This document shows positions 1 through 34,995 of a DNA stretch of 34,995 nucleotides, piece after piece; position 1 is the first letter of the stretch, and every line of letters begins with the position of its first letter. The DNA comes from an uncultured Actinomycetes bacterium (GTDB lineage Bacteria > Actinomycetota > Thermoleophilia > Solirubrobacterales > 70-9). The notes beneath the pieces were generated by a model that was given only the letters and a program-made list of their open reading frames with translations, searched no databases and was not told the DNA's origin. The position numbers and the translations under genes were made by a program. The DNA is taken from assembly GCA_946479725.1 (NCBI GenBank), contig CAMLHB010000004.1:1-34995 (forward strand). Reading direction: 5' to 3'.

Positions 1-977
1 TCGAGGTAGGCCTCGACGGTCGCCACCAGCTCGGTCTCGTACTGGTCGTCGTAGGAGACCAGGGGCTGGATCGTCTCGGCGAAGAAGCGTTCGAGCTCGG
101 CCGGGTCCTCGCTCATCGCCGGCAGCAGCAGGCGATAGGCGCCGGTGTCCTCGAAGGCGAGGACCGAGCGGCCCTCGGCCTCGCCGACGTTGACCGCGAG
201 ATGGGCCTCACTGCCGGCGCGGTAGAGATCGACCGGATCGGCGCATCGGCGGCTGCGGCCGGTGGTGAGGTGGAAGCCGGAGAGGCTGTCCTCTAGCTCC
301 CGCGCCAGGCCGGCGGCCGCGCGCGCCAGGCGCTCGTCGTCCTCGGCGGGGATGATCGCGGCGATCTCCGCCGCCTCGCCGCCGTCGCTCGCCGCCAGCG
401 AGCCGGGCGCCAGCGCCCGCAGCGCCCGCTGGGCGAGAACCAGCACCCGCTCCCGCCACTCCCCCGTCTGCGCCGCCCGCGGCGCCACCCGGAGGACGAC
501 CACCCCGGCGCCGCGGTCGAGGTCGGCGCCGAGCTCGGAGGCCTGGGCGACGATGTCCCGCCGGTCGGTGACCTCGCGCCGCAGCACCGCCCGCACGAAG
601 GCGCCCGCCGCCTCCTCGCTCTCCCACTCCGGCGAGCGCGAGCGCTCCAGCTCCAGCGCCAGCAGCGTCGCGACCATCCGCGCGATCGTCGGGTCCGGCG
701 CCTCCTTGGCCCGGTAGCGCAGCTCCCCGACCGGGCTGTCGGCGACCCGCAGCTCGACCCTCGTCACGCCCTCGCCGCCGGAGAGCAGCTTCTGCTCCTG
801 GTCGGAGGAGGCGCCCGCCACCGCCAGCACCGCGCTGGAGCGGTCGATCAGGGCGACGCTGGCGTCGAGCAGGCGCGCCGCCGCACGGGCCACCGCCGGC
901 AGGCCGGCGCCGGACTCGACCGCCTCGGAGAGCGCCTCGAGCAGCGTCGCTCGCTCGGTTGATGCAGAGCCGGGCAT
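1..977 (-). CDS. PucR/CdaR-family transcriptional regulator, 3' end cut by window
   Basis: The reverse strand reads open from ATG at 977 to the window edge (325 codons) beginning MPGSASTERATLLEALSEAV. Residues about 10-115 look like a GAF-type sensor domain (ARAAARLLDASVALIDRSSA). Residues about 120-250 resemble the GGDEF-like middle domain of CdaR/PucR activators (AFVRAVLRREVTDRRDIVAQ, then GVVVLRVAP). The C-terminal PucR helix-turn-helix would follow and lies outside the window. Family members are one-component activators of catabolic genes that sense small ligands; the ligand here is unknown. It stands 35 bases after the small membrane gene on the same strand, but it has its own -10-like GATAAT only 6 bases before the ATG, so I treat it as a separate unit. 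The product is inferred from domain order only. Confidence 0.75.
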   Translation of the reverse strand, partial: MPGSASTERATLLEALSEAVESGAGLPAVARAAARLLDASVALIDRSSAVLAVAGASSDQEQKLLSGGEGVTRVELRVADSPVGELRYRAKEAPDPTIARMVATLLALELERSRSPEWESEEAAGAFVRAVLRREVTDRRDIVAQASELGADLDRGAGVVVLRVAPRAAQTGEWRERVLVLAQRALRALAPGSLAASDGGEAAEIAAIIPAEDDERLARAAAGLARELEDSLSGFHLTTGRSRRCADPVDLYRAGSEAHLAVNVGEAEGRSVLAFEDTGAYRLLLPAMSEDPAELERFFAETIQPLVSYDDQYETELVATVEAYL

Positions 978-983
978 CGGGGC

Positions 984-989
984 ATTATC
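984..989 (-). promoter_or_regulatory. -10 element, leaderless start of the PucR-type gene
   Basis: GATAAT on the reverse strand ends 6 bases before the ATG at 977, so transcription would start at or next to the start codon. No Shine-Dalgarno sequence is present. No clear -35 is seen. Confidence 0.5.
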
Positions 990-1012
990 CCGACGCGGGG
1001 CTGGATTTCTCC

Positions 1013-1264
1013 CTAGCTGCCGTTGATGAAGTTGGAGATGTCGGGCCAGGACCAGACGATCGCCAGGCCGATGATGACGCCGCCGATCACCAGCGCCGCC
1101 AGCACGAAGACTGAGAGGAAGCCGGCGGCCGCCTTCTCCCAGATCCGGCCGTAGGCGCTCAGCGCCGGCTGCAGGATCAGGGTCACGAAGACGACCAGGC
1201 AGATCGCCGCGGCGATCCCGTAGAGCAGGTACTGGTGACCGAGGTCGGTCAGCGCGAGAGGCAT
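1013..1264 (-). CDS. Small membrane protein, 83 aa
   Basis: I do not recognise a family. The protein begins MPLALTDLGHQYLLYG and has two hydrophobic segments, at about residues 15-32 and 47-72, so it is probably a two-pass inner-membrane protein. Its start codon overlaps the stop of the DedA-PAP2 gene by one base (TGATG at 1262-1266), which indicates translational coupling and membership of the tatD-rsmA-ispE-dedA operon as its last gene. A reasonable guess is an accessory subunit of the preceding membrane protein, but the sequence shows nothing catalytic. Confidence 0.7.
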   Translation of the reverse strand: MPLALTDLGHQYLLYGIAAAICLVVFVTLILQPALSAYGRIWEKAAAGFLSVFVLAALVIGGVIIGLAIVWSWPDISNFINGS

Positions 1265-2739
1265 CACTGCTCTGGATTCTGGCGCACTTGCGAGACGACC
1301 AGCCCGACGGCCGCGCAGAGCGAGAACGCCGCCGCGCCCAGCGCCCAGCCGGCGCTGACGTCGCTCAGATAGTGGATTTCGAGGTAGACGCGCGAGAGCC
1401 CGATCAGCGCGGTGAGGACGAAGCCGGCGACCACCACCGCGGTCGCCCGCGCCATCCCCGGTCGCAGCCGCAGGACGATCGTGATCGCCAGCCAGAGGTA
1501 GAAGACCGCGTGGGCGGCGTGGCCGCTGGGGAAGGACGAGCCGCCGGTGTTCCCCGGGCCCGGCCGGTCGACCACGTCCTTCAGCACGTCGAGCCCGGTC
1601 TGGATGATCGCCATGCCGGCGACCAGGACCCAGAGCTCGACCCAGCGCCGCCGCCAGGCGAGCAGCGCCGCGCAGATCGTCGCCGCGATCGAGACCGCGG
1701 TCGCCGACCCGAGCCAGCTGACGACCTTGGCGGTGCTGGCGAGGGCGCTCGCCTGGATGTGGCTGACGATTTCGGCGGCGGTTTCGTCCCCCGGCGTCGG
1801 CCCCGGGTCGCCGCCGATGATCACCGTGTAGGCGACGAGCACGAACAGCGCCACCGCCAGGGTCGCCATCAGCGAGGTGAATTCGAGCCCGAAGGTGCCG
1901 CCCGGGGTGACCCGATCCCAGAGGAAGCGCAGCTCGCGCCGGCGTGCCAGCTCGACCAGCCAGCCGGTCGCCCGGTGGCCCTCCATCCAGCTCACCACCT
2001 TCGCCCGGTTCTCCTCCTCCCGGAGGAAGCGGACGAGGAAGAAGGTTCCGGCGACGACCGCGATCAGCGTCGCCAGCGCGAAGGCGCCGCGGGCGGCGTA
2101 GTGGCCGGCGGTCTCGATGCTGCGCGAGAAGAAGTAGCCGATGAGGATGTGCAGAGAGGCCCAGAGCCCGGTGCCGAGGATGCTGTAGGGGACGAAACCG
2201 CGGTACTCCATCCCCGAGCTGCCAGCGATAAAAGGGGCGAAGGCGCGGACGAGGCTGATCCAGCGGCCGATGAAGATCGTCTTGCCGCCGTGGCGGCCGA
2301 AGTAGTCCTCGACTTTCTCGAAGCGCTCGTGGCTGATCCCGAACCGCGGCCCGTGCTTCAAGACGAACTCGCGGCCGAGCCGGCGGCCAAGGAAGAAGCT
2401 CGTCGTGTCGCCGAGCCAGGCCGAGAACCAGGCGACGGCGATCAGCACGTAGATGTCGATCGCCCCCTGGCCGGCGACGGCGCCGCCGAGCAGCATCACC
2501 GTCTCGCCGGGGACGAGGAGGCCGACGAAGGCGCCGGTCTCGGCGAAGGCGAAGACGGCGACGATCAGGTAGGTCCAGGCGCCGAGCGTGTTGGAGAGGT
2601 CCTCGAGCAGGCTCTGCAGGTCGAGGTGGCCCAGCTGGCGGCTGATGAAGAAGTAGATCGCGCCGACGATGAGGACGGCGGCGCCGATCTTCAGCCGTTT
2701 GCGGTTCTCCCCGCCCCCTCCCTCCCCCGGCAGCTTCAT
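1264..2739 (-). CDS. DedA-family transporter fused to PAP2 lipid phosphatase
   Basis: This 491-residue membrane protein has two domains. Residues about 40-235 are a DedA/VTT domain: GETVMLLGG at 78-86 and the FIGRW...R..AP..AGSSG signature at 157-175. DedA proteins are proton-linked transporters, several shown to act as undecaprenyl-phosphate or phospholipid flippases. Residues about 285-480 are a type-2 phosphatidic acid phosphatase with all three motifs: KDVVDRP (K387, R392), SGH (405-407, H407) and R450-H456-D460. The combination suggests dephosphorylation and recycling of a lipid carrier or phospholipid at the membrane. The ATG overlaps the ispE stop by four bases (ATGA, 2736-2739), so it is co-translated with the isoprenoid gene ispE. 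The substrate is inferred, not shown. Confidence 0.88.
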   Translation of the reverse strand: MKLPGEGGGGENRKRLKIGAAVLIVGAIYFFISRQLGHLDLQSLLEDLSNTLGAWTYLIVAVFAFAETGAFVGLLVPGETVMLLGGAVAGQGAIDIYVLIAVAWFSAWLGDTTSFFLGRRLGREFVLKHGPRFGISHERFEKVEDYFGRHGGKTIFIGRWISLVRAFAPFIAGSSGMEYRGFVPYSILGTGLWASLHILIGYFFSRSIETAGHYAARGAFALATLIAVVAGTFFLVRFLREEENRAKVVSWMEGHRATGWLVELARRRELRFLWDRVTPGGTFGLEFTSLMATLAVALFVLVAYTVIIGGDPGPTPGDETAAEIVSHIQASALASTAKVVSWLGSATAVSIAATICAALLAWRRRWVELWVLVAGMAIIQTGLDVLKDVVDRPGPGNTGGSSFPSGHAAHAVFYLWLAITIVLRLRPGMARATAVVVAGFVLTALIGLSRVYLEIHYLSDVSAGWALGAAAFSLCAAVGLVVSQVRQNPEQ

Positions 2740-3575
2740 GGCGCCAGTCTCGCGCGTCCGGCGGCGCAGACGATCGCTTCCTCGGCGTCGAGTAGCTCGG
2801 CGGCGGCCTGGGCGGCGGCGAGGTCGGGAAAGAGGCCGACGGCGGTCGGGCCGGAGCCGCTGAGGATCGCCTTCGGCGCCCCCGCCGCGCGCAGGGCAGC
2901 CAGCGCCTCGCCGACGTCCGGACGCAGCGAGAGCGCCGCCGGCTCGAGGTCGTTGACGAGCAGGTCGGGATAGTCGAGCGGCGAGGCACCGGCCCCCGCG
3001 ACCTCGCGCAGCCGCCCCGCCAGCTCCTCCAGCTCGGCTTCGTCGCGGCCGAGCCCGAGCCGGTCGGCCTCGGCGAAGACCGCGGCGGTGCTGAGACCGC
3101 CCCCGCCCGGCAGCAGGACGGCGGCGTGCTCAGCCGGCTCCGGCAGGAGCTCGATGCGCTCGCCGGCGCCGCGGACGAGTGCCAGCGCCGGCCGCAGCTG
3201 CGAGGGCACGTCGGCGCCGAGCTCGGCCGCCAGCTGCGGCAGGTCGGCGACCTCCCCCGCGGCGAGGCGCAGCACCGCGGCCGCGTCGCCGCTGCCCCCG
3301 CCGAGCCCGGCCGCAACCGGCACCCGCTTCTCGATCTCGACCCGCAGCGGCTCGTGCTCCCAGCCGCGCTCGCGCAGCCCCGCCAGCGCCCGTGCCGCCA
3401 GGTTCTCCCCCTCGACGCCCGGGCAGAGAACTTCGTCGCGCTCGGCCGGCGAGACTTCGATCAGGTCGGCCAGTACCAGCGGCTCGAACAGCGAGCAGAG
3501 CTCGTGCAGCCCGTCCTCGCGCGCCCGCCCCAGATAGAGGCAGAGGTTCAGCTTGGCCGGCGCGTGCAGCAGCAT
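2736..3575 (-). CDS. ispE: 4-diphosphocytidyl-2-C-methyl-D-erythritol kinase
   Basis: A GHMP-family kinase of 279 aa that phosphorylates the 2-hydroxyl of CDP-methylerythritol in the MEP isoprenoid pathway. Visible signatures are the N-terminal APAKLNLCLYLGRAREDGLHE with catalytic-type K8, the ATP-binding glycine loop PVAAGLGGGSGDAAA at 86-100, and ADVPSQL at 121-127 with the catalytic-type D122. The C-terminal loop ILSGSGPTAVGLF follows near residue 240. Length is at the short end of the family. The start is set by a TGATG overlap with the rsmA stop (3573-3577). rsmA-ispE adjacency is widespread in actinobacteria, which supports the call. Confidence 0.94.
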   Translation of the reverse strand: MLLHAPAKLNLCLYLGRAREDGLHELCSLFEPLVLADLIEVSPAERDEVLCPGVEGENLAARALAGLRERGWEHEPLRVEIEKRVPVAAGLGGGSGDAAAVLRLAAGEVADLPQLAAELGADVPSQLRPALALVRGAGERIELLPEPAEHAAVLLPGGGGLSTAAVFAEADRLGLGRDEAELEELAGRLREVAGAGASPLDYPDLLVNDLEPAALSLRPDVGEALAALRAAGAPKAILSGSGPTAVGLFPDLAAAQAAAELLDAEEAIVCAAGRARLAP

Positions 3576-4339
3576 CAGCCGCGCAGCTTCGCGGAGAGGG
3601 CGGCGAATTGCTGCGGCGCCAGCGCCTCGGCGCGGGCGTCCTCGGGCAGGCCGAGCTCGGCCAGAGCGGCGCGGGCCGGCGCGAGGCTCCCCGGCGAGGC
3701 GTGCTCGAGCGAGCGCGCCAGCGACTTGCGGCGGTGGGCGAAGGCGGCCCGGATCAGCTTTCGCGTCTCCGCGTCGGCGCCAGGGCCGCTGCGCCGCAAC
3801 CGCAGGATCGCCGAGTCGACCCGCGGTCGCGGCTTGAACACGGCGGGATCGACGGCCCGCACCAGATCGACAGCGCAGGCGAGCTGGGCGACCGCGCTCG
3901 GCGACCCGTAGGTGCGATTGCCCGGCGCCGCGCGCAGCCGGTCGGCGATCTCCCGCTGCACCATCACCGTCCATCGCCGCAGCGAGGGCAGTTCCTCGAT
4001 CGTCCGCAGGATCAGCGGCGTCGCCACCGAGTAGGGGAGGTTGGCGACCATCGCAGTGGGCGCCGGCCGCAGCGCCGCCAGGTCGAGCTTCATCGCGTCG
4101 CCCCAGTGCAGGTCGACGTTCGGCAGCGCGGCAATCGGCGCCAGCGCCTCCTCCAACCCGCGGTCGATCTCGACCGTGTGCAGGTGCGCCGCCGTGGCCG
4201 CGAGCCGCTCGCTCAGCACCCCTTCCCCCGCCCCGACCTCGAGCACCACGTCGCCGGGCGCCAGCTCGGCGTCGCGGACGATCGCATCGAGCAGGTTCGG
4301 GTCGGCGAGGAAGTTCTGCCCGAGCCGGACCACTACCAA
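3575..4339 (-). CDS. rsmA: 16S rRNA adenine(1518/1519)-N6,N6-dimethyltransferase
   Basis: RsmA (KsgA) dimethylates two adjacent adenines in helix 45 of 16S rRNA during small-subunit maturation, using S-adenosylmethionine. Visible motifs are LGQNFL at the N terminus, the SAM loop EVGAGEG at 34-40, EIDR at 57-60, and the catalytic NLPY at 100-103. The C terminus (FKPRPRVDSAILRL, then FAHRRKSLARSL) matches the family. The start is uncertain: TTG at 4339 gives 254 aa and overlaps tatD by seven bases. GTG at 4333 gives 252 aa and shares one base with the tatD stop (TAGTG), the same junction style used elsewhere in this operon, so I favour GTG. No rpfB lies between tatD and rsmA, unlike in many actinobacteria. 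Confidence 0.95.
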   Translation of the reverse strand: MVVVRLGQNFLADPNLLDAIVRDAELAPGDVVLEVGAGEGVLSERLAATAAHLHTVEIDRGLEEALAPIAALPNVDLHWGDAMKLDLAALRPAPTAMVANLPYSVATPLILRTIEELPSLRRWTVMVQREIADRLRAAPGNRTYGSPSAVAQLACAVDLVRAVDPAVFKPRPRVDSAILRLRRSGPGADAETRKLIRAAFAHRRKSLARSLEHASPGSLAPARAALAELGLPEDARAEALAPQQFAALSAKLRG

Positions 4340-5100
4340 CCAAACAGCGTTCGCGCGTTGGCCTCGACCGCCCGCTCCAGCTCCTCGTAGGAGACGCCGC
4401 GGACCTCGGCGACGGCCTTCGCGGTCTCGACCACGTAGGCCGGCTGGTTGCGCTTGCCGCGCACCGGCTGCGGCGCCAGGTAGGGAGCGTCGGTCTCGAC
4501 CAGGATCCGGTCCTCGGGCACCTTGGCGGCGGCGAAAAGCAAGTCCTTGGCGCTGGGATAGGTGGCGTTGCCGGCGAACGAGCAGTACCAGCCGCGCTCG
4601 GCCGCGTCGCCAACCCGGTGGGGGGCCGAGAAGCAGTGGAGGATGACCGGCGCATCGCCGGCCTCGGCATCGAGGGTGTCGAAGATCTCGTCGGTGGCGG
4701 CGGTCTCCCCCTCAGGGTCGCGGGCGTGGATCACGATCGGCAGCTCCAGCTCGCGGGCGATCTCGATCTGCGCCGAGAAGGCGCGCCGCTGGTCCTCCGG
4801 CGCCGCCGAGTCGCGGTAGAAGTCGAGCCCGGTCTCGCCGATCGCCCGCACCTTCTCGTTGGCGCCCAGCCGGCGGATTTCCGCCGCCGCCGCCTCGTCG
4901 AAGCTGGTGGCCTCGTTGGGATGGCGCCCGACCGCTGCGAAGACCTCCTCGTGCCGCACCGTGCTCCCCAGCGCGGCCGAGTTCGTCACCGCGTCCATCC
5001 CCACCGTGAGGATCCGGTTCACCCCCGCCGCTGCGGCCGCGCGGACCAGTTCGAAGTCGCCCTCTTCGCAGAGCGCCAGGTGGGTGTGGGAATCGATCAT
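4333..5100 (-). CDS. tatD: TatD-family metal-dependent DNase
   Basis: A 255-aa TIM-barrel metallohydrolase of the TatD family (3'-5' exonuclease/DNase, also reported D-aminoacyl-tRNA-independent roles). Metal ligands are visible: SHTH at 4-7, the GETGLDFYRD block with its glutamate, IVIHARD, ILHCFSA and the C-terminal ETDAPYL. The protein ends NARTLFGW, typical of the family. It is the first gene of the 4-kb reverse-strand operon running to 1013. A -10-like TAGGCT lies 10 bases before the ATG inside the 27-bp gap it shares with the divergent flavoenzyme gene. Confidence 0.93.
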   Translation of the reverse strand: MIDSHTHLALCEEGDFELVRAAAAAGVNRILTVGMDAVTNSAALGSTVRHEEVFAAVGRHPNEATSFDEAAAAEIRRLGANEKVRAIGETGLDFYRDSAAPEDQRRAFSAQIEIARELELPIVIHARDPEGETAATDEIFDTLDAEAGDAPVILHCFSAPHRVGDAAERGWYCSFAGNATYPSAKDLLFAAAKVPEDRILVETDAPYLAPQPVRGKRNQPAYVVETAKAVAEVRGVSYEELERAVEANARTLFGW

Positions 5101-5110
5101 CGGACGGGTC

Positions 5111-5120
5111 AGCCTATCCT
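5111..5120. promoter_or_regulatory. Back-to-back -10 elements for tatD (-) and the flavoenzyme (+)
   Basis: In the 27-base divergent gap, TATCCT (5115-5120, +) ends 7 bases before the flavoenzyme ATG at 5128. TAGGCT (5116-5111, -) ends 10 bases before the tatD ATG at 5100. The two hexamers overlap by two bases, so the polymerases should compete. Neither gene has a Shine-Dalgarno sequence. Confidence 0.5.
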
Positions 5121-5127
5121 TCGCGCG

Positions 5128-6282
5128 ATGCCGGACCCCGCCGATTACTACCGCGAGATCTACGCCCGCGGGCTCGGCGGCGAGACGCCGGCGATCCCCG
5201 TCGCCGTGGCCGAGCTGGAGCAGCGGGCGATGGCGGCGATGGACCCCAAAGCCGCCAGCTACGTCTGGGCGGGGGCGGGGACCGAGGGGACGATCGACGC
5301 CAATGCCGAGGCCCTCCGCCGCCGCCGGATCGTGCCGCGGATGCTGCGCGACGTCAGCGAGCGCGACCTCTCGACCACGATCCTGGGGATGGAGATGCCG
5401 GCGCCGCTGCTGCTGGCGCCGATCGGCGTCCAGAAGGTCGTCCATGACGAGGGCGAGCTGGCGACCGCCCGCGCCGCCGCGGCGGTCGGGGTGCCGATGA
5501 TCGCCAGCACCGCCGCCCACTTCTCGCTGGAGGAGATCGCCGAGGCCGGCGGCGAGGCTCCGCGCTGGTTCCAGCTCTACTGGCCCAACGACCCGACGCT
5601 GGCGCGCAGCATGGTCGAGCGCGCCGAGCGCGCCGGCTACGCGGCCATCGTCCTCACCGTCGACACCTTCATCCCCGGCTGGAAGCCGCGCGACCTGCAG
5701 CAGGCCTGGCTCCCCTTCCTCAACGGCATGGGCGTCGCCAACTACTTCCAGGACCCGGTCTTCCGCGCCGCGCTGGAGCAGACGCCGGAGGAGGAACCCG
5801 GCGCCGCCACCGGTCACTTCCTCGGCGTGCAGGCGAACCCCTCTCTGAGCTGGGACGACCTCGGGCAGCTGCGCGAGATGACCTCGCTGCCGATCGTGAT
5901 CAAGGGGATCCAGCATCCCGAGGACGCCCGCGAGGCAGCAACGCGGGGAGTCGACGGCATCGTCGTCTCCAACCACGGCGGCCGCCAGGTCGACGGCGCG
6001 ATCGGCTCCCTCGACGCCCTGCCGGCAATCGCCGCCGCGGCCGGCGACGAGCTCACGATCCTCTTCGACAGCGGCGTCCGCGGGGGAGCGGACGTTCTCA
6101 AGGCGCTCGCCCTCGGCGCCGACGCCGTCTGCCTCGGCCGCCCCTACATCTGGGGCCTGGCGCTCGACGGTCAGGCCGGCGTCGAAACGGTGCTGAAGAT
6201 GGTGCTCGCCGAGCTTGATCTGACGATGGCCCTCTGCGGCCTCACCCGCCCAGAAGAGATCGGGCCGGAGCTGCTCGCGTAG
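5128..6282 (+). CDS. FMN-dependent alpha-hydroxy-acid oxidase, lactate 2-monooxygenase-like
   Basis: A 384-aa flavoenzyme of the L-lactate oxidase/dehydrogenase family, which oxidises 2-hydroxy acids through FMN. Visible signatures are APIGVQKVVHDEGELATARA (substrate/FMN barrel), FQLYWPND, VLTVDTF, VIKGIQHPEDA with the FMN lysine, the catalytic SNHGGRQVDGA with its His and Arg, and DSGVRGGADVLKALALGAD followed by GRPYIWGLA. The long loop GWKPRDL...LPFLNGMGVANYFQDPVFR is the hallmark that relates it to lactate 2-monooxygenase rather than to LldD, but the true substrate is not readable. It sits inverted between metG and tatD, genes that are normally neighbours in actinobacteria, so it appears to be an insertion into a conserved cluster. 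Confidence 0.87.
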   Translation: MPDPADYYREIYARGLGGETPAIPVAVAELEQRAMAAMDPKAASYVWAGAGTEGTIDANAEALRRRRIVPRMLRDVSERDLSTTILGMEMPAPLLLAPIGVQKVVHDEGELATARAAAAVGVPMIASTAAHFSLEEIAEAGGEAPRWFQLYWPNDPTLARSMVERAERAGYAAIVLTVDTFIPGWKPRDLQQAWLPFLNGMGVANYFQDPVFRAALEQTPEEEPGAATGHFLGVQANPSLSWDDLGQLREMTSLPIVIKGIQHPEDAREAATRGVDGIVVSNHGGRQVDGAIGSLDALPAIAAAAGDELTILFDSGVRGGADVLKALALGADAVCLGRPYIWGLALDGQAGVETVLKMVLAELDLTMALCGLTRPEEIGPELLA

Positions 6283-6326
6283 CGGTGCGACTTATCCCGC
6301 TATAGCGAGGGAAACTCGCACCGCTA
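6280..6326. terminator. Bidirectional hairpin joining the convergent stops of the flavoenzyme and metG
   Basis: An 11-bp perfect inverted repeat, TAGCGGTGCGA (6280-6290) and TCGCACCGCTA (6316-6326), contains both stop codons: TAG of the upstream gene and the reverse-strand TAG of metG. A second, nested palindrome CGCTATAGCG lies at 6298-6307. There is no U-tract. I infer a shared terminator for both directions. Confidence 0.7.
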
Positions 6327-7823
6327 TTCGATCTTCGGGAAGAGCGGCGCGATCCGCTCGACTTTCTGCCCGCCCTCGCGCGAGCCGAGCTCGGCCAGCG
6401 CCCGTCCCTCTTCCCGCAGTGCCGGCAGCAGCGTCTCGCTCGTCCTCGGCAGGTAGGGGATCAACAGCAGCGTGACGACCCGCAGGCCCTCGACGAGGTT
6501 GTAGAGGACTTCGTCGAGGCGCTCGGGGTCGGCCTCTTCCTTGGCCAGAACCCAGGGCTGGGTTTCCTCGACGAAGCGGTTGAGGCGGCGGACCAGGGCC
6601 CAGACCAGGTCGAGCGCCTGCGTCAGCTCGGCCTTGTCGAGCAGGTCGCTGAAGCGGGCGACAGCGCCTTCGAAGTCCTCTGCCAGCGTCGCGTCGACCT
6701 GGGCGACCGGGACCACCCCGTCGCGGTAGCGGTCGACCATCGCCAGTACCCGGCTGGCGAGGTTGCCGTAGTCGTTGGCCAGCTCGGTCTCGTAGCGCTG
6801 CTCGAAGCCGGCGGTGGAGATCGAGCCGTCCTGGCCGAAGCTGACCTCGCGGAAGAGGTAGAAGCGCAGCGCGTCGGCGCCGAAGCGGTCGATCACCGCG
6901 AAGGGGTCGAGGACGTTGCCGAGGCTCTTCGACATCTTTTTCTCGCCCATCAGCAGGTAGCCGTGGATGACCATCCGCCGCGGCGGCTCGATCTCGGCGG
7001 CGAGGCAGAGTGCCGGCCAGATCACCGCGTGGAACTTGAGGATGTCCTTCGCCATCACGTGCAGGTCGGCGGGCCAGTAGCGCGCGGTCAGGTCCTCCCC
7101 CTCGCGGGCGAAGCCGAGCGCCGTCACGTAGTTGAGGAGCGCGTCGAACCAGACGTACATCCGCTGGCCCGGGTCCCAGGGCAGCGGCAGCCCCCACTTC
7201 AGGTTGGGGCGCGAGAGCGAGACGTCCTCGAGCCCACCCTTGATGAAGGAGAGAGCCTCGTTGCGCCGGAACTCCGGCACCACGAAGTCCGGCCGTTCCT
7301 CATAGAGGCCTTCCAGCTGCGCCTGAAATGCCGAGAGCCGGAAGAACCAGTTCTCCTCCCGTTCTTTCTGCAACGGGATCTCGTGGATCGGACACGTATT
7401 TCCCGGCCCCAGCTCCCGCTCGGTCTTGAAGTCCGCGCAGCGGGGGCAGTACCAGCCTTCGTAGACCCCCTTGCTGACCCAGCCGTTGTCGTAGACCCGC
7501 TGCATGATCTCCGCGACCCGCTCCGTATGCCGCGGATCGCTGGTCCGGATAAAGAAGTCGTTCGTCGCCCCGATCGTCGGCATCAACCCTTCGAACTTCG
7601 CCGCGTTCGTATCCGCCAGCTCCTGCGGCTCGATCCCCGCCTTCTTCGCCGCATTCTCGATCGGCTCCCCATGCTCATCCGTCCCCGTGAGGAAGAACAC
7701 GTCCTCCCCCCGCTGCCGATGATGCCGCGCAAGGACATCCGCCGCCATAGTCGAATACGCGTGCCCCAGGTGAGGCTCCGCGTTGACGTAGTAGATCGGG
7801 GTGGTGACGTAGAACTTTTCCAC
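6324..7823 (-). CDS. metG: Methionyl-tRNA synthetase
   Basis: Class I aminoacyl-tRNA synthetase that charges tRNA-Met (about 499 aa). The HIGH motif appears as HLGH at 18-21 and KMSKS as KKMSKSLGNV near residue 300. A single-knuckle zinc site is formed by C126-x2-C129 and C144-x2-H147, the arrangement of the Thermus-type enzyme (TCPIH). The C-terminal helical anticodon domain follows (LNRFVEETQPWVLAKEE). There is no C-terminal tRNA-binding (Trbp111) extension. The start is a GTG: 7823 gives MEKFYVTTPIYYVN, matching family N termini; GTG at 7832 is possible. It follows rsmI within 5-14 bases, so it is in the ROK-rsmI-metG operon. Confidence 0.96.
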   Translation of the reverse strand: MEKFYVTTPIYYVNAEPHLGHAYSTMAADVLARHHRQRGEDVFFLTGTDEHGEPIENAAKKAGIEPQELADTNAAKFEGLMPTIGATNDFFIRTSDPRHTERVAEIMQRVYDNGWVSKGVYEGWYCPRCADFKTERELGPGNTCPIHEIPLQKEREENWFFRLSAFQAQLEGLYEERPDFVVPEFRRNEALSFIKGGLEDVSLSRPNLKWGLPLPWDPGQRMYVWFDALLNYVTALGFAREGEDLTARYWPADLHVMAKDILKFHAVIWPALCLAAEIEPPRRMVIHGYLLMGEKKMSKSLGNVLDPFAVIDRFGADALRFYLFREVSFGQDGSISTAGFEQRYETELANDYGNLASRVLAMVDRYRDGVVPVAQVDATLAEDFEGAVARFSDLLDKAELTQALDLVWALVRRLNRFVEETQPWVLAKEEADPERLDEVLYNLVEGLRVVTLLLIPYLPRTSETLLPALREEGRALAELGSREGGQKVERIAPLFPKIE

Positions 7824-7837
7824 GGAAGCCACAGAGG

Positions 7838-8665
7838 CTATCTGCGCGCCTCGCGGCCCGTCAGCGCTTTGTAGAGGTCGTTCGCTCGCGTTCCGGTAAG
7901 CGCAGCGACGACGCTGGCGGCCGCTCTTGGCCGGGCGCCGGACTGGACCAGGTGGCGGAGGGCGTCGACGGCGAAGCCGACGTCTTTGTCGTGCTCGGAG
8001 GAGGCGGCGGGGGCGATGACGAGGACGAGCTCGCCTTTGGTCTCGCCGCGGAAGCGGCGGGCGAGTTCGGCGAGGGTGCCGCGGGCTACCTCCTCGTGCA
8101 TCTTGGTCAGCTCGCGGCAGACGGCGGCGTCGCGGTCGGGGGCGAGCGAGGCGAGGGCGGCGAGGGACTCGCCGACGCGGCGGGGGCTCTCGAAGGCGAG
8201 GACGGTCTCGGCCGAGCGCAGGACCCGCTCCATCTCGCCGGCGCGGCGGGGGAGGAAGCCCTCGAAGCGCCATTTGTCGGTCGGCAGGCCGGAGGCGACG
8301 AGGGCCACCGGGATCACCGATGGCCCCGGCAGCACGGTCACCTCGAGCGCGCGGTCGATGCAGCGGCGGATCAGCTTGAAGCCCGGGTCGGAGATCGCCG
8401 GCATCCCCGCATCGGAGACGAGGGCGACGATGTCGCCGCGCTCGATCCGCTGGCTCAGCTCGACCGCGCGGGCGCTTTCGTTGCCCTCGTGGAAGGAGAC
8501 CAGGCGCGGCGCCGGCCGGATCCGCAGCTTGTCGAGCAGGCTGCCGGTGCGGCGGGTGTCCTCGCAGGCGATGAAGTCGGCGCTGACCAGCGCCTCGCGG
8601 ACCCGCGGGGTGACGTCGTCGAGGTTGCCGATCGGGGTGGGGCAGACGACGAGACAGCCCGGCAT
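7838..8665 (-). CDS. rsmI: 16S rRNA (cytidine(1402)-2'-O)-methyltransferase
   Basis: RsmI 2'-O-methylates C1402 in the decoding centre of 16S rRNA using SAM. At 275 aa the length is typical. Visible family signatures are CPTPIGNLDDVTPR at the N terminus, ACEDTRRTGSLLDKL, LVSFHEGNE, ALVSDAGMPAISDPG and the tetrapyrrole-methylase-like VTVLPGPS, FEGFLPRR and ESPRR. The start ATG overlaps the ROK kinase stop by one base (TGATG, 8663-8667). The stop is 5-14 bases before metG, which is the conserved actinobacterial neighbour. Confidence 0.95.
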   Translation of the reverse strand: MPGCLVVCPTPIGNLDDVTPRVREALVSADFIACEDTRRTGSLLDKLRIRPAPRLVSFHEGNESARAVELSQRIERGDIVALVSDAGMPAISDPGFKLIRRCIDRALEVTVLPGPSVIPVALVASGLPTDKWRFEGFLPRRAGEMERVLRSAETVLAFESPRRVGESLAALASLAPDRDAAVCRELTKMHEEVARGTLAELARRFRGETKGELVLVIAPAASSEHDKDVGFAVDALRHLVQSGARPRAAASVVAALTGTRANDLYKALTGREARR

Positions 8666-9624
8666 CAGGCGGCCGCCCTGGCCAGCTCGCGCCGCGCCAT
8701 CGCCGCGGCGCCGATCATCCCGGCGTCGTTGCCGAGGGTCGCCTCGAGGATCGGGGTCTCGTTCATCGGCCGCAGCGCCCGCTCGCGCACTTCGCGCCGC
8801 GCCGGCTCCAGCAGCAGGTCGCCGGCGGCGATAACCCCGCCCCCGACGACGATCGCATTGGGCTGGAAGATGTTGGCGAAGCTGGTGCAGGCGACCCCGA
8901 GGCGGCCGCCGATCAGGTCGAAGACGCCGATCGCGATTTCGTCCCCGGCCAGCGCGCTCTCGGTCACCGCCTTGCCGTCGACCTCCTTGCCTTCGGCGAG
9001 CACCTTCCCCAGGGGCGAGTCGGCGGCGCTTTCGGCCGCCGCCCGAGCCTCGCGCCCGAGCGCGGTCCCGGAGGCGAGCGACTCGACGCAGCCGTGGTTG
9101 GGGCAGTTGCCCTGGCAGGGCGGGCCGTCGGCCTGGATGACGACATGGCCGAGCTCGGCGCCGGCGCCGGTCGAGCCGCGGTAGATCTCGCCGCCGAGGA
9201 TGAGGCCGCCGCCGATCCCGGTGCCGACGGTCAGCATCACCATGTGCGGCTTCCCGCGGGCGGCGCCGTAGAGGTACTCGGCGAGGGCGGCGACGTTGCC
9301 GTCGTTGTCGACGAAGACGGGCAGGCCGACCTGCTCGCTGACGATGTCGCGAATCGCCAGGTCGGCGAGGGGCAGGTTGACGGCGGAGACGGCGATGCCG
9401 TTGTCGTGGTCGATCGTCGCCGGAATGCCGAGGCCGACGGCGATGACGTCGGGGCGCGCATCCCGCGCCTCGGTGACCTCGCGGACCAGCAGCTCGACCA
9501 GCTCGTCCTCGCTCTGTCCGGTCGAGGCCTCACGCTGCTCGTAGAGCGGCTCGGTGTCCGCCAGTACCCCGACGAGCATCTTCGTGCCGCCAAGATCGAC
9601 CCCGATCGTCTCCGCGGCGCTCAC
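8665..9624 (-). CDS. ROK-family sugar kinase, probable glucokinase
   Basis: A 319-aa ROK (repressor, ORF, kinase) protein without an N-terminal helix-turn-helix, so a kinase rather than a repressor. The ATP-binding DLGGTK lies at 10-15, followed by VGLGIPATID, VFVDNDGNVAALAE with the catalytic aspartate, and TVGTGIGGGLI. The zinc-binding ROK signature is GHVVIQ...CQGNCPNHGCVESLASG. These features fit ATP-dependent glucokinase, but other hexoses or N-acetylsugars are possible. The start is GTG at 9624, with no Shine-Dalgarno visible. It is the first gene of the rsmI-metG operon, and that combination is unusual enough to note. Confidence 0.88.
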   Translation of the reverse strand: MSAAETIGVDLGGTKMLVGVLADTEPLYEQREASTGQSEDELVELLVREVTEARDARPDVIAVGLGIPATIDHDNGIAVSAVNLPLADLAIRDIVSEQVGLPVFVDNDGNVAALAEYLYGAARGKPHMVMLTVGTGIGGGLILGGEIYRGSTGAGAELGHVVIQADGPPCQGNCPNHGCVESLASGTALGREARAAAESAADSPLGKVLAEGKEVDGKAVTESALAGDEIAIGVFDLIGGRLGVACTSFANIFQPNAIVVGGGVIAAGDLLLEPARREVRERALRPMNETPILEATLGNDAGMIGAAAMARRELARAAA

Positions 9625-9683
9625 GAGGAGCGGGAGGCTGGGAGGCGAATAACCGGCTGCATCGCCATGATTTCTAGCCTTTC

Positions 9684-10904
9684 ATGAGCCCCGACGGCGA
9701 CCAGCGGCCTCCCGAGCCGCCCGAATACAAGGTCTACCGCTCCCGCAAGGGCCTGTTTTCGCGCTTGAAAGGCGCGGATCTGGCCGGTCTGCGGGATCGT
9801 GCAAGGCTGCCTTCACGCAAGCCGCGTGGGGAGAGGGCGCCGCGCCGGCCGGGTGCGCCGCGGGCGCCCTTCAACGTCCGCCGGGTCTTCAAATGGGTCG
9901 GGATCGCCGCCCTCGCCTGGATCCTGATCAGCCTGGTCGCCTTCGGTATCTCGGCCCAGATCCAGTCCTTCAAGCTCTCCGGCGAAGCCCGTGACGCGCT
10001 GCACGGCAACCCCTTCCTGCTGGTCAAGCCGCAGACGATCCTCGTCCTCGGCACCGACGCCCGCCCTCCCGGCAGCGGCGACAAGGAAGTCTCCGAGGAG
10101 TGCTTCGAACAGCAGTCGAAGGGCGAGAAGCCGCACAAGCCCTGCTACGAAGGGGAATTCCGCGCCGACACCCTGATGCTGGTCCGGGCCGGCGGCGGCG
10201 CCTTCCGCAAACTCTCGATCCCCCGCGACACCTTCGCCGAAATCCCCGGCCACACGCCGACCAAAATCAACGCCGCCTTCGCCTACGGCGGCGCCGCTCT
10301 GCAGATCAAGACGATCGAACAGTTCCTCGGGATCCAGATCGACCACGTGGCGATCGTCGACTTCACCGGCTTCGAAGACCTGATCGACGCGGTCGGCGGG
10401 GTCAAGGTCGACGTCCCGGTCAAGCTCTGCGCCGACATCTCCGGCGGCGCCGGCGGCGGCCAGGGCGGTGTCACCCTGCGCCTGCACAAGGGCGAGAACA
10501 CCCTCGACGGCGAAAAGGCCCTCGCCTACTCGCGGGTCCGCCACGTCAGCGAATGCCCCGGCCCCGGCAAGAGCGTCTACTCGCTCGGCGGCTACGACGA
10601 CCTCGACCGCGAGCGCGCCCAGCAGGAAGTGATCAACGGGATCAAGAGCCGCCTCACCGACCCGCTGCGCCTCCCCTACAACTTCATCCACGGCCCGATC
10701 ATCGGCTGGGACGCGCCCAAAGCCTTCGTCAGCGACATGGGCTTCTTCACGATGCCGCAGCTGATCCTCTCCGCCGCGATCGGCGGTAGCGCCCCGGCGG
10801 AAGTCCTCTGCAGCGAAGGCGAATGCGGCGAAGGCCCCGAAGGCTCCTTCGAAGTCCCCGACTCAGTCCGCCAGAAGGCCGTCCACAAGTTCCTCAACGG
10901 CTAG
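9684..10904 (+). CDS. LytR-CpsA-Psr (LCP) family cell-wall polymer ligase
   Basis: A 406-aa protein with a basic cytoplasmic N terminus (1-70), one transmembrane helix (about 71-91) and an extracellular LCP domain (about 118-330). LCP enzymes transfer lipid-linked glycopolymers onto peptidoglycan, or to arabinogalactan equivalents in actinobacteria. Core residues are visible: LGTDAR at 122-127, FRADTLML at 159-166, SIPRDT at 178-183 with the pyrophosphate-binding arginine, KINAAFAYGG at 194-203, and ALAYSRVRH. Between GTDAR and FRADT there is a loop with two cysteines (C140, C154), and further cysteines lie downstream (LCADIS, SECPGP, LCSEGEC), suggesting extracellular disulfides. It is divergent from the ROK operon across 59 bases and convergent with the FmdB-type gene. 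Confidence 0.92.
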   Translation: MSPDGDQRPPEPPEYKVYRSRKGLFSRLKGADLAGLRDRARLPSRKPRGERAPRRPGAPRAPFNVRRVFKWVGIAALAWILISLVAFGISAQIQSFKLSGEARDALHGNPFLLVKPQTILVLGTDARPPGSGDKEVSEECFEQQSKGEKPHKPCYEGEFRADTLMLVRAGGGAFRKLSIPRDTFAEIPGHTPTKINAAFAYGGAALQIKTIEQFLGIQIDHVAIVDFTGFEDLIDAVGGVKVDVPVKLCADISGGAGGGQGGVTLRLHKGENTLDGEKALAYSRVRHVSECPGPGKSVYSLGGYDDLDRERAQQEVINGIKSRLTDPLRLPYNFIHGPIIGWDAPKAFVSDMGFFTMPQLILSAAIGGSAPAEVLCSEGECGEGPEGSFEVPDSVRQKAVHKFLNG

Positions 10905-10920
10905 CGGGGCCCGCAGTCGT

Positions 10921-11208
10921 TCAGTCCGCGGTCGAGGCGGCCGGCTTCGAGTCGCTCTTGCCGGAATCCGACTTCGAGTCCGAGGAGCCGGAGCCGGAGG
11001 ACTCGCCGCTCGAGTCCGAGCCGCCGCCCCTCTTGGTCCCGTAGTCGGTGTTGTGAAAACCCGAGCCCTTGAAGTGGATCGCCGGCGGGGTCAGCACCCG
11101 CGAGGCGGAGGCGCCGCACTCCTCGCAGGCGGTGAGCGGCTCGTCGGCCATCCGCTGGATCACCTCGAAGACGTGGCCGTTCTCGCATTTGTACTCGTAG
11201 ATGGGCAT
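10921..11208 (-). CDS. FmdB-type zinc-ribbon protein
   Basis: A 95-aa protein starting MPIYEYKCENGHVFEV, the classic FmdB/CxxC-CxxC-SSSS regulatory-protein N terminus. The first knuckle is C8-ENG-H12 rather than CxxC; the second is C28-x2-C31. After residue 60 it becomes a low-complexity Ser/Gly/Asp/Lys tail (SGSGSSDSKSDSGKSDSK) that is probably disordered. FmdB homologues have been linked to formamidase/amidase regulation, but the function of this one is unknown. It is divergent from glyS across 38 bases; GATAAT (11225-11220 on the reverse strand) is a plausible -10, 11 bases before the ATG. Confidence 0.85.
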   Translation of the reverse strand: MPIYEYKCENGHVFEVIQRMADEPLTACEECGASASRVLTPPAIHFKGSGFHNTDYGTKRGGGSDSSGESSGSGSSDSKSDSGKSDSKPAASTAD

Positions 11209-11219
11209 CGGGCCGCGGG

Positions 11220-11239
11220 ATTATCGCAGCCGCTACCGT
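11220..11239. promoter_or_regulatory. Divergent -10 elements for the FmdB-type gene (-) and glyS (+)
   Basis: TACCGT (11234-11239, +) ends 7 bases before the glyS ATG at 11247, and GATAAT (11225-11220, -) ends 11 bases before the FmdB-type ATG at 11208. Neither gene has a Shine-Dalgarno sequence, so glyS at least is probably leaderless. Confidence 0.45.
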
Positions 11240-11246
11240 TCTCGCC

Positions 11247-12635
11247 ATGGCGACCGAGCAGGGAACGCGCCCGACTGAGGTGACGATGGAGGAGATCGTC
11301 GCGCTGTGCAAACGGCGCGGCTTCGTCTTCCCCTCCTCGGAGATCTACGGCGGCCTCGGTTCGACCTACGACTACGGCCACTACGGCGTCCTGCTGAAGA
11401 ACAACGTCAAGGCCGAGTGGTGGAAGGCGATGCTGCAGGAGCGCGACGACATCGTCGCCCTGGACTCGGCGATCCTCCAGCACCCGCGCGTCTGGGAGGC
11501 CTCCGGCCACCTCGAAGGCTTCACCGACCCGCTGGTCCAGTGCCTCGGCAAGTGCAAGAAGCGCTGGCGCGAGGACCATCTGCGTGAGGCGGTCGAGGTC
11601 GAGGGCGGCGACCCCAACGCGGAGCTGCGCTGCCCCGAGTGCGGTGGCGAGCTCTCCGAGCCGCGCCAGTTCAACCTCATGTTCGAAACCCACGTCGGCC
11701 CGGTCGCCGAAGAGGGCTCGACCGTCTACCTCCGTCCGGAGACGGCGCAGGGGATCTTCATCAACTTCAAGAACGTGCTCGGCTTCGCCCGCAAGAAGCC
11801 GCCGTTCGGGATCGCCCAGGTCGGCAAGTCCTTCCGCAACGAGATCACCCCCGGCAACTTCATCTTCCGCACCCGCGAGTTCGAGCAGATGGAGATGGAG
11901 TTCTTCGTCCCGCCGGCCGAAGCGCAGAAGTGGCACCAGCACTGGATGGCCGAGCGCGAGCGCTGGTACACCGAGCTGGGGATCCGCCCCGACCACCTGC
12001 GGGTCCGCGCCCACGGCGAGGACGAGCTCTCCCACTACTCCTCGGCGACCAGCGACATCGAGTACCTGTTCCCGATCGGCTGGTCGGAGCTGGAGGGGAT
12101 CGCCGACCGCGGCGACTTCGACCTCACCCAGCACGCCAAGTTCTCCGGCGAGAAGCTCGAGTACTTCGACCAGCAGACGAAAGAGCGCTACGTCCCCCAC
12201 GTGATCGAGCCCGCCGCCGGCGCCGACCGCGCCACCCTCGCCTTCCTCGTCGATTCCTACGAGGTCGAGGAGGTCGATGGCCGCCAGCGCACCGTCCTCC
12301 GCCTCCACCCCCGCCTCGCCCCGGTCAAGGTCGCCGTCCTCCCCCTCGTCTCCAAGCAGGGGATGCCGGAGAAGGCGCGGGAGATCTTCGGAGACCTGCG
12401 CCGCCGCCTCCCCGCCGAGTTCGACGAGGGCGGCTCGATCGGCAAGCGCTACCGCCGCCAGGACGAGATCGGCACCCCCTGGGGGATCACCGTCGACCAC
12501 CAGACGATGGACGATGACACCGTCACCCTCCGGGACCGCGACTCCCTCGAGCAGGTCCGCGTCCCGATCGAGGGTCTCGGCGACGAGCTGGTCGGCCGCC
12601 TGGAAGCTCCCTGGCGCTCGCCGAAGCTGGGCTAG
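11247..12635 (+). CDS. glyS: Glycyl-tRNA synthetase, alpha2 type
   Basis: Class II synthetase of 462 aa that charges tRNA-Gly as a homodimer. Visible features are CKRRGFVFPSSEIYGGLGSTYDYG near the N terminus and motif 2 RNEITPGNFIFRTREFEQME. YLRPETAQGIF and DIEYLFPIGWSELEGIA also match, as does the C-terminal anticodon-binding domain (PVKVAVLPLVSK, then IGKRYRRQDEIGTPW). A cysteine cluster (CLGKC at about 98-102 and CPECG at about 131-135) suggests a zinc site. The start at 11247 is preceded by TACCGT 7 bases upstream. An internal ATG at 11286 (MEEIVALC) is a less likely alternative. Confidence 0.96.
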   Translation: MATEQGTRPTEVTMEEIVALCKRRGFVFPSSEIYGGLGSTYDYGHYGVLLKNNVKAEWWKAMLQERDDIVALDSAILQHPRVWEASGHLEGFTDPLVQCLGKCKKRWREDHLREAVEVEGGDPNAELRCPECGGELSEPRQFNLMFETHVGPVAEEGSTVYLRPETAQGIFINFKNVLGFARKKPPFGIAQVGKSFRNEITPGNFIFRTREFEQMEMEFFVPPAEAQKWHQHWMAERERWYTELGIRPDHLRVRAHGEDELSHYSSATSDIEYLFPIGWSELEGIADRGDFDLTQHAKFSGEKLEYFDQQTKERYVPHVIEPAAGADRATLAFLVDSYEVEEVDGRQRTVLRLHPRLAPVKVAVLPLVSKQGMPEKAREIFGDLRRRLPAEFDEGGSIGKRYRRQDEIGTPWGITVDHQTMDDDTVTLRDRDSLEQVRVPIEGLGDELVGRLEAPWRSPKLG

Positions 12636-12724
12636 TTTCCACCCGGTCCCCCGAGGCGTCCGCCCGAGCGGCGACAGTTACCCGGCGTCTCGACCCAGCC
12701 CTCTACTCCACAGGAGCGATACAC

Positions 12725-13105
12725 ATGACCTTCGGCGAAGCAATAAGCGACGGCTTCTCGAAATACGCGGACTTCAGCGGCCGGTCCTCGCGGTCGGCTT
12801 ACTGGTGGTGGACTCTCTTCTACGTACTGGTCTTCATCGGCGCCTCGATTCTCGACGCGGCCGCCCACACCCCGATCATCGCGATCCTCGTCTGGCTCGG
12901 GTTCATCATCCCGAACCTGGCCGTGCTCGTCCGTCGCCTCCACGACACCGACCGCAGCGGCTGGTGGGTGCTGATCGGGTTCGTCCCGCTGATCGGCGCG
13001 ATCGTCCTGATCGTCTTCGCCTGCCTGGAGTCCGGGCCGCCGAACAAGTACGGCCCCGGTCCCGACGGCGGCGGCGACCTGACCGCTCCCGCGCCCCTGG
13101 CATAG
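12725..13105 (+). CDS. DUF805 family membrane protein
   Basis: A 126-aa inner-membrane protein with the DUF805 pattern: FGEAISDGFSKYADFSGRSSRSAYWWW at the N terminus, three hydrophobic segments, and the conserved VRRLHDTDRSGWW loop followed by LIGFVPLIGAIVLI. The Pro/Gly-rich C-terminal tail ends GGGDLTAPAPLA. DUF805 proteins have no established biochemical role. AGGAG at 12712-12716, 8 bases before the ATG, is a good ribosome site. The next gene starts 6 bases after its stop. Confidence 0.87.
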   Translation: MTFGEAISDGFSKYADFSGRSSRSAYWWWTLFYVLVFIGASILDAAAHTPIIAILVWLGFIIPNLAVLVRRLHDTDRSGWWVLIGFVPLIGAIVLIVFACLESGPPNKYGPGPDGGGDLTAPAPLA

Positions 13106-13111
13106 GCCGCC

Positions 13112-13579
13112 ATGGCCTACGAGATGAAGATCCGCGGCACCGAGCACGAGGTGAAGGTGCGCAACCCCTGGGCCGTGGCCCTGCTGCCAATCGTCACCCT
13201 CGGCATCTACCACCTGGTCTGGTGGTACAGGATCAACAAGGAGTTGAAGGCCTACGGCGAAGCCAAGGGCTACGACCTCGGCCAGAATCCGACCAACTCG
13301 CTGCTGGCGCTGTTCCCGGGCGGGTTCATCGTCGTCCCGGCGCTGGTCACCTACTGGCGCGGCACCAAGCGCGTCCAGGGCGCCTCGAAGATCGCCGGGC
13401 GGGAGCCGGTCAGCGGCTGGATCGCCCTGATCCTCTACCTGCTGCTCTCGCCGGGGATGTGGGCCTACCTGCAGATCTCGCTCAACAACGTCTGGGAGCA
13501 GGAGGCCGACCCACTCCCCGGCCAGCCGGCGCCGCCGGCGCCGAGCGACACGATGCCGCCGCGCCTCGACGCCCAGTAA
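13112..13579 (+). CDS. DUF4234 family membrane protein
   Basis: A 155-aa protein beginning MAYEMKIRGTEHEVKVRNPW, followed by hydrophobic segments at about 22-40, 63-82 and 103-122. The pattern RNPWAVALLPIVTLGIYHLVWWYRINKEL is the DUF4234 signature. The C-terminal tail is Pro-rich. The function of the family is unknown. It sits 6 bases after the DUF805 gene, so the two are one operon and their products may act together in the membrane. Confidence 0.83.
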   Translation: MAYEMKIRGTEHEVKVRNPWAVALLPIVTLGIYHLVWWYRINKELKAYGEAKGYDLGQNPTNSLLALFPGGFIVVPALVTYWRGTKRVQGASKIAGREPVSGWIALILYLLLSPGMWAYLQISLNNVWEQEADPLPGQPAPPAPSDTMPPRLDAQ

Positions 13580-13585
13580 AGCGCC

Positions 13586-13628
13586 GAGTCCGCGAGAGGC
13601 GTCGCTATTCGACGCTACTCGCGGACTC
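13586..13628. terminator. Strong bidirectional hairpin at convergent gene ends
   Basis: Arms GAGTCCGCGAG (13586-13596) and CTCGCGGACTC (13618-13628) pair perfectly. They continue through a two-position imperfection into GCGTCG (13599-13604) and CGACGC (13610-13615) around the 5-base loop CTATT. The reverse-strand stop of the winged-helix gene (13605-13607) lies in the loop, and its last codons form one arm. There is no U-tract. It probably ends both the DUF4234 and winged-helix transcripts. Confidence 0.8.
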
Positions 13629-14654
13629 GCCGTCGTCCAGGAACTCGAGGACCCGCTGCGCGTCCGCCTCGAGCGCGGCGGCGTCCTTCTTCCGCACCAC
13701 GTCGAGGTGCTCGATCGTCAGCTTGCCGCCGGCGAGACCCCAGCGCGCCACCGCTCTCCCGTTGACCAGGGCGAAGGGCCGGAAGATCCCGTTGGTGGTG
13801 ACCAGCACTTCGTGGGGGCCGACGACTTCCTCGCGGGAGGTCCAGCCGAGCAGCAGCGGGTCGAAGGCGCCGAGTAGCCGCGGCGGTGGGGGCGGAGCGG
13901 GCCCGGGGCTTCTCTTCAGCTCGACCAGACCGTCGTCGCGCTGCTCCAGCTCGGAGGCGATCGCGGCCAGGCCGGCGCGGGCGTCGCGCAGCGGCAGACC
14001 GGCCCAGCGGGCGAGGTCGCGGTCGTCGGCCGGCCCGTGCCCGACCAGGTAGCGGCGGGCCAGCTCGGCCAGCGCCTTCTCGCGGTCGATCTGCTGCGGC
14101 TCGCCCAGCCAGTCCCGCACCAGCACGTAAGCGTGGTGCCTGCCGAGCATCGGCCCGCGCACGACGATCCCTCTCGCCGCCGCGAGGAACATCAGGTGGA
14201 TGAAGGCCTGACCCTCGGTCCGCACGCCAGCGGCGTCGAGACGCACCCGCAGGTCCCCGCCGCTCAGCGGACCCTCCATGCCGAGCGTCGCCTCGATCGT
14301 CTCCATCGCCTTCTCCGCCGCGCCCTCCGAGATCCCCTCCTGCCGCAGCCGCCGCCGGCAGCTGGCGAAGTGGGTCGGCGTGGTCAGCGCGTGCAGCCAC
14401 GGGTAGTCCTCGCTGCGGACGAGGTGAAGGGTGCCGCGGTTGAGCCAGGTGATCAGCAGCGACCTCTCGCCCAGCGCCCGGTCGACGTCGGCGGCCGTGA
14501 CCCCTTCGGTCCGAGCCCGCACCGCCAGCCGCGCCCCGCGAGGATCCTGCCCCTGCACCGCCAGCAGGCGCTCGACCATCGCCTCCGGCGAGCGCAGCGG
14601 CTCCCCGGCGAGGGCTTGAGCGGTCAGGCGTTCGGCGATCGGAGCGAGCGGCAC
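13605..14654 (-). CDS. Winged-helix DNA-binding (AlkZ-like) domain protein
   Basis: A protein of about 349 aa resembling the family of winged-helix proteins that includes the DNA glycosylases AlkZ/AlkX. Visible family features are AVQGQDPRGARLAVRARTEGV near residue 35, ITWLNRGTLHLVRSEDYPWL, GPLSGGDLRVRLDAAGV, LARRYLVGHGPADDRDLARWAGL, and LLGAFDPLLLGW followed by VTTNGIFRPFALVNGRAVARW. These proteins excise bulky or cross-link lesions, but many members are untested, so repair activity is an inference. I start it at GTG 14654 (PLAPIAERL), 28 bases after the FKBP stop. An upstream GTG at 14726 would add a Ser/Lys-rich segment overlapping the FKBP gene and is less likely. Confidence 0.82.
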   Translation of the reverse strand: MPLAPIAERLTAQALAGEPLRSPEAMVERLLAVQGQDPRGARLAVRARTEGVTAADVDRALGERSLLITWLNRGTLHLVRSEDYPWLHALTTPTHFASCRRRLRQEGISEGAAEKAMETIEATLGMEGPLSGGDLRVRLDAAGVRTEGQAFIHLMFLAAARGIVVRGPMLGRHHAYVLVRDWLGEPQQIDREKALAELARRYLVGHGPADDRDLARWAGLPLRDARAGLAAIASELEQRDDGLVELKRSPGPAPPPPPRLLGAFDPLLLGWTSREEVVGPHEVLVTTNGIFRPFALVNGRAVARWGLAGGKLTIEHLDVVRKKDAAALEADAQRVLEFLDDGESASSVE

Positions 14655-14682
14655 AGACCGATGATGCCGCTTCGAACTTGCG

Positions 14683-15180
14683 CTAGTTGATCGCTTCGAG
14701 GTCGACGACGAAGACGAGCGTTTCACTCGGCGGGATCGTCGGCGGATACCCGTTGGGCCCGTAAGCGTGGTTCGGCGGGATGATCAGCTCGCGCCGACCG
14801 CCGACCTTCATGCCTTTGATGCCGATGTCCCAGCCGGAGATCACTTCGTGGTTCCCGAGCGTGAAGGTGAACGGTTCACCCCGATCCCAGGAAGCGTCGA
14901 ATTCCTTGCCGCTTCTGTAGTTGACCCCGACGTACTGAACCGAGACCTGGTCTCCCGCCTTGGCAGCCGGACCGCTGCCTTCTTCGATTTCCCTGGTCAC
15001 GATCTTCTTCGGCGGCGGTCCCTTCGGAGGCGTGACCTGCGGCTTCGTCTTCTTCGCCGGCTTTTCCGCCGAGCTTTCAGCCTGCTTTTCGCTCGTCGCT
15101 TCTTCGCTCGAGGAGGAGCCGCCGCAACCGGCAAGAGCCAGGGCCAGGCAGGCGAAAACGATCAGGAAAGCTTGCCGCAT
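14683..15180 (-). CDS. FKBP-type peptidyl-prolyl isomerase lipoprotein
   Basis: A 165-aa secreted isomerase. The signal peptide MRQAFLIVFACLALALAGCG carries a lipobox (LAGC), so the mature protein should be lipidated and anchored outside the membrane. A Ser/Glu/Lys linker (about 21-60) leads into an FKBP domain: GDQVSVQYVGVNYRSGKEFDAS, FTFTLGNHEVISGWDIG, GMKVGGRRELIIPPNHAYG, and PPSETLVFVVDLEAI. It should speed proline isomerisation of exported proteins. The start at 15180 rather than ATG 15189 is chosen because TAAGAT (15193-15188) lies exactly 7 bases before it and overlaps the upstream ATG. A decayed paralogue lies directly upstream. Confidence 0.92.
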   Translation of the reverse strand: MRQAFLIVFACLALALAGCGGSSSSEEATSEKQAESSAEKPAKKTKPQVTPPKGPPPKKIVTREIEEGSGPAAKAGDQVSVQYVGVNYRSGKEFDASWDRGEPFTFTLGNHEVISGWDIGIKGMKVGGRRELIIPPNHAYGPNGYPPTIPPSETLVFVVDLEAIN

Positions 15181-15187
15181 CGGCGGC

Positions 15188-15193
15188 ATCTTA
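15188..15193 (-). promoter_or_regulatory. -10 element that fixes the FKBP start
   Basis: TAAGAT on the reverse strand is followed by 7 bases and ATG at 15180. Because it overlaps the earlier in-frame ATG at 15189, a leaderless transcript would use 15180. Confidence 0.45.
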
Positions 15194-15217
15194 AGCGGAA
15201 ACGGCCTCGGGCGCCCG

Positions 15218-15458
15218 CTACCCGTACTCGACCTTCAACAAGTCAAGTACGTAGACCAGGGTTTCGCCCTGGGGGACGTCCTTCATCTTGCTGCCGCCTT
15301 TGGTCAGTTCAGGCGGGATCACCAGCTCCCGCTGGTCGGAGACCTCCATCCCTTCGACCCCCTGTTCCCAGCCACGAATCCGAGCCACCGCCGCAGCCCA
15401 GCAGAGCCAGCGCCAGTACGAAAAGCAATCCCCTACCAATCAGCGCTCTTTTGAGCAT
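15218..15458 (-). pseudogene. Decayed FKBP-type isomerase lipoprotein (internal deletion and frame change)
   Basis: From ATG 15458 the reverse strand encodes an intact lipoprotein signal peptide, MLKRALIGRGLLFVLALALLGCGGG, and then SDSWLGTGG. In another frame the same DNA continues RIRGWEQGVEGMEVSDQRELVIPPEL and ends ETLVYVLDLLKVEYG at 15218. This is the C-terminal third of an FKBP domain, matching VISGWDIGIKGMKVGGRRELIIPP and ETLVFVVDLEAI of the intact neighbour. Roughly 90-120 residues (linker and first part of FKBP) are missing and the join is out of frame. A -10-like TACTAT 7 bases before the ATG survives. I read it as a deletion-inactivated tandem duplicate, probably recent because both ends are still recognisable. 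Confidence 0.8.
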
Positions 15459-15465
15459 GGCGGCC

Positions 15466-15471
15466 ATAGTA
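15466..15471 (-). promoter_or_regulatory. Surviving -10 element of the FKBP pseudogene
   Basis: TACTAT on the reverse strand ends 7 bases before the ATG at 15458, the same geometry as for the intact FKBP gene. Confidence 0.4.
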
Positions 15472-15501
15472 AAAGATCGCGCGCAAATCTGCACGCTCGC
15501 G

Positions 15502-15771
15502 TCAGGGCCGACGTTTGGGGAGCTCCGCCGCGGCGCTGGCATCGATCTTGAGAACGACTCCCCGCTCGTAGATCTCGCCCACCTCGGGCGCGTCGACGAA
15601 CCGGCGGCCCCCCGGTCCCCAGCTCGTGTCGAAGAGGATCCCGTCGAACATGTTGGCCTCGGGAGCGGCAAGGACACGGATCACGCGGCCCAGCTTCTCG
15701 CCGTCACTGGAGAAGACCGGAATCCCCCGCTTCGCCACCAGGTAGGAGACGGGGTGGCCGAGATCGTCCAT
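15502..15771 (-). CDS. PRC-barrel domain protein, 89 aa
   Basis: A small single-domain protein starting MDDLGHPVSYLVAKRGIPVFSSDGEKLGRVIRV. The beta-rich pattern (G-PVFSSDGEKLGRV-x-RVLAAPEANMFDGILFDTSWGPGGRRFV) matches the PRC-barrel fold. That fold occurs in RimM, photosynthetic reaction centre H subunit and many stand-alone actinobacterial proteins of unknown role. TAGGCT (15785-15780) lies 8 bases before the ATG, so it is probably leaderless. It is divergent from the acyl-CoA ligase gene. I do not assign a specific function. Confidence 0.75.
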   Translation of the reverse strand: MDDLGHPVSYLVAKRGIPVFSSDGEKLGRVIRVLAAPEANMFDGILFDTSWGPGGRRFVDAPEVGEIYERGVVLKIDASAAAELPKRRP

Positions 15772-15779
15772 CGAGGGCG

Positions 15780-15810
15780 AGCCTAGCGAACCGAATTCGC
15801 GGTCTAGACT
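15780..15810. promoter_or_regulatory. Divergent -10 elements for the PRC-barrel gene (-) and acyl-CoA ligase (+)
   Basis: TAGGCT (15785-15780, -) ends 8 bases before ATG 15771. TAGACT (15805-15810, +) would give the acyl-CoA ligase a leader of about 28 bases that contains its GGAGGA ribosome site. No clear -35 boxes are seen. Confidence 0.4.
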
Positions 15811-15845
15811 GGCGCCGGGAGCAACTTCATCCGGGGAGGAGAGAG

Positions 15846-17360
15846 ATGGGCCTGAACCTCGCATCGATCGTCACCGAGAGCGCCGCCGCCGAGCCGGATG
15901 CCGTCGCCGTGCGCCTGGGCGAGCGGGAGCTGACCTATGCCGAGCTCGACGATCGCAGCGCCCGCCTGGCGACGCTGCTGCTCGAGAAGGGCCTCGAGCA
16001 GGGGGACCGGGTCGGGGTGATGCTGCCCAACGTCCTCGAGTTCCCGATCTCCTACTACGGCGTCCTCCGTGCCGGCGGGGTCGTGGTGCCGATGAACGTG
16101 CTGCTGAAGCGGCGGGAGATCGCCTTCTACCTCGAAGACTCCGGTGCAGAGCTGCTGCTCACCTGGCACGGCTTCGGCGAGGAGGCCCGGGCCGGCGCCG
16201 AAGCCGCGGGCGCCGAGCTGATCGAGGTCGAGCCGGAGTCCTTCGCCGAGCTGCTGAGCGCTCGCGAGCCGACCGCGGAGCTGGCCGAGACCGGGGAGGA
16301 CGACACCGCGGTGATCCTCTACACCTCGGGTACGACCGGCAAGCCGAAGGGCGCCGAGCTGACCCACTTCAACCTCCACCGCAACGCCGAGATCGCCTCG
16401 GAGACCACCTGCGAGATCAAGCGCGGCGACGTCGTCCTCGGCTCGCTGCCGCTCTTCCACTCCTTCGGTCAGACGGTGAGCATGAACGCCTCGATCCGGG
16501 TCGGCGCGACGCTCACGCTGCTGCCCAAATTCGACCCCGGCGAAGCACTGGAGATCATGCAGCGCGATGGCGTCACCCACTTCTACGGGGTGCCGACGAT
16601 GTACGGGGCACTGCTCCACCACCCCGGCCGCGAGGACTACGAGACCTCGCTACGGATCTGCATCACCGGCGGCGCCTCGATGCCGGTCGAGGTCCTGCGC
16701 GGCTTCGAGCAGGCGTTCGAATGCGAACTGCTGGAGGGCTACGGCCTCTCCGAGACCTCGCCGGTCGCCAGCACCAACCACCCGGGCCGGCCGCGGAAGC
16801 CCGGGTCGATCGGGACGCCGCTGCGCGAAGTCGAGATGAAGGTCGTCGACGAGGACGACGCGGAGGTGGCACAGGGAGAGGTCGGCGAGATCGTGATCCG
16901 CGGCCACAACGTGATGAAGGGCTACTGGCAGCGGCCCGAGGCGACGGCGGAGGCGATGCGCGGCGGCTGGTTCCACACCGGCGACATGGCCCGGGTCGAC
17001 GAGGAGGGCTACTTCTTCATCGTCGATCGCAAGAAGGAGCTGATCATCCGCGGCGGCTACAACGTCTACCCGCGCGAGGTCGAGGAGGTCCTCTACGAGC
17101 ACCCGAAGATCCGCGAAGCCGCCGTGCTCAGCGTCCCCCACGACCAGTGGGGCGAGGAGATCGGCGCCGCCGTCGTCCTCCACGAGGGCGAGGAGCTGGC
17201 GCCCGAGGAGGTCAGCGAGTACGTGAAGGAGCGGATCGCCGCCTACAAGTACCCGCGCCTGGTCTGGTTCATCGACGACCTGCCGAAGGGCCCGACGGGG
17301 AAGATCCTCAAGCGCGAGATCGAGGCCCCCGCGGCCGCGGAGCCTGGCGCAACGCCCTGA
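15846..17360 (+). CDS. Long-chain fatty-acid-CoA ligase (AMP-forming)
   Basis: A 504-aa ANL-superfamily enzyme that activates a carboxylic acid to acyl-AMP and then acyl-CoA. The P-loop motif YTSGTTGKPKG is at 159-169. GYGLSETSP (A5), YFFIVDRKKELIIRGGYNVYPREVEE (A8 hinge) and the C-terminal GPTGKILKRE with the catalytic lysine complete the family pattern. Length is typical of short bacterial FadD-like proteins. The chain length of the substrate is not readable from motifs. GGAGGA at 15835-15840 is a strong ribosome site 5 bases before the ATG. The downstream lipase suggests a lipid-use theme, although that gene has its own leader. Confidence 0.9.
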   Translation: MGLNLASIVTESAAAEPDAVAVRLGERELTYAELDDRSARLATLLLEKGLEQGDRVGVMLPNVLEFPISYYGVLRAGGVVVPMNVLLKRREIAFYLEDSGAELLLTWHGFGEEARAGAEAAGAELIEVEPESFAELLSAREPTAELAETGEDDTAVILYTSGTTGKPKGAELTHFNLHRNAEIASETTCEIKRGDVVLGSLPLFHSFGQTVSMNASIRVGATLTLLPKFDPGEALEIMQRDGVTHFYGVPTMYGALLHHPGREDYETSLRICITGGASMPVEVLRGFEQAFECELLEGYGLSETSPVASTNHPGRPRKPGSIGTPLREVEMKVVDEDDAEVAQGEVGEIVIRGHNVMKGYWQRPEATAEAMRGGWFHTGDMARVDEEGYFFIVDRKKELIIRGGYNVYPREVEEVLYEHPKIREAAVLSVPHDQWGEEIGAAVVLHEGEELAPEEVSEYVKERIAAYKYPRLVWFIDDLPKGPTGKILKREIEAPAAAEPGATP

Positions 17361-17373
17361 CATCTGATTTACT

Positions 17374-17440
17374 CAGGCGCTCCCGAGTACTTAACCGGTC
17401 TGCTCGGGTCACCCAGCAGCGCGCTTTAGGGAGGCGCCTG
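17374..17440 (+). other. Structured leader or terminator before the lipase gene
   Basis: CAGGCGCTCCC (17374-17384) can pair with GGGAGGCGCCTG (17429-17440) with one bulged base. A competing pair is CCCGAG (17382-17387) with CTCGGG (17403-17408). The two folds share bases, so they are mutually exclusive. This may be the acyl-CoA ligase terminator or a switchable lipase leader. Confidence 0.35.
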
Positions 17441-17462
17441 CGCTCACTACATAGGAGAGAAA

Positions 17463-18128
17463 ATGGTCAGTAAGCGTCTGACGGCGTTCGCCTGCGCGAT
17501 CGCCCTCTGCATCACCGGTACCGCTCTCGCACCTGCGAGCTCGATGGCTCAGGACCCGATCCTGTTCGTCCACGGCTACTCGGAGAGCGCATCGTTGTGG
17601 AACACGATGATCTCCAACTTCGAAAAAGACGGCTATTCGAAATCGTATTTGAGCGCCTACAGCTACAACACCTCGCAGTCGAACAAGGTGGACGCCGAAG
17701 AAGTCAAATCGCGCGTCGAAACGCTGCTCAAAAACACCGGCGCGACCAAGGTGGACATCATCGCCCACTCGATGGGCTCGCTGAACAGCCGCTGGTACAT
17801 CAAGTTCCTCGGCGGCGAAACCAAGGTCGACGACTGGGTTTCGCTCGGCGGACCCAACCACGGAACCGAAACCGCGAACTTCTGCTTCAGCACCTCCTGC
17901 GTGGAGATGCGGGTCGGCTCCACGTTCCTCGCGGAACTGAACGCGGGCGACGAGACGCCCGGCATCGTCAACTACGGCACCTGGTGGTCGCCGTGCGACG
18001 AAATCATCAACCCGGACTCGAGCGTCGCGCTCTCCGGGGCGACCAACACCAAAACCGCCTGCATCTCGCATACGGCCCTGACGACGGACAAAACCGTCTA
18101 CGAACAGGTCCGCGAATTCGTCAAATAG
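17463..18128 (+). CDS. Secreted triacylglycerol lipase (LipA-like alpha/beta hydrolase)
   Basis: A 221-aa secreted lipase. The signal peptide covers about residues 1-29 (hydrophobic core FACAIALCITGTALA, cut near SSMA-QD). The mature part of about 190 aa is the size of minimal lipases such as Bacillus LipA. The oxyanion motif FVHGYSESASLW is at 35-46, the nucleophile S103 lies in AHSMGS, and D179 and H203 (CISHTAL) complete a plausible triad. Four cysteines (C141, C146, C178, C200) could form two disulfides. AGGAGAG just before the ATG is a strong ribosome site. Codon use is slightly richer in AAA/GAA than its neighbours, which fits a secreted, possibly acquired gene. Confidence 0.88.
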   Translation: MVSKRLTAFACAIALCITGTALAPASSMAQDPILFVHGYSESASLWNTMISNFEKDGYSKSYLSAYSYNTSQSNKVDAEEVKSRVETLLKNTGATKVDIIAHSMGSLNSRWYIKFLGGETKVDDWVSLGGPNHGTETANFCFSTSCVEMRVGSTFLAELNAGDETPGIVNYGTWWSPCDEIINPDSSVALSGATNTKTACISHTALTTDKTVYEQVREFVK

Positions 18129-18139
18129 CAGGTTCCTTG

Positions 18140-18171
18140 GCGCGATCCTGGCTAGCTGGCCAGGATCGCGC
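18140..18171. terminator. 13-bp hairpin after the lipase gene
   Basis: GCGCGATCCTGGC (18140-18152) and GCCAGGATCGCGC (18159-18171) pair perfectly around the loop TAGCTG, starting 12 bases after the lipase stop. No U-tract follows. Confidence 0.75.
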
Positions 18172-18177
18172 TAGTCT
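18172..18177 (+). promoter_or_regulatory. Possible -10 element of the R2lox-like gene
   Basis: TAGTCT abuts the preceding hairpin and would give a leader of about 30 bases containing the AAAAGGAGA ribosome site. Confidence 0.3.
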
Positions 18178-18214
18178 CCGCGTCGACCCCGATGCGACAC
18201 CAAAAGGAGACGAG

Positions 18215-19501
18215 ATGAGCGTCGCTTCCCAGCGCTTGATGGACAACATCACCTACGAGGACCTCTACCACCGCTGGGAGCAGGGCAACTGGAGCGCCTA
18301 CGACCTCGACTTCTCCAAGGACCGCGAGGGCTGGGAGGCACTGAGCGACATCCAACGGCGCTCAGCGATGTGGATCTACTCGATGTTCTATTACGGCGAG
18401 GACCGGGTCGCCGACACCCTCGCCCCCTACGTCACCGCCGCCCCGACCGAGGAGATGTCCTACTTCCTCGCCACCCAGCAGGTCGACGAGGTCCGGCACT
18501 CGGTCTTCTTCCACCGCTTCTTCAAGGAGGTGATCGGGGTCGGCGGCGAGTCCGTCCAGCAGACCCTCGCCTCCACCCTGCCGCAGCTGAACTGGGGCTA
18601 CCGCGGGGTCTTCGACCGCCTCGACCTGATGGCCGAGGAACTGCGCAAGGACCGCTCGGTCCCGAAGTTCGCCCAGGCGATCACCCTCTACCACCTGATC
18701 GTCGAGGGCAGCCTCGCCCAGCCCGGCCAGCACTTCATCGAGGACTTCTTCGCCTCCGAGGAGACGATGCCCGGCTTCAGCGCCGGGATGGAGAACGTCA
18801 GCCGCGACGAGCAGCGCCACATCGGCTTCGGCGTCAAGGTCCTCTCCGAGCTGCTCAACGAGCCGACCCCGGGCTGGCAGGAAAACCGCGCCGCCGTGGT
18901 CGAGCTGCTGCGCGAAACCCTCCCCTATGGCCCCGCCGTCTTCACGCCGCCGAACCTCGACCGCGAATACACCGAGTGCTACGGGTTCTCGCTCGAGGAC
19001 ATCTTCTCCTTCGGATTGAAACTGATCCGCCAGCGCTGGCGGACGATCGGCTTCCCGACCGAGGAGATGCCGCCCGGCGTCTTCCCCTTCCCGCCCGAGG
19101 ACGACGAGATGGAGGTGGCGAAGCGCCAGGTGGAGATGATGATGGCCGGCGTGATCGGCTCGCCCGAAGGCCCGCCTCCGAGCTCGGACCCGGAGATCCA
19201 GCGCCTCTACTTCGACCTGATCAGCCGCGTCGCCGACCCGGCGGCCGCCAATGGCTCGCCCTTCGTCGTCCAGTGGCGCTTCTCCGACGCGGCACCGTGG
19301 CACCTCGTCCTCGACAACGGCTCGACCCGCTGCGAGCCCGGCGAGGTCCCCGGCGCCAACGTCACGATCGAGACCAGCTGGGCCGACTGGATCGCCGCCG
19401 GCAAACCCGACGCCAATCAGCTGAAGATGATGCTGCAGCGCCGCATCCGCCCCCGCGGCAAGATGCGCGACCTCGCCCGCTTCCGCAAGGTCTTCAACTA
19501 G
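18215..19501 (+). CDS. R2lox-like diiron/Mn-Fe oxidase fused to an SCP2 sterol-carrier domain
   Basis: A 428-aa two-domain protein. Residues 1-300 are a ferritin-like helical bundle related to the ribonucleotide-reductase small subunit. The six expected metal ligands are present: E62 (GEDRVAD), E92 and H95 (DEVRH), E164 (IVEGS), E199 and H202 (DEQRH). V65 and Y159 sit at the same offsets from the ligands (+3 from the first Glu, -5 from the fourth) as the Val and Tyr that form the ether cross-link in R2lox (V71/Y162 in the M. tuberculosis protein). Residues about 330-428 look like an SCP2 lipid-binding domain (VVQWRFSDAAPWHLVLDN, then ADWIAAGKPDA). I infer an oxidase that acts on a bound lipid. 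A strong AAAAGGAGA ribosome site precedes the ATG. Confidence 0.78.
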   Translation: MSVASQRLMDNITYEDLYHRWEQGNWSAYDLDFSKDREGWEALSDIQRRSAMWIYSMFYYGEDRVADTLAPYVTAAPTEEMSYFLATQQVDEVRHSVFFHRFFKEVIGVGGESVQQTLASTLPQLNWGYRGVFDRLDLMAEELRKDRSVPKFAQAITLYHLIVEGSLAQPGQHFIEDFFASEETMPGFSAGMENVSRDEQRHIGFGVKVLSELLNEPTPGWQENRAAVVELLRETLPYGPAVFTPPNLDREYTECYGFSLEDIFSFGLKLIRQRWRTIGFPTEEMPPGVFPFPPEDDEMEVAKRQVEMMMAGVIGSPEGPPPSSDPEIQRLYFDLISRVADPAAANGSPFVVQWRFSDAAPWHLVLDNGSTRCEPGEVPGANVTIETSWADWIAAGKPDANQLKMMLQRRIRPRGKMRDLARFRKVFN

Positions 19502-19510
19502 ACCGCAGAC

Positions 19511-19533
19511 TTGTCCCCGGTATCCGGGGACAA
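19511..19533. terminator. Hairpin between convergent R2lox-like and amidase genes
   Basis: TTGTCCCCGG (19511-19520) and CCGGGGACAA (19524-19533) pair around the 3-base loop TAT, 9 bases after the R2lox-like stop and 13 bases from the amidase stop. It should serve both directions. Confidence 0.7.
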
Positions 19534-19546
19534 AGGCACATCGTCG

Positions 19547-20959
19547 CTAGGAGATCGGCGGGCGCTTGTCGGCCCAGGGGCGCTCGGCCTCGATCTGGGC
19601 GGCGAGGGAGAGCAGCGTCGCCTCGGAGCCGCGGCGGCCGATCACCTGGAAGGAGAGCGGCATGCCCTCGGGCGAGAAGCCTGCGGGCACCGCCATCGCC
19701 GGGTTGCCGAGGTGGTTCCAGGGGACGCAGTAGGGATAGAAGCGGCTCATCCCCAGCACCGTCTGCAGGGCGCCCTTGCCCTCCCAGCGGCGCACCGGCA
19801 GGGCAGTGCCGCCCATCACCGGCGTCACCAGCAGGTCGTACTCGTCGAAGATCGCGTTGACCCGGGCGCTGTCGGCGTCGCGCCCCTCGCCGCGGGCTTT
19901 CTCGTAGAGGCTCCGCGGCAGGATCGATCCGAGCCGGCCGAAGCCGCGGGTGCGGCGTTCCAGCCGCTCCGGGTGCGGCACTTCCTTAACCGTGTCGGCG
20001 ACGCCGCCGAGGAAGCGGGCGGTGATGTTGTTGCCGATGTTGCCCCAGTCGGGGTCGCGCCGGGAGACGTCATGGCCGAGGCCGCTGAGCAGCTCGACGG
20101 CGTCGGCCACCGCCCCCTTGGCCTCGTCGTCGACCGTCGGCGGCAGCGCCGCCCGCGGCGCCAGCGTCGACCAGGCGATCTTCAGCTTTCCGGGAGCGGT
20201 CTTGACGGCCTCGACGAAGGGCCGCTCGGGCGGCGCCGGCGCCTCGGGCTCGCGCGAACCGCCGGCGACGACGTCGAGCCAGAGCGCGGTGTCGAGGACC
20301 GAGCGGCTGACGCAGCCTTCGACAGCCAGTCCGCCCCAGCCTTCGAGGTTGGGGTCGAGGGGGACGCGGCCGCGGCTCACCTTGAGGCCGAAGAGGCCGC
20401 AGGAGGCGGAGGGGATGCGGATCGAGCCGGCGCCGTCGCCGGCCGAGGCGATCGGGACCAGGCCGGCCGCCACCGCGGACGCCGAACCTCCGCTGGAGCC
20501 GCCGGGCGTCCGCTGTGGGTTCCAGGGGTTGCGGGTGACGCCGTAGGTCGCCGACTCGCTGAAGCCGCAGATCGCCATCTCCGGCAGCAGGGTCAGCCCG
20601 ATGAGGATCGCGCCCGCCTCGCGCAGGCGGCGCACCATCTCGCAGTCGGCCCTGGCCGGCTCGCTGAAGCCGTCGGTGCCGTGGGTGTTGACCTCGCCAG
20701 CGACGTCGACTTCGTCCTTGATCGCGACCGGAACTCCCAGCAGCGGCCGCTCCTCGCCGGCCCGCACCCGCGCCTCCGCCTGCTCCGCTTCCAGCATCGC
20801 CTTCTCGGCAAAAACCTTCCGAAAAGAATTCAGCTCCGGGTCCAAGCGAGCAATCCGCTCCAACGAAAGCTCCACCAACTCCTTCGGGGAAACCTCCCCC
20901 GCCCGAACCATCTCAGCCTGTTTAGCCGCCCCCGCAAAAGCAATCTCATCCCTATTCAT
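19547..20959 (-). CDS. Amidase-signature family amidase
   Basis: A 470-aa amidase-signature hydrolase. The Ser-cisSer-Lys triad is visible: K81 (PVAIKDEVDV), S155 in TPGGSSGGSA and nucleophile S179 in GDGAGSIRIPS. The 24-residue spacing between the two serines equals that of fatty-acid amide hydrolase (S217/S241). PWNHLGNPAMAVPAG near the C terminus is typical. The substrate is unknown. There is no gatB or gatC next to it, so it is not the GatA subunit. The start at 20959 is supported by TAGGAT 8 bases upstream. The first 50 codons are rich in G- and T-ending codons (GTT, GCT, TTG), unlike the rest. Confidence 0.88.
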   Translation of the reverse strand: MNRDEIAFAGAAKQAEMVRAGEVSPKELVELSLERIARLDPELNSFRKVFAEKAMLEAEQAEARVRAGEERPLLGVPVAIKDEVDVAGEVNTHGTDGFSEPARADCEMVRRLREAGAILIGLTLLPEMAICGFSESATYGVTRNPWNPQRTPGGSSGGSASAVAAGLVPIASAGDGAGSIRIPSASCGLFGLKVSRGRVPLDPNLEGWGGLAVEGCVSRSVLDTALWLDVVAGGSREPEAPAPPERPFVEAVKTAPGKLKIAWSTLAPRAALPPTVDDEAKGAVADAVELLSGLGHDVSRRDPDWGNIGNNITARFLGGVADTVKEVPHPERLERRTRGFGRLGSILPRSLYEKARGEGRDADSARVNAIFDEYDLLVTPVMGGTALPVRRWEGKGALQTVLGMSRFYPYCVPWNHLGNPAMAVPAGFSPEGMPLSFQVIGRRGSEATLLSLAAQIEAERPWADKRPPIS

Positions 20960-20967
20960 GGCCGCCC

Positions 20968-20973
20968 ATCCTA
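20968..20973 (-). promoter_or_regulatory. -10 element of the amidase gene
   Basis: TAGGAT on the reverse strand ends 8 bases before ATG 20959; no Shine-Dalgarno is present, so the mRNA is probably leaderless. Confidence 0.45.
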
Positions 20974-20996
20974 TTGGCCAACCAGCCAGGCCGGCA

Positions 20997-21100
20997 GGAG
21001 GGACGGGTGCCCCTCTCACAGAGGCTCATGAGACCACGCCGGCGCCCAGCAACCCGCCCAGCTGCGCGACGGTCTCTGGGAGAGGGGCACCCGTCCCTCC
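20997..21100. repeat. Long inverted repeat, 21-bp perfect arms (hairpin element A)
   Basis: The arms at 20997-21017 and 21080-21100 are perfect reverse complements over 21 bp. After one mismatch they extend by 5 more pairs (CAGAG at 21019-21023 with CTCTG at 21074-21078). The internal 50-60 bases are GC-rich and carry a possible competing stem GAGACC/GGTCTC (21030-21035, 21071-21076). Read on the reverse strand, it begins 7 bases after the MMPL stop. It therefore lies exactly where a terminator would be, upstream of the amidase promoter. The arm shares 13 of 21 positions with the arm of element B at 30858, including the first six bases GGAGGG. Confidence 0.85.
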
Positions 21101-21107
21101 CCACCAC

Positions 21108-23330
21108 CTAAGCCTTAGCCGGCTCGGGCTCGGATTCGCCGCCACCCTCGAAGCTGAAATCGGGAACGAGGCGGTCGAGCCAGCTCGGGAACCACCAGTT
21201 CCACTCGCCCATCAGCTTCATCGCCGCCGGGACCAGGATCAGGCGGACCAGGGTCGCGTCGAGGGCGATCGCCACCGCCGAGCCGAGGCCCAGCTCCTTG
21301 ATCGAGGGGACGCCGGTGAGGACGAAGACGCCGAAGACCGCGGTCATGATCAGCGCCGCCGAGGAGATCGTGCGGGCGCTCGAGGAGAGGCCCTCGGCGA
21401 CGGCGCGTTCGTTTTCGCCGTGGGCCATGTAACGCTCGCGGATCCGCGACATCAGGAAGACCTCGTAGTCCATCGAGAGGCCGAAGACGATCGCGAAGAT
21501 CAGCGGAATGTTGATCGTGTCCAACGCCCCCTGGCTTTCGAAGCCGAGGAAGCCGTCGAACCACCCCCACTGGAAGATCGCGACGAGGACGCCGAAGGCC
21601 GCCCCGATCGAGAGCAGGTTCATCAGCACCGCCTTCAGCGGCAGGACCAGCGAGCGCAGCATCACCATCAGGACCAGGAAGCTGAGCGAGAGGACGAAGA
21701 GGATGATCTTCCACATCGAGCCGCTGACCTGGTGGCGGACGTCGTCGCCGCGGGCGGTCTCGCCGCCGACGTTGACTTCGGCCTGCTGGGCCAGGGCAGA
21801 GCCGGGGACGACGGTGTCGCGGAGGCGGCCGACCAGCGCCACCGCCGCGTCGGACTCGCTCGGCGCGCTCGGGGTGGCCTGAATCAGCACCGCATCGCCG
21901 GCGTAAACGGGTTTGTCCACGGCGGTGATGCCTGGGGTGGCGGCGACTTCGCGGACGAAGCCGGCGACCGCCGCTTTGCCCGCCGCGCCGGGGGCGCCGC
22001 CGAAGCCGGCGACGATCTGGATCGGGTCGGTGCCGCCGCCGAGCTGGTCGGAGGCCAGTTCGTTGCCGACCCGGACGTCGCTGTCCTTGGGGAACTGGGC
22101 GATCGCTTCGGTCCCGGTCTGCAGCGAGAGCAGCGGGCTGGCGAGGAAGAGCAGGATCGCCGCGACGCCGATCACCGCGGTCCAGGGCCGCGCCATCACC
22201 CGCACGGTCCAGGCGCGCCAGAAGCGGTTTTTCTCCGTCGCCACCTGGGCGGCGCTCTTGCGCCGGTAGAAGCGGCGGCCGAAGAAGCGCTCGACCCGGC
22301 CGACGATCCCGCCCGGCAGCACCCGGTCGCCGAGCATCGCGATCAGCGCCGGCAGCAGCGTCGTCGCGGTGAGGATCGAGACCGCGACCACGGTCATCGC
22401 CCCCAGCGCCATCGAGCGCAGCGCCTGGTTGTCGACCATCCACAGCCCGGCCAGGGAGATGATCACCGCGAGGCCCGAGAAGGTGACGGCGAGGCCCGAG
22501 GTCGAGAGCGAGAGCGACCGCGCCTCGGCCGGGTCGTGGCCCGCCTCACGCTCCTCGCGGTAGCGGGCGAGGATGAAGAGCGAGTAGTCGACGGCGACGC
22601 CGATCCCGATCATCGAGGCCATGTTGGTGACGAAGACCGAGGTCTCCAGTTGCAGCGAGAAGAAGTAGATCAGCGCCCCGGTGACGAGGACGCTGACGAA
22701 GCCGAGCGCCAGCGGCAGCGCCGCCGCGGCGAGCGATCCGAAGACGACGAGGAGGATGATCGCGACGATCGGGAACCCGGTCCCCTCGGCCTTGGCCAGG
22801 TCTTCCTTGGAGATTTCCTGCATCCCCGCCCAGATCGTCGGCTGCCCAACCAGGTAGGGAGTGACACCGGCCGTGGCGTTCCCGGGCTCGAGGTCTTCGC
22901 GCAGCGTCGCGGCCGGATCGATCAGCTCGTCCGAGGAAAGGTCGCTGCGCAGCGGCACCAGCACCACGTCCGTGCCCTGCAGCTGCCTGCGCGCCAGCGC
23001 CGCCGTGGCCGGCGGCAAGGTGACGTCGTCGAGGGTCGCAACCTCCTTGCGGACCCGCGTCACGGCGGCAGCCCGCTCGGCCGCGCTCGCCCCCGGCGCC
23101 GCCTGCAACACGACGCCGATCCCGTTCGCCTTGTCGCCGAATTCGTCCTGCAGCGCTTCGCTCACCTTCATCGACTGGCTGCCCGGAACGTCGAAGCCCC
23201 CGCCGGTCAGGTGATCGGTCTGTTTCGAGGCGAACGGCAGCGCCAGCGCCACGATCAGCACCCAAGCCGCGACCACCCAACGGCGGCGTCGCCCCAGGAA
23301 CCCAGCCAGTGAACTCATCGCCTCTCGCAT
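21108..23330 (-). CDS. MMPL-family RND transporter
   Basis: A 740-aa membrane protein with the RND/MMPL architecture. There is one N-terminal helix (about 17-35), a periplasmic-type loop (about 40-180) and helices around IVAIILLVVFGSLAAAALPLALG. The MMPL signature MIGIGVAVDYSLFILARYREER follows, then a second external loop and a repeated helix set containing FGLSMDYEVFLMSRIRE. The Asp residues in VAVDYS and GLSMDYE are the proton-relay positions. MMPL proteins in actinobacteria export lipids or hydrophobic compounds; the cargo here is unknown. GGGAG lies about 7 bases before ATG 23330; ATG 23318 is an alternative start. No regulator gene is adjacent, but tandem CRP-like sites lie in the divergent gap to corA. 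Confidence 0.93.
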   Translation of the reverse strand: MREAMSSLAGFLGRRRRWVVAAWVLIVALALPFASKQTDHLTGGGFDVPGSQSMKVSEALQDEFGDKANGIGVVLQAAPGASAAERAAAVTRVRKEVATLDDVTLPPATAALARRQLQGTDVVLVPLRSDLSSDELIDPAATLREDLEPGNATAGVTPYLVGQPTIWAGMQEISKEDLAKAEGTGFPIVAIILLVVFGSLAAAALPLALGFVSVLVTGALIYFFSLQLETSVFVTNMASMIGIGVAVDYSLFILARYREEREAGHDPAEARSLSLSTSGLAVTFSGLAVIISLAGLWMVDNQALRSMALGAMTVVAVSILTATTLLPALIAMLGDRVLPGGIVGRVERFFGRRFYRRKSAAQVATEKNRFWRAWTVRVMARPWTAVIGVAAILLFLASPLLSLQTGTEAIAQFPKDSDVRVGNELASDQLGGGTDPIQIVAGFGGAPGAAGKAAVAGFVREVAATPGITAVDKPVYAGDAVLIQATPSAPSESDAAVALVGRLRDTVVPGSALAQQAEVNVGGETARGDDVRHQVSGSMWKIILFVLSLSFLVLMVMLRSLVLPLKAVLMNLLSIGAAFGVLVAIFQWGWFDGFLGFESQGALDTINIPLIFAIVFGLSMDYEVFLMSRIRERYMAHGENERAVAEGLSSSARTISSAALIMTAVFGVFVLTGVPSIKELGLGSAVAIALDATLVRLILVPAAMKLMGEWNWWFPSWLDRLVPDFSFEGGGESEPEPAKA

Positions 23331-23393
23331 GCCATCTCCCTCGTCGCTTTGGCCGTGTAGCCAGGAGCCTCCCCCGCGACGGGGACCCGGGTC

Positions 23394-23426
23394 TGTGAGG
23401 CCGGTCACTTCGTGAGGGGCGTCACG
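23394..23426. promoter_or_regulatory. Tandem CRP/FNR-like sites between MMPL and corA genes
   Basis: Two copies of GTGA-N6-TCAC (23395-23408 and 23412-23425) lie in direct tandem with 17-bp spacing. The first, TGTGAGGCCGGTCACT, differs from the CRP consensus TGTGA-N6-TCACA at one position. They sit 23-53 bases upstream of the corA ATG, and would overlap its promoter. Confidence 0.45.
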
Positions 23427-23435
23427 CGCACCTCG

Positions 23436-23441
23436 TAACCT
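23436..23441 (+). promoter_or_regulatory. -10 element of corA
   Basis: TAACCT ends 6 bases before the ATG at 23448; no Shine-Dalgarno. Probably leaderless. The tandem CRP-like sites cover the -35 region. Confidence 0.45.
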
Positions 23442-23447
23442 GGGCCG

Positions 23448-24413
23448 ATGATCGTCGACTGCGCGGCCTATGAGCGGGGGACGCGGCGTGCGGGGAAGCT
23501 CGCGGTCGAGGAGGCAAGCGAGGCCGCGGGTGCGGAGGGGACGTTCGTCTGGGTCGGGGTGGTCGAGCCGGGCGAGGAGGAGATGAAGGCGGTGGCGGCC
23601 GAGTTCGGGCTGCATGAGCTGGCTGTAGAGGATGCGGTGCGGGCGCACCAGCGACCGAAGGTGGAGGAGTACGGGGAGACGGTCCACGTGGTGGTGAAGA
23701 CGGCGCGTTACGTCGATCCCGAGGAGGTGATCGAGCTGGGGGAGGTTTCGGTCTTCGTCGCCCCCAATTTCGTGATCACCGTCCGCCACGGGGAGGCCGA
23801 CCTGGCGCCGGTGCGGGAGCGGCTCGAGCAGCGGCCCGACCTGCTGGAGAAGGGACCGGGCGCGGTCCTCTACGCGATCCTCGACCACGTCGTCGACCGC
23901 TACATCGAAGCGGCCCAGGGCTTTGACGACGACGTGCGCGAAGTCGAGCTGCAGGTCTTCGGCGAAGGGCAGAACCCGACCGAGCGGATCTACAAGCTCG
24001 AGCGCGAGGTGCTGGAGTTCCAGGCGGCGACGGTGCCGCTGGGGGAAGCGCTGGAAGAGCTCTGCGCCAACAATTACGCCGTCGTCCCCTCCACCCTGCA
24101 CGAGTACTTCCGCGACGTCGACGACCACCTGGCCCGGGTCGCGACCCGGATCGAGAACTTCCGCCAGCTGCTCGACAGCGCCCTGGAAGCGAACCTGACC
24201 CAGGTCTCGATGCGCCAGAACGAAGACATGCGGAAGATCTCCGCCTGGGTGGCGATCGCCGTGGTGCCGACGATGATCGCCGGCATCTACGGGATGAACT
24301 TCAAGCACATGCCCGAGCTGGGATGGACGCTCGGCTATCCCGCGGTGCTGACCCTGATCCTCGCGGTCTGCCTCTTCCTCTACTGGCGCTTCAAGCGCGC
24401 CGGCTGGCTGTAA
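23448..24413 (+). CDS. corA: CorA-type magnesium/cobalt transporter
   Basis: A 321-aa CorA/2-TM GxN channel that imports Mg2+ as a pentamer. A soluble N-terminal alpha/beta domain and long helices (up to about residue 260) precede two C-terminal transmembrane helices. The selectivity motif YGMNF occurs at about 281-285, followed by MPELGW in the external loop and a basic tail (FKRAGWL). The usual MPEL loop is conserved. The first quarter uses mostly G-ending codons and the rest C-ending ones. It converges with the TetR-type gene 15 bases downstream. Confidence 0.93.
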   Translation: MIVDCAAYERGTRRAGKLAVEEASEAAGAEGTFVWVGVVEPGEEEMKAVAAEFGLHELAVEDAVRAHQRPKVEEYGETVHVVVKTARYVDPEEVIELGEVSVFVAPNFVITVRHGEADLAPVRERLEQRPDLLEKGPGAVLYAILDHVVDRYIEAAQGFDDDVREVELQVFGEGQNPTERIYKLEREVLEFQAATVPLGEALEELCANNYAVVPSTLHEYFRDVDDHLARVATRIENFRQLLDSALEANLTQVSMRQNEDMRKISAWVAIAVVPTMIAGIYGMNFKHMPELGWTLGYPAVLTLILAVCLFLYWRFKRAGWL

Positions 24414-24416
24414 AGG

Positions 24417-24429
24417 GCCGCGGAGCGGC
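24417..24429. terminator. Short hairpin between corA and the TetR gene
   Basis: GCCGC (24417-24421), loop GGA, GCGGC (24425-24429). Only a 5-bp stem, touching the TetR stop codon (24429-24431); weak. Confidence 0.25.
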
Positions 24430-25037
24430 TAATCGGCGCCGAGCAGGTAGCGGGCCGAGGCGACGCCCACCGAGAAGGCGCCGGTCGTGTCGCGCGAGGG
24501 ATCCGAGAGCGCCTGCAGGGCAAACCCGTCGCCAAGCGCGAAGAGGTAGGAGACGACGTCCTCGGCCGGATGGCGGAGGCCGAGCACGCCCTCGTCGTCC
24601 TTTTCGCGCAGGACCTCGGCGACGTGCGAGCGGGTCTTCTCGAAGAGCTGCCCGACCTCGCGCTGGATGTCGGGATTGCGGCGGCCGGCGCTGAACAGCT
24701 CGTAGAGGAGAAGGAAGAAGCCCGGTTCGTTCTCGATCACCTCGGTGAGGCTGCTGACCAGCGCGTCGACGACGTCGTCGACGGTCTTCGCCGGCCCCAG
24801 CCGCGCGTCGAGGCGTTCGACCCGCAGCTCGGAGTCGCGGCGAACGACCTCGACCAGCAGCCGCTCCTTGGTCCCGAAGTAGTAGTGGAGGAGGCCCCGG
24901 CTGACGCCCGCCTCGCGGGCGACGTGCTCGAAGGTGGAACCGGCGGCGCCGCGCCGGGCCACGGAGTCCCGCATCGCGTCGACGATCCGCTGCGCCTTGT
25001 CGCCGCTCAGCTCCCGCTCTTTGGTTGCCGCCTCCAC
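24429..25037 (-). CDS. TetR-family transcriptional regulator
   Basis: A 202-aa one-component repressor. The helix-turn-helix spans about 15-60: RIVDAMRDSVARRGAAGSTF, then HVAREAGVSRGLLHYYFGTKERLLVEVV, a textbook TetR pattern. The C-terminal ligand domain (about 70-200) is unassigned. The GTG start at 25037 is supported by a -10-like TAGACT 9 bases upstream. That hexamer is one half of the palindrome TAGACTGGTCTA, so the protein probably represses itself. It is convergent with corA and has no obvious target operon beside it except the membrane protein gene upstream on the same strand. Confidence 0.92.
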   Translation of the reverse strand: MEAATKERELSGDKAQRIVDAMRDSVARRGAAGSTFEHVAREAGVSRGLLHYYFGTKERLLVEVVRRDSELRVERLDARLGPAKTVDDVVDALVSSLTEVIENEPGFFLLLYELFSAGRRNPDIQREVGQLFEKTRSHVAEVLREKDDEGVLGLRHPAEDVVSYLFALGDGFALQALSDPSRDTTGAFSVGVASARYLLGAD

Positions 25038-25040
25038 AGT

Positions 25041-25052
25041 TAGACCAGTCTA
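25041..25052. promoter_or_regulatory. Palindromic operator overlapping the TetR-gene -10
   Basis: TAGAC-CA-GTCTA is a 5-bp inverted repeat with a 2-bp centre. On the reverse strand its first half provides TAGACT, a -10-type hexamer ending 9 bases before the GTG. Palindromes of the form TAGACCNGTCTA are common for AcrR/TetR-type repressors, so autorepression is likely. Confidence 0.5.
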
Positions 25053-25060
25053 GTCCCAGG

Positions 25061-25095
25061 CCTGACGCGGCTCAGCGGTTCCTGAGCCCGTCAGG
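25061..25095 (-). terminator. 14-bp hairpin containing the stop codon of the small membrane protein gene
   Basis: CCTGACGCGGCTCAG (25061-25075) pairs with CTGAGCCCGTCAGG (25082-25095) with a single bulged base, loop CGGTTC. The reverse-strand TGA stop at 25091-25093 is inside the stem. No U-tract. Confidence 0.75.
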
Positions 25096-25516
25096 AGCCG
25101 TTGATGCTGGTCGTGCTCGTGTACTCGAACTCCTCTTCGGCTCCGAAGAGAGCGTCGAGGACGGCCTTGCGGGCACACTCGCTGACGGCGAGGGCGATCA
25201 CCGCGCCGACGATCGCGATCAGCAGCAGGCGGCCGATTCCGCCCTTGCGCTTCGGCTTGCTGCGCAGGCTCTCGGAGGCTTCCTGCAGGCTCTCGGCGGC
25301 CTTGCGGAGGTCCTTCTGGACCTTCTTGTCGCTGGTCACCGCCTTGACCGTGCCCTTGCCGTTGCCGGTGGCGCGGCCGTAAGCGCTCTTGGCGCTTTCG
25401 AAGGCGTCTTTCAAGCTTTCGCGCAGCTCTTCGTCTTCGATCAAGCGCTGCACGTAGGGGTTTTCACGGGCCGTCTCGTAGATGTCGCCGGCGCGTGCCG
25501 TCGTCGTCTTGCTCAT
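25091..25516 (-). CDS. Coiled-coil membrane-anchored protein, 141 aa
   Basis: I do not recognise a family. The protein starts MSKTTTARAGDIYETARENP, has charged helical stretches (about 20-90, with AESLQEASESLRSK), a basic patch KPKRKGG at 87-93, one transmembrane helix (about 95-114, RLLLIAIVGAVIALAVSEC) and a short acidic tail. The basic residues before the helix predict a cytoplasmic helical domain and an external tail. GAGGAG about 7 bases before the ATG is a strong ribosome site. TATTCT (25555-25550) is a plausible -10. It could organise or brace the membrane, but no function can be read from the sequence. Confidence 0.75.
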   Translation of the reverse strand: MSKTTTARAGDIYETARENPYVQRLIEDEELRESLKDAFESAKSAYGRATGNGKGTVKAVTSDKKVQKDLRKAAESLQEASESLRSKPKRKGGIGRLLLIAIVGAVIALAVSECARKAVLDALFGAEEEFEYTSTTSINGS

Positions 25517-25549
25517 GCCTTCTCCTCAGTGGATTCCGTGGCCACAACC

Positions 25550-25555
25550 AGAATA
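25550..25555 (-). promoter_or_regulatory. Possible -10 element of the 141-aa protein gene
   Basis: TATTCT on the reverse strand gives a leader of about 30 bases carrying the GAGGAG ribosome site. The -35 is unclear. Confidence 0.3.
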
Positions 25556-25601
25556 ACTCCCAAACCCATACCCGCGGCAAGCCGCAGACACACGACTTAG
25601 G

Positions 25602-27091
25602 TCAACCAGGCCCCACGCCATCCAAAAGGACGCCGTTGTTGCGGAAGTTCGTGCGGGCGTGGCGGAGCAGGCGCAGGCGCAGCGGCTCCAGTTCCTGGCC
25701 CGGCAGCCGGAAGCGACGGATGAACAGCGGGCCGACGTCTTCGCCGCCGGTTTCGCGGAAGCCGGGGCCGAGCATGCGCCGCGAGGGCGGCGGCGCTTCG
25801 CCCATCGAGACGACGGTGATTTCGCGGACCAGCCAGTCATAGCCTTCGGCCGCTTTCAGCTGGATCGCCCCGGTCGAGAGGTAGAAGCGCAGCGGCGCCT
25901 CCCCCAGCACCCAGGTCACCGTGGCCCGCGGCCCGTCGGGCTCGCCGAGGTGGTGCGCCACCGCCCGCCAGTCCGGCTTGCGCAGGTCGGGGTCGGCGCT
26001 GGCCCAGATCGAGAAGCCGAAGGAGTAGGCGACGAGAAGGACGGCGACCGCGGTCCCGAGCCGGCGCGCGCGTTCGCTGCTGAGGGCCACCGCGACCGCG
26101 ACCAGCAGCGGGACCAGGGCGGGCAGCAGGTTGCGGGCGAGGACGAAGTCCTTGCTGGCGGCAAAGAGCGCCACCAGCAGAGGGATGCCGACGGTGACCG
26201 CGGCGACGAGGAAGGGCACGAAGGCGGCGCGGCGCTCGCTCCTGCTGCCGCGCGCCAGCAGGAGGACGAAGGCGGCGGCGCCGAAGGCCAGCGGCAGCAG
26301 CGCCGGGCCGACCTGCTCGGTGCGGCCGATGATGTCGCCGGCCTCGCCGACCGCGAAGGTGAGCGCGGCTTCGACGACCCGGTGTCCGAGGGAGAACTTG
26401 TCGATCCATTCGGCGTGGCCGTAGGACATCTGGTGGATCGCCAGCGGCACAAGCAGGACGAGGGCTGCGGCGACGATCCAGAGGCCGGAGAGGATCGCGC
26501 GCCCGCGCCGCCGGGCCAGCAGCAGCACCTCGGCGACGAGCGGGAAGACAGCGAAGTAGTGGGTCGCGAGGGCGAGCGCCGAGAAGACCCCCCACCAGAC
26601 GAAGTCCCGTTTCTCGCCCGGGCGCTCGCCATCCTCCCGCAGCGCCCGCACGCAGAAGAGCAGCGAGAGCGCGCAGAAGAAGCCGAGCAGGGCGTAGGCG
26701 CGTGCCTCCTGCGAGTACCAGATCAGCATCGGGTTGACCGCGACCAGGGCCGCCGCGATCACCCCGGCGCGGGCGCCGCGCAGTTCCCGGCCGAGGAGGT
26801 AGGCGACCGGGATCGTCGCCACACCCGCGAGCGCCGAGAGCGAGCGCAGCCCCCACTCGCCGTTGCCGGTCAGCTGCGTCCAGATCCAGGCGAGCGCGTA
26901 GTAGAGGGGCGGCGCCGACTCCGAGAAGCCGACCGCATCCATCGCGTGGCCGAAGCCGACCCGCAACACCCGGCTGGCGGTGACGATCTCGTCGTGGTGG
27001 TAGGCCTGCAGGCCGAGGGTGGCGAAGCGCAGGGCGGCGCCGAGCGCGGTCAGGCCGACGACGATCCAGAAGGCGCGGGAGCGGTTGCGCA

Positions 27092-27092
<1 letters not shown>
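25602..27092 (-). CDS. GT39/ArnT-like polytopic glycosyltransferase
   Basis: A 496-aa membrane protein with about 10-12 hydrophobic segments and a C-terminal soluble part (about 390-496). The first external loop carries AYHHDEIVTASR, the acidic pair (D34/E35 region) that is catalytic in protein-O-mannosyltransferase and ArnT relatives. Such enzymes move a sugar from a polyprenyl-phosphate carrier to protein or lipid outside the membrane; donor and acceptor are unknown. The GTG start shares one base with the lon stop (TAGTG, 27090-27094), so it is translated as the third gene of the hsp20-lon operon, an unusual partner for heat-shock genes. Confidence 0.85.
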
Positions 27093-29475
<2,383 letters not shown>

Positions 29476-29476
<1 letters not shown>

Positions 29477-29874
29477 CACTTGCGGTCGATCGGCACCCGG
29501 CGGGTGCTCTCGTTGGGGTCGCGCAGCGGCAGGTCGATCCGCAGGATCCCCTCTTCGTAGGTGGCGCTGGCGCGCTCGGCGTCGACCTCGACCTGTAGCT
29601 CGACGACGCGGCGGAAGTGGCCGGAGGGGATCTCGATCTGCTGGTAGACCCGGCCCTCGGACTCCTGCACGTGGCGCTCGCCGACGATCGCCAGGTGGCG
29701 GCCGCTGACCTCGATCCCGACCTCGGAAAGCTCGACCCCGGCGAGGTCGACCTTGACGATCGCCCGCTGCGGTTCGCCGCAGTAGTAGACGTCGACGTTG
29801 GGCGAGAAGCCGCTGGCGCGGCGGGTCACGTACCTGGTGCGACTCCAATCGACGTAGACGTCAGGCTGGGGCAT
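29476..29874 (-). CDS. Hsp20/alpha-crystallin small heat-shock protein
   Basis: A 132-aa small chaperone that holds unfolding proteins. The alpha-crystallin domain covers about residues 25-125 (NVDVYYCGEPQRAIVKVDLAGV, GIEVSGRHLAIVGERH, FRRVVELQVEVDAERASATYEEGILRIDLP). The N-terminal arm is short and the C-terminal IxI motif appears as V-P-I near the end. It is directly coupled to lon by a one-base overlap, so holdase and protease are made together. TATTTT (29887-29882) ends 7 bases before the ATG, indicating a leaderless transcript that begins inside the 27-base gap after the upstream small gene. Confidence 0.93.
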
Positions 29875-29881
29875 CGGGCAC

Positions 29882-29887
29882 AAAATA
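29882..29887 (-). promoter_or_regulatory. -10 element of the hsp20-lon-GT39 operon
   Basis: TATTTT on the reverse strand is followed by GTGCCCG and ATG 29874. No -35 or HAIR repeat is visible. Confidence 0.45.
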
Positions 29888-29901
29888 GCCCGAAAGACGC
29901 T

Positions 29902-30093
29902 TCAGGCGGCGCGGGAGGCCCAGCGCGGGGCCCGCATCAGCAGGACCGGCTGGCGTGGTGGGACGAGGCCCTCTGGTCGGTTCGGCCGGAAGGTCGCGCA
30001 GGCCTCGTTCAGCTCGAGGGCGCAGAGAAGATTTTTCCGGAAATAGCAGTCATCGCAGGTGGGGGGCTTTGGCTTGCGCGGCACGGCGGGCAT
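29902..30093 (-). CDS. Cysteine-rich small protein, 63 aa
   Basis: Starts MPAVPRKPKPPTCDDCYFRK and carries four cysteines spaced C13-x2-C16-x7-C24-x7-C32, followed by a Pro/Arg-rich tail. The spacing suggests a small metal-binding or zinc-finger-like knuckle. I believe similar short proteins occur in actinobacteria, but I cannot name a family. It lies 27 bases upstream of hsp20 on the same strand and has no visible Shine-Dalgarno or -10. Longer in-frame starts exist upstream (up to 30264), but they would run into the hydroxylase promoter and gene. Confidence 0.55.
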   Translation of the reverse strand: MPAVPRKPKPPTCDDCYFRKNLLCALELNEACATFRPNRPEGLVPPRQPVLLMRAPRWASRAA

Positions 30094-30204
30094 GTTTGCA
30101 TTCCGTGCGGGTAACCGCGAGGGCCGTTTCCGCAAATCGGCACCTCTTTGAAACAGCTTCGTCACAGCTTCTTCGCGCTTTGCGGGAGCACCGGCCTTCG
30201 GCGC

Positions 30205-30210
30205 TAACAT
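30205..30210 (+). promoter_or_regulatory. -10 element of the hydroxylase-family gene
   Basis: TAACAT ends 8 bases before the ATG at 30219; no Shine-Dalgarno is present, so the transcript is probably leaderless. Confidence 0.45.
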
Positions 30211-30218
30211 GAGTCCAG

Positions 30219-30851
30219 ATGGAGGGTCATTCCCGCAGCGAGAAGCTCTCCGCTTCTCCCCCACTTTTCAAGAGCGACTTCCTCAACTTCTTCTCCCGGG
30301 TCCACCCCGCGGTGCCGGCGGTCGTCTTCGTCCCGGTGGTGGTGGCGATGGAGTGGATCGGGGCGGATCGCGGCTGGGCGATCTGGCAGCTGGCGCTGCT
30401 GACCCTGGCCGGGGTCGCCGTCTGGACCCTGACCGAGTACTGGCTGCACCGGCTCGTCTTCCACTGGGAGCCCGACAACGCCTTCGGCCGCCGCATGCAC
30501 TTCATCATCCACGGCATCCACCACGACCATCCCAACGACAAGCTGCGGCTGGTGATGCCGCCGTCGGTCTCGATCCCGCTGGCTGCGCTCTTCTTCGTCG
30601 GCTTCTGGGCGCTCCTCGGAGATGCGGCCTATCCGACCTTCGCGGGCTTCCTCCTCGGCTACCTCTTCTACGACTACACGCACTACTACGTGCATCACTT
30701 CGTGCCAAAGACGGAGTTTGGGAAGCGGCTGCGGGAACACCACATGCGGCACCATTTTCAGGACCACAGCTACGGGTACGGGGTTTCCTCGCCGCTTTGG
30801 GATCACGTGTTTCGGACTTATCCGAAGAAGCGGAGCAAGTACCGGGGGTAG
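30219..30851 (+). CDS. Fatty-acid hydroxylase / sterol desaturase superfamily protein
   Basis: A 210-aa integral-membrane diiron enzyme of the superfamily that includes fatty-acid 2-hydroxylase. The histidine clusters are visible in order: HRLVFH (77-82), HGIHHDH (98-104), HYYVHH (155-160) and HHMRHHF plus H183 (174-183). Four hydrophobic stretches surround them. The arrangement most resembles bacterial fatty-acid 2-hydroxylase-like (FA2H without cytochrome b5). The likely reaction is O2-dependent hydroxylation of an acyl chain, but the substrate is inferred. The last third uses unusually many G- and T-ending codons. Hairpin element B begins 6 bases after its stop. Confidence 0.88.
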   Translation: MEGHSRSEKLSASPPLFKSDFLNFFSRVHPAVPAVVFVPVVVAMEWIGADRGWAIWQLALLTLAGVAVWTLTEYWLHRLVFHWEPDNAFGRRMHFIIHGIHHDHPNDKLRLVMPPSVSIPLAALFFVGFWALLGDAAYPTFAGFLLGYLFYDYTHYYVHHFVPKTEFGKRLREHHMRHHFQDHSYGYGVSSPLWDHVFRTYPKKRSKYRG

Positions 30852-30857
30852 CGGTCG

Positions 30858-30977
30858 GGAGGGTCCGGTGGGGGTCGTTCGGAGCACCTCCGCCGCGTGT
30901 GTCGCCTGCTGCTGACGCCTCGGGCGTCGGTGGCGCGGCTACATGCTGAGTACCTCACGACCCCCACCGGACCCTCC
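30858..30977. repeat. Long inverted repeat, 21-bp perfect arms (hairpin element B)
   Basis: The arms at 30858-30878 and 30957-30977 are perfect 21-bp reverse complements, 78 bases apart. An inner hairpin GACGCC-TCG-GGCGTC occupies 30914-30928. It starts 6 bases after the hydroxylase stop. Its distal arm touches the TGTCACA -35 of the ECF41 promoter, so it separates the two transcription units. It shares length, location relative to a stop and 13 of 21 arm positions (GGAGGG-N-C-N-GGTG-N4-TC) with element A at 20997. Confidence 0.85.
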
Positions 30978-31004
30978 TGTCACAGCGTGGGATGCTGTTT
31001 CGTC
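30978..31004 (+). promoter_or_regulatory. ECF41 sigma-factor promoter (TGTCACA-N16-CGTC)
   Basis: TGTCACA at 30978-30984, exactly 16 bases, then CGTC at 31001-31004. This is the published motif recognised by ECF41 sigma factors. The oxidoreductase ATG follows 8 bases after CGTC, so the transcript should be leaderless or nearly so. The sigma factor encoded by the second gene of this operon belongs to ECF41, which makes autoregulation very likely. Confidence 0.82.
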
Positions 31005-31012
31005 TAGGAAGC

Positions 31013-32212
31013 ATGGACACGAAAAGGAAAGCTGTGGTTGTCGGTGGCGGGCCGGCTGGGCTGACTGCTGCTGGGCGGTTGGCTGAGGGTGGTCTTGAGG
31101 CTGTGCTGCTGGAGGCGAGCTCTCATCTAGGTGGGAGAGCTGCTTCGGAGGTGCGGGAGGGGTTTGTGCTCAATCAGGGGCCGCATGCGCTTTATGTCGG
31201 GGGGCCGGCGCGGCGGGAACTGGATGCGATGGGGATCGAGCTGGATTGGTGGCAGCCGGCTTCGGCCGCATCGGTTTTTCCTCGGGACGGGAAGCCGAAG
31301 CGGACGCTGGGCGGGACGGGGCAGCTGGGGCGGTGGTTCTTGGGGTTGCAGCGGATGGAGCCGGAGGAGCTGGCGGGGATCTCGGTGGCGGAGTGGCTGC
31401 GGCGGAGCCTGCGGTCGGAGCGGGCGCGGGCGAGTGCGACGGCGCTGGTGCGGGTGACGACGTTCGTGGCCGACCAGGAGAGCCTCAGCGCGGACGTGGC
31501 GGCGACCCAGTTGAAGATCGGGCTCTACCCCGGAGTCCGCTACCTGCGCGGGGGTTGGCAGTCGCTGGTCAACGCGCTGGCGGCGAAAGCGGAGGCGAGC
31601 GGGGCGACACTGCGGACGCGCGCCGCGGTGCGCGGCCTGAAGCCGGGCCCGCAGGGCTGGGAGCTGAGCCTCGACGGCGAGACGCTCGGCGCCGACGTCG
31701 TGGTCGTCGCTGCCGGCGGTCCCGACCCGGTCGAGAAGTTGCTCGGCGCAGAGACCCCCGCCGCCCCTGGGCCGGCAGCCGAGCTGAGCGTCCTCGACCT
31801 CGGGCTGACCAGCCTGCCCCGGCGCTCGATGCGCTTCGCCCTCGGGATCGACAAGCCGACCTACCTCTCCCGCCACTCGCCGCCCGAGCACCGCAACGGC
31901 GTTCTCCTCAGCCTCGCCAGCTACGCGCGCGAACCGCGCCAGGCGCTGGAGGAACTGGCCGACTCGGTCCAGCCCGGCTGGCGCGAGCGGCTGATGCTCG
32001 AGCGCTTCCTGCCGCGCATGGTCGCGGTCTCGGCCACCCCCACTCCCGCGAGCGGCGGCCTCGCCGGCCGGCCGGCGGTCGACCGCGGCGACGGCCTCTA
32101 CCTCGCCGGCGATTGGATCGGCCCGGAGGGCTGGCTGGTCGACTCGGCGCTCGCCAGCGGCGCCGCGGCCGCGGCAGCCGCCTTGCGCACCCCGGCCCCG
32201 GCGGTGGCGTGA
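31013..32212 (+). CDS. FAD-dependent NAD(P)-binding Rossmann oxidoreductase (phytoene desaturase/amine oxidase-like)
   Basis: A 399-aa flavoprotein. The dinucleotide-binding loop VVVGGGPAGLTAAGRLAEGG is at 8-27, followed by LLEASSHLGGRAAS (GGR motif at 40-42). The C-terminal FAD signature GDGLYLAGDWIGPEGWLVDSALASG is near 360-385. The fold matches the phytoene desaturase / protoporphyrinogen oxidase / flavin amine oxidase group; the substrate cannot be read. It has the ECF41 promoter directly upstream and overlaps the sigma gene by four bases (GTGA). It therefore takes the place of the COE-type oxidoreductase usually found beside ECF41 factors. The 5' third uses G- and T-ending codons and the 3' part C-ending ones. 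Confidence 0.87.
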   Translation: MDTKRKAVVVGGGPAGLTAAGRLAEGGLEAVLLEASSHLGGRAASEVREGFVLNQGPHALYVGGPARRELDAMGIELDWWQPASAASVFPRDGKPKRTLGGTGQLGRWFLGLQRMEPEELAGISVAEWLRRSLRSERARASATALVRVTTFVADQESLSADVAATQLKIGLYPGVRYLRGGWQSLVNALAAKAEASGATLRTRAAVRGLKPGPQGWELSLDGETLGADVVVVAAGGPDPVEKLLGAETPAAPGPAAELSVLDLGLTSLPRRSMRFALGIDKPTYLSRHSPPEHRNGVLLSLASYAREPRQALEELADSVQPGWRERLMLERFLPRMVAVSATPTPASGGLAGRPAVDRGDGLYLAGDWIGPEGWLVDSALASGAAAAAAALRTPAPAVA

Positions 32213-33111
32213 GATCTCCTACGAGCGGCGACGCCTTCGAGGCCTGCCGCCCGCGCCTGCTCGGCATCGCCTACGGCCTGCTCGGCGAGCTGACCGAGGC
32301 CGAGGACGTCGTCCAGGACGCCTGGCTGCGCTGGGACGGCGCCGACGCCGAGGCGGTCCGCAACCCGGAAGCGTTCCTCGTCGCCGTCACCACCCGCCTG
32401 GCGATCGACCGGCTGCGCTCCGCCCGGACGCGGCGCGAGGTCTACGTCGGGCCCTGGCTCCCCGAGCCGCTGCTCACCGACCCAGAGACGCCGGAGACGC
32501 AGACGATCGAGGCCGAGCGGCTGAGCCTGGCGCTGCTGGCGGCGCTGGAGCGGCTGAACCCGGTCGAGCGGGCGGTCCTCGTCCTCCGCGACGTCTTCGA
32601 CTTCGAGTACGCGGAGATCGCCGACGTCGTCGAGCGCACCCCCGCCAACGTCCGCCAGATCGCCAAGCGCGCCCGCGAGCACGCCGGTAACGCCAGCCGC
32701 AGGCGCGCCGTCAGCGACGAGGAGCGAGAGCGCCTTGCGAACGCCTTCATGCTCGCCGCGATCTCCGGCGAGGTCGAGACGATCCGCAACCTCCTCGCCG
32801 CCGACGCGGTCATGTACTCCGACGGGGGCGGGGTCGTCGTCGCCGCCCGCAAGCCGATCTACGGCGCCGACAAGATCGCCCGCTTCATGGTCGGCGTCCA
32901 GCGCAAGGACGCCTATCCCGACGATCCCATCTTCACCCGGGTCCTGGTCAACGGCGACCCGGGCGTGCGGATGGACAGCGCCAGCGAGGGCTTCCTCAGC
33001 ATCGTCGCCGTCGAGGTCGCCGAGGGAGCGATCCAGAGCGTCCGCTTCTTCAACAACCCGGAGCGCTTCGCGGCACTCAAAGCACCAGGCGCACACCGAC
33101 GGTCCCGCTAG
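32209..33111 (+). CDS. sigJ: ECF41-type RNA polymerase sigma factor with SnoaL-like C-terminal domain
   Basis: A 300-aa sigma factor. Region 2 (about 10-75) reads RPRLLGIAYGLLGELTEAED, VQDAWLRW and LAIDRLRSARTRR; region 4 (about 105-160) contains LNPVERAVLVLRDVFDFEYAEIAD and RTPANVRQIAKRAR. The three ECF41 marks are present: WLPEP at 83-87 in the linker, DGGG at 205-208 in the C-terminal SnoaL-like domain, and NPERF at 283-287 in place of NPDKL. The C-terminal domain in this group modulates activity in place of an anti-sigma factor, and no anti-sigma gene is present. GTG at 32209 is the start, overlapping the oxidoreductase stop as GTGA. Confidence 0.93.
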   Translation: MRSPTSGDAFEACRPRLLGIAYGLLGELTEAEDVVQDAWLRWDGADAEAVRNPEAFLVAVTTRLAIDRLRSARTRREVYVGPWLPEPLLTDPETPETQTIEAERLSLALLAALERLNPVERAVLVLRDVFDFEYAEIADVVERTPANVRQIAKRAREHAGNASRRRAVSDEERERLANAFMLAAISGEVETIRNLLAADAVMYSDGGGVVVAARKPIYGADKIARFMVGVQRKDAYPDDPIFTRVLVNGDPGVRMDSASEGFLSIVAVEVAEGAIQSVRFFNNPERFAALKAPGAHRRSR

Positions 33112-33152
33112 GCACATATCTGAAATATCTCGTTGACTTCGCTCTGCGGGGT

Positions 33153-33169
33153 GTCACAGTGTGTGTGAC
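33153..33169. promoter_or_regulatory. Operator-like inverted repeat upstream of the AT-hook gene
   Basis: GTCACA (33153-33158) and TGTGAC (33164-33169) are perfect 6-bp inverted copies 5 bases apart. They lie in the promoter region of the next gene, downstream of a -35-like TTGACT (33133-33138). The bound factor is unknown. Confidence 0.4.
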
Positions 33170-33225
33170 TCTGAAAGACTCCTCTCCAGGGTTTCACTTA
33201 ACTCTTTTGGATGGAAAGGAACTAG

Positions 33226-33621
33226 ATGCCCCCCACCACTAACCACCTCGACGTCGCCCGCGAGGCTCTTGAGCGCACCGTTCGCGAGCTCGAGGATCAG
33301 CTGAAGCAGGCTGAGCAAGCGCTGGCCGCGCTTGGCGGCAGAGTCGTCCGCCGCGGTCCCGGCCGCCCCCGCGGCAGCGCCAACAAAGCGACTAAAAGCA
33401 CCCGCTCGACCGGCGCTCCCCGCCGCCGCCGCAAACGCCGTGGCGGGACGCGCGCGGATCAGGCCGTGAAACTGATCGAGCAGAACCCCGGGATCAGCGC
33501 CTCCGACGTCGCCAAACAGATGAAAATCAAGCCGAACTATCTGTACCGCGTTCTCGGTGACCTCGAGAAAGAAGGTCGCGTGAAGAAGAACGGTCGCCAG
33601 TACAGCCCGGCCGGCGGCTGA
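33226..33621 (+). CDS. AT-hook / winged-helix nucleoid-type DNA-binding protein
   Basis: A 131-aa basic protein in three parts. Residues 7-38 form a predicted coiled coil (EALERTVRELEDQLKQAEQALAAL). Residues 43-50 are an AT-hook (RGPGRPRG), and a second basic patch RRRRKRR is at 66-72. Residues 75-126 form a winged helix-turn-helix (ADQAVKLIEQNPGISASDVAKQM, then NYLYRVLGDLEKEGRVKK). The design, oligomerisation plus minor-groove and sequence-reading parts, suggests a nucleoid-associated protein. It is not Lsr2 or H-NS by sequence. A GGAAAGGA ribosome site, a leader of about 60 bases and a classical U-tract terminator suggest strong, independent expression. Confidence 0.8.
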   Translation: MPPTTNHLDVAREALERTVRELEDQLKQAEQALAALGGRVVRRGPGRPRGSANKATKSTRSTGAPRRRRKRRGGTRADQAVKLIEQNPGISASDVAKQMKIKPNYLYRVLGDLEKEGRVKKNGRQYSPAGG

Positions 33622-33646
33622 TCGGTACCACCGTTACTGAACTGGA

Positions 33647-33676
33647 AGAGGCCGGCTCGCGCCGGCCTCTTTTTTT
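33647..33676 (+). terminator. Classical rho-independent terminator
   Basis: AGAGGCCGGC (33647-33656), loop TCGC, GCCGGCCTCT (33661-33670), then a run of T residues to 33676. It is the only hairpin in this window with a proper U-tract. It ends the AT-hook gene 25 bases after its stop. Confidence 0.92.
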
Positions 33677-33696
33677 GCCTTGAGTCGGGCCGGCGC

Positions 33697-34995
<1,299 letters not shown>

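Follow-up and report, generated by a model that had tools for sequence, protein, structure and literature searches.

In a soil actinobacterium we find a two-gene switch in which an ECF41 sigma factor probably turns on its own operon and, with it, a flavin enzyme. The operon is probably autoregulated and follows ordinary ECF41 logic with an uncommon enzyme, its activity being set by the SnoaL-like domain fused to the sigma factor. Operons built in this way have been described before, and the flavoprotein partnership is found also in a second phylum, where it comes with its own version of the promoter.

The operon and its sigma factor

The window, that is, the whole stretch of 34,995 nucleotides that was analysed, contains the following features.

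30853..30982, plus strand: structured repeat that folds into a hairpin, placed between the promoter and the upstream gene's stop codon, delimited by a covariance model and overlapping the first bases of the -35 element
30978..30984, plus strand: -35 element TGTCACA, by sequence match, kept in the nearest relative
31001..31004, plus strand: -10 element CGTC behind a 16-nt spacer, by sequence match, kept in the nearest relative
31012..31014, plus strand: predicted transcription start of a leaderless mRNA, from the ATG lying 8 nt behind the -10 element
31013, plus strand: ATG of the flavoprotein gene, 8 nt behind the -10 element
31013..32212, plus strand: FAD-dependent flavoprotein of the amine-oxidase superfamily, 399 residues (Pfam, curated models, Foldseek)
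32209..33111, plus strand: sigma factor of the ECF41/SigJ type with a C-terminal SnoaL-like extension, GTG start (SigJ model, alignment with 5xe7, tree)
32455..32469, plus strand: WLPEP linker motif (sequence, homologue survey)
32821..32832, plus strand: DGGG motif of the extension (sequence, homologue survey)
33055..33069, plus strand: NPERF motif (sequence), the place of NPxKL in most ECF41 factors surveyed

The preliminary description had located this architecture exactly. TGTCACA-N16-CGTC (30978-31004) is followed 8 nt later by an ATG, the first gene encodes a flavin enzyme with a Pfam Amino_oxidase domain, and the second encodes a sigma factor, whose preferred frame runs from the GTG at 32209 to 33111 and overlaps the flavoprotein stop codon by 4 nt (GTGA). 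With spacers of 14 to 18 nt the motif occurs a single time in the window, while shuffled windows gave a mean of 0.04 matches and at least one match in 4 of 100 shuffles. A Pfam scan of four proteins, the operon's two and both flanking ones, assigned the neighbours to FA_hydroxylase and HTH_24; by Pfam neither flank holds an anti-sigma gene, as had been stated, and the WLPEP, DGGG and NPERF motifs also lie where they had been placed.

The sigma factor scores 320 bits against the NCBIfam SigJ model (cut-off 271) and 320.9 bits against TIGR02957, about 2 bits short of the cut-off of 323.25. Using phmmer, its residues 8-288 align with residues 11-299 of Mycobacterium tuberculosis SigJ (PDB 5xe7, 161 bits), which has a SnoaL-like extension (PMC8999054) and a C-terminal motif of its own, NPDKF. 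The Pfam SnoaL domain gave no match in the window protein at E<=0.01. An ECF core with WLPEP in the linker is joined to a SnoaL-like C-terminal extension of about 100 residues, recognised by the full-length match to 5xe7 and the presence of DGGG. A grouping outside ECF41, which the preliminary description had named as a refuting outcome, was not obtained: in a tree of 84 sigma factors the protein stands among the 56 rows on the ECF41 side of a branch with 99% SH-aLRT support.

A C-terminal motif of the NPDKL type is a feature of ECF41 factors. It is not spelled out in the available text of Wecke 2012 (PMC3426412). In a survey of 90 sigma factors (88 from the order together with those of the nearest relative, L001, and of a Myxococcota MAG, L002), WLPEP is present in 81 and DGGG in 80. 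The C-terminal motif reads NPDKL in 46, NPEKL in 16 and another NPxK form in 16, which brings NPxK to 78 of the 90, and it is lacking in 11; NPERF, with R in place of K, occurs once, in L001. The preliminary description had read the change from NPDKL to NPERF as a possible tuning of sensing, a view that loses its support once the closest homologues are considered. NPxRF is present in all 120 of the best listed homologues of the window protein (NPERF in 114, NPDRF in 4, NPKRF and NPQRF in one each). NPERF is accordingly the mark of one clade rather than a local change, as judged from these alignments.

The nearest relative is a Solirubrobacterales MAG of about 2.4 Mb (contig JAICSS010000009.1, L001), which is collinear with the window over the compared stretch and shares 86% identity in the flavoprotein and 84% in the sigma factor. 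TGTCACA-N16-CGTC, the 8-nt gap and the ATG are conserved there while the spacer and the DNA further upstream have diverged, and the gene overlap is kept as ATGA. The genome-wide promoter scan, run on this MAG, returned one match to TGTCACA-N15..17-CGTC, the operon's own, and none to the reversed pattern; the MAG likewise holds one full-length match to TIGR02957, the sigma factor of this operon. These counts suggest that the operon is probably the sole target of its sigma factor, a provisional reading since the MAG may be incomplete.

Most of these features are shared with the ECF41 group as described in Wecke 2012 (PMC3426412): TGTCACA-n16-CGTC, the WLPEP linker, the C-terminal extension, a COE neighbour with the promoter before the COE operon, and the lack of an anti-sigma gene. 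In the R. sphaeroides case the genes of Ecf41Rsp and RSP_0606 overlap as well and were proposed to form an operon, and RSP_0606 was the only other gene induced more than twofold upon overexpression of the sigma factor (PMC3426412). The window differs in three respects. Its sigma factor carries NPxRF instead of NPxKL, the ATG follows the -10 element by 8 nt as opposed to the mapped leaders of 22 and 23 nt, and the enzyme is a flavoprotein, unlike the carboxymuconolactone decarboxylases of the two systems studied, that of Ecf41Rsp included (PMC3426412). In the accessible part of a start-site map of S. meliloti, ECF41 appears just as a reference.

A flavoprotein with sigma partners in two phyla

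The flavoprotein matches Pfam Amino_oxidase (PF01593) with 73.1 bits, far over the gathering cut-off of 19.8, a domain common to the superfamily of amine oxidases, phytoene desaturases and protoporphyrinogen oxidases. Of the label given to it previously, phytoene-desaturase/amine-oxidase-like, the superfamily part therefore holds, but the curated models reject both phytoene desaturase (CrtI, 58.5 bits against a cut-off of 238.1) and HpnE (60.3 against 283.05). Foldseek with the predicted model returned amine oxidases as best matches at a TM of about 0.42, from a weak model; the two structure predictions have mean pLDDT values of 61 and 59, so that no pocket can be read from them.

The enzyme had also been described as standing in place of the usual COE enzyme, which is mistaken. 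Amino_oxidase is one of the Pfam domains by which Wecke 2012 defines COE oxidoreductases, and the same paper reports the COE-then-ECF layout for 107 loci (29%), with the promoter before the COE gene in 97 of these (PMC3426412). Within its own order, the enzyme is nevertheless rare as an ECF41 partner. TIGR02957 finds matches at E<=1e-40 in 106 of 232 genomes of the order, and we inspected 88 such loci, 30 of them fetched and 58 picked among the matches listed. Among these and L001, the flavoprotein adjoins the sigma gene in L104 and L001 only; in L097 and L098 a weak match (4e-7 and 1e-6) lies roughly 1 kb away from the sigma frame. A script picked the first long frame following a promoter match at 68 places, and 64 of these frames were scanned with Pfam. 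They belong to NAD_binding_10 (41) and Epimerase (40, an overlapping set), CMD (13), Pyr_redox_2 (4) and Amino_oxidase (2, one of them from L001). Eight loci (L032, L033, L034, L058, L067, L073, L075 and L114) carry two back-to-back promoter matches, of which one precedes the sigma gene and the other a divergent gene.

In Myxococcota, the phylum of the MAG L002, the flavoprotein profile, searched in 377 genomes at E<=1e-40, finds the family in 45. A SigJ-like sigma gene adjoins it in 28 of the 30 loci that were fetched (L122-L151), on the same strand in 26 of the 28, and by coordinates in 13 of the other 15, which makes 41 of 45. In a tree of 40 flavoproteins a 100% branch separates the 36 family members, L144 and L147 without a sigma gene in the flank included, from four unlinked homologues of the order. 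At the 30 Myxococcota loci with the best TIGR02957 matches, there is no such flavoprotein in the 1.5-kb flanks. Metagenomes add a weak sign of linkage: for 11 of the first 40 listed flavoprotein homologues, the longest contig has the same size as that of a listed sigma homologue.

The Myxococcota sigma factors of these pairs belong to another clade. The 99% SH-aLRT branch of the 84-sigma tree sets the 28 flavoprotein-linked Myxococcota proteins apart from the other 56 rows, which include 30 Myxococcota ECF41 controls, the window, L001 and L104, and six that were tested score 142.6-202.7 bits on SigJ and TIGR02957. An NPxxL/F-type motif is lacking in all 28 (L002 is one of them) and in L104. 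For a single origin of all flavoprotein-linked sigma factors, the AU test gives p 0.221 with 73 rows, 0.042 in a subset of 40 rows that includes ECF41 controls from Myxococcota, and 0.216 when L104 is removed from this subset. Uniting the window's clade with L104 is neither rejected nor shown (p 0.36).

The promoter differs too. GT[AC]AC[ACG]-N16-CGTG precedes 26 of the 30 Myxococcota flavoprotein genes within up to 250 nt, L142 offering just a short upstream stretch for the search. Among spacers of 12-20 other than 16, a single match appears, at 12; the 30 gene bodies contain one match, and shuffles gave a mean of 0.055 and at most 1, a figure that flatters the pattern because it was drawn from the same sequences beforehand. 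Counted over whole loci, GTCAC[AG]-N16-CGTC is present in 20 of 30 ECF41-proper loci of Myxococcota and in 66 of the 88 loci from the order, as compared with 1 of the 30 Myxococcota loci that have the flavoprotein. For GTCAC[AG]-N16-CGTG the corresponding numbers are 0, 2 and 9, and for GTAAC[CG]-N16-CGTG 0, 0 and 17. It is thus the clade of the sigma factor, and not the phylum, with which the -10 element varies. The ATG lies 8 nt behind CGTG in L130, L141 and L144, the last of which has the promoter and no sigma gene in the flank. The accessible portions of the open-licence literature on ECF41/SigJ genomic context contain no CGTG variant of the -10 element.

By these sequence comparisons the same flavoprotein family partners SigJ-like sigma factors of two clades in two phyla. 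The Myxococcota loci share with the window the flavoprotein family, the adjoining SigJ-like sigma gene and the N16-spacer promoter before the flavoprotein gene, and differ in the sigma clade, the C-terminal motif and the -10 element. Recurrence of this kind suggests a specific tie, and it bears on the strongest alternative, in which the flavoprotein would be output only, a stress or detoxifying enzyme unrelated to SnoaL-like sensing, and the sigma factor would respond to a general signal such as redox or membrane state. ECF41 partners are very different enzymes, as the 64 promoter-linked first genes of the order illustrate, and no significant influence of the COE protein YdfG on its partner sigma factor was seen (PMC3426412); against these points stands a flavoprotein that keeps its place beside two sigma clades in two phyla. 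On balance we give the output-only reading slightly less than an even chance. The surroundings of the pair offer no substrate hint and no recurrent third gene: among 63 ORFs scanned at 13 loci, out of 127 picked automatically at 12 Myxococcota loci and L104 and some possibly spurious, no Pfam family occurs in more than three.

Transcript start and neighbouring elements

Across 86 distinct promoters from the ECF41 loci of the order, L001 and the window, the distance from the -10 element to the ATG peaks sharply at 8 nt (16 of 86, the window included). A shoulder extends as far as 11 nt, and distances of 27-38 nt make up a second, broader mode. In L106, one of the 16, the ATG opens just 15 codons. 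Against a background of 0.019 per position the binomial P of the peak is about 1e-11, a descriptive value only, given that the peak was noticed before testing and the loci are related. Among the matches listed, 51 of 120 flavoprotein homologues start at the corresponding residue. Another 21 are annotated from an upstream start, so that the -10 element, again with an 8-nt gap, is translated in frame as MLxRLxxM near the N-terminus; P0002 has the in-frame element in a longer form, bringing the total to 22 of 120.

Wecke 2012 mapped leaders of 22 and 23 nt with a ribosome site in two other organisms, and its table gives 31 and 32 for those same promoters (PMC3426412). If these values are counted from the -10 element, transcription starts about 9 nt behind it, and with the ATG at 8 nt the first transcribed base would be the A of this codon or a base next to it. 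From this spacing we infer that the mRNA probably begins at the flavoprotein ATG and is leaderless.

Immediately upstream of the promoter lies a hairpin. Its arms, 30858-30878 and 30957-30977, form a perfect inverted repeat of 21 bp that ends one base before the -35 element, with an RNA folding z score of -5.6. BLAST of the L001 MAG with this hairpin yields seven matches, some of them short, and none at the same place in L001. The covariance model finds eight matches at seven places in that MAG; across the 232 genomes of the order it reaches five at E<=1e-4, with 8, 9, 1, 1 and 1 matches. Copies L201-L219 come from the genomes G001 and G035; two of the places, L210 and L212, have an identical copy at contig ends. 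The repeat is about 130 nt long. Its outer stem, of 20-odd pairs, covaries, and most of ten aligned copies share a conserved core, GGAGCACCUCC...CUCCAUGCURAGUACC. In a MAFFT alignment of these ten, the arms vary between copies yet pair within each, 24 of 38 pairs having changed on both sides, and the covariation score is 0.427, compared with 0.149 when shuffled and at most 0.102 when slid. Rfam gives no match for 30853-30982 at E<=1, and a related description was not found among the titles of the open-licence literature.

The copies often lie at gene ends. At 13 of the 20 places listed, which represent 19 distinct copies, the repeat starts no more than 20 nt behind a same-strand stop codon, counting frames of at least 110 codons with GC3 over 0.7; at five, a convergent frame ends within 15 nt as well. 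The hairpin is probably a 3'-end element, be it a terminator, a stability element or a mobile one, that stands outside the sigma circuit; it could insulate the promoter from the upstream gene.

This neighbourhood also bears on the view that the operon is driven from elsewhere, by read-through from the FA-hydroxylase gene or by another sigma factor, with the ECF41 motif secondary or a relic. The FA-hydroxylase gene does share the strand of the operon, with its end 126 nt from the motif, but the perfect inverted repeat intervenes between the two, no sigma-70-like site turned up when 30700-33800 was scanned with a simple consensus, the motif is kept in L001, and the -10 element is readable in frame in those 22 of 120 listed homologues. 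We regard such upstream drive as improbable.

Three further elements were observed in the window. A second, divergent hairpin copy (20992-21105, minus strand, 43 bits) follows a long minus-strand gene, 21108-24308, at a distance of 2 nt from its stop codon; by eye the gene product resembles an MMPL-type transporter. A GTCACA-N5-TGTGAC palindrome with its flanks (33151-33181) is identical in L001 (8081-8111) and lies before the HTH gene at 33226; it includes TGTCACA with no CGTC 16 nt further along, and so resembles an operator rather than a promoter of the ECF41 type. Behind the HTH gene, a terminator-like stem with a T run occupies 33644-33673 on the plus strand, with about one such stem expected by chance.

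Proposed feedback and the search for a signal

An ECF41-type promoter before an operon that encodes the sigma factor makes positive feedback the natural reading, and the earlier proposal of such a loop is supported to this extent, at the level of sequence. In the proposed mechanism, the sigma factor would recognise TGTCACA-N16-CGTC before the flavoprotein gene and have it transcribed, and through the 4-nt overlapping stop and start codons the same transcription would yield the sigma factor itself. A weak supply of sigma factor would be kept mostly inactive by its C-terminal domain until a ligand relieves this brake, whereupon positive feedback would raise both proteins. For two other ECF41 factors the COE operon was the only detectable target and the C-terminal part was inhibitory (PMC3426412). 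A direct role of the flavoprotein in repressing or titrating the sigma factor, as an enzyme turned anti-sigma, would suit a recurrent pair with overlapping genes, but the one other COE protein tested, YdfG, had no significant effect (PMC3426412), and we consider this the least probable reading.

What might the ligand be? In the autoregulated operon favoured here, a metabolite of the flavoprotein reaction is a fair guess as ligand of the SnoaL-like domain, from the co-occurrence of the two genes; the preliminary description had likewise inferred a ligand made or consumed by the flavoprotein. YdfG, however, was without significant effect on signalling (PMC3426412). A broader and rather doubtful proposal, to which we give about one chance in four, is that the flavoprotein is the kept unit and a SnoaL-type sigma factor its private regulator in two phyla, the sigma lineage having changed at least once with a matching promoter each time, CGTC for ECF41 and CGTG for the second SigJ-like clade. 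If this were true, one would expect both SnoaL-like domains to bind one and the same small molecule, tied to the flavoprotein reaction, whether by convergence or by common retention.

Under the 8-nt rule, a leaderless start can be tested at many ECF41 promoters, and the two sigma clades provide a natural pair whose -10 elements differ in their final base. As to the signal, the available text of Wecke 2012 gives no inducing condition for ECF41 factors (PMC3426412), and a 2022 review, as far as accessible, names their signals only as likely small molecules (PMC8999054). The search for a ligand becomes narrower with a flavoprotein that accompanies SigJ-like sigma factors in both phyla, and the molecule shared by both domains, should the proposal of a kept flavoprotein hold, would be the first ligand for ECF41.
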